Below, piece after piece: positions 1 through 64,000 of a stretch of 64,000 nucleotides of DNA. The notes beneath the pieces are model-generated. The model searched no databases, was not told where the DNA came from, and was given only the letters and a program-made list of their open reading frames with translations. Position 1 is the stretch's first letter. Each line of letters begins with the position of its first letter. The position numbers were made by a program, and so were the translations under genes. The DNA is from Bacillaceae bacterium JMAK1. Its GTDB lineage: Bacteria > Bacillota > Bacilli > Bacillales > Marinococcaceae. Where the stretch lies: the NCBI GenBank assembly GCA_012970285.1, contig JIBW01000002.1, forward strand, positions 310,001 to 374,000, given 5' to 3'.

Positions 1-561
1 AAGATCACTTTCTAACGCTTGTTTAGCTAAGTCAGAATGGAAGTCTTTTTGAAATTCGGTTTCGTCTAGACCGGCTTCTTGTGCACATTTTAGTAATACA
101 TGATCGTCTGTCACATCTTGCTTGTTAAGAAACAACGCTTCTCGCACGCGCCTTAAAAAACGCATACCGCATTGTCTGCCTTGCATCTCGGCTGCTTTTA
201 TTGCGATTGACGGTGTTTCAGGTACAGAAATCGGATTCTCATACCAGAAATCTCCGTCACAGCACATCCCAGTTTGCGTACTCGTAATGTCCCATAGATC
301 TGAGAGTGTACGTTGGTTTTGCTCATGAATTCGTGCACTTGCGTTTTCGGGCATGACTACATACCGTACTTTAATATATTGGTTATATTCATTGAGTAAT
401 TTCTTTAGTTTCGGCTCAATGCCCCAACAAAGTGGGCAAAGAGGGTCAGTAAATACATAAATTTCTACACGATGGTCGTTGACTAGGCGCTCTCTTTGTT
501 CGCCATCAGCCTCGCCGCAAGTCCCTGTATAATAATTGCACTGTTCTTTGGTCATTACCAA
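1..561 (-). CDS. spxH: SpxH (YjbH) ClpXP adaptor, 3' end beyond window
   Basis: This is a DsbA-fold protein that in the B. subtilis family presents the regulator Spx to ClpXP for degradation in the cytoplasm. The translation shows the conserved CPLCW motif near residue 37, then a GMCCDG segment and AAEMQGRQCGMRFL, which align by eye with B. subtilis YjbH. About 187 codons are present of the usual ~300, because the C-terminal part lies outside the window. I chose the TTG start at 561: AGGAGG lies 7 nt upstream, while the in-frame ATG at 555 is further away. It lies 21 nt downstream of the truncated haemoglobin gene, the same pairing as in B. subtilis. Confidence 0.93.
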   Translation of the reverse strand, partial: MVMTKEQCNYYTGTCGEADGEQRERLVNDHRVEIYVFTDPLCPLCWGIEPKLKKLLNEYNQYIKVRYVVMPENASARIHEQNQRTLSDLWDITSTQTGMCCDGDFWYENPISVPETPSIAIKAAEMQGRQCGMRFLRRVREALFLNKQDVTDDHVLLKCAQEAGLDETEFQKDFHSDLAKQALESDL

Positions 562-582
562 TGTACATCCTCCTTTCAAGAT

Positions 583-966
583 CTAATGATGATTTACCAT
601 ATGTGAAGCTGTTAGTGTTAATCGATGAAACCATTCTTCTGAAGCATCTTGTGGCAAGTCATGGTCTTCGATCGCAAGCTTCATACATACGAGCCACGCT
701 TCAGCGTGTTTTGGTGTTATTTCAAATGGTAAATGTCTTGCTCGAAGTCTAGGGTGCCCATGCTCCGCAGTATATAAGGGTTCTCCCCCAGTAAATTGTG
801 TCATAAATTGAACTTGTTTCCGCTTTGTTTCGGTTAATTCATCAGGAAACAATGGACTCAGATCAGGATGGTCAGAGACGTAATTATAGAACGTCCCAAT
901 CACTCGCTCAAGAGCTTCTGTTCCGCCAAGGCGTTCAAATAATGACGTTGGTTGAATGGATGTCAT
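583..966 (-). CDS. yjbI: Group II truncated haemoglobin YjbI
   Basis: A 127-aa 2-on-2 globin of the trHbO group, a haem protein thought to handle O2, peroxide or NO. Visible haem-pocket residues are the B10 Tyr in the FY pair (about residue 27), the proximal His in RARHLPF (about residue 78) and the G8 Trp in EAW (about residue 91). Length is normal for the family. It is the first gene of a unit with spxH, which follows after 21 nt; the pairing with a thiol/oxidative-stress adaptor is conserved in Bacillus and suggests a shared oxidative-stress role. Confidence 0.94.
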   Translation of the reverse strand: MTSIQPTSLFERLGGTEALERVIGTFYNYVSDHPDLSPLFPDELTETKRKQVQFMTQFTGGEPLYTAEHGHPRLRARHLPFEITPKHAEAWLVCMKLAIEDHDLPQDASEEWFHRLTLTASHMVNHH

Positions 967-1047
967 AACTAGTTGGCTCCCTTATAACGAACTATTATCA
1001 TTGTAGCAACGAGTGAAGATCTCGGCAAATAGTATGAACTGAACGAA

Positions 1048-1095
1048 AAGAAGCATGAACTGTCAATTTGATCATAATGACAGTTCATGCTTCTT
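1048..1095 (-). terminator. Rho-independent terminator after yjbJ homologue
   Basis: An 18-bp perfect stem (arms 1048-1065 and 1078-1095) is followed on the minus strand by a T-rich tract. It ends the transglycosylase gene. Confidence 0.85.
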
Positions 1096-1105
1096 ACATA
1101 ATGTT

Positions 1106-1717
1106 TTAAGCAAGTCCATTGTATGTGTTTAGTACCTTAGGAACATAGCGTTCTGTTTCCTTAAATGGAGGCACACCATTGTAGCGATCAACATTGCCAG
1201 GACCAGCATTGTATGCGGCTAGTGCAAGTGTCACATCCCCATTGTAACGGTTCAACATGTCACGTATGTATCGAGTACCCCCGTCAATATTCGCTCTTGG
1301 ATCATAAGGGTTGTCCACATTTAATGATCTTGCAGTTCCAGGCATGAGTTGCATTAACCCTTGTGCGCCTGCATGACTCGTTGCATTTGGATTAAACGAA
1401 GACTCATTTTCAATAATGGCATAAATTAAACGTTCATCTACGCCGTGTTTGGCAGCACTTTCTTGAATGAAAGAGTTAAAAGGCGTTGACGGTAACGTAT
1501 TAGACGTCGCGTCAGTTACATTGCCATGAAGAAGCGTTGGGAATGAAAGTTCGCTCATGTTCTGGTCATTCGCACTCAATCCATTGTAAACCGATTGAGT
1601 CTGTAACGATTGCAAAATCGACGCAAAAGATAGCGTAGCCGTTTGCTCTTTCACGATGCTTGGTGCTTTTAGTGATGATGTTGTTGGAAGGTGTGACAAA
1701 GGATGGATAGCTTTCAA
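1106..1717 (-). CDS. yjbJ: Lytic transglycosylase, SLT domain (YjbJ-like)
   Basis: A 203-aa protein with an N-terminal ~85-residue low-complexity region and a C-terminal goose-lysozyme-like SLT domain that would cleave the MurNAc-GlcNAc bond of peptidoglycan. Family motifs are in order: the ES pair in [10 protein letters not shown] (catalytic Glu about residue 105), GLMQLMP (120-126) and [10 protein letters not shown] (167-176). No clear signal peptide is visible, so the export route is unclear. The TTG start at 1717 has AAGGAG 9 nt upstream. Position matches yjbJ of B. subtilis. Confidence 0.9.
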
Positions 1718-1774
1718 TACAACCCGCTCCTTATTCTGTAGTATACTTTGACTATAGCAAATGTTTTATCGTTT

Positions 1775-2347
1775 TTATAGCTTTTCTTTCCGTTTGAAGA
1801 AGCGTTTGACTTTCGGATCAGGTTCTTCTGTAATTGACAAGTTAAATGATGACTTTATAGCATTCATGACGGTGTCGACATGTTGTTTTGAACGGCCTTC
1901 GAATTCTAGTTCATAATCATCAACGCCTAAATAGCGACTGTGGTCAAAGAACAACGTTCCGTTTTCATATTCAAAGCTGGCACGGTTCGTTTCTAACGAC
2001 CCTAGATGAATGAGTTCATTGCTTTCAATGGACCAATGGTCTATTATCCAAGTGAGCAATTCAGAATGGCTACTTTGTGGCAATTCCCTTGAACGTAGAG
2101 TTTCGTGCCGTTCATAAGAACCGTCTTGTTCTTTAATTTTCAAGGTGAGCACACAGCTACTTGATTTTTCGCGAATGCGTAACACAGCGTTTCGTTCTTT
2201 TATTTGAAAGCTTCCTGTGTCAAAATAATGATTGTGCTGTGACTGAAAGTCCTCTTTTTTTAACTGGAAATGATTACATAGCTTTGTAAACTCGCCTGTT
2301 GTAAGTAATTGTTTCGCTTCAATTTCAAATTCTTCATGAGCTGTCAT
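1775..2347 (-). CDS. yjbK: CYTH-domain protein YjbK
   Basis: A member of the CYTH (adenylate cyclase/thiamine triphosphatase) superfamily, whose tunnel-fold enzymes bind triphosphates with metal ions. The N-terminus has the diagnostic ExExK motif (EFEIEAK); alternating acidic/basic strands (RIREK, TLKIKEQDGSYERHE) follow and the C-terminus carries DPKVKRFFKR. I prefer the ATG at 2347: AGGAGG lies 9 nt upstream, whereas the upstream TTG/ATG codons overlap or crowd it. Substrate is unknown. It is divergent from yjbL across a short intergenic region. Confidence 0.88.
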   Translation of the reverse strand: MTAHEEFEIEAKQLLTTGEFTKLCNHFQLKKEDFQSQHNHYFDTGSFQIKERNAVLRIREKSSSCVLTLKIKEQDGSYERHETLRSRELPQSSHSELLTWIIDHWSIESNELIHLGSLETNRASFEYENGTLFFDHSRYLGVDDYELEFEGRSKQHVDTVMNAIKSSFNLSITEEPDPKVKRFFKRKEKL

Positions 2348-2412
2348 GATCATCAACCTCCTGTTGCATTATGTCATAATCTAGGAGTAGTAAGCAAAGG
2401 AGATTAGCGTGT

Positions 2413-2784
2413 ATGTCCAATATAACAGTAGATCAAATTGCAATTGTCGATCAAAAAGCGATGATTATTCCAAAAGATGATTCGGTTAAAGTGTCTACAT
2501 TTAAAGATGCTGAGCGAATGTTAGCTGATTCAGATGAATTAGCATTCATCTACGTCGTCGAGAACGAAGGATCATTTTATCAAGTAAGGTTGCCAGAAAT
2601 GTTTTGGCCAATACTTGAGGAAATTTACGAACATCATTATCCCGTTTATCTAGGGAACGAAGAGTTATTGCTTGACTCTTTTCAAGATGAAATGGAATAT
2701 TTACTTGATAATATCCCAGATAATAATAACTACGGAAGCGAAATGGCTGACGCTGTTGTGAAGCATTTTCTCGTAAGAAAGTGA
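2413..2784 (+). CDS. yjbL: YjbL family protein
   Basis: A 123-aa acidic soluble protein with no recognisable catalytic motif. It matches YjbL of B. subtilis in length and position, directly before the small alarmone synthetase gene (19 nt gap). AAAGGAG lies upstream of the ATG. First gene of the plus-strand unit yjbL-yjbM-nadK-yjbO. Function unknown; the fixed linkage to yjbM is the only clue. Confidence 0.82.
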   Translation: MSNITVDQIAIVDQKAMIIPKDDSVKVSTFKDAERMLADSDELAFIYVVENEGSFYQVRLPEMFWPILEEIYEHHYPVYLGNEELLLDSFQDEMEYLLDNIPDNNNYGSEMADAVVKHFLVRK

Positions 2785-2803
2785 TTAAGGGAGAAGGTGT
2801 ACG

Positions 2804-3448
2804 ATGGAAAATTGGGAGTTAGACTTACAACCTTATAAACAAGCCGTTGATGAATTAAAAGTGAAACTAAGAAGTTTACGCGAGCAATACCAACGCTCTT
2901 CTAGGCATACACCGATTGAGTTTGTCACTGGAAGGGTAAAGCCAGTTGGAAGCATTGAAGAGAAGGCGAAGCGAAAAAACATTCCTTTACGTGAATTAGA
3001 GCAGCGGATGCAAGATATTGCCGGGATTCGTATCGTGTGCCAATTTGTTACTGACATCGATACGATTGTAGACATGATTCGAAGTCGTAAGGACATTACG
3101 ATCATTAACGAACGTGACTATATAAAGGAAAAGAAATCGAGCGGGTACCGTTCGTATCATATGGTGATTGATTATCCGGTTCATACGATTAAAGGAACGA
3201 AACATATTCTCGTTGAAATTCAAGTGCGGACGATGGCGATGAATTTTTGGGCGACCATTGAGCATTCTTTAAATTATAAATATCGTGGTGAAATCCCAGA
3301 GGATATAAAAGAGCGATTGTATCGGGCTTCTGAAGCTGCTTATAATTTGGATGAAGAAATGTCAAAAATACAAGGTGAAGTGCGAGAGGCACAGTCTATT
3401 ATCGCATTACGACAAGATGAACATCGTTCATCATTTAAGAATGGATGA
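2804..3448 (+). CDS. yjbM: Small alarmone synthetase / GTP pyrophosphokinase (YjbM, RelQ type)
   Basis: Transfers pyrophosphate from ATP to GDP or GTP to give (p)ppGpp. The 214-aa protein is a lone RelA/SpoT synthetase domain with no hydrolase or TGS/ACT regulatory part, as in SasB/RelQ proteins. Visible synthetase motifs are [14 protein letters not shown] and [17 protein letters not shown]; the C-terminal helix [12 protein letters not shown] fits the tetramerisation tail. The following NAD kinase gene begins within the last bases or just after it, so the two are translationally close. Confidence 0.95.
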
Positions 3449-3462
3449 TAAGGAGGGAACTC

Positions 3463-4263
3463 GTGAATATGAAATACGACGTCACATCTCGTGGCGATGA
3501 CACGTCTAATGAGATTGCTGAGTTAATTCGTAAAGGCTTAAATGAGCATCAATTACAACAAGATGAACAAGAACCTGAGATTGTCATATCAGTTGGGGGA
3601 GATGGAACGTTACTTGAAGCCTTCCATAAACATAAACATCGGCTTCAACATACCTGTTTTGTTGGTGTACATACAGGGCATTTAGGTTTTTACGCAGATT
3701 GGATTCCAGATGAAGCAGAGAAGTTGGTCATTCATATTGCAAAGACCCCTTTTCAAGTTGTGGAATACCCGTTACTTGAAGTTACCGTTCGTTATCACCG
3801 TGCGGGTTCATCAGACCGTCATTTGGCGCTTAATGAATGCACAGTCAAAACGACAGAAGGGTCACTCGTTTGTAACGTTGAGATTAAAGGAGAAGTGTTT
3901 GAAACGTTTCGTGGAGACGGATTATGCATTTCCACCCCTTCAGGAAGTACGGCGTACAACAAAGCATTAGGAGGAGCGATTTTACATCCATCACTCGCTT
4001 CAATGCAAATTGCAGAAATGGCGTCAATTAATAACCGTGTGTATCGAACAATCGGTTCGCCGCTCGTGTTGCCAGAACATCATACGTGCTTGTTAAAACC
4101 GTTAAATGATGTGAGCATGCAAATGACGATTGATCATTATTCGCTCGTAAACAAGGATATTGAATCCATTCAGTGCCGTGTTTCTGATGAATACGTCCGT
4201 TTTGCTCGTTTTCGTCCGTTTCCATTTTGGAAGCGAGTGAAAGAGTCATTTATTGGTGAGTAG
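3463..4263 (+). CDS. nadK: NAD kinase (NadK/PpnKA)
   Basis: Phosphorylates NAD to NADP. The family glycine-rich motif VGGDGTLL and the NECTVK substrate segment are present; the C-terminus [13 protein letters not shown] is near identical to the Bacillus PpnKA ending. I set the start at GTG 3463 because AAGGAGG (3450-3456) is 6 nt upstream; the earlier ATG at 3445 overlaps yjbM and precedes the ribosome-binding site. This gives 266 aa, the normal length. Co-transcribed with yjbM and yjbO. Confidence 0.94.
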
Positions 4264-5137
4264 GTTACTGCATTGGGTATGGGAAGTGCGTTCACATCAT
4301 CATCAGTTAAAGCACTTTTTGCAAGACGAAAAGCAAATGTCTCGTCGAACGCTCACACTCATAAAAGCTTCTGGAGAGATTCTTTTAAATGGGAAGAAAT
4401 CAAACGTTAACACGAGGATTATTGTCGGTGACCAAGTTACTGTTGGGATACCATTTTCGAACCATCCAGAACATTTTAGTGAAAACACTGAGGACGTTCA
4501 CATCATCTTTGAAGATGAACACCTCATTGTTGTGAACAAACAACCAGGAGTGAGCACGTTACCGAGTCAAGGTGTACGTGGACATTCTTTAGCCGAAGCA
4601 ATCATGCACTATGCACGGACAAGCGATCAACTTTTTGGTGTGCATCCGGTAAATCGACTCGATCGTTTCACAAGTGGCATTGTAGTGTTTGCGAAACACC
4701 GCTACGCACATGATTTTCTGATGAAGTCTTTTCAGGATAAACGTTACGTAGCAGTCGTTGATGGACAGTTTCCGTACAAAGAGAAGATGATCTCCTTACC
4801 AATTGATCGTAATCGAACATCGATTGTCGAGCGTCAAGTAACGGTGACGGGGAAGCCGGCAAAAACATACGTTAAGCGTATTGAAGAACATGCTTTGTAT
4901 ACAGTGTTGTCAGTGAAATTGTATACAGGTCGTACACACCAAATCCGTGTGCATTTAAGTGCGAGTGGCTACCCAATTGTAGGAGATACATTGTATGGTT
5001 CTACGTCGAATCAGCTCAATCGGCAAGCATTGCATGCCGCGCACTATGAAACGGTCCACCCGATTACACAGGAACAAATACAATTTAGTGCACCTACACC
5101 AAAAGACATCGTTCAATTTCTGAGTAACAATATATAA
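4253..5137 (+). CDS. yjbO: RluA/RluD-family rRNA pseudouridine synthase (YjbO)
   Basis: A 23S rRNA-type pseudouridine synthase. The catalytic Asp lies in [10 protein letters not shown] and the second conserved segment is [11 protein letters not shown]. An N-terminal S4-like region (residues ~10-75) precedes the catalytic domain. The start overlaps the end of nadK by 11 nt; TTG 4253 or GTG 4256 are both possible and the ribosome-binding site is weak, which suggests translational coupling. Site specificity cannot be told from sequence. Confidence 0.9.
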
Positions 5138-5169
5138 AAAAACCAGACGCTAAAGCGCCTGGTTTTTTT
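5135..5169. terminator. Bidirectional terminator between yjbO and lipoprotein gene
   Basis: AACCAG and CGC arms pair with GCG and CTGGTT, flanked by A and T runs, so it can serve both convergent genes. Confidence 0.88.
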
Positions 5170-5605
5170 AATCTGTTTCAGCGTGATCAAAAGTAAAGCG
5201 GTAAATTTCATTACCTTCGTCGTCTTCAACGTAAGCTTCAATACCAGTTAGTACGTGGTCTTCTTCTACAGGCTCTGAAAGTGGAAATGAAGCGTTCACG
5301 ACATAAGCACCTTCAGCACTAATAGAAAATTCTTCACCGTCTGTTGCAATTGCATCGTAGTCAATGATGTCTTCAAGCTCTTCGTCTACAACGTCAAAGT
5401 GTAAGTAAATATCTTCAGTTGGCGTATCTTCCTCATTGATCATACGCGCATGAATCGTCATAGAAGGTGGGTCAGTTGTTAAATATAGAGCAGATTCTTC
5501 AGGGTCATGTTGAACGACCCCATCAGTTTGTTCAGGTGCAGCACCACAGGCAGTAAGAATGCCGAGTGTTAGCGCAAACGGTAAAATTCGTTTTGTTTTT
5601 TGCAT
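5168..5605 (-). CDS. Uncharacterised acidic lipoprotein
   Basis: A 145-aa predicted lipoprotein. The signal peptide MQKTKRILPF... ends in the lipobox LTAC, giving a lipid-modified Cys near residue 19. The mature part is acidic and beta-rich, with no motif I recognise. I start at ATG 5605, where a GTGAGGAA ribosome-binding site precedes it; upstream in-frame codons would destroy the signal peptide. It follows prpE by 10 nt and probably shares its transcript. Function unknown; anchored outside the membrane. Confidence 0.75.
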   Translation of the reverse strand: MQKTKRILPFALTLGILTACGAAPEQTDGVVQHDPEESALYLTTDPPSMTIHARMINEEDTPTEDIYLHFDVVDEELEDIIDYDAIATDGEEFSISAEGAYVVNASFPLSEPVEEDHVLTGIEAYVEDDEGNEIYRFTFDHAETD

Positions 5606-5615
5606 GATGTATTCC

Positions 5616-6386
5616 TCACTTATAGTCATCGATTGTTTCTTCTTGTTCATAAGATTTAAATTTGTCAACTTGTAACGGTTGGTTGGAGGTGACTGATGAA
5701 AAGGATAATTCAGGGTAATGAAAAGCGGTTAAAAGACCACCAAATACACAACCAGTATCAATATTAATGGTCGCATTAACGATTCTTGGAGAAGCGACGG
5801 GAGTATGACCGTAAATTAGCCAAGGCATTGTTCGTTCTTCTTTTAAAGCCCAATCTCGTCGTTTTGGAGGCTGCCCTTTCTCCATCGATTGATGGTCGAC
5901 GTCACCATAAAGTACGAACGACTGAATTTGGCGTCCCTTTTTTCCGATGTCATGTCGCCTGATGCCTGCATGACTACAAACGACATTCCCATGATCAAGA
6001 ACTAAATATAACGGGGACTGCTCATACAGTTGCATAAATTGCTTCTTTATTTGTAAGTATTCATCTCTAGAAAGGGCATTAAGCTCTGCAACAGTCGTTT
6101 CAAGACCGTGATTGATGACGACTCGATTGCCTTTAAAGTAGCGGTACAATTTGTTGCAATGGTTGCCAGGAATATAGTGAGCCGTTTTACGTTCGAAAAC
6201 GAGCCAGTGAACGAGTTTAATCATCCGTAAAGATTCGGGCCCACGATCCGTAATATCACCTATAAACACGAGCATACGGTTCTCTGGATGTTGTCCATCT
6301 TTGTAACCACATGTTCGCATTAATTGTAAACATTCCTCATAACAACCGTGTGTGTCGCCAATGATGTCATACATTTGTTCAGACAT
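5616..6386 (-). CDS. prpE: Bis(5'-nucleosyl)-tetraphosphatase PrpE
   Basis: A calcineurin-like metallophosphoesterase that hydrolyses diadenosine tetraphosphate; in Bacillus PrpE also affects spore germination. Metal-site motifs are all present: GDTHGC (D9-H11 region), GDITDRGP, GNHCNKL, SHAG and YGHTPV. I choose ATG 6386 with GAGGTG about 9 nt upstream rather than the GTG at 6398, which lies inside that ribosome-binding site. Length 256 aa, near the family norm. Position matches yjbP/prpE in B. subtilis. Confidence 0.92.
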   Translation of the reverse strand: MSEQMYDIIGDTHGCYEECLQLMRTCGYKDGQHPENRMLVFIGDITDRGPESLRMIKLVHWLVFERKTAHYIPGNHCNKLYRYFKGNRVVINHGLETTVAELNALSRDEYLQIKKQFMQLYEQSPLYLVLDHGNVVCSHAGIRRHDIGKKGRQIQSFVLYGDVDHQSMEKGQPPKRRDWALKEERTMPWLIYGHTPVASPRIVNATINIDTGCVFGGLLTAFHYPELSFSSVTSNQPLQVDKFKSYEQEETIDDYK

Positions 6387-6478
6387 AGTACGATTCACCT
6401 CTGATTAAAAATGATAGCAGTTTCAATTGGAGAATTCTAGTGAACGTATCGTGATTTTTCATTTCGACTATGTTATAA

Positions 6479-6495
6479 TTGTGACCAGGTACTAG
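6479..6495 (+). promoter_or_regulatory. Candidate FapR operator at the fabI promoter
   Basis: TTGTGACCAGGTACTAG lies just after the TATAAT box (6474-6479). The right half-site GGTACTA matches the Bacillus FapR palindrome (TTAGTACC..GGTACTAA); the left half is degraded. FapR represses fatty acid genes including fabI in B. subtilis. Inferred by eye from the consensus. Confidence 0.6.
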
Positions 6496-6527
6496 AACGT
6501 GCATACAACCGGAAGGGGAAATGACTG

Positions 6528-7310
6528 ATGGCTTTATCATTAGAAGGACGTACATACGTCATTATGGGAGTTGCCAATAAAAGAAGTATCGCTTGGGGAA
6601 TTACTCGCAGTTTGGCAAACGCAGGGGCAACACTTGTGTTTACGTACGCGGGTGAGCGGTTAGAGAAGAACGTGAGAGAGCTTGCGAGTACAATTGGACA
6701 AACAGATTTTATTTACCCTTGTGACATTACGAGTGATGAAGAAATCGATGCAACGTTTAAGCAGATTAAGGAAGAAGTAGGCGTAATTCATGGACTTGCT
6801 CATTGTATTGCATTTGCAAAGTCTGAAGATCTAGACGGTACTTTTGTTGAAACGTCAAGAGAAGGGTTTAAGCTTGCACATGATATTAGTGCGTATTCAT
6901 TAACGGCCGTTGCACATGCGATTGATCGCCATGAATTAATGGCTGAAGGTGGTTCGATTGTTACATTAACCTACCTAGGTGGAGAGCGTGTCGTTAAAAA
7001 TTACAACGTCATGGGCGTCGCAAAAGCCGCACTAGATGCGAGCATGAAATATTTAGCGAACGACTTAGGCGCTAAAGGAATTCGTGTAAATGCCATTTCA
7101 GCAGGACCGATCCGCACACTATCTGCTAAAGGAATTGCAGGGTTTAATAGTGTACTAAAAGAGATTGAAGACAAGGCACCTTTACACAGAACCGTAACGA
7201 CTGAAGAAGTCGGCGACACTGCGCTCTTTTTAATGAGTGATTTATCGAAGGCGATTACAGGTGAGACGATCCACGTTGATGGGGGATACCATATTATCGG
7301 GATGGGTTAA
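6528..7310 (+). CDS. fabI: Enoyl-[acyl-carrier-protein] reductase (NADH/NADPH) FabI
   Basis: Reduces trans-2-enoyl-ACP in the last step of each fatty acid elongation cycle. An SDR fold with the FabI-type active site YNVMGVAK (Tyr-x6-Lys), the atypical nucleotide loop GVANKRSIAWGI and the C-terminal ITGETIHVDGG. 260 aa is the usual length. GGAAGGGGA precedes the ATG. A FapR-like operator overlaps the transcription start. This is the triclosan-target isozyme. Confidence 0.96.
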   Translation: MALSLEGRTYVIMGVANKRSIAWGITRSLANAGATLVFTYAGERLEKNVRELASTIGQTDFIYPCDITSDEEIDATFKQIKEEVGVIHGLAHCIAFAKSEDLDGTFVETSREGFKLAHDISAYSLTAVAHAIDRHELMAEGGSIVTLTYLGGERVVKNYNVMGVAKAALDASMKYLANDLGAKGIRVNAISAGPIRTLSAKGIAGFNSVLKEIEDKAPLHRTVTTEEVGDTALFLMSDLSKAITGETIHVDGGYHIIGMG

Positions 7311-7363
7311 TTGCTCTACGTTTTGGTTATGCTTCTTAGTAGACGTATTGAGAAGCAAAGTGA

Positions 7364-7600
7364 GTGATGGTTATGTATTCGGCAGTTTCAGAACGTTTTC
7401 TTCGTCTCGTCCTAGAAGCAGATTATCGTCCTTTAACCGAGATGGAACGAGCGGAACTTAATGAAAGTAAAACGTATTTACAGAACTATTATTGGGAAAA
7501 AGAGAAGCTACAAGCGATGAGTTACTTGGCTTATGCAACCGAAGACGATGCATGGCAAAAAACGATTCATGAACAAGTTGATCGCTTAGATGGCCATTAA
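7364..7600 (+). CDS. Small uncharacterised protein
   Basis: A 78-aa, mostly helical, charged soluble protein that I cannot assign to a family. It lies 53 nt after fabI with no terminator between, and a strong terminator follows it, so it is probably the last gene of the fabI transcript. The start is uncertain (GTG 7364, ATG 7367 or ATG 7373); no strong ribosome-binding site helps. Confidence 0.6.
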   Translation: MMVMYSAVSERFLRLVLEADYRPLTEMERAELNESKTYLQNYYWEKEKLQAMSYLAYATEDDAWQKTIHEQVDRLDGH

Positions 7601-7601
7601 A

Positions 7602-7632
7602 AAAAGCATGCGCGTTTACTGCGCATGCTTTT
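7602..7632. terminator. Bidirectional terminator
   Basis: A 12-bp stem AAAAGCATGCGC / GCGCATGCTTTT with a 7-nt loop lies between convergent genes. Confidence 0.9.
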
Positions 7633-7642
7633 AATGTTGAAA

Positions 7643-9307
7643 TTAGTAGCTTGAGCCACCAGCTTCTTCAGATATCGATACTTCAGACAAATCAAATTGT
7701 CCATTTGGTACTTGGATAAAGCCTTCAACTGAATCAGCAACTCCAATTCGGAAGTCATCGAATACAGTGTAAACCATCGGAGCTTCTTCAATTAGAATTT
7801 CTTGTACTTGGCTATAGAGCTCTTCGCGCTCTGCATCATCTGTAGACTGACGAGCTTGATCTAATAACTCATCTACCTCTTCATTTGTATAGAAAGAACG
7901 GTTACCTGGATCACCATGTTGATCAGAATGGAAAAGTGAGTACATTCCATAGTCTGCATCACCAGTTACAGTAACCCAACCTAGAATGAACATTTGAGAA
8001 TTACCTGCGCCAGTTTGATCGAGATAAGCTCCCCACTCAACGTTTTCAAGAGTTGCATTAATACCAATTTCGCTTAATTGATCTTGCACAATCTCAGCAG
8101 TTTGTTGACGAATTGGGTTATCAGAGTTCATGGAGAATGTAATATCAAGTCCATCCTCATGACCTGCTTCTTCAAGAAGTTCACGTGCACGATCTGGGTC
8201 ATAACCGATATCTTCAAGTCCATCGTCATAACCAAATGTTAGGTCGTTAATCGGGCCTTTTGCAGCTGTACCATACCCTTCATAAATCCCTTCAACAAGT
8301 GTATCGTTATCAACAGCTAAAGATACTGCTTGACGAACGCGTACATCATCAAAAGGTTCTGCTTCAGTATTGAAACCAATGTACGTTAAGCTTAGACTTG
8401 GTACTGCAACGAGGCTAGCACCATCAATTGCTTCAACTTGATCTGCAAGTGCAGGTTGAATTAAATCAGCGACATGAACGTCACCTGTTTGCAAGTTACC
8501 GATACGAGTAGCATCTTCTCCGATTACTTGGAAGTAGACGCTGTCGATGTTAGCAGGCTCTCCCCAATAATTATCGTTACGAAGCATACGAAGGTCTGCT
8601 CCTTCATTCCACTCATCAAATACGAATTGGCCAGTACCGGCATCACCTTCACCGATATCTAAGTTAATTTCACCAGCATAATCAGCTTCAATCGCTGTTT
8701 CACTAATAATACCACCGGCGTTATGAGCAAGGTGAGAAAGAAGTGGAGCAAACGGATACTCAGTTGTCATTTGTACAGTATAATCGTCAATGGCTTCGAC
8801 ACTATCAATCATGTCAAATAAGAAACTAGACGGTGCTGCGATTTCTGGATCGAGCATTCTGTCAAAAGTAGCGACAACATCGTCGGCTGTTAATTCTTCA
8901 CCATTATGAAATTCGACGCCTTCATGAAGTGAAAATTCAAATGTGCTATCGTCAATTTGTTCATAACTTTCTGCAAGTCCTGGTTCTAGCTCATATGTTT
9001 CAGGATCAAAGGTCATTAATGTTTCATAGATAAGAGCACGGTATTTAGCGGATGGATTGTCATTTTGACCGTGAGGGTCTAATGAAACCCCATCTGCAGA
9101 AAGTGCGATTACTAGCTCACCGCCGTCACCAGCTGCAGCTTCACCATCACCCTCGTCGTCACCATCTTCAGTCTCTTCTGTCTCTTCTGCGGTGCCATCG
9201 CCACCTGCATTTTCTTCTGTCTCTTCTGGATCGGATGAACACGCTGCAAGTGCCAATGTAGCTGCTAATGATAGAGTTATGACACTTGATTTTTTAAACT
9301 TTCGCAA
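7643..9307 (-). CDS. Oligopeptide/dipeptide-binding lipoprotein (SBP family 5)
   Basis: Solute-binding protein of a peptide-type ABC importer, anchored to the outer membrane face. The lipobox LAAC in the first ~22 residues is followed by a ~45-residue Glu/Asp/Gly-rich linker (acidic, low complexity), then the SBP_bac_5 domain with the family signature region LEPGLAESYEQIDDSTFEFSLHEGVEFHNGEELTADDVV in spirit (about residues 105-145). 554 aa. The TTG start at 9307 follows AGGGGG. It is transcribed away from the permease/ATPase operon at 9.7-13.7 kb, which almost certainly encodes its membrane partner. The substrate (di-/oligopeptide, nickel or glutathione) cannot be decided. Confidence 0.9.
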   Translation of the reverse strand: MRKFKKSSVITLSLAATLALAACSSDPEETEENAGGDGTAEETEETEDGDDEGDGEAAAGDGGELVIALSADGVSLDPHGQNDNPSAKYRALIYETLMTFDPETYELEPGLAESYEQIDDSTFEFSLHEGVEFHNGEELTADDVVATFDRMLDPEIAAPSSFLFDMIDSVEAIDDYTVQMTTEYPFAPLLSHLAHNAGGIISETAIEADYAGEINLDIGEGDAGTGQFVFDEWNEGADLRMLRNDNYWGEPANIDSVYFQVIGEDATRIGNLQTGDVHVADLIQPALADQVEAIDGASLVAVPSLSLTYIGFNTEAEPFDDVRVRQAVSLAVDNDTLVEGIYEGYGTAAKGPINDLTFGYDDGLEDIGYDPDRARELLEEAGHEDGLDITFSMNSDNPIRQQTAEIVQDQLSEIGINATLENVEWGAYLDQTGAGNSQMFILGWVTVTGDADYGMYSLFHSDQHGDPGNRSFYTNEEVDELLDQARQSTDDAEREELYSQVQEILIEEAPMVYTVFDDFRIGVADSVEGFIQVPNGQFDLSEVSISEEAGGSSY

Positions 9308-9736
9308 TTTTTATCCCCCTTTTAATGTAAAACAAGTTTAGAAATACTATAAACTACGAATTAAAAACTTTCAATACTCTTTTTTGCGAAAAAAATATTA
9401 AAACAATACATTTATTTACGATTTACAACAATTTATTCCTGTTGTAAGCTTTGTATTATTGATTTTCGTTAAGTATATGTAAAAGGGGGCAACATGTAGG
9501 TATTAGTTTCCAATAGTTTTTTATTGGAAATGAGTGTACATTAAACGAATATCAATCACATTCAAAGAGAGAACGCATCGTAAACGGAGGAATATGACAG
9601 AAAAATTAACAGATTATATTGTATTCAGACTGAACATTGATATAATTAAACGAACCATGTAAAATCATGTCGATGTTTCATTGTGCATGTAGCGCTTGTC
9701 GCTAAAGAATCATAATAAGAAGGGGTTGAGCAGCAC
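9308..9736. other. Divergent control region of the peptide transporter
   Basis: No gene is visible. It must hold the promoters of the divergent binding-protein and permease genes. A 9-bp inverted repeat TTTCCAATA / TATTGGAAA (9507-9530, 6-nt loop) is the main structure and could be an operator or leader hairpin. The rest is A/T rich. Confidence 0.4.
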
Positions 9737-10657
9737 ATGGGGTCAACCGTTAACCAAAGCCCGGGAAAAGCAGAAATTGGAGCTCCGGAGTCTCGGTTTA
9801 AAGGATTAATGAAGCAACTTATTCGTAACAAATCATCTTTATTCGGCGGGATCATACTCATTTTCTTCTTGTTGATCGCGCTATCAACAGTGCTTTTCCT
9901 TTGGATTCCAGGTTGGAACTTCTCATTAATGACACACAGTCCAACCTCAACAGACGTGTTAAATCGATTTGCAACACCGTCTGGAGATCATTGGTTTGGT
10001 ACTGACCAAAACGGACGAGACATTTATAGTCGAATTATCTTTGGTACACACTTAACGATTTGGATAGGTGTATCTTCTGTACTTATAGGTGCCGTTTTCG
10101 GAATATTTTTCGGTCTTTTAGCAGGGTACTATGGAAAGATCTGGGACACGGTTATTATGCGTGCGGCAGATATCCTACTTGCGTTCCCAGGAATTCTTTT
10201 AGCACTTGCAATCGTTAGTGCTTTAGGTGCAAGTATGAACAACGTTATTATCGCACTTTCCATTTATAATATTCCTGTATTTGCAAGGATTGTTCGTGGT
10301 TCTGTACTTGAAGTAAAGAACATTGAGTACATTGAAGCGATTCGAGCACTCGGTGCAAGAGACGGAAAAATCATATTTCAACATATCTTACCGAACGTAT
10401 CTTCACCAATCATTGTACAAGCCTCATTACAAATTGCGACGACAATTCTTAGTGCCGCAGGTTTATCTTTCCTCGGTGTAGGGGTGCAGCCACCATTATC
10501 TGAGTGGGGTGCAATGTTAAATGATGGAAGATCGTACATGTGGGACAACCCACACTTAACTATATTCCCAGGGATTGCAATTGTGTTACTCGTGCTCGCT
10601 TTCAACATGTTAGGTGACGGCTTACGAGATGCACTTGATCCGAGATCGAAAAAGTAA
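9737..10657 (+). CDS. Peptide ABC transporter permease, DppC/OppC type
   Basis: A 306-aa inner membrane permease. After an N-terminal cytoplasmic segment comes one membrane helix (~35-60), an extracytoplasmic loop with WFGTDQNGRDIYSR, and the BPD_transp_1 domain with about five further helices. The ATPase-coupling EAA loop reads EAIRALGARDGKIIFQHILPN. First gene of a four-gene operon; 12 nt separate it from the next permease. The order C-then-B is reversed from the common oppBCDF layout. Confidence 0.92.
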   Translation: MGSTVNQSPGKAEIGAPESRFKGLMKQLIRNKSSLFGGIILIFFLLIALSTVLFLWIPGWNFSLMTHSPTSTDVLNRFATPSGDHWFGTDQNGRDIYSRIIFGTHLTIWIGVSSVLIGAVFGIFFGLLAGYYGKIWDTVIMRAADILLAFPGILLALAIVSALGASMNNVIIALSIYNIPVFARIVRGSVLEVKNIEYIEAIRALGARDGKIIFQHILPNVSSPIIVQASLQIATTILSAAGLSFLGVGVQPPLSEWGAMLNDGRSYMWDNPHLTIFPGIAIVLLVLAFNMLGDGLRDALDPRSKK

Positions 10658-10669
10658 GGAGGAATAGAC

Positions 10670-11590
10670 GTGCATATTTTTATATTACGCCGCTTGTTAC
10701 AGCTTATACCGGTTTTGTTCGGTGTTACCCTCGTTGCCTTTTTGATCATTCAATTAGTACCTGGGGACGTAGCCCAAGTTATGGCAGGGGAAGCCGCTTC
10801 TCAAGCTCAATTAGACCAAATGAGAGAAAATTTAGGTTTAAATGATCCACTCATCGTTCAGTACGGTCGTTTCTTAGGAGATCTCGTCATGTTTGATCTT
10901 GGTGAATCGGTTCGAACTGGACAACCGGTAATGGATATCATAGCACCACGTTTTATAATAACTGTTGAACTTGCCCTTTGGGGTATGGTCGTAGCTGTTT
11001 CTGTAGGTCTGTTCTTCGGAATCCTTTCAGCGACGTACCGTAATACGATTCGTGATTATGGAACAATGACGTTGGCCGTTGTAGGTTTGTCAATGCCGAA
11101 CTTCTGGTTAGGTCTTCTTTTGATCTATTGGTTCTCGATACAACTCGGAGTTTTACCAACCTCTGGTTGGGGGACGTGGCAACAAGTCATCATGCCGGCA
11201 ATTACGATGGGTACAGCAGGTGCCGCAGTTATTGCAAGGATGACACGATCGAGCATGTTAGAAGTCATTGATCAAGATTATGTACGTACAGCTCGTGCTA
11301 AAGGTGTAAGTGAGCGCTTAGTCGTTTATAAGCACGCATTCCGTAATGCATTAATACCCGTTGTGACAGTTATTGGTCTACAATTCGGTTATTTCTTAAG
11401 TGGAGCTGTACTTACAGAGAACGTATTTGCGATTAACGGACTAGGGCGACTCGTTGTAGATGCCATTAGTCAACGAGATTTTCCAGTTGTACAAGGCGCA
11501 GTAATCGTACTTGCAATCACGTTCGTTTTCGTGAATTTCCTCGTCGATATTGCATACCGAGTATTAAACAAACGAATTGATTTGAACTAA
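10670..11590 (+). CDS. Peptide ABC transporter permease, DppB/OppB type
   Basis: A 306-aa permease with the typical N-terminal start HIFILRRLLQLIPVLFGVT and six predicted helices. The EAA loop is VRTARAKGVSERLVVYKHAFRNALIP. The GTG start at 10670 has AAGGAGG 7-8 nt upstream. Forms the heterodimeric channel with the preceding gene product. Confidence 0.92.
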   Translation: MHIFILRRLLQLIPVLFGVTLVAFLIIQLVPGDVAQVMAGEAASQAQLDQMRENLGLNDPLIVQYGRFLGDLVMFDLGESVRTGQPVMDIIAPRFIITVELALWGMVVAVSVGLFFGILSATYRNTIRDYGTMTLAVVGLSMPNFWLGLLLIYWFSIQLGVLPTSGWGTWQQVIMPAITMGTAGAAVIARMTRSSMLEVIDQDYVRTARAKGVSERLVVYKHAFRNALIPVVTVIGLQFGYFLSGAVLTENVFAINGLGRLVVDAISQRDFPVVQGAVIVLAITFVFVNFLVDIAYRVLNKRIDLN

Positions 11591-11639
11591 TTCATGGTAG
11601 AAGCCCACGATCCGATATTGTATAAAGGAGGTCATGGAC

Positions 11640-12686
11640 ATGGCTTCAAACGAACAGACACCTGTACTTGAAGTAAAAGGATTACAGACATCATTCTTTA
11701 CGCCTGATGGAGAAGTTAAGGCCGTTGACGGCGTTGATTTTAGCGTTAATAGTAACGAGACATTAGGAATTGTAGGAGAGTCAGGTTCAGGTAAGAGTAT
11801 TACGTCACTCTCAGTTATGCGATTAATCCAACACCCTGGTAAAATTGTCGGGGGAACGATTGAGTTAAGTGGCGAAGATCTATTAAAGAAATCAAAACAA
11901 CAGTTTGCTAAGTATCGAGGCAATCGCCTTTCAATGATTTTCCAAGAGCCAATGACATCGTTAAACCCGGTGTTTACCGTCGGTTCTCAAATCGCTGAGG
12001 CGGTTCGTATTCACAAGAAACTCGACAAAAAAGCAGCATGGCAAGAAGCGGTAAACATGTTGAAACTTGTCGGAATTCCAGCACCAGAGGACCGTGCAAA
12101 GCGTTATCCTCATGAGTTATCTGGGGGAATGCGTCAGCGTGTTATGATCGCGATTGCACTTTCTTGTGACCCAGAACTCCTCATTGCCGATGAGCCAACA
12201 ACAGCACTTGACGTTACGATTCAAGCGCAAATTCTAGAGCTGATCAAAGAGCTTCAAGAGAAATCAGGAATGGCCGTTCTCATGATTACGCACGATTTGG
12301 GAGTAATCGCTGAAACTGCTGACAAAGTCGTTGTTATGTATGCAGGTGAAGTGGTTGAGCAAGCAGATGTGAAGACATTGTTTAAGCAACCATTACATCC
12401 ATATACCCAAGGCTTAATGAATGCCATTCCACGTCACGATATTGACCTTGATGAACTTGAAATGATCCCAGGAACGGTTCCGACACCGCAGAATATGCCA
12501 AGCGGTTGTCGCTTCGCAGAGCGTTGCCCTTATGCTAGAGACCTTTGTGTAGAGAAGCACCCTGAACTCGCAACACCGTCAAACAATGTGGATGAAGCTG
12601 TTACAACAGGTCAAACACGTTGCTGGATTTATACGGATGAATGGGATGGACCGAACCCGACGAAAGGGGTTGCAACGAATCAATGA
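11640..12686 (+). CDS. Peptide ABC transporter ATPase, DppD/OppD type
   Basis: Cytoplasmic ATPase with Walker A GESGSGKS, signature [15 protein letters not shown], Walker B LLIADEP and the D-loop TALDVT. The C-terminal oligopeptide-ABC extension has the Cys-rich segment [14 protein letters not shown] that is conserved in this class. I use ATG 11640 (8 nt from AAAGGAGG); ATG 11634 is only 2 nt away from it. The stop overlaps the next start (ATGA). Confidence 0.93.
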
Positions 12687-13693
12687 CAACACCGTTATTT
12701 GAAGCAAAGAATTTACAAAAGTATTTTCCAGTAAAAGGCGGAATTCTAAATCGTACGCAAGCCCAAGTAAAAGCCGTCGATGATGTATCCTTCGCCATTA
12801 ATCCTGGTGAGACACTTAGTATTGTAGGGGAATCTGGTTGTGGTAAATCGACGACAGGAAGAGCAATCTTGCGTCTCGATGACCCGACTGACGGAGAAAT
12901 TCTGTTTGAAGGTCAAAACCTTATGGAGCTTAGCAAATCTGATTTGCGTCAAAAGCGTAAAGAAATGCAGATTATTTTTCAAGATCCATACGCGTCGTTG
13001 AACCCACGTCAAAAGGTTAAGCAAATTCTTGATGAAGCGATGGCGATTCAAGGTGTTGTGTCTAAAGCAAAACGCCCTGAGCGTATTCGTGAATTGATGG
13101 AAGTTGTTGGCTTAAGACCAGAACAAGCAGAACGTTACCCATTTCAATTTAGTGGGGGTCAACGTCAAAGAATCGGTATCGCCCGAGCTTTGTCGGTAGA
13201 TCCTAAACTCATTGTTTGTGATGAAGCTGTATCTGCTCTTGACGTGTCAACACAAGCACAAGTATTGAACTTGTTAAAGAAACTACAAAAAGATCTCGAC
13301 TTAACGTATTTGTTTATCTCTCACGATTTAGGTGTCGTTCGTCACATCTCTGATCGAGTAATCGTTATGTACCTCGGTAAGATTGTAGAAATTGCCGATA
13401 AGAAAGATCTCTTTGATAGTCCGAGACATCCATATACTCGTGCATTGTTATCAGCGATTCCAATTCCGGATCCATCAAAATCGAGAGAAAGAATCGTGTT
13501 ACAAGGTGACGTACCTTCACCAATGAATCCGCCAGCTGGTTGTAGATTCCACACACGTTGCCCGTTTGCAACAGATATTTGTAAGACAGAAGAGCCAGAA
13601 CTTCGTTCAACGACTTTTATGAATGAAACTCATAAGGCTGCATGTCACCATATCGAAAAGATTGCTGAAACTGAAAAGACTTCAATCGTATAA
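12683..13693 (+). CDS. Peptide ABC transporter ATPase, DppF/OppF type
   Basis: Second ATPase of the importer: Walker [10 protein letters not shown], signature [15 protein letters not shown], Walker [15 protein letters not shown], and C-terminal [14 protein letters not shown]. The start ATG 12683 overlaps the stop of the previous gene (ATGA), indicating translational coupling; an upstream in-frame ATG at 12641 lies inside the previous gene and is unlikely. 336 aa. A strong terminator follows. Confidence 0.93.
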
Positions 13694-13695
13694 GT

Positions 13696-13729
13696 AAAAA
13701 CAAGTCGCTCTAAGGAGCGACTTGTTTTT
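13696..13729. terminator. Bidirectional terminator after the ATPase gene
   Basis: CAAGTCGCTC / GAGCGACTTG (10-bp stem) between A5 and T5 runs; serves the plus-strand transporter operon and the minus-strand yjcZ-type gene. Confidence 0.9.
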
Positions 13730-13740
13730 GTTTATTTGCA

Positions 13741-13854
13741 TTAGCAGTATGCAGAACCTACGATTATGAGTAAGATGAAAAGCACAACAACAAATGCAAA
13801 TCCGCCTAAACCCTGTGATCCGCCATATCCACCGCTGTGACAACATTCTGACAT
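13741..13854 (-). CDS. YjcZ-family sporulation protein
   Basis: A 37-aa protein reading MSECCHSGGYGGSQGLGGF followed by a hydrophobic stretch AFVVVLFILLIIVGSAYC. This Cys/Gly-rich head plus single C-terminal membrane helix is the hallmark of the YjcZ/SscA small spore-protein family. AGGAGG lies 8 nt before the ATG. A sigma-K-like promoter lies about 55 nt upstream, so expression late in the mother cell is expected. Role in the spore coat is inferred from the family. Confidence 0.88.
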   Translation of the reverse strand: MSECCHSGGYGGSQGLGGFAFVVVLFILLIIVGSAYC

Positions 13855-13907
13855 GTAGCATTCCTCCTGGAATCTTGAATTCTTAGAGAACCGCTTGCTC
13901 TCCATAC

Positions 13908-13936
13908 TAACCTATGCAAAGCACCTAAAACGGGTG
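13908..13936 (-). promoter_or_regulatory. Sigma-K-like promoter of the yjcZ-type gene
   Basis: On the minus strand: CACC, 16 nt, then CATAGGTTA, fitting the sigma-K consensus (mACm -35; CATAnnnTA -10). The 15-mer around the -10 box recurs exactly before the small gene at 20904. Confidence 0.65.
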
Positions 13937-14044
13937 TGTAAGAAAATTGAAATCGGGCGATTACCTATTCAGCTTTGAAAATAATCATAGCTTGTAATTC
14001 TGCGAATACAATGTGGTAATACGATGGGTAAAGGGAGGAAGGGT

Positions 14045-14746
14045 ATGAGTACGAAAAAAAGACACAACCAAGTTCAACCTCTTCTATATATTGATAATCC
14101 GAATCATTCAATGCCAACGGTTGGTGATAATGAGCTCGAACTATTATACAAAAGAACGATCAAAGAAAATTTAAAAGAAGTTGAGGAAACTGAACCTTTA
14201 AAAGAACCTTCATCGTCATCTAATATGAACGATGAGGAAATAAGCGAACAAAAAAACCTAAGTAAAGAACCTTCATCGGATTCTAATGAAGATGAACTAC
14301 CAAAGAAACGTTCTTTCGATTTAAATCGACACCTTGGTCCGAATTGGAAGACATCCATTGAATCGCCTAATTCAAAAGCAAACGAAATATTGCGTGAGGC
14401 ACTTGAGGAAAGAGTCCGAGAACCAAAGGGTACGAACAAAAAAGATGAACGTACGAGTAAAGAGAAGTCTCATTCACGCAACTCTTCAGAACAGCTCGTC
14501 CAACCTTCACGTAAAAAAGGGTTTGAAAACCGTTCGACAGAAGATAAAGTGAAATTGCTCTATAAATTGAGAACGCTAAATCCAACCGTTTGCATTTGTC
14601 AAACGAAAGAAGAAACATGGGTCGGCAACGTCACTGATCTTGAAGAAGATCAATTTACGATGCAGACCCAACAATTACCTTATCAAGTAACGATACGGTA
14701 CGAGGATGTGATTGACTTAACCCTCGATCATTTCTCTAGTGTTTAA
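14045..14746 (+). CDS. cotO: Spore coat protein CotO family
   Basis: A 233-aa hydrophilic protein. It begins with basic residues and LLYIDNP, has a long Ser/Glu/Lys-rich disordered middle, and ends in a compact domain STEDKVKLLYKL...CICQTKEETWVGNVTDLEEDQFTMQ, which resembles the C-terminus of B. subtilis CotO (YjbX). CotO is a morphogenetic protein of the outer coat/crust. GGGAGGA lies 6 nt upstream of ATG 14045; ATG 14024 precedes that site. It is convergent with the CotY-like gene (4 bp between stops), whereas in B. subtilis cotO and cotZ/cotY face the same way. Confidence 0.8.
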   Translation: MSTKKRHNQVQPLLYIDNPNHSMPTVGDNELELLYKRTIKENLKEVEETEPLKEPSSSSNMNDEEISEQKNLSKEPSSDSNEDELPKKRSFDLNRHLGPNWKTSIESPNSKANEILREALEERVREPKGTNKKDERTSKEKSHSRNSSEQLVQPSRKKGFENRSTEDKVKLLYKLRTLNPTVCICQTKEETWVGNVTDLEEDQFTMQTQQLPYQVTIRYEDVIDLTLDHFSSV

Positions 14747-14750
14747 TCCC

Positions 14751-15245
14751 TTACATGCCAGGTGTTGGTGGAATTGTCCCGATAGGGTTATCAACAAGGC
14801 CTGGATCTAAACATTGGATTGCACAGAAGCAGCTTAGATCTACTTCAATGCAGCAGTTCGTGCGCTCTAGTGAAACAACATCAGACAATGATGTTGGATC
14901 TACGCAACAAGATTGTGTAAAAAGAATGTCGCCTGTTGGACGAAGTAGTGATAATGTTGCACAGCAAGACTTTTCGCAAATGTTTTCAACTCTGAAGAAT
15001 ACAGTTTCAAAAACATCTGGGAAGTCAGCTGTTAAACCACCAGTTGCCCAAAACAATTCACCTGTTTTACCTTTTAACATGAATGGGATCGTATCATTGA
15101 AACGCCCGTTCGGCTTCAAGAGATTAGTAAAACAACTGTTTGCGCAGCTTCCTTTTTTTTCTACGGCATCTTGTGCTTCACTAATCGCAAGCACTGCATC
15201 GCACACGCAGTTGCCAGTATCAAAATCTTTGCGACCGCAGCTCAC
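14751..15245 (-). CDS. Spore coat/exosporium Cys-rich protein, CotY/CotZ/ExsY family
   Basis: A 164-aa protein with about 18 cysteines; members self-assemble through disulfides into the crust or exosporium basal layer. Signature segments: SCGRKDFDTGNCVCDAV at the N-terminus, CFTNLLKP, DTIPFML, FFRVENICEKSCCATLSLLRP and CCIEVDLSCFCAIQCL. I place the start at GTG 15245: it is 8 nt from AAAGGAG and yields the conserved MSCG N-terminus, while GTG 15254/ATG 15251 overlap or touch the ribosome-binding site. Confidence 0.93.
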   Translation of the reverse strand: MSCGRKDFDTGNCVCDAVLAISEAQDAVEKKGSCANSCFTNLLKPNGRFNDTIPFMLKGKTGELFWATGGLTADFPDVFETVFFRVENICEKSCCATLSLLRPTGDILFTQSCCVDPTSLSDVVSLERTNCCIEVDLSCFCAIQCLDPGLVDNPIGTIPPTPGM

Positions 15246-15282
15246 GCTCATCACTCCTTTAGGTTTTCCTTCATGTTCGCTA

Positions 15283-15291
15283 TATCGTATG
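15283..15291 (-). promoter_or_regulatory. Sigma-K-like -10 box of the CotY-type gene
   Basis: CATACGATA on the minus strand, an exact CATAnnnTA match, 38 nt upstream of the chosen start. A CAC triplet lies 17 nt further upstream, slightly beyond the usual sigma-K spacing. Confidence 0.5.
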
Positions 15292-15441
15292 TACGTTTAC
15301 CCTAAAGCGTGTGTAGTTTTATTTTGGATGAAAAAAATCGCGTCTTATCAACGGTTTACGCCGATTAAACTGAAGCCAATTGAACGTAAAATGTGTTCAA
15401 TTTCTTAAAAAAGGGTAAATGATTTGTAAGGAGTGATGATG

Positions 15442-15672
15442 ATGGGTTATGTTCCACAAACGTATAACGATGTAGCAATTCAATACGGCTCTCGTTTAAC
15501 AGGAAAGCAAACTAATCACGCGTCTGTCCTGCAAGTAGCAAGGGTGAATCGATACTCTCGAGAACAACAATCATCGGCATATGTTAAGAACATGGAACAA
15601 AGGTGGTTGCATCAACGAAGAATGCAAGCAAAGGTAACTGGAAAAGGTAAACAAATCGATCGTATCATATAA
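15442..15672 (+). CDS. Small basic protein of unknown function
   Basis: A 76-aa basic protein (GYVPQTYNDVAIQYG... ending GKGKQIDRII) without recognised motifs. TAAGGAG lies 8 nt before ATG 15442; three earlier in-frame start codons (15433-15439) crowd it. It lies divergent from the spore-coat gene and ends at a strong terminator, so a spore-related role is possible but unproven. Confidence 0.65.
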   Translation: MGYVPQTYNDVAIQYGSRLTGKQTNHASVLQVARVNRYSREQQSSAYVKNMEQRWLHQRRMQAKVTGKGKQIDRII

Positions 15673-15702
15673 AAAATCCGACCTTAACAGGCCGGATTTT
15701 TT
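15671..15702. terminator. Bidirectional terminator
   Basis: AATCCG-CC / GG-CGGATT stem flanked by A6 and T6, between convergent genes. Confidence 0.88.
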
Positions 15703-16129
15703 AGTTTATCGTTTTTTCCATCGTTACGTGAGGGATTCCTGCGTCCAAAAATTCTTTTTCAGAAGTTACAGTGTAGCCAATTCGTTCATAAAACCCACGT
15801 GCTTGTGTTTGAGCATTAAGCTTAACCTTGTCTCCATTATTCATAGCTACAAAACTTTCAAGCGCATCCATAACCGCTTTACCAGCACCAGTTCCCCGGT
15901 GTTGTTTCAATATACAGATACGTTCTGCTTTTCCGGTCGTTCCAAGCCAGCGTACTCGACCAGCTCCAACGTATTGTTGGTCACTTTCTAGAAGAAAGTG
16001 AATGCTTTCATCTTCGAATTCATCCCACTCGTCTTCTTCAGAAACTTGTTGCTCGACAACAAAGACGTCATAACGAATTTGTTGGACTTGTTTCATTTCT
16101 TCTTCAGTCGTTGCGATGATTGCTTTCAT
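15701..16129 (-). CDS. yjcF: GNAT family N-acetyltransferase YjcF
   Basis: A 142-aa GCN5-type acyltransferase. The acetyl-CoA pyrophosphate loop is LKQHRGTGAGKAVMDALE; the family C-terminus LNAQTQARGFYERIGYTVTSEKEFLDAGIPHVTMEK matches B. subtilis YjcF closely by eye. The acceptor is unknown. It follows the yjcH-type esterase by 20 nt on the same strand; the yjcG gene found between them in B. subtilis is missing. Confidence 0.9.
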   Translation of the reverse strand: MKAIIATTEEEMKQVQQIRYDVFVVEQQVSEEDEWDEFEDESIHFLLESDQQYVGAGRVRWLGTTGKAERICILKQHRGTGAGKAVMDALESFVAMNNGDKVKLNAQTQARGFYERIGYTVTSEKEFLDAGIPHVTMEKTIN

Positions 16130-16149
16130 AGTATTCTCTCCTTAACGTT

Positions 16150-16869
16150 TTAAAGCCAGTGGAATTCTAGTGCTTCTGGGAGTAGAGGCCCCCATGTGAA
16201 CCACGTATGGTTCCCTTTATCGATCAGGTTGTAGTCGTATGATTGAAGTTTATTTACGAACAGTTCATGAAGCGACTCATTCATGGCGATGAAATCCAAA
16301 ACTCTACCGTCTGTTGCTTTTACAACACGTTCATCACTGCCGAATTGATGATAAATCTTGAGTGATTGTAGGGAGTCGTTTTCAGTTACCATGTTTTTTA
16401 ATTGATCGTCAACATACGGAGAGAAGAGAACTGCACGTTGAAACGTATCAGGATAAGTTAAACAAGCCATCAGTGCTAAAGATGCTGAAAGTGAGTCCCC
16501 CATAAGGATCCTAGAATCAGGGTCTTGATTGAGGTTGTATGTGTTTTCAAGCATCGGCAAAAGTTCTTCTTTAATAAATCGTAAATATTCGTTCGTTTGT
16601 TCTCCATCAGGAGCATACCATTGTCGCCTTGTAGCAACTCTCGGGTAGGGAACACCAACGACAATCGTTTCAGGACCACTATCTTCTAAAATGAAGTGTT
16701 CTACTTTTTGATCGACTTTTCCGAGTTTAAAGAAGTCTTGTCCATCACCAGTAATGATTAGGTTATAGCTGAAATTTTCATGATAGTTCGGTGGAATGTA
16801 TACGTGCAAATCAAACTTATGATCAAGCAATGTACTTTGTAAATGAAGGGTTTCAACAGTTCCGTCCAC
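16150..16869 (-). CDS. yjcH: Esterase D-like alpha/beta hydrolase YjcH
   Basis: A 239-aa serine hydrolase of the esterase D / enterochelin-esterase type. The nucleophile elbow is GDSLSAS (Ser about residue 125); a late His in KGNHTWFTW would complete the triad. The GTG start at 16869 has AAAGGAG 9-10 nt upstream. Probably co-transcribed with yjcF. Natural substrate unknown. Confidence 0.85.
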   Translation of the reverse strand: MDGTVETLHLQSTLLDHKFDLHVYIPPNYHENFSYNLIITGDGQDFFKLGKVDQKVEHFILEDSGPETIVVGVPYPRVATRRQWYAPDGEQTNEYLRFIKEELLPMLENTYNLNQDPDSRILMGDSLSASLALMACLTYPDTFQRAVLFSPYVDDQLKNMVTENDSLQSLKIYHQFGSDERVVKATDGRVLDFIAMNESLHELFVNKLQSYDYNLIDKGNHTWFTWGPLLPEALEFHWL

Positions 16870-16977
16870 GTGAAAATCGCTCCTTTTATGACTTCAAATT
16901 CTCCCCAAGTATAGCATATTACAGTAAAACTTGGCGCTGGATGTGAATATGTTACATTAAAGACAGGGGGAATGGTC

Positions 16978-17538
16978 GTGAGGGATGAAAAAATTATCGT
17001 TACTGGCGATATTATTTCGCATCACGCACGGACGAAGTTGCAAGAGCGAGGAGTAGAGATTGACGCGATCGCAGAAATTGTATATGATTTACAACACCCA
17101 TACGCGCCTAATCTTACAATGGTGGAGTGTGTAGAAAGTGTTGATGCTGTGCTCGTGAAAAGAGAGATCCAACATGCTATACTGGTTGGCATAGAATTGG
17201 ACGTATTAGCAGAAGAAGGTCGTTTAAGTGAACCTTTATTATCACTAATTACAGGTGATGAGAGTTTATTTGGAATTGATGAAACGATCGCCCTTGGCTC
17301 TGTTTTTGGTTTCGGTAGCATTGCTGTGACAACATTTGGGTATCTTGATAAAGAGAAGACTGGAATTATACGAAAACTGGACCGTTCAACGGATCAGGTG
17401 AATACGTTTTTAGATGATTTAGTATGTAGCATTGCAGCGAATGCATCAGCGAGGTTGGCGCATCGATTGCGTGATCGCGATGAAGCAGAAACGAAAGTCG
17501 TCATAAGAAAGCCTGAAGATGAAGAACTGATCGGCTAG
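16978..17538 (+). CDS. Phosphatidylglycerophosphatase A-family protein (YutG)
   Basis: A 186-aa member of the PgpA/YutG family. The conserved region RGVEIDAIAEIVYDLQHPYAPNLT, then the long segment FGYLDKEKTGIIRKLD and NTFLDDLVCSIAANASARLAHR are typical. Family members dephosphorylate phosphatidylglycerol phosphate or are close homologues. GTG 16978 is preferred over ATG 16972, which is 1 nt from the GGGGG ribosome-binding site. Confidence 0.88.
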   Translation: MRDEKIIVTGDIISHHARTKLQERGVEIDAIAEIVYDLQHPYAPNLTMVECVESVDAVLVKREIQHAILVGIELDVLAEEGRLSEPLLSLITGDESLFGIDETIALGSVFGFGSIAVTTFGYLDKEKTGIIRKLDRSTDQVNTFLDDLVCSIAANASARLAHRLRDRDEAETKVVIRKPEDEELIG

Positions 17539-17555
17539 TTAAAGGAGCAATAGGA

Positions 17556-17735
17556 ATGAAGCGTGGACCACATTGGATTTATTTTAAACAAACATTCCGT
17601 TCTAAATTTCAAGCTGGTTGTATAAAAGCAAAGCTTGAAGACAATTGGCAAAATGGGTATGAGGTTGGTCCACTTGTCGAGATCATCCGCCTTAGAAATG
17701 ATAAATATGTTGTACGTTATACGTATGATGAATAA
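17556..17735 (+). CDS. 59-aa uncharacterised protein
   Basis: A small soluble protein beginning MKRGPHWIYFKQTFRSKF and ending in a beta-like VEIIRLRNDKYVVRYTYDE. AAAGGAGCAATAGGA precedes the ATG, and it lies 17 nt after the PgpA-family gene on the same strand. Balanced aromatic/charged composition supports real coding. Not recognised. Confidence 0.7.
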   Translation: MKRGPHWIYFKQTFRSKFQAGCIKAKLEDNWQNGYEVGPLVEIIRLRNDKYVVRYTYDE

Positions 17736-17832
17736 AGATTTCTCGAGAAGGTAAGGAACGAATGAAATGGCACGGCTCATGATGAGTTGTGTCATTTTTC
17801 AGTTTTAGATAAGTAACAGCCTACTACACAAT

Positions 17833-17864
17833 AAAAACCTAGCATTAGTACATGCTAGGTTTTT
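17833..17864. terminator. Bidirectional terminator
   Basis: AAAAACCTAGCAT / ATGCTAGGTTTTT with 6-nt loop between convergent genes. Confidence 0.9.
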
Positions 17865-17880
17865 ATTAATTATGTTTGAT

Positions 17881-19269
17881 TTAGGCGTTCGGTTGAACCA
17901 TTTTCGCAGGATCCACCCACTCGTTGAATTGCTCTTCAGTAAGGAGACCACTTTTAAGGGCTGCTTCTTTAAGCGTTAACCCTTCTTGATGAGCATTCTT
18001 AGCAATCGCTGCCGCATTCTCATAACCAATGTGTGGATTTAAAGCGGTTACGAGCATCAGTGAGTTTTTCACGTGGTTTGCAATGTTTTCTTCTTCAGCT
18101 TCTAAACCTTCGATACAACGATCGTGGAATGAGTGCATCGCATCTGTAAGAAGTTGAACAGACTGTAAGAAGTTATAAATGATAACGGGTTTGAAGACAT
18201 TTAATTCAAAGTTCCCTTGGCTAGCAGCAAAACCGATCGCTGCATCGTTACCCATCACTTGTGTAGCGACCATTGTCAATGCTTCGCTTTGAGTAGGGTT
18301 CACTTTACCAGGCATAATAGAGCTTCCTGGCTCATTCGCTGGAATCGTTAATTCGCCAATACCAGAACGTGGACCGCTTGCTAACCAACGAACGTCGTTT
18401 GCGATTTTCATAAGGTCAGCAGCAAGTGCTTTAATTGCACCATGAGCGTAAGTCGTGTCATCATGACTCGTTAACGCGTGGAATTTGTTCGGTGCAGAGC
18501 GGAATGGGAATGACGTGTATTCACTAATGAAGCCAGCAGTACGATCTCCGAATTCTGGATGAGCGTTAATTCCTGTTCCAACTGCCGTACCACCAATAGC
18601 TAAGTCGTGCAAGTGGCGAATACTTTCGCTAATCATCGTTTCAGATTTACGAAGCATTTCGTACCAACCGCTTACTTCTTGTCCAAGTGTAAGTGGTGTT
18701 GCGTCTTGAAGGTGTGTACGACCAATTTTAATGATCGAGTCAAATTGCTCTGACTTTTGTTGTAACGTTTGTTTAAGCTTTGCTAGTGCAGGTAGTAACT
18801 TCTGATTGACATCGCTTACAGCTGCAATATGCATCGCAGTTGGGAATGTATCGTTTGAGCTTTGTGAACGGTTTACATCATCATTTGGATGAATGGTAAT
18901 GTCTTTGCCTTGTTCTTGAAGGATTTCTGTTCCTCTTCGTGCGAGGACTTCGTTCATGTTCATGTTTGATTGCGTTCCACTACCTGTTTGCCAAACGACA
19001 AGTGGGAAGTGGCTGTCCCATTTACCTGCGAGAACTTCATCTGCAGCTTTTGCAATTGCGTCCGCGCGCTCGCTATCAAGCTTACCGAGACTTTCGTTTG
19101 CTCGTGCTGCAGCTTTCTTTAAGATTGCAAATCCGAGTACCACTTCACGTGGCATTTTTTCTGATCCGATTGGGAAGTTGTGAACACTACGTTGTGTTTG
19201 AGCACCCCAATGTTTATCTGCTGGTACTTGCATTTCACCTAGCGTATCTTTTTCAATACGATATTCCAT
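17881..19269 (-). CDS. fumC: Class II fumarate hydratase
   Basis: Interconverts fumarate and malate in the TCA cycle. The 462-aa protein has the superfamily signature [11 protein letters not shown] with the mobile catalytic Ser, [13 protein letters not shown] and the TGTAVGTG-like segment [14 protein letters not shown]. It is the iron-free homotetrameric type (citG in B. subtilis). Transcribed alone, with a terminator downstream. Confidence 0.96.
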
Positions 19270-19687
19270 CTAGTAATCGCTCCCTGTAAATAAGAATAAA
19301 CATGGATTGACAGATTTCACTGTCCTTTCTATCATAAACCACTTTTCATAGAAGAAAAAGAGAGCGATAAATAAAAACAAAAAAATAATGATTTTTTTTA
19401 TAAAATCTGGTTTAAGAGGTAAGTTATTGAGGTATATAAGAGCTAACAGGGTAAATGGTGAATACGAGAAGCGTAACAACACGTTATCGGGTAACGTGCT
19501 TGTACACATAACTTCTATACAGTATCAGGAACTACGCCCTCCTGAAGATATAGCATATGTCCCCCTGTAACGTGTGCGACTATCATTTACTGTCATTGCC
19601 ACCCTGCCTGCATCCCTCATCCTCTGTTGTGACTCCGCCGTCCCCTGCGGAGTCACTTTTTTTGTCCAAAAAAAGGAGTGGTAAACG
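19270..19687. other. Structured intergenic region / leader upstream of the FMN reductase gene
   Basis: No convincing gene. On the plus strand there are successive hairpins: CACGTTA/TAACGTG (19480-19498), TCAGGA/TCCTGA (19525-19545) and a terminator (19629-19663). C-rich unpaired stretches lie at 19560-19620. This resembles a leader or small RNA; see findings. Confidence 0.45.
19629..19663 (+). terminator. Terminator 24 nt upstream of the reductase start codon
   Basis: A perfect 10-bp stem GTGACTCCGC / GCGGAGTCAC with loop CGTCCCCT (wholly unpaired) and a T7 tract. No room is left for a promoter between it and the next start codon. Confidence 0.85.
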
Positions 19688-20233
19688 ATGAATATCATAG
19701 CAATTAGTGGTAGTTTGCGACATCATTCGCTTAATTCAAAACTAGTAGAACAAGCGATTTCAATGAAGCCAGATGATCTGACAATCACTCCGTGCGAGAT
19801 TCGAGAGATTCCGCTTTTTAATGGTGATTTAGAAGAAGATGGTGACCCTGAAGTTGTACTAAACCTAAAACGAGCGTTAAAAGAGAGTGATGGCTTGTTA
19901 ATTGTAACGCCTGAATATCATGAGAGCATGCCGGGCGTTATTAAGAATGTACTTGATTGGGCAGGGAGTGATGCGAATGAAAACGTATTAAGAAATTTAC
20001 CTGTCGGAGTCATTGGTGCATCACCGACACGTTTTGGTACGGCTTATGCGCAAAAGCAAGTCAAGCAAGCGCTCATTGCTGCAGGTTCAGAAGTATTTCA
20101 AAAGCCTGAAGTGTATGTCGCAAAAGCAAATGAAAAGTTTGATGATGCAGGCAATCTAACGGATGAACGCACACAAAAAGCACTAAAGCGTTATTTGCAA
20201 TCATTTTCTTCTTGGATCAGTGAGAAAATCTAA
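19688..20233 (+). CDS. NADPH-dependent FMN reductase / azoreductase family (YhdA-like)
   Basis: A 181-aa flavodoxin-like reductase. The FMN phosphate loop is SGSLRHHSLNSKL, and the second site TPEYHESMPGVIKNVLDWAG is diagnostic for the family. The segment GVIGASPTRFGTAYAQ lines the flavin. It likely reduces quinones, azo dyes or chromate with NADPH. AAAAGGAG lies 9 nt before the ATG. Expression probably depends on read-through of the terminator at 19629-19663. Confidence 0.9.
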   Translation: MNIIAISGSLRHHSLNSKLVEQAISMKPDDLTITPCEIREIPLFNGDLEEDGDPEVVLNLKRALKESDGLLIVTPEYHESMPGVIKNVLDWAGSDANENVLRNLPVGVIGASPTRFGTAYAQKQVKQALIAAGSEVFQKPEVYVAKANEKFDDAGNLTDERTQKALKRYLQSFSSWISEKI

Positions 20234-20234
20234 C

Positions 20235-20259
20235 GTTTAAATCATAGTAGAACGGGAAT
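20235..20259 (+). promoter_or_regulatory. Sigma-B-like promoter
   Basis: GTTTAA-N13-GGGAAT matches the general-stress consensus (GTTTAA-N12..15-GGGWAW). It begins just after the reductase stop codon and lies ~50 nt before the 54-aa gene. Confidence 0.65.
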
Positions 20260-20311
20260 AGCCTAGATAAGGCCATTTATTGAAATGGTTAAACTTAGGA
20301 GGCTATTAATC

Positions 20312-20476
20312 GTGAAGAGCAATGAACAGCCCATGAATTACACAGAGCTTATGGAAAAAGCAATGCACCAAGCTCACGGAGTAAGCACGCAGGAGTATCA
20401 ATCAGACGTAGACAAGATGATTGAAATTGAGAAAAAGCGTGAGAAAAGCTATGAACAAGCGAAGAAATTCATCTAA
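20312..20476 (+). CDS. 54-aa helical protein, probably general-stress
   Basis: A small, highly charged, helical soluble protein (MKSNEQPMNYTELMEKAM...KKREKSYEQAKKFI). The GTG start at 20312 has AGGAGG 9 nt upstream; the in-frame ATG at 20285 precedes that site. The sigma-B-like promoter upstream suggests stress induction. Not assigned to a family. Confidence 0.68.
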   Translation: MKSNEQPMNYTELMEKAMHQAHGVSTQEYQSDVDKMIEIEKKREKSYEQAKKFI

Positions 20477-20480
20477 TATG

Positions 20481-20516
20481 AAAAACCCTTGAACGATTTT
20501 TTCGTTCAAGGGTTTT
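20481..20516. terminator. Bidirectional terminator
   Basis: AAAACCCTTGAACG / CGTTCAAGGGTTTT, 14-bp stem between convergent genes. Confidence 0.9.
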
Positions 20517-20754
20517 ATTTTGTATTCATAAAGAGATCCCAAACATCGCCAAAGCGCATGTCGGCGACTTCTTTAAACATTTTATCTTTGTCTTTCTTTT
20601 TACTTAAATCGCCTTGTATGATAATTTCCACTGTTTGATTTCGATCAACTAAGATCGCCCTCACGCTTAAAACATTCGTTAATAACCCTGCAATCACAGC
20701 GATCTGTTCGGGTGTAAGTTGGTTTTTATTGGATTTCTTTTTATCTCCACTCAT
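20515..20754 (-). CDS. 79-aa uncharacterised protein, probably spore-related
   Basis: A Lys-rich N-terminus is followed by an ordered segment LTPEQIAVIAGLLTNVLSVRAILVDRNQTVEIIIQGDL (described by its flanks, residues ~12-49) and a helical tail. No family recognised. It follows a 31-aa membrane peptide gene by 54 nt on the same strand, behind a sigma-K-like promoter, so late mother-cell expression is inferred. Confidence 0.68.
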   Translation of the reverse strand: MSGDKKKSNKNQLTPEQIAVIAGLLTNVLSVRAILVDRNQTVEIIIQGDLSKKKDKDKMFKEVADMRFGDVWDLFMNTK

Positions 20755-20808
20755 GATTGCAGCCTCCCTAGAGAATTAGGATAATGCTACGACTTCCAGT
20801 TCATCATC

Positions 20809-20904
20809 ATCACCAGCATCTCTTGAATAGCCAAGAGAGAAGAGACCAAATAATAAGATGACGATAAATAAGAGGAGTTCTTGGTTATCATTTTGATCGC
20901 CCAA
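20809..20904 (-). CDS. 31-aa single-helix membrane peptide, sporulation type
   Basis: Sequence MGDQNDNQEL, then a hydrophobic LLFIVILLFGLFSLGYS, then RRCW. The polar head and single membrane helix resemble small spore-coat membrane peptides such as YjcZ, without its Cys/Gly motif. The TTG start at 20904 has GAAGGAG 9 nt upstream. A sigma-K-like promoter sharing a 15-mer with the yjcZ-type locus lies 30 nt upstream. Its tiny size keeps the confidence moderate. Confidence 0.55.
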
Positions 20905-20933
20905 AGAGACCAGCTCCTTCATTGTCTTCATAT

Positions 20934-20961
20934 TAACCTATGCAAAGCGTAGGCGGATGTG
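20934..20961 (-). promoter_or_regulatory. Sigma-K-like promoter of the 31-aa/79-aa unit
   Basis: Minus strand CACA-N15-CATAGGTTA. GCTTTGCATAGGTTA is identical to the element at 13908-13922. Confidence 0.62.
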
Positions 20962-20977
20962 AAGGTAATGAAAGAAT

Positions 20978-21011
20978 AAAAACGTCTCCTCGAGTTCGAG
21001 GAGACGTTTTT
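20978..21011 (-). terminator. Terminator of pdxK
   Basis: A 16-nt inverted repeat AAAAACGTCTCCTCGA / TCGAGGAGACGTTTTT with 2-nt spacer. Confidence 0.9.
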
Positions 21012-21017
21012 GTGTTA

Positions 21018-21854
21018 TTAAATGTTACGCTCAGTAATTTTCGTTTCTTGACCACCAAAAGCTCTGTATGCTCCGTGGCGGACAGCGCCAACGTATTCAT
21101 TCAATCGAACACCGTGTTCAATTGCAGCAGTAACAAAAGCTTTAGCTGTACGGATTGCTTCGTGTACATCGGTTCCTTTTGCTAATTCTGCTGTAATGGC
21201 AGCGGCGAATGTACATCCCGCACCATGAGTGTACGTTGTATCAATTTTCTCGGTTTCGAGGACAATAAATGATTTACCGTCATATACAACATCAACTGCA
21301 CGGTCATGCTCGAGCTGTTTTCCACCTTTAACAACGACATATTGAGTACCACTTTCATGAATTTTGCCTGCAGCTTCTTTCATTTGCTCAATTGTAGTAA
21401 TCTTTTCCATTTGGGCAAGTTGAGAGGCCTCAAATAAATTTGGTGTAGCAACTTTCGCTACGGGTACGAGGACTTCACGTAATGCATCCGCGGTTTCTGG
21501 ATGTAGGACTTCGTCTTCGCCTTTGCAAACGAGAACTGGGTCTACGACAGAATTTGTAAGGTTGTGCGCTTTTATTTTATTTGCAGCAAGTTCAATGACG
21601 TCAACAGAGCCGAGCATGCCCGTCTTCATGGCATCAACGCCAATTGATAAAATCGTATTCAATTGGGTTTCGACTGTATCGACAGGCTGAGGGAATACTT
21701 GATGATGCCACCCTTCAGGTTTCATCGCAACTATCGTTGTTAATGCGTTCATTCCATAAACGCCGAGATCTTGAAAGGTTTTTAGGTCAGCTTGTATTCC
21801 TGCTCCGCCGCTTGAATCAGATCCTGCAATCGTTAATGCTTTAGCAATTGACAT
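21018..21854 (-). CDS. pdxK: Pyridoxine/pyridoxal/pyridoxamine kinase (ThiD-like)
   Basis: ATP-dependent kinase of the ribokinase fold that salvages B6 vitamers. Features: N-terminal AGSDSSGGAGIQADLKTF, KTGMLGSVDVIE, VVDPVLVCKGEDEVL and the catalytic anion hole DTTYTHGAGCTFAAA. Close by eye to B. subtilis PdxK, which also has some HMP kinase activity. 278 aa, normal length. No thiamine genes are nearby, which favours PdxK over ThiD. Confidence 0.9.
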   Translation of the reverse strand: MSIAKALTIAGSDSSGGAGIQADLKTFQDLGVYGMNALTTIVAMKPEGWHHQVFPQPVDTVETQLNTILSIGVDAMKTGMLGSVDVIELAANKIKAHNLTNSVVDPVLVCKGEDEVLHPETADALREVLVPVAKVATPNLFEASQLAQMEKITTIEQMKEAAGKIHESGTQYVVVKGGKQLEHDRAVDVVYDGKSFIVLETEKIDTTYTHGAGCTFAAAITAELAKGTDVHEAIRTAKAFVTAAIEHGVRLNEYVGAVRHGAYRAFGGQETKITERNI

Positions 21855-22127
21855 AATCGTTATAGATCCCCCTTGATGATAAGCTCATACTACGTTTATT
21901 ATAAGCTGTTTTGTAGAACGTTGACAACAATTGTCACTGAATAATGACTATCGCTTGTTACCCTTTTACAGGTAATTAGGAAGTTATTAGTAAAAAAATT
22001 TCAAGTGAAGATCAGAACAGTTTAGAAATGTAGACATGTTTGCCAAGCTATTGCATATTCCTCAAAGTAGAGAATTGTTTACTAAGAGAACCGTTAGACG
22101 ACTACTTAAAGGAGGAAGGAACGTTAT

Positions 22128-22760
22128 ATGAAGAAACGATGGGTGTTTGTGAGTGCGTTAGCGTTAACGTTAGTATTAGCGGCTTGTGGATCTTCAGAAT
22201 CATCAGATGTTGAAGGTATGGAAGATGCGAATGAAACAGCAGCAGTAGAAGAAGAGTCAGAGGCAACTGGATTACATGAATTCGAGTATATGAATCAAGA
22301 TAACGAAGTCGTTACAAATGAAGACTTGAAAGGGAAGTATTCCCTCGTCAACATGGTCTTCACACGTTGCCCAACTGTCTGTAATTTAATGACACCGAAC
22401 ATGACGAACTTGCAAAATGAGCTAGATGAAAAAGGATTGGACGTAAATCTCGTATCGTTCACGGTTGATCCTGAACACGATACACCTGAAAAACTTAAAG
22501 CATATGGTGAACAATACGATGCAGATTTCTCTAATTGGGATTTCCTAACAGGGTATGACCGTGCAGAAGTTGAAAGCTTTGCAGCTAGTTCATTTAATAG
22601 TGTCGTACAATCTCACCCTGAAAATGAGGACATTATCCACTCTACACAAACGTATTTGCTTGATATGAATGGTCAAGTTGTAGAACAGTTCGACGGATTA
22701 GACGTTGATAAGGAACCAATTGTTGATACAATTGAGACACTTGTAGAAATGGAAAAATAA
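22128..22760 (+). CDS. Sco1/SenC copper-chaperone lipoprotein (YpmQ-like)
   Basis: A thioredoxin-fold protein that delivers copper to the CuA site of cytochrome c oxidase. Lipobox LAAC (Cys about residue 20), a Glu-rich linker, then the copper motif FTRCPTVC (CxxxC) and the distal ligand His in HSTQTYLLD. 210 aa, membrane-anchored, extracytoplasmic. AAAGGAGGA lies before the ATG. A terminator follows. Confidence 0.92.
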   Translation: MKKRWVFVSALALTLVLAACGSSESSDVEGMEDANETAAVEEESEATGLHEFEYMNQDNEVVTNEDLKGKYSLVNMVFTRCPTVCNLMTPNMTNLQNELDEKGLDVNLVSFTVDPEHDTPEKLKAYGEQYDADFSNWDFLTGYDRAEVESFAASSFNSVVQSHPENEDIIHSTQTYLLDMNGQVVEQFDGLDVDKEPIVDTIETLVEMEK

Positions 22761-22803
22761 AAAAACTGAGCTGACGGATGTTCCGTCCAGCTCAGTTTTT
22801 TTT
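22761..22803. terminator. Bidirectional terminator
   Basis: AAACTGAGCTG-ACGGA / TCCGT-CAGCTCAGTTTT stem between convergent genes. Confidence 0.9.
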
Positions 22804-24532
22804 ATTCATTCATCATTTGATGATCAACAAGTTCTCGATAAAGCGAATGATTTTCATATAATGATTGGTGATTGCCAGAACCTGTAACGATCCCCCGTTC
22901 TAGCACGATGAGTTGATGGGCGTCTTTCACGGTCGAAAGTCGATGTGCAATCACGAGTGTTGTTCGATTTTTCATGAGAGATTGCAATGCTTCTTGAACT
23001 AACGCTTCAGAATGGCTGTCTAAATGAGCGGTCGCTTCGTCTAGTAGAAGTAATTCAGGGTCACGTATAATCGCTCGTGCAATCGCTAGCCGTTGCCTTT
23101 GCCCACCTGAGACCCGTATGCCTCGTTCACCGACTTCAGTTGAATGTCCTTGTGGTAGGTCATTAATAAAGCTGGATAAATTGGCTTTTTCAACGGCATC
23201 TATCACCGTCTGTTCGTCTACATTGTCCAAGCCATACGTAAGGTTTTTGTAGATGCTCCCTGCCATTAATGGGGAATCTTGAGAGACGTAAGCGATCTTG
23301 CTACGCCAGTCGTTTAGTTTTTGAGATTGAATGTCTGTACCATCGTAATAAATGTTTCCTTCATTCGGAAGGTAAAACCGCTCAATTAAAGAGAATAACG
23401 TAGTTTTACCCGCACCACTCGGACCGACAAATGCCGTCATTTGCCCAGAGCGTGCAGTAAATGAGACGTTCGATAAAATCGTTTTTTCGGCATTGTATTG
23501 AAAAAACACGTTGTTAAACGTAAGATCTGTTGAATCGTTTTTGTTCGATGGATCGAAGTTTTCTTTCTCACAATCAAATTCAAAAATCGTTTGAATGCGA
23601 TCGGTAGCACCCATCGCTTTTTGGAATTGCGTATAAAATTGAGCCAGTTGTGTGACAGGGAAAATAATCTGGAAAATGTAAAAGACAACTGCAACAAGCG
23701 CACCAGCGGTCAATGTTCCTTGAGCAACTTGAATACCACCATAGCCAAAGACGATGACGAGTGCGATAAGGGTAACCGTCGTCATAAGTGGCATGACAAT
23801 GGACATAATCTTACCTTCTCTCATGCCGTAACCAAACAACGATTGGATTCGTGATCTGCCTTGTTTCTCTTCTGTAGGTTCTGCTATTGACAATTTCACG
23901 AGTCTGATTTCTCCTAAAACACGACCTAAATCCCCTTGAAACGCAGCTGTTTCATCTTGCAAAGACTTAGAGACCGTATACATGCGATTGCCTAACGGCA
24001 AGATGACGAGCATCGCTAATGGTAAGAAGAAGACAAGAAGAAGGGCCATCTTCCAATCGATCACAAAAAGTAAAATTATCGAACCGATAATCGATATAAA
24101 GCTCGAGAAAAATGGAATGAGTTGCATCGTAAAGAAGTCTTTAATCACATTCGTATCGTTTGTGACCCGGCTCATCGTCTCTCCTGATGAATGTTGATCG
24201 AAAAACTGGATAGGTAAATACAATATTTTTTTCCATAACGTCGTACGTAATCTTGCTACAATCGTTTCCCCAACATAAATCATCATGTAAAGTGAAACAC
24301 CCGATAAAATGATTTGTGCGACAAAAACAACAGCAAGGGTAGCGATAATTTGAAGTTGAAAGCCTTCAATTACCATTGCGTTTACGATATTCATCGTAAT
24401 TAATGGCACAATTAAAGAAAGTAACGATTCGCCTATGACGAGGGCGATGGCCACAATAACGATCCACATACGTGGTCGATACTGTTGGAATAAGTGATAG
24501 AAGTCTTTTATGGAGCGTTTCTGTTCGGTCAT
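22802..24532 (-). CDS. ABC exporter half-transporter (BmrA/MsbA-like)
   Basis: A 576-aa fused membrane/ATPase exporter working as a homodimer. Six membrane helices (residues ~20-305, ABC_membrane) are followed by the ATPase: Walker A GPSGAGKTT, Q-loop YVSQDSPLM, signature VSGGQRQRLAIARA, Walker B LLLLDEATAHLD and the H-loop VIAHRLST. Length and layout match multidrug exporters such as BmrA; a true substrate is unknown. AAGGAG lies before the ATG. No partner half-transporter is adjacent. Confidence 0.9.
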   Translation of the reverse strand: MTEQKRSIKDFYHLFQQYRPRMWIVIVAIALVIGESLLSLIVPLITMNIVNAMVIEGFQLQIIATLAVVFVAQIILSGVSLYMMIYVGETIVARLRTTLWKKILYLPIQFFDQHSSGETMSRVTNDTNVIKDFFTMQLIPFFSSFISIIGSIILLFVIDWKMALLLVFFLPLAMLVILPLGNRMYTVSKSLQDETAAFQGDLGRVLGEIRLVKLSIAEPTEEKQGRSRIQSLFGYGMREGKIMSIVMPLMTTVTLIALVIVFGYGGIQVAQGTLTAGALVAVVFYIFQIIFPVTQLAQFYTQFQKAMGATDRIQTIFEFDCEKENFDPSNKNDSTDLTFNNVFFQYNAEKTILSNVSFTARSGQMTAFVGPSGAGKTTLFSLIERFYLPNEGNIYYDGTDIQSQKLNDWRSKIAYVSQDSPLMAGSIYKNLTYGLDNVDEQTVIDAVEKANLSSFINDLPQGHSTEVGERGIRVSGGQRQRLAIARAIIRDPELLLLDEATAHLDSHSEALVQEALQSLMKNRTTLVIAHRLSTVKDAHQLIVLERGIVTGSGNHQSLYENHSLYRELVDHQMMNE

Positions 24533-24978
24533 TATAATCTCCTTATGTAGGTTTAATTAAACAATAGGCATACTGTCAATGTTTATTGTATGCCATTCCG
24601 TAACGTTAGGGGCAAAAAAATATTAAAACACACTAGACAGATTGGAATTTAATGATTAAAATATACTTACTCCTGTAACTCCTTGAGTAAATTGCATGGA
24701 TTCATTTTTGACTCCTACTAATTCGTTTAGTAGGAGCTTTTTTTATGAGGTAAATACGAAAAAGTCGTTCTTCATAATGAACAGATTATTAAACTTATAT
24801 AAATAGTAGGGTTTAAAATTGGAAGTTTATAGTATATTGTCTAGTTATTTGATTGTTCATTAGATGTTCATATTCAAATGCGAAGATAAAGAGAGTAAGA
24901 GGTTTATCAGTGATTGTAAACGGCAATCCTGTTAAACTAAATATGTCATTGTAATTCATAAAGAGGGGAGATGAGAGT
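24533..24978. other. Intergenic region with an orphan terminator
   Basis: No gene found. It contains TTACTC/GAGTAA (24667-24690), whose loop carries CTCCTT, and a strong plus-strand terminator at 24712-24744 with no gene before it. A weak sigma-B-like pair GTTTAT-N14-GGCAAT lies at 24902-24927, ahead of the YisL gene. Confidence 0.4.
24712..24744 (+). terminator. Orphan terminator
   Basis: CTCCTACTAA / TTAGTAGGAG with a TTCGT loop and T7; the gene upstream is on the other strand, so it ends an unannotated transcript or is a leader element. Confidence 0.8.
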
Positions 24979-25332
24979 TTGTTTAATATGTTTTTTGCTT
25001 CGCATCAAGGGTCTTGGGCATTTGTAGCGCTTTTCTTTGTTATTGCTTATTTCCTTTACAAAGCACACAAGCGTAAAGCCGGTACGATTTTGCATATGAT
25101 TTTACGTCTGTTCTTCATTATTATGATCGTTTCAGGGATTGGAATGCTCATCGAGTATAATTGGGCAGCGATGTATGTCATTAAAGGGATCTTGGCGGTT
25201 ATTATGATGGGACTAATGGAGATGTCCTTAGGTAAGACAAAACGAGGAGAGAACGGCATGGGTGGATTCATTGGTGCTGTAGTTGTTCTTGTTATTGTCG
25301 CTCTTATGGGCTTTGGAGTCATTAGCTTTTAA
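24979..25332 (+). CDS. yisL: YisL/UPF0344 family membrane protein
   Basis: A 117-aa protein with four predicted membrane helices (about 12-30, 37-58, 63-82, 94-115). The conserved core HMILRLFFIIMIVSGIGML and GLMEMSLGK matches YisL of B. subtilis. The TTG start at 24979 has GAGGGGAG 8 nt upstream; ATG 24988 is the alternative. Function unknown. Confidence 0.82.
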   Translation: MFNMFFASHQGSWAFVALFFVIAYFLYKAHKRKAGTILHMILRLFFIIMIVSGIGMLIEYNWAAMYVIKGILAVIMMGLMEMSLGKTKRGENGMGGFIGAVVVLVIVALMGFGVISF

Positions 25333-25358
25333 AAAAGGGTGTCATAAGACGCCCTTTT
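25333..25358 (+). terminator. Terminator after yisL
   Basis: AAAGGGTGTC / GACGCCCTTTT with an ATAA loop. Confidence 0.82.
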
Positions 25359-25391
25359 ACTAGTTCAATACACTTATTTTTTTATTTTTCC

Positions 25392-25417
25392 GTTTGAGAG
25401 TCGGTAAATGTAGGTAT
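25392..25417 (+). promoter_or_regulatory. Sigma-B-like promoter of the 22-aa peptide gene
   Basis: GTTTGA-N14-AGGTAT, 10 of 12 consensus positions, 36 nt before the peptide start codon. Confidence 0.5.
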
Positions 25418-25452
25418 ACATAAGTACGTCAAACAAAAAGAGGTGTGCGCCA

Positions 25453-25521
25453 ATGTTACGCACGATCCTTATGATTATCGGCCTTATTGTAGTCATTAGT
25501 ATTGTACTTAGCTTGATCTAA
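25453..25521 (+). CDS. 22-aa hydrophobic membrane peptide
   Basis: MLRTILMIIGLIVVISIVLSLI is a single membrane helix with one N-terminal Arg. AGAGGTG lies 7 nt before the ATG, a sigma-B-like promoter lies upstream and a strong terminator directly follows the stop, which together frame a discrete small transcript. It could be a stress-induced membrane peptide or, less likely, a type I toxin-like peptide (no antisense partner seen). Confidence 0.55.
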   Translation: MLRTILMIIGLIVVISIVLSLI

Positions 25522-25523
25522 CA

Positions 25524-25568
25524 AAAAAGACGCTTTTTCGGTACTGCACCCCGAAAAAGCGTCTTTTT
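25524..25568. terminator. Bidirectional terminator
   Basis: An 18-bp stem (AAAAAGACGCTTTTTCGG and its complement) with a 9-nt loop between convergent genes. Confidence 0.9.
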
Positions 25569-25591
25569 ATATTGAAAATGGAAAATCGTCC

Positions 25592-26803
25592 TTACGACTT
25601 CACCATTCCGTGTGGATCGATGACAAACTTCTTTGCGGCACCTTTATCAAAATCTTCATATCCTTTTGGTGCTTCTTCAAGTGTAATTAACTGAGCGTTC
25701 ACTGCTTTTGCAATCTGTGCTTTTCCTGAAAGAATGGACTTCATTAAGCTACGGTTGTATTGCATCGCTGGTGTCTGACCTGTGGCGAAAGTATGTGCTT
25801 TTGCCCAACCAAGTCCAAATCGTACTTTTAAGGAGCCTGTCTTAGCATCTTCATCTACACCACCTGGATCCTCAGTAACATACAAACCTGGAATTCCAAG
25901 CCCTCCACCAGCTTGCGTAACGTCCATGATTGCGTTGAGTACAGCAGCGGGTTGCTCGCCGCTCTCACCATGACCGGAAGCTTCGAACCCTACGGCATCC
26001 ACGGCAGCGTCAACTTCTGGAACTCCTATAATTTGTTCAATTTGTTCACCTAAGCGATCATGTTCTTTTAAGTTGACCGTTTCACATCCAAAACTTTTGG
26101 CTTGCTGTAAGCGTTCTGCATTTAAATCACCAACGATGACAGCAGATGCTCCGAGCAGTTGTGCAGAATGAGCAGCAGCTAGTCCAACTGGACCTGCTCC
26201 AGCAATATAAACAGTAGAGCCCATCTTGACGCCAGCGGTATAGGCACCGTGGAAACCGGTTGGGAAAATATCGGTTAGCATCGTTAAGTCCATGATTTTT
26301 TCTAAAGCTAGATCACGATCTGGGAATACGAGGAGTTGGAAATCGGCGTAAGGAACCATTACATACTCGGATTGTCCGCCAACCCATCCACCCATATCGA
26401 CATAACCATAAGCAGCCCCAGGTCGTTCAGGGTTTACGTTTGTACAAATATGTGTTTTTTGAGTTTGGCACATCACACAACGACCACAAGCAATATTAAA
26501 CGGAACCGAAACGACGTCACCTTTTTTGATGAATTCAACATCTCGTCCAACTTCAATGACTTCACCAGTAATTTCATGCCCGAGTACGAGACCTTCTGGA
26601 GCGGTTGTCCGACCTCTGACCATATGTTGGTCACTACCACATATGTTCGTTGTGATAACCTTCAGAATTACACCGTGCTCACATTTCCGACCAACATTTG
26701 ATTTTGGAACACCGGGACCATCACGTAATACTAGCTCAGGATAGGGAGTGTCTTGAACTTCTACGTGACCCGCACCTTTGTAAACAACTGCACGATTCGT
26801 CAT
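25592..26803 (-). CDS. fdhA: Zinc-dependent formaldehyde dehydrogenase, glutathione-independent type
   Basis: A 403-aa medium-chain dehydrogenase that oxidises formaldehyde with NAD without a free thiol cofactor. Catalytic zinc motif NICGSDQH and GHEITGEV, structural zinc cluster CGRCVMCQTQKTHIC, nucleotide site GAGPVGLAAA. The sequence GWVGGQSEYVMVPYADFQLL is typical of the Pseudomonas putida-type enzyme. AAGGAGG precedes the ATG. A short palindrome (26829-26845) lies in the leader, and GATTGA-N14-GGGTAT (26855-26880) is a weak sigma-B-like promoter. Confidence 0.9.
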   Translation of the reverse strand: MTNRAVVYKGAGHVEVQDTPYPELVLRDGPGVPKSNVGRKCEHGVILKVITTNICGSDQHMVRGRTTAPEGLVLGHEITGEVIEVGRDVEFIKKGDVVSVPFNIACGRCVMCQTQKTHICTNVNPERPGAAYGYVDMGGWVGGQSEYVMVPYADFQLLVFPDRDLALEKIMDLTMLTDIFPTGFHGAYTAGVKMGSTVYIAGAGPVGLAAAHSAQLLGASAVIVGDLNAERLQQAKSFGCETVNLKEHDRLGEQIEQIIGVPEVDAAVDAVGFEASGHGESGEQPAAVLNAIMDVTQAGGGLGIPGLYVTEDPGGVDEDAKTGSLKVRFGLGWAKAHTFATGQTPAMQYNRSLMKSILSGKAQIAKAVNAQLITLEEAPKGYEDFDKGAAKKFVIDPHGMVKS

Positions 26804-26828
26804 TTTATTGATGCCTCCTTAGGCGGAA

Positions 26829-26845
26829 TAGTAGCCAACGTGGCT
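26829..26845 (-). repeat. Inverted repeat in the fdhA leader
   Basis: GTAGCCA-CGT-TGGCTAC on the minus strand, just upstream of the fdhA ribosome-binding site. The same core recurs at 51127-51143 in the other orientation. Confidence 0.55.
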
Positions 26846-26902
26846 ACAAGTTCCATACCCGAAAAATTGACAATTCAATCTTAAATTTCTGTTAATTTAG
26901 AC

Positions 26903-26947
26903 AACTAAAAAACGACTCTCAAAAAATCAAAGAGAGTCGTTTTTTAG

Positions 26948-26949
<2 letters not shown>
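26903..26949 (-). terminator. Terminator of the collagen-like gene
   Basis: An 18-bp stem AACTAAAAAACGACTCTC and its complement, with a T-rich minus-strand tail. Confidence 0.9.
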
Positions 26950-30013
<3,064 letters not shown>

Positions 30014-30033
30014 TCAAAGAAAAATAGTCAAAT

Positions 30034-30062
30034 CATCGTATGTGTCTATGGATTAGGAGGTG
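30034..30062 (-). promoter_or_regulatory. Sigma-K-like promoter of the collagen-like gene
   Basis: Minus strand CACC-N16-CATACGATG: -35 fits mACm and the -10 differs from CATAnnnTA only at the last base. It lies 36 nt before the GTG start. Confidence 0.55.
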
Positions 30063-30088
30063 AGTCATAATTAATCTTCACTAATAAA

Positions 30089-30126
30089 CAAAACAGCAAG
30101 TGATGATCTCATCACTTGCTGTCAAT
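30089..30126 (-). terminator. Terminator of the 232-aa lipoprotein gene
   Basis: ACAGCAAGTGATGA / TCATCACTTGCTGT followed by TTTTGTTTATT on the minus strand. Confidence 0.88.
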
Positions 30127-30824
30127 TATTGATTTATGCTGTTTTGAACTTCTTCAAGTGACCCGAAGGTATCGACAACCCCGTTACTGTCCAAAATGAC
30201 GAAGGATGGGGTCGTTTCTACGTCAAAAATATCTTTAAAATTTGTTGTCGGTTTTTCTTCTGAACTGTGGAGGTAGTATACTTGCAAGAGTTCATCAGAT
30301 TGCATAAGTTCTTCTACTTGTTGTTCGTCTATATTTTCCATATTATCGTCATCACTATAGACGATGGCTAAATGATATCCCTCTTCAGTAGGCGAATGTT
30401 CAGCAATAATTTCTTCATCCGATTTAGGGTCATACACGAGAAAATCCATTTCTACTGGGCTTTCTGTTGTATCATAGTCAGCCATATCGAAATCAAGTCG
30501 TAAACGATCGCCTTCTTCAATGATTTCTGGATCAATAGGGGTTCCATCACGGTCAATAAAATCTAACTCGTCAGTAATCTCTACTTCGAGAGTACGTAAC
30601 ATCATATCAGTGAAATCTTGTTCAAGTTCCTCTTGTACATACTTTTGATGAGCGGGAGATAAGTCTAAAATAACCGATGAATCGGTCATTTCCATCACAT
30701 AACCTTCAGTCATTTGATCTGGGTCACCAATATGGTTCGTTGCTTCACTGCCTGGTGTCGGATTCGTGCCACAACCAGCCATTAGGACTGCTATGGCTAC
30801 TAATAATTGCCATTTAGTTTTCAT
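30126..30824 (-). CDS. Acidic lipoprotein with thioredoxin-like C-terminal region
   Basis: A 232-aa predicted lipoprotein (lipobox LMAGC, Cys about residue 18). Residues ~40-125 form an acidic beta-rich region; residues ~145-230 look like a thioredoxin fold: a beta strand YHLAIVYSDDD, then YYLHSSEEK, then the cis-Pro loop DVETTPSFVILDSNGVVDTFG. The CxxC redox pair is absent, so it is probably not an oxidoreductase. No family assigned. Confidence 0.72.
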   Translation of the reverse strand: MKTKWQLLVAIAVLMAGCGTNPTPGSEATNHIGDPDQMTEGYVMEMTDSSVILDLSPAHQKYVQEELEQDFTDMMLRTLEVEITDELDFIDRDGTPIDPEIIEEGDRLRLDFDMADYDTTESPVEMDFLVYDPKSDEEIIAEHSPTEEGYHLAIVYSDDDNMENIDEQQVEELMQSDELLQVYYLHSSEEKPTTNFKDIFDVETTPSFVILDSNGVVDTFGSLEEVQNSINQ

Positions 30825-31163
30825 AGTAAATCCCTTCTTTTGTTTAGGTTTCTAGGTTTGTCGTTAAAGAGGTGAAAACGTTACATGATTTCATGGAGGC
30901 AACATGAAATGCGGGTAGTTTAGGCCGCTGCCTTTTCATCTTTTGAACGATCCACATAATAGGGTTCCGTCGTTGTGAGTTCATAATCCTTTTTTACGTT
31001 TTCGCATTGTGCAAATTGTAATGTTGCTAAGTAATATGAAAGGATCGGTTTCACAGTTAAAAAGGGATTTATCGTTCAAACGAACCGTGAAACGTTGAGA
31101 CGAGTATCTTTTCAAAAGGTTTGCCATAGAATAATCAGAACAGTTGGAGTGGAGGTCTAGGGG
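30825..31163. other. Intergenic region holding one possible small ORF
   Basis: Apart from the 44-aa minus-strand ORF at 30920-31054 nothing coding is visible; the right part should hold the zupT promoter. Confidence 0.4.
30920..31054 (-). CDS. Possible 44-aa protein without ribosome-binding site
   Basis: GTG-initiated frame reading MKPILSYYLATLQFAQ... to ...PYYVDRSKDEKAAA. The composition (paired aromatic residues, charged tail) looks coding, but no Shine-Dalgarno sequence lies before the GTG. It could be a leaderless or decayed gene. Confidence 0.35.
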   Translation of the reverse strand: MKPILSYYLATLQFAQCENVKKDYELTTTEPYYVDRSKDEKAAA

Positions 31164-31979
31164 ATGGGGGAAGAAGTCTGGATCGCATTTTTATTAACGC
31201 TAATGGCAGGTCTTGCAACGGGGATTGGTAGTCTGATTGCTTTTTTTACGTCGACGACAAACACGAAGTTCCTTTCTTGGGCATTGGGGTTTAGTGCAGG
31301 TGTGATGATCTTTATTTCCTTTGTAGAGATCTATCCTAAAGCATTAGAAGCTTTAACGAACAGCTCAGGGGTGGAAATGGGGAAGTGGTTGACCGTTCTT
31401 AGCTTCTTTTTCGGTATGCTATTAATTGCGGTCATCGATCGATTTGTACCTAATGAGAAAAATCCACATGAAGTAAAAAAAGTAGAGGACATGAATCGCT
31501 CTTTGCGCGAAGTTCATAAACAACAACCGGACTTACTGAAAATGGGGACGTTTACGGCATTGGCAATTGCGATTCACAATTTCCCAGAGGGAATTGCGAC
31601 GTTTGCCTCTGCATTACACGACCCTACGCTTGGCGTAGCAATTGCGATTGCAGTTGCCATTCACAATATCCCTGAAGGAATTGCCGTAAGTGTTCCAGTT
31701 TATTATGCAACAGGCAGTAGAAAAAAAGCATTCAAGTTGTCCTTTTTGTCAGGGTTAGCAGAACCACTGGGCGCTGTTGTCGCATTTTTATTTCTAATGC
31801 CTTATTTGAACGAGATGATGTTTGGAATTATTTTTGCAGCAGTAGCAGGCATTATGGTTTTTATCTCTCTAGATGAACTTTTACCTGCAGCGCGTGAATA
31901 TGATGAAGGTCATTCAACAATTTACGGGGTTGTGTTTGGGATGGCAATTATGGCGGTTAGTATTATTTTGTTCATGTAG
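31164..31979 (+). CDS. zupT: ZIP-family zinc transporter ZupT
   Basis: A 271-aa metal importer with eight predicted helices. The binuclear metal site motifs HNFPEGIATF (helix 4) and HNIPEGIAVS (helix 5) are exact ZIP signatures. A cytoplasmic His/charged loop lies between helices 3 and 4. Imports Zn2+ and probably other divalent metals. GGAGGT lies upstream of the ATG. No clear Zur box was found. Confidence 0.94.
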   Translation: MGEEVWIAFLLTLMAGLATGIGSLIAFFTSTTNTKFLSWALGFSAGVMIFISFVEIYPKALEALTNSSGVEMGKWLTVLSFFFGMLLIAVIDRFVPNEKNPHEVKKVEDMNRSLREVHKQQPDLLKMGTFTALAIAIHNFPEGIATFASALHDPTLGVAIAIAVAIHNIPEGIAVSVPVYYATGSRKKAFKLSFLSGLAEPLGAVVAFLFLMPYLNEMMFGIIFAAVAGIMVFISLDELLPAAREYDEGHSTIYGVVFGMAIMAVSIILFM

Positions 31980-31980
31980 A

Positions 31981-32133
31981 TTAAGCTTTTTGAAATGCTC
32001 GGCGTTCGGCATATTCAAGACATTTTTCACATACGAGAACCGCCTCTTGTTCAAGGGTAAGGTAGCGTTTCATGTAAGGGGTTTTTCCTTTGCAAAAGAA
32101 ACAGCTTTTTCTTTGAAATAACCGTTTGAACAT
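31981..32133 (-). CDS. 50-aa zinc-ribbon-like protein
   Basis: MFKRLFQRKSCFFCKGK...VCEKCLEYAERR: two CxxC knuckles about 24 residues apart suggest a single structural zinc. GAGGTG lies 6 nt before the ATG at 32133. Stop is 1 nt from the zupT stop on the other strand. The neighbouring zinc importer is suggestive only. Confidence 0.72.
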   Translation of the reverse strand: MFKRLFQRKSCFFCKGKTPYMKRYLTLEQEAVLVCEKCLEYAERRAFQKA

Positions 32134-32152
32134 TGTGTTCACCTCATAGAGA

Positions 32153-32181
32153 AGCCCTTGCAATGAATTATCGCAAGGGCT
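32153..32181. terminator. Hairpin between aldehyde dehydrogenase and zinc-ribbon genes
   Basis: AAGCCCTTGC / GCAAGGGCTT with an 9-11-nt loop. The T tract is poor on both strands; on the minus strand it sits 20 nt before the small gene's start. Confidence 0.6.
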
Positions 32182-32194
32182 TTGTTGTTTATCT

Positions 32195-33619
32195 TTATGA
32201 TACGCCAACGACAGCTTTAATTTCAAGATATTCTTCGATTCCATATTCGCCCCACTCGCGTCCAACTCCTGATTGCTTGTAACCACCAAAAGGAGCAGAG
32301 AAGTCAGAAGGAGGGTTGTTGATGGAAATACGTCCTGCACGGATGGATGAAGCGACTTTTTGCACAGTGTCTTCATCTTCTCCAACGACGTAGCCTGCAA
32401 GGCCATAGATCGTATCATTCGCAATTTCAATCGCTTCTTCTAACGAATCATACGTAATAATTGACATGACCGGTCCGAAGATTTCTTCTTGGGCAATCGT
32501 CATGTCATTTTTGACGTTTGTGAAAACGGTCGGTTTTACGTAATAGCCCGTTTCAAGGCCTTCTGGTTTACCTGTACCGCCTGCAATAAGTTCAGCACCT
32601 TCATCAATACCTTTTTGAATGTAGTCTTGTACACGATCATATTGCTTTTCGGCAACGAGAGGTCCATAAAATGTCTTCTCATCTCGAGGGTTTCCAACAC
32701 TGAACCTTGGAAGTACACCTTTCAAAGCTTCGATGAACTCATCGTGTTTTGCTTTAGAGACGAGTGTACGTGTCGCAGCTGTACATACTTGACCTGAATT
32801 TGCGAAAACATTACCAGCAGCAATTTTAGCTGCTTTTTTCATATCATAATCATCAAGTACGATTAATGGTGATTTACCACCGAGTTCAAGTGCTACCCGT
32901 TTAATCGTTTTCGCAGCATTTTCACTTATTTTTTGTCCAACTGCTCCAGAACCTGTAAAGGATACGAAGTCGATATCAGGGTGTGAGCTAATCGCATCGC
33001 CAACAGTTTCACCAGAGCCATTGACGAGGTTGAATACCCCTTTAGGTACACCAGCAGCTTCAAATACTTCGGTTAGGATTAGTGCGGCATAAGGTGTAAG
33101 TTCTGATGGTTTTAAAACGACCGTGCTACCAGCAGCAAATGCACTTGCAAGCTTCGTAGATGTTTGATTTGTTGGGAAGTTCCAAGGAGTAATGAGACCG
33201 CTTACACCAATTGCTTCTTTACGAATTAATGTAGGTCCGCGCTTTTCGGTAAATTCAAACGTCTCAAGCTCTTTTGCAACTTGGCGGAAATGGGCAAGTC
33301 CCATATTATAGTGAACTTTTTCACTCATAACGATTGGGGCACCGAGTTCTTGTGTGATCATCTCGACAAAATCATCTTTACGTTTTTCGTATTCATCTGC
33401 AATACGAGTTAATAGTGCAATTCGTTCTTCTTTTGTCGTCTGTGAGAAAGATGCAAAAGCTTTACGAGCTGCCTTAACAGCAAGGTCCACATCTTCTTTC
33501 GTTCCATTACTAATCGTGCCGATAACTTCTTCAGTGGCAGGGTTTAATACTTCAATCGTATCCGTACTTGTAGATTTCACCCATTCACCATCAATAAAAT
33601 GTAAAAGATCAGATCTCAT
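32195..33619 (-). CDS. NAD(P)-dependent aldehyde dehydrogenase
   Basis: A 474-aa ALDH superfamily enzyme. The active-site Glu lies in LELGGKSP and the nucleophilic Cys in [11 protein letters not shown]; the Rossmann loop is FTGSGAVGQ and the C-terminal motif is [15 protein letters not shown]. Oxidises an aldehyde to the acid; substrate range cannot be told. Transcribed alone. Confidence 0.9.
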
Positions 33620-33884
33620 AATAAGCCTTCACTCCTCTTAAGTAATCGTAAACACGTATTCTTCTTCAGTATAGTTCGAATAGAGAGGTGCTGGCTAGCC
33701 TTTTATTAAAAAATCTGAATTTATTAATCTCATTATACATAGAGTTCGATCGTTTACTAGAAGCTAGCTTTGTTAACGTTCATGATTGTATAAGGCATTA
33801 TGACGTTTCTTTTTTCTAGTTTCAGGACGGTAGGATATGGGAATTGCATTAGCAGTAACTAAATACTGGAAAGGCGTGTCTTAC

Positions 33885-34691
33885 ATGGGTCACTTTATTG
33901 AAACATTCGATCAAACAAAACTATTTGTAGAAGATATTGGAGAGGGAACACCTGTCATCTTTTTACACGGTTGGCCTGTTAACCACCGTATGTTTGAACA
34001 TCAAATGGCTGTGCTCCCAGAGAAAGGTTACCGCTTCATTGGCATAGACTTAAGAGGTTTTGGTCAATCAGATAAACCAGCATCTGGATATACGTATGAT
34101 GTATTGGCGGACGATCTTAGAGCCGTAATCGACGAACTCCAATTGGATGAAGCAATTTTAGCTGGCTTTTCAATGGGTGGAGCGATTGCCATTCGATACA
34201 TGGCAAGACATGAAGGGAAAGGCATTCGTAAACTTGCTTTACTCGGAGCGGCAGCGCCGGTTTTCACTGAACGTGATGATTTCCAGTTTGGTATTCCAAA
34301 AGATAATGTGAATGGTCTAATTGACGGAGCGTACGAAGATCGAGCGAAGATGATCGAAGATTTCGGGGAGTTGTTCTTTGGTCACGAACCGAGTGAAGCT
34401 TACAATCGTTGGTTCCATAGTTTAGCAATGGATGCAAGTCCTCATGCAACGATTGCATGTGCAAGAATGTTACGTGATGCGGATTTACGAGACGACTTGT
34501 CGGCGATTGCAGTACCAACCGCAATATTACACGGTAAAAATGATGAAATCTGTCCTTTTGATTTGGCTGAAGTGATGGAGTCAGGAATTGAATCGGCTGA
34601 AATTGTCCCGTTTAACGATAGCGGACACAGTTTATTTCATGATGAGCGAGAGAAATTCACTGCAGAGTTAATTCGTTTCTTCGAAAAATAA
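33885..34691 (+). CDS. Alpha/beta hydrolase, haloperoxidase-like
   Basis: A 268-aa hydrolase: oxyanion loop LHGWPVNHR, nucleophile elbow GFSMGGAIA (Ser about residue 94), acid Asp in HGKNDEICPF and final His in NDSGHSLFHDE. This set is typical of cofactor-free esterase/perhydrolase proteins. ATG 33885 follows GGAAAGG by 10 nt; the upstream ATG at 33837 has no ribosome-binding site. Confidence 0.85.
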   Translation: MGHFIETFDQTKLFVEDIGEGTPVIFLHGWPVNHRMFEHQMAVLPEKGYRFIGIDLRGFGQSDKPASGYTYDVLADDLRAVIDELQLDEAILAGFSMGGAIAIRYMARHEGKGIRKLALLGAAAPVFTERDDFQFGIPKDNVNGLIDGAYEDRAKMIEDFGELFFGHEPSEAYNRWFHSLAMDASPHATIACARMLRDADLRDDLSAIAVPTAILHGKNDEICPFDLAEVMESGIESAEIVPFNDSGHSLFHDEREKFTAELIRFFEK

Positions 34692-34697
34692 CGAGTA

Positions 34698-34739
34698 GAA
34701 GTTATGCAACGATTAAAATGTTGCATAGCTTCTTTTTTT
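34698..34739 (+). terminator. Terminator after the hydrolase gene
   Basis: GAAGTTATGCAAC / GTTGCATAGCTTC plus T7. Confidence 0.9.
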
Positions 34740-34928
34740 ATGAAATGTTAGCGAACATTTACATACATATCCTTGGAAAAAATTATTTTTTTAGAATAAT
34801 AATATCTCGTTGACATTTAGGCATGAAAATTGCATTATTAGTTTTATGGATTTTGAAGTCGACGTTTGTCGGCGATAATTGTTTGAATTCTTTTGCGATA
34901 AGAGAGTAGAAAGAGGGCAGTGTTAGTT

Positions 34929-36482
34929 ATGAATGAGGAAACTGAGAAAAAACCTAGAAAAAAAGGGCTTTTTCAACGCTTTTTAGACTTTGTGGAGAAG
35001 ACGGGAAATAATTTACCACACCCTGTCACATTGTTTGCACTATTGGCGTTAATCGTCATCTTGGCTTCTGCAATTGTATCTAGTTTTAATGTTTCTGTCG
35101 ACGACCCGGTGAACAGTGGGGAGTCTGTTGAAGTTCTCAATTTGTTAAGTGGCGAAGGAATTACTTATATATTTTCGAGTATGGTCGATAACTTCATTAA
35201 CTTCGCACCACTCGGTGTTGTGTTAGCAACAATGATTGGTATCGGTGTATGTGAACGTACTGGACTAATTAATGCAGGGCTAAAAGCGTTTGTATTATCG
35301 ATTCCGAACCGTCTCATTACAGCAGGTCTATTGTTTGCGGCTATCATGTCAAGTGTTGCAACTGATGCAGGGTATGTCGTATTGCCTCCTCTAGGAGCGG
35401 TCATTTATGCGGCACTTGGTCGACACCCGATTGCTGGTCTTGCTACGGCATTTGCAGGTGTATCCGGTGGCTTTAGTGCCAATTTAATCCTAACATCAAT
35501 TGATCCGATGCTCGGTCAAATGACGATCAATGCTGCAGCAACAATGGATCCAGCATACGCTGAGCAAATGAATGTCGCGATGAACTGGTGGTTCATCATT
35601 GCTTCAACAATTTTACTGACGATTGTAGGTACAATCGTTTCTGAGAAAATTGTCGAGCCAAGACTTGGCGAGTACAAAGGAGATTACCGTGGGGATCTTG
35701 AACGTCTCAAGCCAGTTGAGAAAAAAGGACTCATGTATTCAGTCATTTCAATCGTCGTAACGGCAGGAATCTTGAGTCTACTCATTCTTCCAGAATGGGG
35801 GCCGATGCGGGGAGACGATCCTGAAATGCCGATCGTCATGTCTCCATTCATGGATTCACTCGTCGTCTTTATACTCATTCTTTTCTTAGTGCCTGGTATT
35901 GTTTATGGTATCGTAACGAAAGAAATTCGAAGTGATAAAGATGTCGCGAAACAAATGTCTGATACGATGGCTTCTATGGGAATGTTCATCGTGCTTGCTT
36001 TTACAGCAGGACAATTTGTCGCTTTCTTTAATGAATCGAACTTAGACCTTGTTCTTGGAATTTATGGTGGGGAGTTCCTTACTTCGTTAAATATTGACGG
36101 ACTTCCAGTCGTAATTGGTTTTATTATCGTTACGGCAACCTTAAATATGTTTATCGGTTCAGCATCAGCAAAGTGGGCAATGATGGCTCCGATTTTCGTG
36201 CCGATCATGATGCAAACAGGGTATTCGCCTGAGCTTGCTCAAGCTGTGTACCGTGTATCTGATTCTGCAACGAACATGTTAACCCCACTTTTACCATACT
36301 TTGCAATGATTATCGCATTTGCTCAAAAGTATGATCGTAAGATGGGAATTGGTACGCTGATTTCTACGATGTTCCCATTCTCAATCTTCTTCCTCATTTC
36401 ATGGACAATCATGTTAATTGTGTGGATGTTCTTAGGTTTAGATCTTGGACCAAATGCTCCAATTTTTTATGATCCTTCATAA
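34929..36482 (+). CDS. AbgT-family transporter
   Basis: A 517-aa inner membrane protein with about 12 helices. The N-terminal FLDFVEKTGNNLPHPVTLFALLAL and the repeated PLGVVLATMIGIGVCERTGLI and SAKWAMMAPIFVPIM regions match the AbgT family. Family members import p-aminobenzoyl-glutamate or export sulphonamides. ATG 34929 is preferred; GTG 34920 is 2 nt from AGAGGG. No aminobenzoyl-glutamate hydrolase is adjacent, so the role is open. Confidence 0.88.
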   Translation: MNEETEKKPRKKGLFQRFLDFVEKTGNNLPHPVTLFALLALIVILASAIVSSFNVSVDDPVNSGESVEVLNLLSGEGITYIFSSMVDNFINFAPLGVVLATMIGIGVCERTGLINAGLKAFVLSIPNRLITAGLLFAAIMSSVATDAGYVVLPPLGAVIYAALGRHPIAGLATAFAGVSGGFSANLILTSIDPMLGQMTINAAATMDPAYAEQMNVAMNWWFIIASTILLTIVGTIVSEKIVEPRLGEYKGDYRGDLERLKPVEKKGLMYSVISIVVTAGILSLLILPEWGPMRGDDPEMPIVMSPFMDSLVVFILILFLVPGIVYGIVTKEIRSDKDVAKQMSDTMASMGMFIVLAFTAGQFVAFFNESNLDLVLGIYGGEFLTSLNIDGLPVVIGFIIVTATLNMFIGSASAKWAMMAPIFVPIMMQTGYSPELAQAVYRVSDSATNMLTPLLPYFAMIIAFAQKYDRKMGIGTLISTMFPFSIFFLISWTIMLIVWMFLGLDLGPNAPIFYDPS

Positions 36483-36500
36483 TGATGCTAGACGTAACTA

Positions 36501-36540
36501 AAAGCTGTTTAGAGATGGTGAATCTCTAAGCAGCTTTTTT
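36501..36540 (+). terminator. Terminator after the AbgT gene
   Basis: AAAGCTGTTTAGAGAT / ATCTCTAAGCAGCTTT with T6. Confidence 0.88.
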
Positions 36541-36646
36541 GTTTTGTGCATTCTTTTTCGTCTCGGCTTCTATATTTTGAAACATAATCAACCTTAGAAA
36601 CGCATGTGTTAAACTAAGGGAAACTGGGAAAGAGAGTAGTGGTCGT

Positions 36647-36829
36647 TTGAATAAATTAAAGTACGCAATGATTTCTGGTTTTTCATTAGCGGTCATCTTA
36701 TGGTTTTATCAATCATTTCTGTTAATGAACGTACAGATGGGACTCATTGTTTTCTCGTTTGTTTTGATGACGTTCTTTTCCTATATTGGATTTTCGATCA
36801 TGGAATACTCTAAGCGAGATGAATCGTAA
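36647..36829 (+). CDS. 60-aa two-helix membrane protein
   Basis: Two predicted membrane helices (about 8-25 and 30-52) and a charged tail EYSKRDES. TTG start with only a weak ribosome-binding site. A poor sigma-B-like pair GTTAAA-N12-GGGAAA (36608-36631) lies very close upstream. Not recognised. Confidence 0.5.
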   Translation: MNKLKYAMISGFSLAVILWFYQSFLLMNVQMGLIVFSFVLMTFFSYIGFSIMEYSKRDES

Positions 36830-36914
36830 GGATCTTTGCATAGGTAAAGAGAATTGTTCATAGTTATTTAGGTAACCAGAATAGAAATCGGCGTAGAAGA
36901 AAGGTTGAGTGCAC

Positions 36915-37517
36915 ATGAGAATCTTATTGATCGGAGCAAGTGGTACGATCGGTTCTAAAGTCTACGAACGGTTAGAAAAGCAGCATGAAGTAATTCGTGC
37001 AGGAAGGTCGGGGGCCGACGTAACTGTTGATATTACGGATGAAGAGAGCATTCGAGCAATGTATGAACAAGTCGGAGAAGTCGATGCGGTCATTAATGCT
37101 TCAGGAAGAGCTGGATTTGCTCCGCTTGAAGAGTTAACACCAGAGAAGAACGAGTTAGGCTTAATGAGCAAGTTAAAAGGTCAAATAAATCTCGTATTGC
37201 TCGGAATTCCTTACGTAAAAGATCACGGTAGCTTCACCCTTACGACTGGAGTTATGATGGATGATCCGATCCCACAAGGAGCTTCTGCTGCGATGGCCAA
37301 CGGAGCTGTGCGTTCTTTTGTAAAAGCATCTGCCATTGAAATGCCTAGAGGAATTCGGATAAACGCGGTAAGCCCTACGGTTTTAGAGGAATCATATGAG
37401 AAGCTCGGTAGCTTCTTTAAAGGTTTCCAACCAGTCGCTGGTGAAAAGGTGGCTTTAGCGTACAGTAAATCTGCGGAAGGTATGCAAACGGGACAGAATT
37501 ATGAGGTCTATGAATAA
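36915..37517 (+). CDS. Short-chain dehydrogenase-like protein lacking YxxxK
   Basis: A 200-aa Rossmann protein. The nucleotide loop is GASGTIGSKV and NASGRAG follows strand 4. Where classical SDRs have YxxxK it has AAMANGAVRSF, so the catalytic Tyr is replaced. Such short SDR-like proteins form a known variant group; catalytic activity is uncertain. ATG 36915 follows AAAGG by 10 nt. A bidirectional terminator follows. Confidence 0.82.
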   Translation: MRILLIGASGTIGSKVYERLEKQHEVIRAGRSGADVTVDITDEESIRAMYEQVGEVDAVINASGRAGFAPLEELTPEKNELGLMSKLKGQINLVLLGIPYVKDHGSFTLTTGVMMDDPIPQGASAAMANGAVRSFVKASAIEMPRGIRINAVSPTVLEESYEKLGSFFKGFQPVAGEKVALAYSKSAEGMQTGQNYEVYE

Positions 37518-37528
37518 AATTGAATAAC

Positions 37529-37563
37529 AAAACGGCACCTTTACTAAAAAGGTGCCGTTTTGT
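37529..37563. terminator. Bidirectional terminator
   Basis: AACGGCACCTTT / AAAGGTGCCGTT between convergent genes. Confidence 0.9.
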
Positions 37564-38298
37564 TTATTCATCTTCAGTCGTAATCGTTACTGGAGACCAT
37601 TCGCCAATAACCGTTTGACCGTGAACACTTACACTACCGCTAGCTGTAAGGTCTTTTTCAGTCATGATTCCGAGCGCTACTGTAAATTGATTTAATTTCA
37701 CTGGTACATTTTTTTCACGGCGAACTTCATGGTCGTTAATGTAGAAGATCACTTCGTCGTTGTGTTGGTCATACGTAATTTTGTAAAGGTTGAAATCATC
37801 CGTTTTAAAATGATCGGTTGATTCTTTGAACATACAGAAATACTTTGTCTGATCGGTGTCAGGAACGTCAACTCCTGGGAATGGCAGGATTCCATACACA
37901 GAAGAATATTGTTCTGAATTCGTAAAGAAGTCAAGGGCTGCACCCGTTGTGAAATCAAGCAAGTTAATGGATACATAACCATCATATAAGTCACCAGGTG
38001 TTGTATCTTTCGTGCTCGCTTTAATGCTAAGTTCAAAACTGATTTTGCCATCTTCAGGAACAATAACAGGTTCTTTTGAGTAGTACATATGCTTGGCATT
38101 ATCGAGAATTTGAACGTGGTCGTGTGAGCGGCTTAGTGGTGCACGAACATAAAGCATGCCATTTCTTGAAATGACTACCGCATTCGGTTCGCGATATTCC
38201 CAAAAGCTACCATCTTGTAGCGGGAATCCACCGATTCTCCACGTGTTATTTTCATTAATTATGTTATGAAATTCACCTAATACTCGTTTCTCTGTCAT
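37564..38298 (-). CDS. Uncharacterised beta-sandwich-like protein
   Basis: A 244-aa cytoplasmic protein (no signal peptide) rich in beta strands. The segment YKITYDQHNDEVIFYINDHEV resembles laminin-G/GH16-like jelly-roll repeats, where a substrate or sugar would bind, but no catalytic ExDxE motif is seen. ATG 38298 follows AGAGGTG by 6 nt. It starts 11 nt after the UbiA-type gene and is probably co-transcribed. I recall similar DUF-type proteins but cannot name the family with certainty. Confidence 0.68.
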   Translation of the reverse strand: MTEKRVLGEFHNIINENNTWRIGGFPLQDGSFWEYREPNAVVISRNGMLYVRAPLSRSHDHVQILDNAKHMYYSKEPVIVPEDGKISFELSIKASTKDTTPGDLYDGYVSINLLDFTTGAALDFFTNSEQYSSVYGILPFPGVDVPDTDQTKYFCMFKESTDHFKTDDFNLYKITYDQHNDEVIFYINDHEVRREKNVPVKLNQFTVALGIMTEKDLTASGSVSVHGQTVIGEWSPVTITTEDE

Positions 38299-38309
38299 AA
38301 TGTTCACCT

Positions 38310-39239
38310 CTAGATTGTAATTATACCGCTAATTATTAGCGCTATCGTCATAATTAAGCCAGTACGGATTGTTGCTTTTAATGATGCACCCATCAAAACG
38401 GCATATTGTTTACTTTCATTTTTGGATGATAATGTTCCGTAGGTTTTAAATAGTGGGTACGCGGACAATAAAGCGATGAGAGCGTACCAAGGTAATACTT
38501 GTCCAATCACAAGAAGAAGCAAAGATAGGTAGCTTAATCCTGCAAGGAATTTAGAGAAGTTCAATGCTTTCTTCTCACCAAAAATAACGACGAGTGTTTT
38601 TTTACCAGCGTTTAGATCGGCTTCCCAATGAAGGAAGTGGTGGTTGTAAAGAATTAACGTCGTTAACAAGCCGATCGGAATACTAATTAAAAAAGCCTCG
38701 ATATGAAGTGACTCAGTAAGAACATAATAGGTTCCGGTCACTGGTAATACACCGAACGCAAGGAAAATTGCAAGTTCACTATACCCTTTACCGCGGTACC
38801 CGAACTTCAGTGGTGGGGCTACATAAAAGTAAGCGATGAGTCCACCAACAACAGCAAAGAGTAGTACGGTCCAACCGACAATAACACTTAAACTTATACC
38901 GGCAATGAGTGCGAGTGCGAAGTACCCCCAAGTAACGAGAGCAAACGTGCGGATGTTTACTTGTCCGTTCGGTAATACACGCGAATTTGTGGATATTGAA
39001 GCGGCAGATTCTTCAGCTGCTTGATCAACACCATTCTTAAAATCCCATAAATCGTTAATCATATTGCTAAATAAATGGGCACTAAGTGCACCAATTAGCG
39101 TAATAAGAAAAAGACCAAGATGAAACGATTGGGAAAACGCAAATGCTCCGGCTGCACCAATCATAACTGGAAGCACCATAACCGGTAACACTTGTGCTCG
39201 AGATACTTTTAACCAAAAGCGTAAAGATGATTGAGCCAT
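38310..39239 (-). CDS. UbiA-family prenyltransferase (MenA-like)
   Basis: A 309-aa membrane enzyme with about eight or nine helices. The first diphosphate/Mg site reads NMINDLWDFKNGVD (NDxxDxxxD). The second site, normally DxxxD, is HHFLHWEADLNAGKKTL, with only one Asp kept. Transfers a prenyl chain to an aromatic acceptor, such as dihydroxynaphthoate in menaquinone synthesis, or acts on an unknown lipid. GGAGAGG precedes the ATG. No men genes are adjacent. Confidence 0.84.
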   Translation of the reverse strand: MAQSSLRFWLKVSRAQVLPVMVLPVMIGAAGAFAFSQSFHLGLFLITLIGALSAHLFSNMINDLWDFKNGVDQAAEESAASISTNSRVLPNGQVNIRTFALVTWGYFALALIAGISLSVIVGWTVLLFAVVGGLIAYFYVAPPLKFGYRGKGYSELAIFLAFGVLPVTGTYYVLTESLHIEAFLISIPIGLLTTLILYNHHFLHWEADLNAGKKTLVVIFGEKKALNFSKFLAGLSYLSLLLLVIGQVLPWYALIALLSAYPLFKTYGTLSSKNESKQYAVLMGASLKATIRTGLIMTIALIISGIITI

Positions 39240-39325
39240 TTTATCCTCTCCGAATTAACACTTCCCTTTAAAATATACATGGGATTTCAATGACAAACAA
39301 TCAATTGAGCTTAGTAGTTTTTTAC

Positions 39326-39360
39326 AAAAACAAGCATAGAGCAAAATTGCTCTATGCTTG
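39326..39360 (-). terminator. Terminator overlapping the 3' end of the GNAT gene
   Basis: CAAGCATAGAGCA / TGCTCTATGCTTG followed by TTTTTGTAAAAAA on the minus strand. Confidence 0.87.
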
Positions 39361-39897
39361 AGAAGTAAGTTGAGGAGTTGATTGAAGTTGTTTACCCATA
39401 ATAACAAAGGGTTTGATGATGGAAGTCGGATAATAATCGTCGCAAATTAAATCCCAACCGTGTTGCTTATATAGATTTCGATCCTTTTTGTTGGAAAGCT
39501 CTAATGTTAGTATTGCCGTTTCATGTCGAACGACATTCGTAATATGTTCAATTAGGTAACGCACGATTTTTTTCCTGCGTATGGTAGGGTGGATCATGAT
39601 CCCTGTTATAGCGAAGCAATTGTGTAGCCATTGATCGTATAAGTCCTTGTTTAACGTCGTTTTGAATTGTTCATGGTCTGCTTGACCAGGCTTTGATGTA
39701 TAACCATAGATAAATCCGATGAGTTGATCGTTTGCGTCCAAAACTTTCAGGGCCAAAAAACCTTCGTAATGAAAATGCTGCAATAGTTCAGCTTGTATCT
39801 CATCACATTGCTCTTTCGCATGCGTATGGCGGTAAAGAGAGATCACTGAATGGATTTCTTCTTGTTTAATAATCGTTTGTATATTGAAATGATTCAT
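39352..39897 (-). CDS. GNAT-like acetyltransferase
   Basis: A 181-aa protein with a GNAT pattern: FLALKVLDANDQLIGFIYG (strands 2-3), the CoA loop region ITGIMIHPTIRRKKIVRYLIEHI and C-terminal NLYKQHGWD. The CoA loop is not the classical Q/RxxGxG/A, having RRKKIV, so binding may differ. ATG 39897 follows GAGGTG by 8 nt; the longer frame lacks a signal. Acceptor unknown. Confidence 0.75.
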   Translation of the reverse strand: MNHFNIQTIIKQEEIHSVISLYRHTHAKEQCDEIQAELLQHFHYEGFLALKVLDANDQLIGFIYGYTSKPGQADHEQFKTTLNKDLYDQWLHNCFAITGIMIHPTIRRKKIVRYLIEHITNVVRHETAILTLELSNKKDRNLYKQHGWDLICDDYYPTSIIKPFVIMGKQLQSTPQLTSQA

Positions 39898-40030
39898 TTG
39901 CATCTCACCTCTTGTAAGAGAGCCTTTCTCCTTACTACCATTATACAAACAAGTGGCACGCCCCACGTTAACAATTCAATTAAAGATTAGCAAAAGTCGT
40001 AACATAATTGTTAAAAGCTTAAGAGAAATG

Positions 40031-40058
40031 TTGACGCGTTGCACCAGTTCTGTAAAAT
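40031..40058 (+). promoter_or_regulatory. Sigma-A promoter of htpG
   Basis: TTGACG-N16-TAAAAT, with the CIRCE element starting 10 nt after the -10 box. Confidence 0.7.
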
Positions 40059-40067
40059 AAAAATAGG

Positions 40068-40094
40068 TTAGCACTTTACATTGAAGAGTGCTAA
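40068..40094 (+). promoter_or_regulatory. CIRCE element (HrcA operator) before htpG
   Basis: TTAGCACTT-N9-GAGTGCTAA. This differs by one base from the canonical TTAGCACTC-N9-GAGTGCTAA and sits at the expected transcription start, so HrcA repression is predicted. Confidence 0.92.
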
Positions 40095-40118
40095 TGGAAA
40101 TGTGAAGGAGGACTACCT

Positions 40119-41978
40119 ATGACAAAAATACCTTTCCAAGCAGAGTCTCAACGACTATTAGAATTAATGATTAACTCAATCTACACGCATAAAGAGATTT
40201 TTCTACGTGAATTAATTTCTAATGCAAGTGATGCGATTGATAAAATGTATTACCGAGCGCTTACCGATGACAACATCACATTTAACCGTGAAGATTATTA
40301 CATCCACATTCAACCAAACAAAGAAGAACGAACAGTCACGATTACCGACACAGGAATCGGCATGACACGTGAAGAGCTAGAAAACAATCTTGGTACGATT
40401 GCAAAGAGTGGTTCACTTGCGTTTAAGAAGGAACAAGAAATTAAAGATGGTCACGACATTATTGGACAATTTGGTGTAGGCTTTTATGCCGCGTTTATGA
40501 TTGCTTCTGAAGTAACCGTTACGAGTCGGTCTGTTGATGAGGCTCAGGCATATGCGTGGACTTCGGACGGAACAGATGGTTTCTCAATTAATCCAGTAGA
40601 CAAAGAGACGGTCGGTACGACGATTGTATTGAAGTTAAAAGAAAACAGTGAAGAAGAGTCATATGATGAGTATTTGGAAGAACATCGTCTACAGACGATC
40701 GTTAAAAAGTACTCCGATTTTATCGGCTATCCAATCACGATGAACGTAACGACTCAACAGCCAAAAGACGAAGAGTCTGATGAAATGGTCGAAGTCGTTG
40801 AAACAGAAACGATCAACAGTATGATTCCGATTTGGCGTAAAAACAAAAGTGAATTAACGAAAGAAGACTATGAGCAGTTTTATCAAGATAAGCGTTATGG
40901 ATTTGATACACCACTAGATCATGTTCACATAAGTGTTGACGGTGCGGTTCGTTATGATTCAATTCTTTATATTCCAGAAAGCGTTCCGTTTGATTATTAC
41001 TCTAAAGAGTTCGAGAAAGGGTTAGAGCTTTATGCAAATGGCGTATTGATTATGGAAAAATGCTCTGACTTGTTACCAGACTACTTTAGTTTCGCAAAAG
41101 GACTCGTCGATTCTGAAGATCTTTCATTGAACATTTCAAGAGAAATGCTTCAACATGATCGACAACTGCAATTGATCGCAAAAAACATCAAGTCCAAAAT
41201 CAAATCACAGTTAAAGACGATGCAAAAAAATGATCGTGAACGTTACGTAACGTTTTATGAATCATTTGGTCGTCAGTTAAAATTCGGTGTATACAGTGAT
41301 TTTGGTATGAACAAAAAGGACTTAGAGGATTTACTCCTCTTCTATTCTTCGCATGAAGAGAAGTATACGTCGTTACTTGAGTACATCGATCGTATGCCAG
41401 AAGAACAAACAGCTATCTATTATGCAACAGGCGAATCTGTACAGCGTATTAAAAAACTTCCGCAAACAGAAATGGTTGCCGATAAAGGGTTTGAGATTCT
41501 TTATCTAACTGAAGATATTGATGAGTTTGCGATTAAAATGCTCGAGAACTATAAAGAAAAACCGTTTCAATCGGTTTCTAGCGCAGACCTTGATTTTGAT
41601 GAAGATCAAGAAGAAACAAATGAAGATCATAAGGAACTTTTTGAAAAGATGAAAGAGATTTTAGGTAATAAAGTATCAGATGTTCGCGAATCAAAACGCT
41701 TGAAATCTCACCCTGTCGTACTTGCAGCAGATGGAGAAATCACGATTGAAATGGAGAAAGTGCTTCAATCAATGCCTGACAATAATCAACAAGTAAAAGC
41801 AGATAAAGTATTAGAAATTAATGCGAAGCACGACGTGTTTTCTAAATTGCAGCATGCCGATGAAGAAACGTTGAAATTGTACACGAACGTACTCTACAAC
41901 CAAGCCCTCCTGATTGAAGGGTTACCGCTAGAAGACCCAGTAGCATTTACGCAAGACGTATGTAAGGTCATGATTTAA
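40119..41978 (+). CDS. htpG: Chaperone HtpG (Hsp90)
   Basis: A 619-aa bacterial Hsp90, an ATP-dependent homodimeric chaperone. The GHKL ATPase domain shows [23 protein letters not shown] and [12 protein letters not shown]; the middle domain has [14 protein letters not shown]. Length is typical. AAGGAGGA precedes the ATG. The upstream CIRCE element indicates class I heat-shock control through HrcA. Confidence 0.97.
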
Positions 41979-41987
41979 CGAGGAACA

Positions 41988-42025
41988 GAAAAGAGCAACC
42001 GTGAAATGACGGTTGCTCTTTTTAT
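41988..42025. terminator. Bidirectional terminator
   Basis: AAGAGCAACCGT / ACGGTTGCTCTT between convergent genes. Confidence 0.9.
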
Positions 42026-42853
42026 TTAGGTTGGTGGTAAAAACCCTTGTTGACTAATAAAGAGTTCTTCATCACGAAACTCTTGTTGGAAACGACGGAG
42101 TAATTTTTTATAGGCGGTCTCATCGTACCAATGAGTAACATGTTCAGGTTTGTAACGGTTTTGAATGTTTAATTGCTTCGTTCGTTTACCACCACTGCCA
42201 TCACCCATGAAAAAGTCATCAATGGTGATGCGACTCGTATGTTCTCTTAAGATAGCCGGGAAATTCGGTGAACTCGGTAATAGGGGAGCTATAGCAGCTT
42301 GCGTTTGAATGTCATTGGTATGAAGTTCTTTAAGTGCTCGTAATCGCCCTCGGATCGCAGGGGCTTGTGGAGAAAACTGCTTTCGAATTGAATCATCATC
42401 AGTTTCAATTGTGATGCTAACGAGTAAACGCTCTTTTAGTTTTTGGAATAAGTCCAAATCACGAGTGACCATCGGGCTTCTCGTCTGAATGAAAAGAAAG
42501 TCAGGAGGGTCTACAGCAAGAGCTTCTAATAGATTACGGGTCAGTTCTTCTTTATATTCAATTGGTTGATAAGGATCGGTACTAGAAGACATAAAAATCG
42601 TAACCGGGCCTTTTTGCTTTTCTCGTTGTAATTCTTTAATGAGTAATGATTTAGCATTTGATTTCACATCAACATAATCACCCCATGATTCCTCGCGAAA
42701 AAGAGCAATGGGCATTTTTCGTACGTAACAATAAGAACATCCATATACGCACCCAACATAAGGGTTAAGAGTGTGACTGTACCCTTCTAGAAAGCCAGAA
42801 GCCTTCGTAAGAATTGTTCTTGCTTGCTTATGCAAAATCGTCTTCTCTGGCAT
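42026..42853 (-). CDS. Radical SAM protein of the spore photoproduct lyase-like group
   Basis: A 275-aa radical SAM enzyme. The iron-sulphur cluster motif is CVYGCSYCYV (CxxxCxxC) near residue 35, preceded by SHTLNPYVG. TSRSPMVTRDLDL-like and FMSSSTDPYQPIE segments match the SplB-related 'DNA repair photolyase' family found in many non-sporulating bacteria too. Cleaves SAM reductively; whether it repairs DNA is unknown. True SplB has a different N-terminus. Confidence 0.85.
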   Translation of the reverse strand: MPEKTILHKQARTILTKASGFLEGYSHTLNPYVGCVYGCSYCYVRKMPIALFREESWGDYVDVKSNAKSLLIKELQREKQKGPVTIFMSSSTDPYQPIEYKEELTRNLLEALAVDPPDFLFIQTRSPMVTRDLDLFQKLKERLLVSITIETDDDSIRKQFSPQAPAIRGRLRALKELHTNDIQTQAAIAPLLPSSPNFPAILREHTSRITIDDFFMGDGSGGKRTKQLNIQNRYKPEHVTHWYDETAYKKLLRRFQQEFRDEELFISQQGFLPPT

Positions 42854-43194
42854 GAATGTTCACTTCCTTTATTGTTAATTTGCCAATTGAGGGTGGACCT
42901 TAGTGTACAAGAAAAGAGGTGAACAAGAAAAGGATGAGAGTCTCACAAAAACTTCTTATCTCCTACACATGAACTACAGATAAAGTCTTTAATGTAAGGA
43001 GTAGATCAACAAAATGCTGCCCCCCAGCATTCTCATTTAGACGATGAAACGTTAAGGAAAGTAAGGCATGTTTAGGAGAGGAGCGGATAAGTAGTGAGTA
43101 CCTTCAGTTAAGGTGCTCACTCTTTTTTTAGATTTAGAACGTAGTGTATAGTATTAAGTAGATAATGACAGATCAAAGTTGGAGCGTTAAGAAC
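42854..43194. other. Intergenic region with candidate small RNA
   Basis: No gene. On the plus strand a hairpin AATGCTG-CCCCC-CAGCATT (43013-43031) exposes five Cs, and a strong terminator follows at 43094-43129. See findings. Confidence 0.45.
43094..43129 (+). terminator. Orphan terminator
   Basis: GTGAGTACCTT / AAGGTGCTCAC with T7; no plus-strand gene lies upstream within 1 kb. Confidence 0.82.
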
Positions 43195-43869
43195 ATGAGT
43201 AGAATATTAGTAGCTGAAGACGATCTCGAGATCCAAGAAATCGTAAAACAATTTCTAATCGCTAACGGGTATGAAGTGGTAACCGCCGACGACGGACTCA
43301 AAGCGTATGAAGCGTTCAAGCGAGAGTCATTCGATTTGTGTATTGTTGATGTGATGATGCCCAATATTGATGGTGTTAAGCTCGTGCAAATGATTCGCAA
43401 CACGTCATTTGTACCAATCATCATGTTGACGGCATTAGGAGAGGAGCAAGACCAAATCCGTGGATTTGAAGTAGGAGTGGACGATTACATTACGAAACCC
43501 TTCTCCTTTACGATTTTAACTGCTCGTGTTGAAGCGGTATTACGACGCACGAATCAACAACATGAAAAAGAAAAAGACTATTACGTACATGAAGAATTAA
43601 AGTTAGACGCTCTCGGTTACCAAGTGTGGGTAAACGATGAGGAAATTAGTTTAACGACGAGAGAGTTTGATATCTTAAAGCTGCTGATGGAAAACGAAGG
43701 AAAAGTATTGACGAGAGAAACGATCGTTGAGCACGTGTGGGGGTACGAGTACCTTGGAGAGACTCGGATGATTGATACGCACATAAAGAATTTACGAAAA
43801 AAGCTATCAACGGATCGTATTATGACAGTAAAAGGAGTCGGATATAAGTTACATGTTACCGACCATTAA
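43195..43869 (+). CDS. OmpR/PhoB-type response regulator
   Basis: A 224-aa transcription factor. Receiver domain with acidic pocket AEDD, phospho-acceptor D52 in CIVDVMMP, and KPF at the end; C-terminal winged helix with TTREFDILKLLMENEGKVLTRE and DTHIKNLRKKL. ATG 43195 follows GGAG by 10 nt; the longer frame from 43165 lacks one. Overlaps the kinase gene by 17 nt. Confidence 0.93.
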   Translation: MSRILVAEDDLEIQEIVKQFLIANGYEVVTADDGLKAYEAFKRESFDLCIVDVMMPNIDGVKLVQMIRNTSFVPIIMLTALGEEQDQIRGFEVGVDDYITKPFSFTILTARVEAVLRRTNQQHEKEKDYYVHEELKLDALGYQVWVNDEEISLTTREFDILKLLMENEGKVLTRETIVEHVWGYEYLGETRMIDTHIKNLRKKLSTDRIMTVKGVGYKLHVTDH

Positions 43870-45301
43870 GCATCTTTCACCAAAACGAATAACGGGTAAG
43901 GTTTTTCTTATCACAGCAGTTACTCTGGTCACTTTGGCACTTGTTTTCTATGCATTGCTGTATTTGTTTTTGCCGAGTTTTTATGAACAATACAAAATTC
44001 AAGAAGTTGATGAACAGATTGAACGGATTGTCTTGGAAGCGACTGAAGAGGAGGCAACATTCCAAGAAACGTATGAACAGTTAGAGGCACTTAGTTGGAA
44101 TCAAAACGTCTACTTTTATTTATTAGATGAAAACTTTCATCCACTATTCTCGCTTAATGCACGTACGTTTGAAGTTGAAGATGGACTCGGTAACCGAACG
44201 ACAGCAGTTCAACCTCCTACGTTAGAAGGGTTTCTAGAGGGGTATAGCCAAACGGTACCGATCACCATTGAAGGGCGAGAGTTTCATTTGTTCTTTAATG
44301 CTTCATTGCAACCTGTAAGTGAAGCGACCGAAGCGTTATTTTTGTTTTTGCCATACATTCTTATCGTAGCAATTATTTTATCGATCGGTTGTGCGTACTT
44401 CTTCTCAAGACAGATCACGAAACCGTTGCTTAAGTTGAATGCTTCTGCTCAATCACTGGCAAGGTTAGACTTTTCGAAGACGATTAAACACGACAGTGAT
44501 GATGAGATCGGTGAGTTATCGAAAAGCATTAATCAAATGTCAAATAACCTTGAACAAACGTTGCTTGAATTAAAGTCTGCCAATGAAAAGTTACAGTCGG
44601 ATATTGAACGAGAACGTGAAATCGAGGAACGAAGACGAGAATATTTTTCGGCTGCTTCTCATGAACTAAAGTCACCGATTACGATTTTAAAAGGGCAGAT
44701 GGAAGGGATGATCCACAACATTGGTCCTTATCAAGATCGCGATCACTATTTGAGAAAGTCATTAAATACTACTGAGGAAATGGAGACGCTCGTCCAAAAC
44801 ATGATGCAATTGTCACGATTTGAACGAGATCTACTCAATCAAAAACAAGTCGAGATTGATCTTGTTCAGGTCATTCAAACGACGCTTCATAAGTTGGAAT
44901 ACTTTAGAGAAGAGAAGAACATGACGATGAACGTTACGCTTCCAGACGAGCAAATCGTTATCGGAAATGAAGAACTCTTGAAGCGAATGTTGTATAGCGT
45001 CATCCATAATGGGTATATGTATTCTCCTGCTGGAGGGAATCTCACAGTTTCAATAAAGGAATCTGGGGATGAAACGATTGTAACGGTAAACAATGATGGT
45101 GTTACGCTGAGTGAAGAGGAGCAAGACATGATCTTTAAACCGTTTTATCGTGTTGAGAAATCGAGGAATCGCCATACGGGTGGAAGTGGTATTGGTTTGT
45201 ATCTCGTTTCTCAAATGGCGAAAGCATTAGATGTACGTTACGACGTAAGTAGTTCTGAAAATGATGTTACGTTTCGATTTACGTTTCAGAATCGTGAATA
45301 G
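43853..45301 (+). CDS. Sensor histidine kinase
   Basis: A 482-aa membrane kinase: helix 1 (~16-40), an acidic extracytoplasmic sensor (~41-160), helix 2 (~162-183), HAMP (~185-240), HisKA with H270 in AASHELKSPI, and HATPase_c with N-box LKRMLYSVIHNGYMYS, and G2 box TGGSGIGLYLVS. Partner of the preceding regulator. The stimulus and targets are unknown; the next gene (MATE) is convergent. Confidence 0.93.
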   Translation: MLPTIKHLSPKRITGKVFLITAVTLVTLALVFYALLYLFLPSFYEQYKIQEVDEQIERIVLEATEEEATFQETYEQLEALSWNQNVYFYLLDENFHPLFSLNARTFEVEDGLGNRTTAVQPPTLEGFLEGYSQTVPITIEGREFHLFFNASLQPVSEATEALFLFLPYILIVAIILSIGCAYFFSRQITKPLLKLNASAQSLARLDFSKTIKHDSDDEIGELSKSINQMSNNLEQTLLELKSANEKLQSDIEREREIEERRREYFSAASHELKSPITILKGQMEGMIHNIGPYQDRDHYLRKSLNTTEEMETLVQNMMQLSRFERDLLNQKQVEIDLVQVIQTTLHKLEYFREEKNMTMNVTLPDEQIVIGNEELLKRMLYSVIHNGYMYSPAGGNLTVSIKESGDETIVTVNNDGVTLSEEEQDMIFKPFYRVEKSRNRHTGGSGIGLYLVSQMAKALDVRYDVSSSENDVTFRFTFQNRE

Positions 45302-45353
45302 AAATAATGTCTCCATTTGAACCTATTCGTAGCTTAAAGTACGTAATGTGATA

Positions 45354-45387
45354 ACAATAGACGAGCCGTTAGTGGCTCGTCTATTGT
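45354..45387. terminator. Bidirectional terminator
   Basis: ACAATAGACGAGCC / GGCTCGTCTATTGT, 14-bp stem. Confidence 0.9.
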
Positions 45388-46724
45388 TCATCAAATATTT
45401 GTTTTTGATCCCATTTTCCGTAACGGAAGTAAAGGTAGGCAAACAAACTACCGATGATTAAACTGATGCCCATTCCAATGCCGATCCCAATCTCACCGAA
45501 CCAATGGGAGAATAGTGCAGTTAGTGGATAGCGAAGCACCCAAAACGAGAGGATGTTTAAGATGAGCACTTGGTACATCGCTCCCGAGGCGCGTACGATC
45601 CCATTCAAAACGAAATTTACACCAAGAAACGGATAACATAGTGCAACGATTTGCAAATAACGTGTTCCAAAAGCGACGGCTTCTTCGTCTTGTATAAACA
45701 GTCTGACACCTTGCTCAGCAAAAATCACGACGACTAGTGCGATTGTAAACATGATTGCAAAGTTGTAAAGTACGGCAAGTGTAGCGAGTTGACGAACGCG
45801 ATCCCAGCTTTGTGCACCAATGTTTTGTCCAGCGATGCTGTTAACGGCAGTTCCTAATGCCATTGCAGGTAACATAATTAAACTATCCAAACGTTGAGCG
45901 GCACTAAATCCAGCAACAACATCTTCACCAAACCCGGTCACAACACTTAAAATAGCGGCTACTCCGGCTGAAATAACGGCCATTTGCAATCCAGATGGGA
46001 TGCCAAGACGAAAAATTAAGGAAGCTTCAACTCGTTTAGGTAACGTAGGCAATGTAAATGGGGCAAGCTGATGCTTAATTACATAGAATAGCCCATATAA
46101 AAACGCGAGCCCTTGAGATGCAATTGTGGCATAAGCAGCTCCTTCAATTCCTAAGTCAAAGCCAACGATAAACAAAGGGTCGAAGATAATGTTTAGAATA
46201 ACAGCAATGAGAACGATCTTAAGTGGTGTTTTGCTATCTCCTAATGCACGAAGAATCGTACTAATAAAGTTGTATCCAAATAAAAAAATAATACCGATGA
46301 ACGTAATTTGTAAGTAAGCGATCGCTTGGTCTATAATCGATTCTGGTGTACCGATGAGTAAGAGGAGCGATTCTGAAAATACATAGCCTGCGATTCCAAA
46401 CAGAATCGCAATGACAGTCATGATAACGACAAAAGCATTTAAGTAAGAACGTAATCCACCTTCATTGTCTTTGCCTCTTTGTTGCGACAAAATCGTTAGA
46501 GAGGCATTGTTCAAGCCGATTACAAACGACAAAACGGTAAACATAATTGTGCTTGAAATGGCGACTGCTCCAAGAGCGTTTGCCCCTAATAAATTCCCGA
46601 CCCACAGGCTATCAGTAATTTGAAAAGAAGACTGAAGCAAGTTCGTAATCATAATCGGACCAGAAAAAAGCACGAGAGGTTTAAACAATGGACCTTTAGT
46701 GAAATCTTGCTGAGTGTGTTTCAT
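45381..46724 (-). CDS. MATE-family efflux transporter
   Basis: A 447-aa cation/drug antiporter with 12 predicted helices in two pseudo-symmetric halves. Typical segments are GPIMITNLLQSSFQITDSLWVGNLLG at the N-terminus and FSAAQRLDSLIMLPAMALGTAVNSIAGQNIGA in the second half. Exports cationic drugs using Na+ or H+. Substrate unknown. Confidence 0.92.
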   Translation of the reverse strand: MKHTQQDFTKGPLFKPLVLFSGPIMITNLLQSSFQITDSLWVGNLLGANALGAVAISSTIMFTVLSFVIGLNNASLTILSQQRGKDNEGGLRSYLNAFVVIMTVIAILFGIAGYVFSESLLLLIGTPESIIDQAIAYLQITFIGIIFLFGYNFISTILRALGDSKTPLKIVLIAVILNIIFDPLFIVGFDLGIEGAAYATIASQGLAFLYGLFYVIKHQLAPFTLPTLPKRVEASLIFRLGIPSGLQMAVISAGVAAILSVVTGFGEDVVAGFSAAQRLDSLIMLPAMALGTAVNSIAGQNIGAQSWDRVRQLATLAVLYNFAIMFTIALVVVIFAEQGVRLFIQDEEAVAFGTRYLQIVALCYPFLGVNFVLNGIVRASGAMYQVLILNILSFWVLRYPLTALFSHWFGEIGIGIGMGISLIIGSLFAYLYFRYGKWDQKQIFDEQ

Positions 46725-46778
46725 GAAGTATTCCTTTCAAACGTTAAGGCGATTAACCATCATTATACAAAAAAGAAA

Positions 46779-46801
46779 GCAGCTTTGTCTTGCAAAGCTG
46801 C
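46779..46801 (-). terminator. Terminator of the csbD-type gene
   Basis: GCAGCTTTG / CAAAGCTGC, T-rich on the minus strand. Confidence 0.8.
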
Positions 46802-46810
46802 ACGTTTACT

Positions 46811-46990
46811 TTATTTATCCATTTCATGTTTCGCGTTTGCTTTCGTATCTTGTGCTTTTCCTTTTAATTTGTCTGTTTTTCCTTCTGCTTGCATCTTTTT
46901 GTTGTTCGTAACTTTTCCTGCAGCGTCTTTCACACTACCTTTCGCTTGATTACCCATTCCTTTAAGTTTATCCGTCGCTTTATCGCTCAT
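46811..46990 (-). CDS. csbD: CsbD-family general stress protein
   Basis: A 59-aa hydrophilic protein: MSDKATDKLKGMGNQAKGSVKDAAGK, then a second GK repeat ending HEMDK. The LKG-x-x-KGxxKDxxGK pattern is diagnostic of CsbD, a sigma-B-controlled small protein of unknown mechanism. AAGGAGG lies 8 nt before the ATG. A sigma-B-like promoter lies upstream. Confidence 0.92.
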   Translation of the reverse strand: MSDKATDKLKGMGNQAKGSVKDAAGKVTNNKKMQAEGKTDKLKGKAQDTKANAKHEMDK

Positions 46991-47021
46991 GTAAAACCCC
47001 TCCTTGATGTGTTAATCTTCT

Positions 47022-47047
47022 ATTCACGAAAATGGAGAGCTTTAAAC
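47022..47047 (-). promoter_or_regulatory. Sigma-B-like promoter of csbD
   Basis: Minus strand GTTTAA-N14-GTGAAT, 11 of 12 consensus positions. Confidence 0.65.
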
Positions 47048-47221
47048 CTATTTGATAATAAATGACAAATTTATACAAATACCCTATTCATGTATTCTGA
47101 TGATTGGTATAATATCGATAATGTGGTTGACGATTTATGATGGAAATTGTTTGTATTTAGAATGGGTCATGTGTAACATGAACATCACATGTAAGATCTG
47201 TAAGAAAAGGGAGGGCTTGTG

Positions 47222-47875
47222 TTGAAAAAGAAAGTATCAGTAAGTGGTCTAGCGTTAACACTCGTTCTGTTATCGGCATGTACCGACTCAGAAGAGACTG
47301 CCAGTGCAGAAGACGCTGGGAATGCTGTTGACGGCATAGAGGCTTACATTCAAGATTTTCAGACAGAAGCGGAACAGTTACTTAACGTTGAAGAAGATTT
47401 ACAGTTGGATTTTGAAGAAGACTTAGCCAATGATAGTGAGGGAGCATTACTCGAAGGTACGGGTCAAGTAGCTTCGAATTTAAGTGATCGAGAGGAAATC
47501 TTGCAATCGCTCGATTCAATACATAGCCAAATTAACCAGGAATTGAATACGATCGGACAAGCCATTGAGCATGTAGATGCAGAAGAACTTCCGAACGATA
47601 TCGAAGAATTTTCAGTAGGGCTGTCAGATTATGGTGCGGAATTATCCCAGTTTATTGATGAATACCGTCACAACTTGAGCACTCAAAGTGAATACTTTGA
47701 AACGCTAAGCAGTGAAGAAGCTGACTTTGCCGATATTACGGATGGGATTGAGAATGTTAACGATACTCACCGCGCAATGAATGCTAGTTGGTACGAATTG
47801 GAAGATACGTTAATTAATATGCAAGAAATTCTAGCAAACTTTGAAATGCCTACGCCGGAAGAGGAGGGTGAATAA
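47222..47875 (+). CDS. YkyA-like acidic lipoprotein
   Basis: A 217-aa lipoprotein (lipobox LSAC, Cys about residue 20) whose mature part is acidic and alpha-helical, like the YkyA cell-wall-binding lipoprotein family. TTG 47222 lies 6-7 nt from GGGAGGG; GTG 47219 is the alternative. It abuts the glycosidase-like gene (TAA directly followed by ATG), so the two are made together outside the membrane. Confidence 0.7.
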   Translation: MKKKVSVSGLALTLVLLSACTDSEETASAEDAGNAVDGIEAYIQDFQTEAEQLLNVEEDLQLDFEEDLANDSEGALLEGTGQVASNLSDREEILQSLDSIHSQINQELNTIGQAIEHVDAEELPNDIEEFSVGLSDYGAELSQFIDEYRHNLSTQSEYFETLSSEEADFADITDGIENVNDTHRAMNASWYELEDTLINMQEILANFEMPTPEEEGE

Positions 47876-49282
47876 ATGATCAAACCGTGGAAGTTGTCAG
47901 CATTCGTAGTAGCCGGATTTGTTGCTACAACGTTAAGTATCTCCGACGTTTCTGCTGAGGAAGATGCTGAAGAAACTGAGCAAGACGTTGAGGAAACGGA
48001 AGAAGAATCGGAAGAAGCAGATGAAGAAACAGAAGAAGAAAATGAAGCTAGGTTATTTGCTATTCCAGATGCTGAGGAAGACCTACTTACGTTACCACGC
48101 CTCATTCCAGATCGATTTACATACGATAGTGGCGTTGACATTGAGTACCCAGAAGATGGTGTACGTGGAATCTTCTCAACAGCACACTCTGCTGGTGGAC
48201 AGAAATTCACTGAACTCGTTGATTTTGTCGATCAAACGGACTTAAATGCGATGGTTATTGACGTAAAAGATGACGACGGGTTTATTACCTTTGAGACTGA
48301 GTCTGAAGACGAGCGTGTACAAGAAAACTCCCGTGACGTCATTACAGATGTTGAAGGAATGATGGACACGTTAGAGGAATCGCAGATCTATCCGATTGCT
48401 CGTGTCGTTGTGTTCAAAGATACGATTCTAGGAAAACAAGAACCTGAGTTATCGTTTACTGAAGGAGGCAACGTGTGGACGAACCCAGGCGGATCTGCCT
48501 TTGTAAATCCATTCTCAGAAGAAGTATGGGAATACAACGTAGAAGTTGCTCGACAAGCCGCAGAAGCAGGATTTAAAGAGATTCAATTTGACTATGTACG
48601 ATTCCCAGAAGGGTTTGGCAGTCGTGATGATGCGCTCAATTATACAGAAGGTAATTATGCTGACTCAGATATGGATCGTTACGAAAAGCGAATCGCTGCT
48701 GTAACAGATTTCGTTGAATATGCTCGTGAGGAACTTAGAGAGTATGGCGTCAAAGTATCAGTTGATATTTTCGGAGTAGCAGCGATGTATGATGAACCAA
48801 ACATCGGACAAAGTTTTGCAGCTATTTCGGAGAATGTCGATGTTATTTCATCAATGCCTTACCCGAGTCATTGGGGAGAAGGTAGTTTACCAGGCATTAG
48901 GTATCCAGATTTGGAGCCATACAACGTGATGGACTATTATTCTCAAGTAGAAAATGAAGTATTAGAAGAACTTGATAACCCACCGGTTTCGCGTCCTTGG
49001 TTGCAAGACTTTACCGCGTCTTATTTGCCAGATGGGCAATGGACATCCTATGATGCACCAGAGATTGAAGCTCAAATTCAAGCACTTTATGATAACAACA
49101 TTTATGAATTCCTCCTTTGGAATGCGGGTAATAATTACACTCCAGGTGTCGATTATAAACTCGGTCTAGATATCGACATCGCAGGTGCTGAACTCATGGA
49201 AGACGACGAAGAGATGCCTGAAGAAGGTTCTGAAGAAGAATCAGATGAAGAATCAGATGAAGAAGACAGTGAAGACGAATAA
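47876..49282 (+). CDS. Exported putative glycoside hydrolase (DUF4015/GHL13 type)
   Basis: A 468-aa exported protein. After a signal peptide (cleavage near VSAEE, residue ~28) comes an acidic Glu-rich linker (~28-60), the TIM-barrel-like DUF4015 domain with VIDVKDDDGFITF, YPIARVVVFKD, WTNPGGSAFVNPFSEEVWEYNVE and the strand EIQFDYVRFPEG, and an acidic C-terminal tail of Glu/Asp/Ser (~445-468). The family is predicted to hydrolyse a polysaccharide; the substrate is unknown. Both tails are unusually acidic. Confidence 0.85.
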   Translation: MIKPWKLSAFVVAGFVATTLSISDVSAEEDAEETEQDVEETEEESEEADEETEEENEARLFAIPDAEEDLLTLPRLIPDRFTYDSGVDIEYPEDGVRGIFSTAHSAGGQKFTELVDFVDQTDLNAMVIDVKDDDGFITFETESEDERVQENSRDVITDVEGMMDTLEESQIYPIARVVVFKDTILGKQEPELSFTEGGNVWTNPGGSAFVNPFSEEVWEYNVEVARQAAEAGFKEIQFDYVRFPEGFGSRDDALNYTEGNYADSDMDRYEKRIAAVTDFVEYAREELREYGVKVSVDIFGVAAMYDEPNIGQSFAAISENVDVISSMPYPSHWGEGSLPGIRYPDLEPYNVMDYYSQVENEVLEELDNPPVSRPWLQDFTASYLPDGQWTSYDAPEIEAQIQALYDNNIYEFLLWNAGNNYTPGVDYKLGLDIDIAGAELMEDDEEMPEEGSEEESDEESDEEDSEDE

Positions 49283-49289
49283 TGCTTAG

Positions 49290-49320
49290 TACCCTTGCGA
49301 GTAAGGTCGCAAGGGTTTTT
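49290..49320 (+). terminator. Terminator after the glycosidase-like gene
   Basis: ACCCTTGCGA / TCGCAAGGGT with T6. Confidence 0.9.
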
Positions 49321-49326
49321 TATTGT

Positions 49327-49355
49327 TTGAGATGCGATCGTTTGTTCGTTATAAT
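49327..49355 (+). promoter_or_regulatory. Sigma-A promoter of the DNA polymerase IV gene
   Basis: TTGAGA-N17-TATAAT, with a LexA-like box in the spacer. Confidence 0.75.
49335..49348 (+). promoter_or_regulatory. LexA (SOS) box
   Basis: CGATC-GTTT-GTTCG, one mismatch from the Bacillus SOS consensus CGAAC-N4-GTTCG, lying between -35 and -10. Confidence 0.75.
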
Positions 49356-49381
49356 GGAACTTAGAAAGGGGAGAAGGTGCA

Positions 49382-50488
49382 ATGTCGAGTGATCTTCAGT
49401 TTCCTGAACCTTATAAGAATGTATCGAGAAAGATCATTCATGTAGACATGGATGCATTTTTCTCTTCGGTTGAAGAACGGGATAACCCTTCCTTAAAGGG
49501 TAAGCCTGTTATTATTGCAAAGCATCCACGCAAGACAGGTGGAAAAGGAATTGTAGCCACTGCGAATTATGAAGCCCGCAAGTTCGGAATTCATTCTGCC
49601 ATGAGTGCCTATGAAGCTTATGAACGCTGTCCTGAAGGGATTTTCATAGAAGGGAATTACCCAGCTTACAAAGAGGCTTCAGAGCAAATTCTACAAATCA
49701 TGCGTAAGATAACTGACTTTGTAGAACCGATGTCGATCGATGAGGCTTATCTTGATGTTACGAACAATAAGTTACAAATTGACAGTGCTACCGTTGTTGC
49801 AAAGCATTTACAACGGCAAATTTATAATGAAACAAGACTTACTAGTTCTGCAGGGGTGTCTTATAATAAATTTATCGCCAAGATCGCCTCAGACCAGAAT
49901 AAACCAGCAGGGTTAACTGTCATCCCCCCAGAGAAAGCGATCGACTTTTTACGAGAACTACCGATTGAAAAGTTTCATGGTATTGGCCCGAAAACGACAT
50001 TTCGAATGCACGAATTGGGAATTTATCGCGGGGAAGATTTGTATCAGTTAGATCAGATGGAATTAGTAAGAAACTTTGGCAAGGCGGGAATGTCTTATTA
50101 TCGTAAGATCCGTGGAATCGATAACAAGCCACTCTCATTAACGAGAAATCGTAAGTCGGTTGGGAAAGAACACACGTATTTTTCGAACCTTTTCTCTGAA
50201 GACGAAGTGAAACGAGAACTCATGAGGTTAAGTAAAGAAGTTCAAGCTGCACTAGAACGTCATGGCAAAAAGGGAAAAACCGTCGTGCTTAAAGTCCGTT
50301 ATCATTCCTTTGAAACGCTAACGAGGAGAATTAGCAGTGATACAGATCTGCAATCAGCTGATACGATTTATCAACTTGGACAGAAATTGTATGATGAAAT
50401 TGGAGAAACAGATCAAGGAATTCGTCTTTTAGGACTGACGGTTTCTAACATAACAGAAATTGAACATGAACAAATGAAGCTTTTTTAA
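49382..50488 (+). CDS. dinB: DNA polymerase IV (Y family)
   Basis: A 368-aa error-prone translesion polymerase. Catalytic motifs: HVDMDAFFSSVEER (metal Asp), and SIDEAYLDVT with the acidic pair; the thumb has GIGPKT and the little finger follows. The C-terminus ends in QMKLF, a beta-clamp-binding peptide. GGGGAGAAGG precedes the ATG. A LexA-like box in the promoter predicts SOS induction. Confidence 0.93.
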   Translation: MSSDLQFPEPYKNVSRKIIHVDMDAFFSSVEERDNPSLKGKPVIIAKHPRKTGGKGIVATANYEARKFGIHSAMSAYEAYERCPEGIFIEGNYPAYKEASEQILQIMRKITDFVEPMSIDEAYLDVTNNKLQIDSATVVAKHLQRQIYNETRLTSSAGVSYNKFIAKIASDQNKPAGLTVIPPEKAIDFLRELPIEKFHGIGPKTTFRMHELGIYRGEDLYQLDQMELVRNFGKAGMSYYRKIRGIDNKPLSLTRNRKSVGKEHTYFSNLFSEDEVKRELMRLSKEVQAALERHGKKGKTVVLKVRYHSFETLTRRISSDTDLQSADTIYQLGQKLYDEIGETDQGIRLLGLTVSNITEIEHEQMKLF

Positions 50489-50609
50489 AGCTCATGATTC
50501 AAAAGTGTGGACGTAGGGTAGTGTACGTATAGGTGATTTTTACTACTTGTAAAGTCAAGAGTGCTAAGGCGATAATAACAATACGTTCATACTTAAAAGA
50601 GGTGCTACT

Positions 50610-51002
50610 ATGATCTATGGATATGTAAAACCATACAGTCGTGACGAAGAAGGTTGGCTTCAAAATCAACTGCTAGAAAAGTATGGCGTGAATGCCATTG
50701 TCCAAGAAGGGAATTTTGGTGAGGGTTCCGATGAAGAATTACACGATTTGATCGGACGATTACAACCAAAGGATACGGTTGTAGTCATCAAGCTTTCTTG
50801 CCTTGCTACATCAAGCGAACTATTACTTGAGACGTTAACTCATTTTGTCGAGAATGACATTCGTTTTATTTCACTGTTCGATGAAATTGATACGCTTCAT
50901 TTAGGTGCTGTTTATTTAAATGCGATTAAGCGAATGGATGAATTTGCCTTTGATGTACGTAGTGAGCGAACAAGATTAGGAATTAAGCGCAACAAAAAAT
51001 AA
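50610..51002 (+). CDS. Degenerate serine-recombinase N-terminal-like protein
   Basis: A 130-aa protein resembling only the catalytic domain of resolvases: IYGYVKPYSRDEEGWLQNQL, DTVVVIKLSCLATSSELLLETL, IRFISLFDEIDT and FAFDVRSERTRLGIK correspond to GYxRVSTxxQ, DxLVVxxLDRLGRS, FxSLxExIDT and ERxRxG. The nucleophile Ser is displaced or replaced by Tyr, and the LDRLGRS arginines are lost (LSCLATS). There is no DNA-binding helix-turn-helix domain. Probably non-recombining; compare YneB of Bacillus. AAAAGAGGTG precedes the ATG. Confidence 0.75.
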   Translation: MIYGYVKPYSRDEEGWLQNQLLEKYGVNAIVQEGNFGEGSDEELHDLIGRLQPKDTVVVIKLSCLATSSELLLETLTHFVENDIRFISLFDEIDTLHLGAVYLNAIKRMDEFAFDVRSERTRLGIKRNKK

Positions 51003-51026
51003 ACCGTATTAAATGTTAAATTATAG

Positions 51027-51052
51027 GTTTAAGTGTTTGTGCATTCGGGTAT
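51027..51052 (+). promoter_or_regulatory. Perfect sigma-B promoter
   Basis: GTTTAA-N14-GGGTAT, identical to the sigma-B consensus; about 200 nt upstream of the RsbR paralogue. Confidence 0.78.
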
Positions 51053-51068
51053 ATAGGAATGTATCTTG

Positions 51069-51119
51069 ATGGAACCAGAACACGTTTACGGTTTATCGCA
51101 ATCGGAACTGAAGCACTGA
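51069..51119 (+). CDS. Possible 16-aa peptide ORF or small RNA body
   Basis: MEPEHVYGLSQSELKH follows a weak AGGA 10 nt upstream and lies between the sigma-B promoter and a hairpin at 51126-51144. It may be a peptide or simply part of a small stress RNA. Confidence 0.3.
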   Translation: MEPEHVYGLSQSELKH

Positions 51120-51125
51120 AGAGAA

Positions 51126-51144
51126 GCATAGCCACGTTGGCTAT
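51126..51144 (+). terminator. Hairpin downstream of the sigma-B promoter
   Basis: CATAGCCA-CGT-TGGCTATG; the T tract after it is weak, so termination may be partial. Confidence 0.5.
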
Positions 51145-51249
51145 GTTTACTTTCATGAGTTATTGTATCGGACAAAACGCACAATGGAGTACAGGAATAC
51201 ACGTTGTAGCATGATGATATTTGAATAAAACAGATTAGAGGAGAAGAGC

Positions 51250-52077
51250 ATGAACGAGAACAATCAACTGTATACATACATGATCAATCGAAGTGAGGGC
51301 ATTACTGAGCGCTGGTTTGAAGATTTGGAATCTGACGAGGGTGTGTATGGAAGTAAAAATGAAAGCGTCATTACGAAATTAAAGAAGCAAAACCAGGACT
51401 TTCATATCCAATTCTTTGATCTATTTAAAGGTGTGGATATTATACAAGTTGATTCGTGGGTGGCACGAGTAGCAAAGGATGAATATCATCAGAATACCCC
51501 ACTAGATACAATTATCGGAGAGTTTATGAACAACCAATACATTTATATTGAATTGTTCGAGGAGTATTTGCAAAATGTTGAGCCGTCAATGGATGTTGCT
51601 GAACAACGGTATTGGTTAAAGACAATTACGAAGCAGATGAATGATGTTATCGTTCAGTTTACGAAAGAATATGAATCCCAGTCACTAATGCGAACGAGTG
51701 CACAACAAAAAACAATCGTTGAATTAAGTTGCCCGATTCTAATGTTAGGTCAAAGAACTGCACTACTACCCGTAGTGGGTGATATTGATACATATCGCGC
51801 AAAGATTATGTTTGAACAAACACTTTCACAAAGCGCTGAGAAAAAGATTACTGAGCTATTTATCGACTTATCAGGTGTGCCTATTATCGATACGATGGTT
51901 GCGCAACAAATCTTTCAATTAATTGAAGGTCTAAGACTTCTTGGTGTGTCAACGACACTCTCAGGCTTACGACCTGAAATCGCACAAACAGCAGTACAAT
52001 TAGGAATTGAATTTGAGAATATTACGATTAAAGCTTCTCTCGCACAAGTAGTCGAAGAGCGAGGAATTATTGGGTAA
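51250..52077 (+). CDS. RsbR-paralogue stressosome protein
   Basis: A 275-aa protein: an N-terminal globin-like helical sensor (~1-150) and a C-terminal STAS domain (~160-275). The STAS phosphorylation sites are visible, LSGVPIIDTMVAQQIF (RsbT-target Thr) and LSGLRPEIAQTAVQLGI (second Thr). Such proteins build the stressosome with RsbS/RsbT and control sigma-B. GAGGAGAAGAGC precedes the ATG. It lies behind a sigma-B promoter, suggesting feedback. Confidence 0.9.
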   Translation: MNENNQLYTYMINRSEGITERWFEDLESDEGVYGSKNESVITKLKKQNQDFHIQFFDLFKGVDIIQVDSWVARVAKDEYHQNTPLDTIIGEFMNNQYIYIELFEEYLQNVEPSMDVAEQRYWLKTITKQMNDVIVQFTKEYESQSLMRTSAQQKTIVELSCPILMLGQRTALLPVVGDIDTYRAKIMFEQTLSQSAEKKITELFIDLSGVPIIDTMVAQQIFQLIEGLRLLGVSTTLSGLRPEIAQTAVQLGIEFENITIKASLAQVVEERGIIG

Positions 52078-52086
52078 TCGCTTATA

Positions 52087-52125
52087 CAAAAAGTGAGTAA
52101 GGGAAGATCCTTACTCACTTTTTGT
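52087..52125 (+). terminator. Terminator after the RsbR paralogue
   Basis: AAAAAGTGAGTAAGG / CCTTACTCACTTTTT, 15-bp stem. Confidence 0.9.
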
Positions 52126-52196
52126 ATATTGTTTATCTAATGCAATACGCAACTGCACGATTGGTATGAAAGGTTATAAACATCAGCCCTAGATCA

Positions 52197-53729
52197 TCAA
52201 TAACCCGATGATTCTTGGTCGACATCGATTGCATCGAACATTGTATACGATTTTGTTTGTAACGGTTTTTCAGCAGGACCTTCGATAACTTCTCCGGTAT
52301 GAGAAAACCGTGATCCGTGACAAGGACAGTCCCACGTGCGATCCCCATCATTCCAGTTCACTTCACAACCGAGGTGTGTACAAGTCGTATCAACGATATG
52401 AAGTTCGCCCTCATCATCTCTAAATGCCCCACTTCGCTGACCGTTATGTTTGAATACTGTCCCAGTTCCCCGTTCTAGTTCGTCTAAAGATTGCTTCGTT
52501 CCATCTAGCTTCCCTTTTATTAGATGTGTAGCGACGTTCAAATTCTCACGAAGAAACGTCACGATCGACGGGTCAGCGTAAAAGCGTTTAGGGTTATACA
52601 AATCGGCATAACGGTTTTGTTTTTGCTCTGCTAAGTCGCTTAAGATCATGGCAGCGAGCGTGCCTGTTGTCATGCCCCATTTTCGATACCCTGTACTGAC
52701 GAAGATATTCGGGTAATCGTCATGCATCGGTCCGATGTACGGTAATTTATCAAGCGTCGTTAAATCTTGCGCTGACCAGCGATCAATCACCTGTTTGATT
52801 CCGAACGTTTCTTCGGCGAATTTCTCTAAAGCTAAGTAATGATGGGACACGGCTTCTCCTTGTCCTGCTTTATGACTTTCGCCTCCGATTAATAACACGT
52901 CTTTCCCCTTATAATATGCTTTACGTATTGATCTTGTATTGGATGATTCAGGGTTTAAATACATTCCATCATCGATCATTTGCATCGGCTCAATCGCAAT
53001 AACGTAGGAGCGTTCGGCGGTAAGTCTTGAAAAATAAAAATGACTACCTTCATAAAAGGGGAAATGAGTACAAATGTAAACGTTTGAACAAGTAATATGA
53101 CTGCCATCACTCGTCTCTACGACGGTTTGTTCATCGTGTTTTATGTTAACTGCAACCGTGTTTTCGTAAATGGTTCCGCCTGCTCGAGTAATTTCTTGAA
53201 CGAGTGCAGAAAGGTATTTTGTCGGGTGCATCTCAGCTTGGTTTGTCATTTTTAATGCTTTTTTTGATGAGAGCATATCAATTTGTGCATGTTCATACGG
53301 GATGTTTAACGCATCATAGGCCTTTTCTTCTTGTTCTAGCTTTTGTACGTAGCGATCACTCGTAGCATAAAGAATTGCATCTTTTTTTTCGTAGTCACAA
53401 TCGATCGCAAGCTCTTGAATGGTGGATTCAATTAGCTTTGCTGCATCAACAGCACCTTCATAATGGATACGGGCATTACTTTTGCCGACTGTTGATTTAA
53501 ATTCGTCGTAGATTAGCGCATGTTGAGCAGTGATCTTAGCCGTCGTATGCCCAGTTGTCCCATTCATGAGCTGGCTCGCATCGATAACTGTGACCTTTTT
53601 TCCTTTCTTTGAAAGCAGATAGGCGAGAGTAATTCCAGTAATCCCAGCACCGACGATCAGATGATCAACATCTAAGTCGGATTCCACTTTCGGGAACGAT
53701 TGCTCTTGTTTGTTTAGCCAAATACTCAT
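52197..53729 (-). CDS. yhfW: FAD-dependent oxidoreductase with Rieske domain (YhfW-like)
   Basis: A 510-aa fusion. The N-terminal DAO-type FAD domain has HLIVGAGITGITLAYLLSK and GTTGHTTAKIT; the C-terminal ~90 residues form a Rieske [2Fe-2S] domain with CTHLGCEVNWN and CPCHGSRF. It matches B. subtilis YhfW in length and layout. Catalyses an unknown oxidation in the cytoplasm. Transcribed alone; the region 52126-52196 holds nothing else. Confidence 0.9.
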   Translation of the reverse strand: MSIWLNKQEQSFPKVESDLDVDHLIVGAGITGITLAYLLSKKGKKVTVIDASQLMNGTTGHTTAKITAQHALIYDEFKSTVGKSNARIHYEGAVDAAKLIESTIQELAIDCDYEKKDAILYATSDRYVQKLEQEEKAYDALNIPYEHAQIDMLSSKKALKMTNQAEMHPTKYLSALVQEITRAGGTIYENTVAVNIKHDEQTVVETSDGSHITCSNVYICTHFPFYEGSHFYFSRLTAERSYVIAIEPMQMIDDGMYLNPESSNTRSIRKAYYKGKDVLLIGGESHKAGQGEAVSHHYLALEKFAEETFGIKQVIDRWSAQDLTTLDKLPYIGPMHDDYPNIFVSTGYRKWGMTTGTLAAMILSDLAEQKQNRYADLYNPKRFYADPSIVTFLRENLNVATHLIKGKLDGTKQSLDELERGTGTVFKHNGQRSGAFRDDEGELHIVDTTCTHLGCEVNWNDGDRTWDCPCHGSRFSHTGEVIEGPAEKPLQTKSYTMFDAIDVDQESSGY

Positions 53730-53790
53730 ACTTCTTCCTCCTTGACGGTCTGATTATTTTAGTATTGATCAAATTGGAAGAAGTATACAG

Positions 53791-54903
53791 TCAAGAAGTT
53801 GCATTACGAAAACGTACATCAACGAAACGAATTTCTGAACGACTACCTAGCCGAATTGGCGGTCCCCACGTTCCAAAGCCAGATGAAACGATCATCGATG
53901 TACCTTTAGTTGTTTTAATACCATAATCTAAAGGGAATTTTTTATTCGTAACGAATTGAAGTGGAGATACTTGGCCTCTGTGGGTATGGCCAGAGAAAAT
54001 AAGGTCGATATGGTCGTAATCTGATAGTTCATCAAGGTCAAGTGGCTGGTGATCTAAGACGATGCCAAACCGATCTTTAGAAACATCGTTGACAATATGC
54101 TTTGCGAGTTTACGATCTGAAGGATCTTCAGCGTCTTTTCGACCGATGATCGAAATTGAATCACCAAGGTTTATGATTTCATCTCGTAACAATGAAAAGT
54201 TTGCTCGTTGCATGTGCTCAACATATTCATCAACATCTTGACCGTAAAATTCATGATTTCCTAGTACAACAAAGGTTCCGAGCTTGGATTGTAATTTCGA
54301 TAACTCATCAAACATTTTATTTCTCTTTAGAGGTTCGATATTATCTTCCATCACATCACCAACAAGCGCAATGGCATCTGCTTCGAGTCGATTTACTTTT
54401 TTCACGAGTTGTTGTATTCGGCGATTGCCGTTGATATTGCCTAAATGTATGTCCGTAATAACGGCAATTTTGAATGACGAGGCTTCCGAGCCTTTTGTAG
54501 AATTAATGGTGTGGTGTTGAACGACCGGTGACCATGCATTTCGATACATAACAAGTAACAACGTAATAAATGTGAACAGACCTATAATGAGAATGATGTT
54601 AATTAGATGAGAAGTTAATAGCTCTAGTGAGTATAGGCTAATAAGTAGTAAATCAACTGGAATTGCAACATATAAAAAAGGTAGAAAAAGACTTAAGAAT
54701 AACGCGCCGAAAACTTTTATAAAGCGACCAATCGCTAAGTGATCGATGAACCGGCCAAGAAAGAAGCTAAGAGTAAAGACGACGAAAGGAATCCAAAAAT
54801 AATACACATTCATTTCCAAGATATAATCAAATAAAAATGCGCCATTAAAGCCGATGTATAAGCTGAGGAGAATAAAAATTGGCGCAGCATACTGTTTTTT
54901 CAT
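53791..54903 (-). CDS. Membrane metallophosphoesterase (YkoQ-like)
   Basis: A 370-aa protein with four or five N-terminal membrane helices (~1-125) and a calcineurin-like phosphatase domain: DIHLGNINGNR, GDVMEDN, GNHEFYG, HQPLDLD and SGHTHRGQ supply the two-metal site. Similar proteins are annotated as UDP-diacylglucosamine-type or unknown phosphohydrolases. ATG 54903 follows AGGGAG by 9 nt; the longer frame adds a non-membrane stretch. Confidence 0.86.
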   Translation of the reverse strand: MKKQYAAPIFILLSLYIGFNGAFLFDYILEMNVYYFWIPFVVFTLSFFLGRFIDHLAIGRFIKVFGALFLSLFLPFLYVAIPVDLLLISLYSLELLTSHLINIILIIGLFTFITLLLVMYRNAWSPVVQHHTINSTKGSEASSFKIAVITDIHLGNINGNRRIQQLVKKVNRLEADAIALVGDVMEDNIEPLKRNKMFDELSKLQSKLGTFVVLGNHEFYGQDVDEYVEHMQRANFSLLRDEIINLGDSISIIGRKDAEDPSDRKLAKHIVNDVSKDRFGIVLDHQPLDLDELSDYDHIDLIFSGHTHRGQVSPLQFVTNKKFPLDYGIKTTKGTSMIVSSGFGTWGPPIRLGSRSEIRFVDVRFRNATS

Positions 54904-55024
54904 GTTCGCTAGCTCCCTACAAACGTTAGTATAATGGCTTTTAGATTCCCTACATAGTGAGGAGTGAAACGCAAATTCGTGAATATGATACGATAGCACT
55001 GAACGAAAATGGAGGTGCTACATC

Positions 55025-55477
55025 GTGAATGTAAGACGCGCTACACTAAATGATGTAAACGGTCTAATCGAAATACGAAAAAAGCAATTAATCGATGAGG
55101 GAATAAGACCTGATCAAGAAATAGACGAGCAATTACGACAGTTTTTCGTCAAGAAACTCACTTCAGATGAGCTCGTTCAATGGATTGCTGAGTCAGGAGG
55201 AGTGGTGATCGCTACGAGTGCGATAGTCTTCTATCAATTTCCACCTACACATACGAACGTGAGTGGAGTAAAAGGGTACATTACGAACATGTATACAAAG
55301 CCAACGCATAGAGGCAAAGGGATTGGAACAAACATGCTTGATTTTGCCGTGAGTGAGGCAAAAGAGCGGGGAGTACACAAGTTATGGCTCGGTGCTTCTG
55401 ATTTAGGGAGACCTGTTTACCTTAAGTATGGGTTTGAAGAAACTGATGAATGGTTAGAGTTAAACATTCTTGTATAG
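55025..55477 (+). CDS. GNAT family N-acetyltransferase
   Basis: A 150-aa acyltransferase with a canonical CoA loop THRGKGIGTNMLDFAV and C-terminal VYLKYGFEETDEW. The GTG start at 55025 has GGAGGTG 7 nt upstream. Acceptor unknown (possibly a ribosomal or small-molecule amine). Confidence 0.88.
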   Translation: MNVRRATLNDVNGLIEIRKKQLIDEGIRPDQEIDEQLRQFFVKKLTSDELVQWIAESGGVVIATSAIVFYQFPPTHTNVSGVKGYITNMYTKPTHRGKGIGTNMLDFAVSEAKERGVHKLWLGASDLGRPVYLKYGFEETDEWLELNILV

Positions 55478-55505
55478 AAATTACATAACGTTTCATCTAG
55501 TCATC

Positions 55506-55531
55506 GTTTCGGTTTCATGTATAATGGGTAT
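55506..55531 (+). promoter_or_regulatory. Overlapping sigma-B-like and sigma-A -10 elements
   Basis: GTTTCG-N14-GGGTAT with TATAAT (55520-55525) inside it; about 40 nt before the 49-aa gene. Confidence 0.42.
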
Positions 55532-55567
55532 ATAAATATATACTTGCGTTGAATTGGGGCTTAAATG

Positions 55568-55717
55568 ATGAGCTATGAAGACCGTAAGATTTTTCAAAGG
55601 GAGCTCGAGTGGCTCGTTCATTTTCAAAGTCGGTTAAATGATGATGAATATTTTGAATGTGCAAAAGCAATTGATGTAGAGATTGAAGAGTTAACCGTTT
55701 TACTTAGAATTTATTAA
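55568..55717 (+). CDS. 49-aa helical acidic protein
   Basis: MSYEDRKIFQRELEWLVHF... ending EELTVLLRIY; amphipathic helices throughout. ATG 55568 (or 55565) follows GGGG by 7-9 nt. Probably cytoplasmic. Not recognised. A hairpin CGATACGCTAGCGTATCG begins right after the stop. Confidence 0.65.
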   Translation: MSYEDRKIFQRELEWLVHFQSRLNDDEYFECAKAIDVEIEELTVLLRIY

Positions 55718-55787
55718 CGATACGCTAGCGTATCGAAAATGACCATCAGAACCGTCTAAGAGATATTTCGGTTAGCAACCGAGTTTA

Positions 55788-55810
55788 GAACCCTTCAGGG
55801 TTCTTTTTTT
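55788..55810 (+). terminator. Terminator before the TRAP operon
   Basis: GAACCC-TTCA-GGGTTC with T7. Two further hairpins precede it (55718-55735 and 55769-55781). Confidence 0.85.
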
Positions 55811-55850
55811 GTCCTTTCATTAAAAAATAGCTAATAATCTAATATTTATA

Positions 55851-55878
55851 TTGTAATTTGTTTTATAAGTTGTATACT
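55851..55878 (+). promoter_or_regulatory. Promoter of the TRAP/hydroxyacid operon
   Basis: TTGTAA-N16-TATACT; the -10 box lies within the left arm and spacer of the palindrome at 55861-55897. Confidence 0.55.
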
Positions 55879-55897
55879 TGTCATACAACTTATAAAA
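55861..55897 (+). promoter_or_regulatory. 15-bp-arm palindromic operator
   Basis: Perfect inverted repeat: arms TTTTATAAGTTGTAT (55861-55875) and its complement (55883-55897), 7-nt spacer ACTTGTC. It contains TTGTCATACAA, a TTGT-N3-ACAA core typical of FadR-subfamily GntR operators. It overlaps the -10 box. Likely bound by the GntR protein encoded in the operon. Confidence 0.75.
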
Positions 55898-55906
55898 GCG
55901 CTTACA
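55893..55906 (+). promoter_or_regulatory. Candidate cre site (CcpA)
   Basis: TAAAAGCGCTTACA against TGWAANCGNTNWCA: one mismatch at position 2. It lies just after the transcription start, suited to repression on preferred sugars. Confidence 0.65.
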
Positions 55907-55924
55907 TATAGGGGAGGGATTTAG

Positions 55925-56923
55925 GTGCTTAAGAAAACAACGATTTTTGCAGGGCTAGTTAGTGCGTCAATGTTGTTGGCATCTTGTAATGAAGGAAATC
56001 AATACTTTTCAATTGCTACAGCATCAACAGGTGGTACATATTATCCAATCGGTGTAGGAATGGGAAATTTGTGGACAGAAGAATTGATTGATGAAGGTAT
56101 ACGAGCGACAGGTCAGTCTTCTGCGGGTTCAGTGGAAAACATTGATTTACTCAGAAAAGAAGAAGCGCAATTCGCAATACTCCAAGGGCTTATCGCAGAT
56201 CAAGCGTATCAAGGAACCTCAGTATTTGAAGGGAATGCTTACGAAGACTTACGTTCCATTACGATGCTATGGCCAAATGTTGAACACTTTGTGCTTATGA
56301 ACAATTACGTTGAGACAGGAACGATCGCTGATATTGAAGGTCAGTCATTTTCTGTAGGACCACAAGCGAGTGGAACTGAACAGTCGACTCTTGCTTTAAT
56401 TAATGGAATCGACCTCTCAATTAATGACATTTCACCTGATTATCTCGGTTACGATGACACGATCTCATCGATGCGTGACGGACGATTAGATGGGGGTTCA
56501 TTACCAGCAGGGGTTCCAGTAACAGCAATTACGGATATGTTTGCAAGTGGGGTCAACGCAAGTGTTCTTGATGTGACTGATGAACAATTAGACTCAATTA
56601 ATGACGGACAACCTGTCTTTTTTAGATACACGATTGAAGAAGAGTCATATCCAAGACAAGAAGAACCTATTGAAACGATTGCACAATCTAATATTTTAGC
56701 TGTTGATAAAGATCTTGATGATGAGAGCGTTTACCGTTTGACGAAGATTTTATTTGAGAACTTAGAGACGATGTATCAAGTTCATAATTCCGCAAAAGCG
56801 ATGTCGTTAGAATCAGCATTAGACGGGGTTTCTGTGCCGTTACATGTTGGGGCGTATACGTATTTTGAAGAAGTTGGAATAGATATTCCAGAGGAACTTG
56901 TTCCTCCAGAGGCAACAGAATAA
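55925..56923 (+). CDS. TAXI-family TRAP transporter solute-binding lipoprotein
   Basis: A 332-aa extracytoplasmic receptor. Lipobox LASC (Cys about residue 21); then the TAXI signature SIATASTGGTYYPIGVGMGNLW, and QSSAGSVENIDLLRKEEAQFAILQ. TAXI receptors bind small carboxylates such as glutamate-like acids. GTG start 55925 follows AGGGGAGGG by 6 nt. First gene of the operon; the permease begins 25 nt after its stop. Confidence 0.93.
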   Translation: MLKKTTIFAGLVSASMLLASCNEGNQYFSIATASTGGTYYPIGVGMGNLWTEELIDEGIRATGQSSAGSVENIDLLRKEEAQFAILQGLIADQAYQGTSVFEGNAYEDLRSITMLWPNVEHFVLMNNYVETGTIADIEGQSFSVGPQASGTEQSTLALINGIDLSINDISPDYLGYDDTISSMRDGRLDGGSLPAGVPVTAITDMFASGVNASVLDVTDEQLDSINDGQPVFFRYTIEEESYPRQEEPIETIAQSNILAVDKDLDDESVYRLTKILFENLETMYQVHNSAKAMSLESALDGVSVPLHVGAYTYFEEVGIDIPEELVPPEATE

Positions 56924-56948
56924 TAAAACGGATTAAGGGGGACATGTG

Positions 56949-58910
56949 ATGGCTGTAAATGAAGCAACTGACGTAAAAGAAAAGAACGTTGAGCAAGACC
57001 AAGCAATGATGGGAAGGCAGTTAAAAGGTTGGCAGTACAAAACAATGGCTGTTATTGCAATTCTCTTATCTGGATTCGCCATATACGTAAATAGTTTAAT
57101 GAATATTCAAGAGATCTATCGAAACATTATCTTCTTGACCTTATTACTCATCTTAGCGTTTTTGTTGTATCCAGCTCGAAAAAAAGGAAATATGAAAAAA
57201 TTTACAAAAATTGACCTTGCATTAGCAATTATTAGTATAATAGGAACAGGTTATATTTTAATTTTCTATACGACAATACATGTTGACCGTGTTTCACAAG
57301 CGATTCCAATTGATTATGTTTTCGCAATCATCACGGTACTTTTACTACTCGAAGCATCGAGAAGAACACTCGGGACGTTTATTCCAATTTTAGCTGGTGC
57401 GGCAATAATTTATGCTGTTTTTGGTCCTTATTTTCCAGGGATGTTCGGTCATGCTGGGTTTAGTATTGAACGTTTACTCTACAGAGTGTATATGACAACA
57501 GAAGGAGTCTTCGGTATAACGTTGTCAATTGCATCCACGTATATCGTTATTTTTATTTTGTTTGGAGCATTTTTAAGTGTTAGTGGAGCTTCGAAGTTAT
57601 TTAATGACTTAGCCATCGCAGTTGCTGGACAACGACGCGGTGGACCTGCTCAAGTAGCAGTTATTTCTAGTGCATTAACAGGTTCATTAAATGGAAGTGC
57701 GGTGGCAAACGTTGCAACAACAGGTGCGTTTACGATTCCACTAATGAAGCAAGTAGGTTTAAAGCGTAACTATGCGGCGGCAGTGGAAGCGACTGCATCA
57801 ACTGGCGGTATGATGATGCCGCCGATTATGGGTGCTGCAGCATTTATTATGGCAGGTTTTCTTGGGGTGCCGTATGCAACCGTCGTATTTGCGGCGATTA
57901 TCCCGACATTCTTGTACTTTATTGCCCTCGTATTTGCGATTGATTTAGAAGCGAAGAAGCAAGGGTTAAAAGGGATGAGTAAAGACTCCATTCCACAAGT
58001 GTGGACAGTATTAAAAGAACGAGGGGTTCTACTGCTACCGATTCTGATCGTAATTGGAACTTTACTTGCGGGTTATACACCGTTATTTGCAGGGTTTGCT
58101 GGAATTATATCAGTGGTCATTGCAAGTTGGTTAACGAAAGATAAAGAAACACGAGTGAACATCTCCAAAGTTAAAGAAGCGTTTATTGGCGGGGCAAGAA
58201 GCTCTGTCCAAGTAGGTCTTGCATGTGCATCAATCGGGATTATTATTGCCGTTGTAACGATGTCAGGACTCGGATCGGCGATTGCATACAACGTCTTAAA
58301 TGCCGCGAATGGCATGCTTTGGATTGCGTTACTACTCGTCATGGTTACGTGTATCGTATTAAGTATGGGTCTGCCTTCAACAGCTCTTTATATCGTCGTT
58401 GCTGTTACTGCAGCTCCAGCACTGATTGAAATGGGAATTAACCCAATTGCAGCGCATTTCTTCGTGTTCTGGTTCGGTGCACTTTCGAATATTACACCGC
58501 CAGTGGCACTGGCATCTTATACTGCAGCGGGAATAGCGGGCGCAGATGCAATGAAGACGTCTTGGACGTCTGTAAAGTTAGCTTTACCAGGGTTTATTAT
58601 TCCATTTATGATTGCGTACAACCCAGTGATGGTCTTACAAGAAACGAGTACACACTCAGTAACGTTTTTGACGGTTACGACAACCGTTGTGACATGTGTC
58701 ATCGGTGTGTTTGCGATGGCTGTCGCTTTAAGTGGCTATCTATCAACGGATTTACAAGTAGTAGAACGAATTACGTTCTTCGTTGGGGCGATTCTTTTAA
58801 TTGCTCCAGGAATGATGACAAATGTCATCGGTTTTGTTCTAATCGGGTTGACGATGGCTTGGCATATGATGCGTTCAAAACGTGAGACAGCAGTAAACAT
58901 GACATCCTAA
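56949..58910 (+). CDS. Fused TRAP transporter permease (DctQ-DctM, TAXI type)
   Basis: A 653-aa membrane protein combining a small DctQ-like part (about four helices, residues ~30-165) and a large DctM domain (~170-640). The M-domain motifs LNGSAVANVATTGAFTIPLMK and AAVEATASTGGMMMPPIMGAAAFIMA, and SMGLPSTALYIVVA are typical of the fused TAXI permeases. Na+ or H+ driven symport with the upstream receptor. ATG 56949 is about 8 nt from AAGGGGG. Confidence 0.94.
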   Translation: MAVNEATDVKEKNVEQDQAMMGRQLKGWQYKTMAVIAILLSGFAIYVNSLMNIQEIYRNIIFLTLLLILAFLLYPARKKGNMKKFTKIDLALAIISIIGTGYILIFYTTIHVDRVSQAIPIDYVFAIITVLLLLEASRRTLGTFIPILAGAAIIYAVFGPYFPGMFGHAGFSIERLLYRVYMTTEGVFGITLSIASTYIVIFILFGAFLSVSGASKLFNDLAIAVAGQRRGGPAQVAVISSALTGSLNGSAVANVATTGAFTIPLMKQVGLKRNYAAAVEATASTGGMMMPPIMGAAAFIMAGFLGVPYATVVFAAIIPTFLYFIALVFAIDLEAKKQGLKGMSKDSIPQVWTVLKERGVLLLPILIVIGTLLAGYTPLFAGFAGIISVVIASWLTKDKETRVNISKVKEAFIGGARSSVQVGLACASIGIIIAVVTMSGLGSAIAYNVLNAANGMLWIALLLVMVTCIVLSMGLPSTALYIVVAVTAAPALIEMGINPIAAHFFVFWFGALSNITPPVALASYTAAGIAGADAMKTSWTSVKLALPGFIIPFMIAYNPVMVLQETSTHSVTFLTVTTTVVTCVIGVFAMAVALSGYLSTDLQVVERITFFVGAILLIAPGMMTNVIGFVLIGLTMAWHMMRSKRETAVNMTS

Positions 58911-58923
58911 AAGGTGTGATCAA

Positions 58924-59634
58924 ATGAGCAAAGTTTTTATCGAGCGGAAACACATTTCACAACAAGTGTTAGAACAATTAAAAGAAATGATTCTGGAAGA
59001 ACCATATCGTCGAGGGGTGAAACTACCTTCTGAACAAGAACTTTCTGATTTGTTTCAAGTAAGTCGTTCACCGATTCGAGAAGCACTAAGCGTGTTAACC
59101 GCAGCAGGCGTTATTGAATCAAAACAAGGTGGCGGCAGATGGGTGAAAGACGTGAAGCTCGTCGATATGCTCTCGAATTTAAAAATGGGACTTGTTTCTA
59201 TGGAGGAAGTGCACTCCCTCCTAGAAATGCGTCACATCATTGAAACAGAGGCGGCTGCACTAGCAGCGACTCGCGCGAGTGAACGTGATCTCGATCGATT
59301 AGAAACCGCATTACTACAGTTTAAAGAGACGGTTCAAGATGAAACGGTGATTGGTAGTGAAGCTGATACACATTTTCATTATGAAATTGTACGTGCATCA
59401 AAGAACCCATTTCTCGTGTCTTCACTAGAAAATATCGGAGAATTGTTAAATCGTGCAATTGAATATTCCCTTCGATTTAATGTTGGGAAAACCGAGAAGC
59501 GTCGAGATGTTTATAAAGAACATGAAAACGTGTTTCTAGCCATACAACAAGGTGATGCGTCAGGTGCTCGGGAAGCAATGAATGTACACATTACGAATGT
59601 TCGTAAAAAACTAGGTGACACGAGTCTGGACTAA
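58924..59634 (+). CDS. FadR-subfamily GntR transcriptional regulator
   Basis: A 236-aa regulator. N-terminal winged helix-turn-helix: KLPSEQELSDLFQVSRSPIREALSVLTAAGVIE; C-terminal FCD domain with metal/acid ligand pattern EMRHIIETEAAALA, DTHFHYEIVRAS and EHENVFLAI. FCD proteins sense carboxylic acids. Encoded inside the operon it probably controls, 13 nt after the permease gene; the TTGT-N3-ACAA palindrome at the operon promoter is its likely operator. Confidence 0.93.
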   Translation: MSKVFIERKHISQQVLEQLKEMILEEPYRRGVKLPSEQELSDLFQVSRSPIREALSVLTAAGVIESKQGGGRWVKDVKLVDMLSNLKMGLVSMEEVHSLLEMRHIIETEAAALAATRASERDLDRLETALLQFKETVQDETVIGSEADTHFHYEIVRASKNPFLVSSLENIGELLNRAIEYSLRFNVGKTEKRRDVYKEHENVFLAIQQGDASGAREAMNVHITNVRKKLGDTSLD

Positions 59635-59650
59635 AAAGGATGAATACAGG

Positions 59651-61078
59651 ATGAATGAGAACAGTAACACAACAGAACTCGTTCAAAGGTTACGGGCGAA
59701 ACAGCTCATTAATGAGAGTCGAATCTTAACGTCACTGTCTGATCGTGCGTCATATGCTTATGACGCATCGTTCGGACATCACATTCCTGAAGTTGTCATA
59801 CAACCGACAGCTACGAATGAAGTTTCAGAGATCATCACACTAGCTAATGAATTACATGTACCAATTTATCCAAGAGGCCAAGGAACATCGTTAAGTGGTG
59901 GTCCAATTCCAGTGTACGGTGGCGTCGTGTTGGATTTTTCTCAATGGGACGACCGATTGGAGATTTATCCTGACGATATGATTGCAGTCGTTTCCCCGGG
60001 GGTCATTACGAGCCATATTGACGAAGCTGCCAAAGCCTATTCAATGATGTACCCCCCAGACCCAAGTAGTATGAATGTCTCGACCATCGGGGGCAATCTT
60101 GCTGAAAATGCTGGAGGACCGAGAGGGTTAAAGTACGGTGTAACGAAAGACTACGTACTCGGCCTAGAAATTGTTACAGCAAATGGTGATATTATTCGAA
60201 CCGGAGGTCAAACGGTTAAAAATGTCACTGGCTATGATTTAACGAAACTAATTGTCGGTTCAGAAGGAACACTTGCTGTTATTACTGAGGCAACGCTAAA
60301 ACTCGTTCCCCGTCCTAAAGCACATAAAACGATGCTCGTCTTGTTTGACGATCTCATCGATTCAGGAAAAGCAATTAGTGCGATTCTACGTGAAGGAATT
60401 ACACCATCAAAGCTTGAGATTATGGACCAAGCTTCAATAAAAGCTGTGGAAGCTTATCAACCGACAGGGCTGCCGATTGATGTCGAGGCACTACTCTTAA
60501 TAGAGATTGACGGACACCCACTTGCAATTGAAGAAGAAGCAGAAGAAGTACAAGAGTGTTGTTTGAAGAATGGGGCGAGGGAAGTGCAAATTGCCAAAAG
60601 TGCTGAGGAAGCAAGCAAGTTTTGGCAAGCTAGAAAGCTCGTTTCACCTGCGATTGTGCAAGTGAAACCTACGAAAATCTCAGAAGATGCAACCGTTCCA
60701 AGAAGTAAGATTCCAGAGATGTTTCGAATTTTAAAAGAGATTAAAGACGCGAACAACATCGATCTTGTTGTGTTTGGTCATGCTGGAGATGGTAATCTTC
60801 ATCCGAATATTATTGCGGATGTTCGAGATGAAGAAGAGATGAAACGTGTAGAAAAAGCTGTAGGGGAGATCTTTGAAGCAGCAATTGCACTTGGTGGCAC
60901 ATTATCTGGAGAGCATGGAATTGGTACGATGAAAGCGCCATTTATGGAAATGGAACTCGGAACAAAAGGGTTAGCACTGATGAAGACGGTAAAGGAGAGT
61001 TTTGATCCGAACAACATTTTAAACCCTGGGAAGATTTTTCCTGAAAAGGGCCAAAAGTTGGTGTTACGCGATGGTTGA
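59651..61078 (+). CDS. GlcD-like FAD-linked 2-hydroxyacid dehydrogenase
   Basis: A 475-aa FAD_binding_4/FAD-oxidase C flavoprotein of the GlcD / D-lactate / D-2-hydroxyglutarate dehydrogenase family. FAD loop: PRGQGTSLSGG; MNVSTIGGNLAENAGGPRGLKYG; C-terminal VFGHAGDGNLHPN and SGEHGIGTMKAPFM with the metal-binding His pair. ATG 59651 starts after GGATGAATACAGG. Works with the iron-sulphur partner encoded next (8-nt overlap). Confidence 0.92.
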   Translation: MNENSNTTELVQRLRAKQLINESRILTSLSDRASYAYDASFGHHIPEVVIQPTATNEVSEIITLANELHVPIYPRGQGTSLSGGPIPVYGGVVLDFSQWDDRLEIYPDDMIAVVSPGVITSHIDEAAKAYSMMYPPDPSSMNVSTIGGNLAENAGGPRGLKYGVTKDYVLGLEIVTANGDIIRTGGQTVKNVTGYDLTKLIVGSEGTLAVITEATLKLVPRPKAHKTMLVLFDDLIDSGKAISAILREGITPSKLEIMDQASIKAVEAYQPTGLPIDVEALLLIEIDGHPLAIEEEAEEVQECCLKNGAREVQIAKSAEEASKFWQARKLVSPAIVQVKPTKISEDATVPRSKIPEMFRILKEIKDANNIDLVVFGHAGDGNLHPNIIADVRDEEEMKRVEKAVGEIFEAAIALGGTLSGEHGIGTMKAPFMEMELGTKGLALMKTVKESFDPNNILNPGKIFPEKGQKLVLRDG

Positions 61079-62336
61079 TAAACGACTTGCCTATAAAGAG
61101 ACGTTTGATTGTGTTCAATGCGGGTACTGTTTGCCTGCCTGCCCAACGTATCAGACGATGAACAAAGAAACGCATAGTCCAAGAGGGCGAATTAATCTCG
61201 TGAAAATGGCTGCTGAAGGAAAAATCAGTTACGACGATTTAAAAGAACCGATTGACATGTGTCTCGGTTGCCGTGCATGTGAAACGGCATGCCCGACGAA
61301 TGTTCAATATGGATCGATCTTAGAGTCAGCAAAAGAGGTTTTGCGTGATGAAACAAAACGTTCAAAACGTGAACAGTTCATCGAACACGCACTCTTTGAA
61401 AAGCTACTTCCTCATTCATCGATGCTTTCAATTGCAAAGTTCGGTTTATTCTCTTATCAACGACTGCCTTTACAATTTGTTGCTCGAAAAACGGGTGTTC
61501 TTAAAGCAGTACTTCCTAAAGGAATGGTCGCATTCGAATCAATCTTACCGAAGGCGGAACGATCGAAAGAAAAGAAATCGAACGATGAAGACGCGCCACC
61601 GGGAACCGTTAAAGTTGCATATTTTCTCGGGTGTCTAATGGATACGATGTTTTCAACGATTAATGACCAAGCGATTCAATTGTTACGAAAAGCAGGCGTT
61701 CACGTGACAGTCGTTAAAGATCAATCGTGTTGCGGTGCGTTGCAATCACATGGTGGGGATTTTAAAACAGCACGTCAGCTAGCAAAGAAAAACATTGAGG
61801 CATTCGAAAATGGATCGTTTGATTACATTGTGTCAAGCATCGGTGGCTGTGGTGCGATGCTCGTTGAATACGATCATCTACTAAAAGACGAACCCGCGTG
61901 GAAAGAACGTGCAGAACGATTTGCCAAAAAGCATGCAGACATTTCCATTGTCTTGGCACAAAGTGAATTGACATATAATCACCATGTTAATCATACAGCT
62001 GTCTATCAACCGTCTTGTCATATGACCCATGTTCAAAAGAATGTCGATGCACCATTCGAGTTGATCGCTAAAGTCCCCGGGCTGAATTATGTGCCTATGG
62101 ACAAACAAGATCTTTGCTGTGGTTCAGCAGGGATTTACAACATCGTGAACTACGAAGCATCGATGGACATTTTAGACTATAAAATGCCAGCGGTCGTCAG
62201 TGCGAAACCAGATTTGATTATTACGACGAATCCAGGCTGTCATTTACAAATGAAAATGGGTGTAGAACGTGAAGGGCTCAGTCATCAGATTCAAGTGAAA
62301 CATCTCGTTGAAGTCATCGCAGAATCTTGTTTATAG
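61071..62336 (+). CDS. GlcF-like iron-sulphur subunit
   Basis: A 421-aa electron-transfer subunit: two [4Fe-4S] motifs, CVQCGYCLPACP and CLGCRACETACP (residues ~12-90), then two CCG domains with QSCCGALQSHGG and DLCCGSAGIYN. This is the GlcF/LutA-type partner that passes electrons from the flavoprotein to quinone. The start overlaps the previous gene, so translation is coupled. Confidence 0.93.
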   Translation: MVDKRLAYKETFDCVQCGYCLPACPTYQTMNKETHSPRGRINLVKMAAEGKISYDDLKEPIDMCLGCRACETACPTNVQYGSILESAKEVLRDETKRSKREQFIEHALFEKLLPHSSMLSIAKFGLFSYQRLPLQFVARKTGVLKAVLPKGMVAFESILPKAERSKEKKSNDEDAPPGTVKVAYFLGCLMDTMFSTINDQAIQLLRKAGVHVTVVKDQSCCGALQSHGGDFKTARQLAKKNIEAFENGSFDYIVSSIGGCGAMLVEYDHLLKDEPAWKERAERFAKKHADISIVLAQSELTYNHHVNHTAVYQPSCHMTHVQKNVDAPFELIAKVPGLNYVPMDKQDLCCGSAGIYNIVNYEASMDILDYKMPAVVSAKPDLIITTNPGCHLQMKMGVEREGLSHQIQVKHLVEVIAESCL

Positions 62337-62347
62337 GAGAGGGTAAC

Positions 62348-63544
62348 ATGCATGATTACACAATTATCGGGGGAGGAATCGTCGGTTTAAGCGTTGCTTA
62401 CAACCTACTAAACGAGAATCCTAACGTAAAGGTTCAAGTTATTGAAAAAGAAAAAGAAGTAGCTTCACATCAGACCGGTCATAACAGTGGCGTCATTCAT
62501 TCAGGTATTTATTACAAGCCTGGTAGCTATAAAGCGAAGTTTGCAAAAGCAGGTAGTGAATCGATGCGTGCATTTTGTCAAGAACATCATGTGGATGTTG
62601 ATATATGTGGCAAAGTAATTGTCGCAACAGACGAATCTGAATTAACAAACCTCGAGAATCTGTATGAGCGAGGAAGAACGAACGGCCTTGATGTTGAGCT
62701 CCTAGATGCAGATCAGTTAAAAGAAATTGAACCTCACGTAAATGGTATAAAAGCAATTCGAGTTCCGACGGCTGGAATCGTCAGTTACAAAGACGTATCT
62801 GAGAAATTAGCAGAATTAATTAGAAACAACGGAGGCACACTTCACTTAAATGAGGAAGTAACATCCATTGTTGAAACTAAACAATCCGTTACAGTTAGAA
62901 CGAACAACAAAACGTACCATTCCCACTACCTTATTAATTGTGCGGGTTTACAAAGTGATCGGATTGCCAAGATGGCTGGTTATCATTTAGACATGAAGAT
63001 TGTGCCATTTCGCGGAGAGTATTATAAGTTGAAGCCCGAAAAACGCTATCTCGTCAATAACCTCATTTACCCAGTACCTAACCCTGAATTCCCGTTTTTA
63101 GGTGTTCACTTTACTCGAATGATTGATGGGGAAGTGGATGCAGGTCCAAATGCTGTTTTGTCCTTTAAACGCGAAGGGTATAACAAGACCGATTTTAATG
63201 CGAAAGACTTGTCTGAAGTGCTAACGTACGGTGGTTTTTGGCGAATTGCACGCAAATATATGAAAACGGGAATTGGAGAAATGGTTCGTTCTTACAACAA
63301 AGATGAGTTTGTAAAGAGTTTGCAACGTCTAATTCCAGAAGTACAAAAAGAAGACCTCGTTAAAGCACCAAGTGGGGTTCGTGCACAGGCGCTGACGGTA
63401 GAAGGAAAGATGGTGGATGATTTCCATCTAGTGAACGGGAGGCGTTCGCTTCACGTATGCAATGCACCATCACCGGCTGCAACTGCATCATTAGAAATAG
63501 GAAAAGAAATTGCAAAACAAGTCCTTGTTCCTAAAACAAGCTAG
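62348..63544 (+). CDS. lhgO: LhgO-like L-2-hydroxyglutarate oxidase/dehydrogenase
   Basis: A 398-aa FAD-dependent DAO-fold enzyme. N-terminal FAD site TIIGGGIVGLSVAYNLL; family motifs HQTGHNSGVIHSGIYYKPGSYKA, FRGEYYKLKPEKRYLVNNLIYPVP and FLGVHFTRMIDG are typical of L-2-hydroxyglutarate dehydrogenases, which yield 2-oxoglutarate and reduce quinone. ATG 62348 follows AGGAGAGGG; the longer frame from 62327 overlaps the previous stop. Last gene of the operon; no clear terminator follows. Confidence 0.92.
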   Translation: MHDYTIIGGGIVGLSVAYNLLNENPNVKVQVIEKEKEVASHQTGHNSGVIHSGIYYKPGSYKAKFAKAGSESMRAFCQEHHVDVDICGKVIVATDESELTNLENLYERGRTNGLDVELLDADQLKEIEPHVNGIKAIRVPTAGIVSYKDVSEKLAELIRNNGGTLHLNEEVTSIVETKQSVTVRTNNKTYHSHYLINCAGLQSDRIAKMAGYHLDMKIVPFRGEYYKLKPEKRYLVNNLIYPVPNPEFPFLGVHFTRMIDGEVDAGPNAVLSFKREGYNKTDFNAKDLSEVLTYGGFWRIARKYMKTGIGEMVRSYNKDEFVKSLQRLIPEVQKEDLVKAPSGVRAQALTVEGKMVDDFHLVNGRRSLHVCNAPSPAATASLEIGKEIAKQVLVPKTS

Positions 63545-63699
63545 AGACAATGAATTTCAGCACGATTATACAGACTTTTGATTACTAATGTTACAAACGT
63601 ATGATAGTTTAACATTTCGAATTCAAACTAATTACATGTTTTTACAAGTTGATTACAAGCGTATAATATACACTGAGTCAGAAATCAAGGGGGATCAGT

Positions 63700-63831
63700 G
63701 TGATCGTATTGACTTGGGAGTTATACGCTTTGGAATACGAGATTCACGACATCAGGAATGAACTTAGACGATTACAAGAAGAGGCAGACCAAATAAAGCA
63801 AGCATTTCAAACGAGGCAACTCGAAGAGTAA
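63700..63831 (+). CDS. 43-aa coiled-coil protein
   Basis: MIVLTWELYALEYEIHDI... to ...QAFQTRQLEE, a heptad-rich amphipathic helix. The GTG start at 63700 has AGGGGG 6 nt upstream; TATAAT (63662-63667) with TTTACA 15 nt before it forms a plausible promoter, and a terminator follows. Function unknown. Confidence 0.6.
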   Translation: MIVLTWELYALEYEIHDIRNELRRLQEEADQIKQAFQTRQLEE

Positions 63832-63856
63832 GCGTACACGGAATGTGTGCGTTTTT
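63831..63856 (+). terminator. Weak terminator after the 43-aa gene
   Basis: GCGTACAC pairs with GTGTGCGT through two G-T wobbles, followed by T5. Confidence 0.6.
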
Positions 63857-63961
63857 ACTTTGTTGCAAAACTGTAAGAATTACGCAAGACAAATGACTAC
63901 GTTTTTATTGCCTGGTTCGATAAAGTAGTAGATAAAGCAGTGGATGAAGGAGGAGCATTTC

Positions 63962-64000
63962 TTGAACATGAATTTCGTGTTGCTCGTAGCTTTTTTTGTT
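63962..64000 (+). CDS. 5' end of a membrane or exported protein
   Basis: Only 13 codons are present, MNMNFVLLVAFFV, hydrophobic. The TTG start at 63962 has AAGGAGG 8 nt upstream; ATG 63968 is an alternative. Cut by the window end, so identity cannot be told. Confidence 0.5.
   Translation, partial: MNMNFVLLVAFFV

Follow-up and report, generated by a model that had tools for sequence, protein, structure and literature searches.

A conserved TAXI-TRAP, GlcDF and LhgO operon in Bacillaceae bacterium JMAK1 as a putative scavenging system for 2-hydroxyglutarate

The DNA analysed was a stretch of 64,000 nt of Bacillaceae bacterium JMAK1, contig JIBW01000002.1 (the whole stretch is called the window). 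Its ORF list contained six ORFs at 55925-63544, every one on the + strand, in the order TAXI receptor, fused TRAP permease, GntR/FCD regulator, GlcD, GlcF and LhgO; a sequence-only reading had described a six-gene operon here, and all ORFs and families were confirmed. The features were located as follows:

55787..55804, + strand, terminator-like hairpin upstream of the operon
55851..55878, + strand, promoter-like TTGTAA-16-TATACT, the one nearest to the start codon (consensus match only)
55861..55897, no strand assigned, 15-bp perfect inverted repeat with 7-bp spacer, proposed operator of the FCD regulator
55893..55906, + strand, sequence close to a catabolite-responsive element, TAAAAGCGCTTACA (differs from the consensus at one position)
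55925..56923, + strand, TAXI solute receptor, 332 aa (profile models)
56946..58910, + strand, fused TRAP permease, 654 aa (profile models)
58924..59634, + strand, GntR-family regulator with FCD ligand domain, 236 aa (profile models)
59651..61078, + strand, GlcD-like FAD subunit, proposed D-2-hydroxyglutarate dehydrogenase subunit (models, alignments, tree)
61071..62336, + strand, GlcF-like subunit (profile models, motifs)
62348..63544, + strand, LhgO, L-2-hydroxyglutarate oxidase/dehydrogenase, 398 aa (models, contact residues)
63830..63854, + strand, terminator-like hairpin downstream of the operon

Tight spacing without an internal terminator, also claimed earlier, was borne out. Junctions measured 22 nt (TAXI/permease), 13 nt (permease/regulator), 16 nt (regulator/glcD; a 20-nt overlap if GTG at 59615 is the glcD start) and 11 nt (glcF/lhgO; a 10-nt overlap with the alternative TTG start at 62327), glcD and glcF overlapped by 8 nt, and all 15 terminator-like sites detected lay outside the five junctions.

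The regulator matched PF00392 (GntR DNA-binding domain, 67.5 bits) and PF07729 (FCD domain, 95.1 bits), both over cut-off; among the matches listed for it (25 of 26) there was no NCBIfam model over cut-off. Promoter-like sites were weak evidence alone, with 21 found in the region and 19.9 expected in shuffles; the -10 of the site given above falls within a conserved operator-like core, TATACTTGTCATACAA at 55873-55888, inside the inverted repeat. Of 30 upstream regions, 22 held this core with up to two mismatches, where shuffled sequences gave a mean of 0.08 and at most 1, and it is the core that recurs, the long perfect arms being peculiar to the window. The inverted repeat is proposed as a putative operator at which the FCD regulator encoded in the operon would bind. 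The site resembling a catabolite-responsive element was present in only part of the orthologues. A wider regulon was considered and rejected: the core with up to one mismatch gave 5 sites in the whole genome and a reversed-pattern control gave 7, while the single exact copy elsewhere (C9:137977) precedes a 42-aa ORF and is perhaps due to chance.

The receptor was found at E<=1e-85 in 26 different genomes when 397 genomes of the order and 398 of the class, two sets that overlap, were searched; with the window's own genus and G011 set aside (G000, G008, G011), 23 TAXI orthologues were counted. The same cluster recurred: glcD-glcF adjoined the TAXI orthologue in 22 of the 23 clusters, a tighter linkage than that of lhgO (19/23), and gene order was the same in 18, four of which had extra genes in between. 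FAH-family genes, possibly for oxaloacetate or acylpyruvate enzymes, were present in 4/23. Beyond the six genes, every ORF family was confined to at most 7 of 24 fetched loci; because the same set recurs across families of the Bacilli while the flanking genes change, the gene set is more than a chance assembly. The full six-part combination was not found described among the open-access papers listed, in agreement with the earlier claim, and the operon looks like an undescribed combination of parts that are each known in kind.

LhgO scored 606.6 bits with NF008726 (cut-off 299). Aligned to 8w75, it kept all six contacts of dmL2HGDH (Ser88, His92, Tyr289, Leu299, His302 and Arg393), which were conserved in 28/28 LhgO sequences compared within the family, that of the window among them, and the contact motifs were present in 19/19 of the linked set. 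In being over cut-off with all described substrate contacts it resembles LhgO of the E. coli CsiD-LhgO pathway and the Drosophila and human L2HGDH. The Drosophila enzyme is described as inactive on L-malate, L-lactate and D-2-hydroxyglutarate in the accessible text of PMC10726252. In two relatives (G011, G015) a CsiD gene lies between glcDF and the TAXI-TRAP-fadR-lhgO half (CsiD of G011: 443.6 bits, cut-off 333), and CsiD is reported as a glutarate hydroxylase that yields L-2-hydroxyglutarate (PMC6265302, accessible part). Family score, six conserved contacts and CsiD at the same locus in two relatives together make L-2-hydroxyglutarate a well supported prediction for the LhgO substrate, and on these grounds the earlier assignment of L-isomer oxidation to LhgO gained support. 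CsiD was not found in the window's genus (0/4 genomes), so lhgO there does not serve CsiD-type glutarate breakdown. The bacterial lhgO contexts given in the accessible part of PMC8206213 are of two kinds, csiD-lhgO-gab sets and lhgO with a GntR gene; unlike these, lhgO here has an importer of its own and GlcDF beside it and no CsiD.

Both parts of the importer were over cut-off: the receptor with TIGR02122 (270.6 bits, cut-off 84.35) and PF16868 (356.8 bits, cut-off 27), and the fused permease with TIGR02123 (686.7 bits, cut-off 320.65). The receptor carries a lipoprotein-like signal, LLASC (by eye), and its model had a pLDDT of 91.5. Its best PDB match was 9ibp, VCA0144 of Vibrio cholerae, at 42% identity; the next were the glutamate-bound 1us4, 8u79 and 9ibo (23-29% identity to glutamate-bound receptors). 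The structure title of 9ibp gives no ligand; 9ibp was found in no paper of the open-access library, and VCA0144 was absent from the 10 papers listed of 425 and from PMC11574862. Tyr45 of VcGluP was kept in 26/26 receptor rows and Gln93 in at least 90% of the 26; the other glutamate contacts of VcGluP were not conserved. The TAXI fold, the fused permease and the ligand-site Tyr and Gln are shared with the Proteus mirabilis TAXI-TRAP, VcGluP and TtGluBP, but identity is 42% to VCA0144, and the Proteus mirabilis TAXI is likened by description, the ligand here being putative. As far as the accessible text of PMC12344293 goes, TAXI ligands named are glutamate, 2-oxoglutarate, 2-hydroxyglutarate and phthalate, and a Proteus TAXI is cited as carrying 2-oxoglutarate and 2-hydroxyglutarate (the Proteus mirabilis work, Roden 2023, is cited in PMC12344293 and PMC11574862).

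These data could also be read as import of another C5 acid (glutamate, 2-oxoglutarate or glutarate), with the oxidases repairing or recycling 2-hydroxyglutarate from intracellular side reactions. Ligand-bound structures of TAXI receptors contain L-glutamate, the glutamate-site Tyr45 and Gln93 are conserved, and the CsiD-bearing variant would suit glutarate import; however, with CsiD in 0/4 genus genomes imported glutarate would have no obvious use, and a repair role leaves glcDF beside one importer in 22/23 clusters unexplained, and we consider this reading improbable. Import of 2-hydroxyglutarate, as the sequence-only reading had it, is instead likely, given lhgO in 19/23 clusters, the conserved Tyr and Gln and the Proteus precedent (PMC12344293, accessible part).

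Both GlcD (TIGR00387, 508.6 bits, cut-off 567.9) and GlcF (NF008434, 249.3 bits, cut-off 333) stayed below the glycolate equivalog cut-offs; GlcF carries two CxxCxxCxxxC and two CCG motifs. The GlcD and GlcF subunits and an FCD-type regulator are shared with E. coli glcDEFGBA and Bacillus GlcDF, but in comparison to the E. coli operon GlcE, GlcB, GlcG and GlcA are missing, there being no GlcE subunit gene among the six operon genes. That this is an ordinary glycolate/lactate utilisation operon with lhgO appended would fit the closest curated names, GlcD and GlcF, but is very improbable in view of these scores, the absence of glcE, malate synthase and a lactate/glycolate permease, the TAXI ligands named in the accessible part of PMC12344293, and lhgO belonging to 19/23 clusters.

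The GlcD catalytic and metal residues Arg386, His434, His441, Glu475 and His476 were present in the window and in 22/22 operon GlcDs; they are common to D-lactate and glycolate enzymes and hence not diagnostic. In human D-2-hydroxyglutarate dehydrogenase, Lys401 is essential and forms a salt bridge to the distal C5 carboxylate. An equivalent was missing in the window GlcD and in 22/22 operon GlcDs, where Ser occupies the position and a Lys lies two residues earlier. At the positions of human Thr390, Tyr432 and Asn443, the window GlcD has Ser, Phe and Asn and the E. coli glycolate GlcD Phe, Val and Leu (positions assigned by alignments to mouse LDHD and 3pm9, plus spacing). The pocket so assigned looks more polar than in the E. 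coli glycolate operon, from which this operon also differs by its scores and its linkage to TAXI-TRAP and LhgO. Taken alone, the pocket did not clearly tell D-2-hydroxyglutarate from glycolate enzymes, since the greater part of this pattern is also seen in the family's unlinked GlcDs (19 unlinked rows representing 18 genes, L100 and L228 being one G013 gene; the distant GlcD of G010 omitted). In a tree that excluded two very long rows, L068 (a distant own-genome paralogue) and L172, and also E. coli, the window GlcD grouped (96/95) with the operon GlcDs L211, L212 and L229, which come from other families, and apart from the remaining GlcDs of its own family; the TAXI-linked GlcDs were not a single clade (4 label changes, 18.6 in shuffles). 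On this tree, the view that GlcDF is the housekeeping glycolate oxidase of the strain was rejected as the main reading.

Two genomes without an LhgO at E<=1e-30 (G416, G456) bear on the D-isomer: a LarA-superfamily isomerase gene lies between permease and glcD (loci L233, L234). The L234 protein scored 505.7 bits with NF052515 (cut-off 400), and the genome search gave 496.7 bits (G456) and 505.6 bits (G416). The simple reading is that this putative racemase converts the L- to the D-isomer for GlcDF. The CsiD and isomerase variants argue for 2-hydroxyglutarate, in both isomeric forms. In G013 a further GlcDF adjoins a gene of the glutamate-symporter family (PF03616). LarA-superfamily 2-hydroxyglutarate racemases, LarAH7 and LarAH32, are described in PMC7583248 and PMC11770544; the variant isomerase shares their superfamily, but belongs to group 22, outside the groups assayed in the accessible parts of these sources. 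The idea that group 22 could serve as a marker of 2-hydroxyglutarate racemases was weakened: it was over cut-off in 56/398 genomes, and 20 copies with 1.5-kb flanks (36-44% identical to the operon's isomerase) had no other operon genes adjoining, except one weak TRAP match.

It may be that only L-2-hydroxyglutarate is handled by TAXI-TRAP and LhgO, GlcDF acting on another D-2-hydroxyacid (D-lactate, glycolate or D-malate) supplied by the same transporter or by the cell. GlcD without the Lys401 equivalent, D-lactate dehydrogenases as the solved structures nearest to GlcD, a GlcD-like match at E<=1e-60 in 27/29 family genomes (some without LhgO over cut-off) and the FAH-family genes in 4/23 clusters would agree with this. 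We nevertheless hold it to be unlikely, because glcDF stands beside the TAXI receptor in 22/23 clusters, the isomerase replaces lhgO in two genomes, the operon has no lactate/glycolate permease, malate synthase or glcE, and the pocket is more polar than that of E. coli GlcD. Oxidation of D-2-hydroxyglutarate by GlcDF is a likely prediction; the earlier claim that both stereoisomers are handled was favoured by context (glcDF in 22/23, LarA-type isomerase where lhgO is missing) and disfavoured by Ser at the Lys401 position. A GntR regulator with a D-2-hydroxyacid flavoprotein is also found in the D2HGDH-GntR (DhdR) operon of Achromobacter and in Bacillaceae d2hgdh clusters, which carry glcF, lldP, gntR or cdaR (PMC8651671, accessible part). 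There, lldP and glcF adjoin d2hgdh in Parageobacillus and B. cereus and the effector is left open; the accessible text names neither TAXI-TRAP nor lhgO, and the human-type lysine is absent from the GlcD here (further literature: PMC7801405, PMC10589216).

We favour, with a probability of roughly 0.6, a ligand-induced operon that scavenges external 2-hydroxyglutarate and oxidises both isomers to 2-oxoglutarate. The membrane-anchored TAXI receptor would bind 2-hydroxyglutarate and pass it to the fused TRAP permease; LhgO (FAD) would convert the L-isomer and GlcDF (FAD and Fe-S clusters) the D-isomer to 2-oxoglutarate, both presumably delivering electrons to menaquinone. The FCD regulator would sit on the palindrome that covers the -10 box and so shut off the promoter, until 2-hydroxyglutarate or a similar C5 acid releases it from the operator; receptor ligand, GlcDF substrate, binding site, effector and electron acceptor are what we infer in this scheme. 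A bolder version, which we put forward tentatively and would sooner doubt than assert, is a dedicated regulated 2-hydroxyglutarate catabolic operon with an importer of its own, of high affinity, and a quinone-linked dehydrogenase specific for each stereoisomer, in which GlcDF is a new D-2-hydroxyglutarate dehydrogenase subtype with the distal carboxylate read by the Lys two residues off, and in which some Bacilli swap the L-branch for a nickel-pincer racemase; a branch of isomerase group 22 would then gain a function.

2-Hydroxyglutarate has mostly been studied as a by-product for cells to clear, and an operon importing both isomers, if true, makes it an environmental nutrient. From it would come a receptor and a permease, a pair of stereospecific oxidases and a sensor, parts useful as biosensors. 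The GlcD subfamily, best matched by glycolate oxidase models, may carry the wrong annotation in these Bacilli.

The six genes were found by ORF calling where the sequence-only reading had placed them (55925-63544), on one strand (+) and closely spaced, in the order TAXI receptor, fused TRAP permease, FCD-type regulator (fadR), glcD, glcF and lhgO; as it had also said, the operon has no internal terminator, there being no terminator-like hairpin within its gene junctions, and such hairpins flank it upstream (55787-55804) and downstream (63830-63854). Receptor, permease and LhgO each scored above the curated family cut-off, the regulator contains GntR and FCD domains, and GlcD and GlcF scored below the cut-offs of the glycolate equivalog models (508.6 vs 567.9 and 249.3 vs 333, respectively). 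The operon is predicted to serve 2-hydroxyglutarate import and oxidation of both isomers (probability roughly 0.6); the L-arm (LhgO on L-2-hydroxyglutarate) taken alone is much surer than this two-isomer model as a whole. The parts are of known kinds, and the combination, not known to the sequence-only reading as a described Bacillaceae pathway, is not described in the open-access literature searched; a near precedent is the adjacency of lldP and glcF to d2hgdh in two Bacillaceae (PMC8651671). An FAD-dependent oxidoreductase-like ORF with a C-terminus resembling, by eye, a Rieske domain lies at 52197-53729 (-) in the window.

LhgO was aligned with Drosophila L2HGDH (8w75), an enzyme specific for L-2-hydroxyglutarate, and the residues that bind C1 (Ser88, Tyr289, His302), the C2 oxygen (His92) and C5 (Arg393, Leu299) of the substrate (PMC10726252) are conserved in the window. 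All six were present in 28/28 LhgO rows of the family set and, as motifs, in 19/19 TAXI-linked LhgO proteins. These contacts stand on the side of the L-arm. GlcD, with serine at the Lys401 position of human D-2-hydroxyglutarate dehydrogenase, counts against the earlier two-isomer idea. For the D-arm (GlcD and GlcF, together GlcDF, on D-2-hydroxyglutarate), human pocket positions were set via alignment to mouse LDHD and 3pm9 and via spacing from PMC7801405 and PMC10589216. The window GlcD carries the catalytic set common to D-2-hydroxyacid dehydrogenases, and at the distal-carboxylate positions Thr390, Tyr432 and Asn443 it has Ser, Phe and Asn; in E. coli GlcD, the residues at Thr390, Tyr432, Asn443 and Lys401 are Phe, Val, Leu and Cys. 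The pocket looks polar, yet fails at Lys401, the only one among these positions at which a loss inactivated the human enzyme. A lysine two residues ahead of that position occurs in 22/22 operon GlcDs, and in the GlcD model (pLDDT 86.3) both would share one predicted strand (341-344). Outside the genus, the Asn443 position is Asn in 20 of 22 operon GlcDs and Thr in two (L231, L232); unlinked GlcDs of the family show the same pocket pattern, but with Asp at this position in 8/18 genes. In the tree the window GlcD clusters with the operon GlcDs of L211, L212 and L229 (96/95), apart from other GlcDs of its own family.

The receptor model (pLDDT 91.5) had its best match in V. cholerae VCA0144 (42% identity), followed by glutamate-bound TAXI receptors. 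In the glutamate-binding receptor VcGluP, Tyr45 and Gln93 matter most, and Gln93 contacts the amino group of the ligand (PMC11574862). By alignment they correspond to Tyr39 (invariant among 26 receptors) and Gln87 (at least 90% conserved) of the window receptor, whereas the VcGluP contacts Asp157, Tyr200 and Met201 are replaced by Thr, Leu and Pro. A hydroxyl would take the place of the amino group at the Gln87 site. A Proteus mirabilis TAXI-TRAP system (permease PMI1055) is reported to be specific for 2-oxoglutarate and 2-hydroxyglutarate, as cited in PMC12344293. Eight TAXI receptors scored above the Pfam cut-off in the window's whole genome.

The cluster was sought in other genomes, as the sequence-only reading had proposed, by a receptor search at E≤1e-85 in two overlapping genome sets, 397 from the order and 398 from the class, with hits in 20 and 9 genomes, respectively (26 different); 20 kb were fetched around the receptor in 23 of these (G000, G008 and G011 left out). 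glcD and glcF were present in 22/23 loci and lhgO in 19/23, and the window's gene order was kept in 18/23, four of them with extra genes in between; in L213 lhgO precedes glcDF. Beyond the six genes, the commonest ORF family occurred in 7/24 loci (ORF clustering of the 23 and L228, a second glcDF locus of G013). Among the exceptions, L226 and L227 have lhgO elsewhere in their genomes, L227 retaining just receptor and permease (the latter split over two ORFs), and L233 and L234 are the remaining two. Within the window's genus, the operon is intact in G008, present in G009 with a two-ORF receptor and a shortened LhgO ORF, and reduced in G010 to LhgO in two pieces; the split of the G009 receptor gene (L057 3543-4537) may reflect draft error or decay. 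When named genomes were scanned for LhgO (best 80 of 590 loci; flanks up to 10 kb), none of the other five genes turned up in the flanks in 68 of the best 80, so that lhgO often stands without the operon, which is just one of its contexts; all six occurred together in three of the 80 (Bacillus litorisediminis, probably the same record as L218, B. chungangensis and Cytobacillus oceanisediminis).

In E. coli, CsiD produces L-2-hydroxyglutarate from glutarate (PMC6265302). CsiD was above cut-off in 6/29 genomes of the family; in G011 (443.6 bits vs cut-off 333) and G015 it has glcD-glcF on one side, in the same orientation, and a divergent TAXI-TRAP-fadR-lhgO set on the other, and in G005, G006 and G028 it adjoins lhgO, which ties relatives of the window's locus to L-2-hydroxyglutarate. 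It was found in 0/4 genomes of the window's genus, and in the window, which has no CsiD, the source of the acid must be either external or a side reaction. Cytobacillus depressus L113 (2143-11227) holds glcD and glcF, a pair of acyl-CoA dehydrogenase-like genes, genes for an enoyl-CoA hydratase and for a CoA-transferase closest to succinate-glutarate CoA-transferase (351.8 bits, below cut-off 750), and lhgO; this set may encode a CoA route for glutarate/2-hydroxyglutarate.

The lhgO-less loci L233 and L234 (two genera, one family) carry the regulator, receptor and permease genes together with glcD and glcF, a gene for a 420-aa protein standing between permease and glcD, and LhgO was not found in either genome at E≤1e-30. 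The L234 420-aa protein scored above the NCBIfam cut-off for nickel-pincer isomerase group 22 (505.7 bits vs 400); in the group 22 genome search the two variants gave 496.7 and 505.6 bits. LarC is required for the nickel-pincer cofactor. It was found in both variant genomes and is a weak point as support, because it also occurs in all three other genomes searched, including the window's own. The LarA superfamily has proven 2-hydroxyglutarate racemases, LarAH7 and LarAH32, and group 22 does not appear among the LarA groups assayed in the accessible parts of the same sources (PMC7583248, PMC11770544). Group 22 is widespread (56/398 genomes), and a galactonate-dehydratase-like ORF adjoins 9/20 copies inspected by eye. 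In L233 and L234 the isomerase may convert the L-form for a D-specific GlcDF, which would make lhgO dispensable there.

In 4/23 clusters an FAH-family gene of about 205 aa stands between regulator and glcD:
L218 9490-10107, minus strand, FAH-family gene (ORF clustering)
L219 9826-10440, FAH-family gene (family scan)
L220 9363-9986, minus strand, FAH-family gene (family scan)
L226 9757-10377, FAH-family gene (ORF clustering)
In L218, L219 and L226 it is accompanied by a second FCD-like regulator. The protein perhaps handles an oxo-acid by-product, e.g. enol-oxaloacetate from D-malate. An Ldh2-type malate/lactate dehydrogenase (PF02615) and a further FAH-family gene lie 3' of the L219 operon (15460-17502). 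In L228 (4631-11238) glcDF is paired with a different transporter gene, one of the glutamate-symporter family (PF03616), and is accompanied by an FCD regulator and, judged by eye, a pair of hydrolase-like genes. In L232 a 222-aa ORF 3' of lhgO (13779-14447) has weak GlcF/LdhH likeness (59.9 bits vs cut-off 800) and no Pfam match; a similar ORF follows lhgO in L231.

In the window, the promoter-like site closest to the start has its -10 box within a perfect 15-bp inverted repeat with a 7-bp spacer (55861-55897). The core of this repeat, TATACTTGTNNTACAA, was present with at most two mismatches in 22/30 upstream regions, a set that includes near relatives and so is not independent, compared with a mean of 0.08 (maximum 1) across 100 dinucleotide-shuffled sets. 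At this threshold it was absent upstream in L117, L050, L066, L227, L231, L232, L233 and L234 (8/30), L231 and L232 retaining TTGTCATACAA at -46. In L227, L233 and L234 the nearest regulator lies upstream of the receptor and is just 31-33% identical to the window's, which fits assignment of the candidate operator to the operon's own regulator. The sole other exact core in the window's genome (L270 7978-7993; C9:137977-137992) precedes a 42-aa ORF, with purine genes downstream of that ORF.
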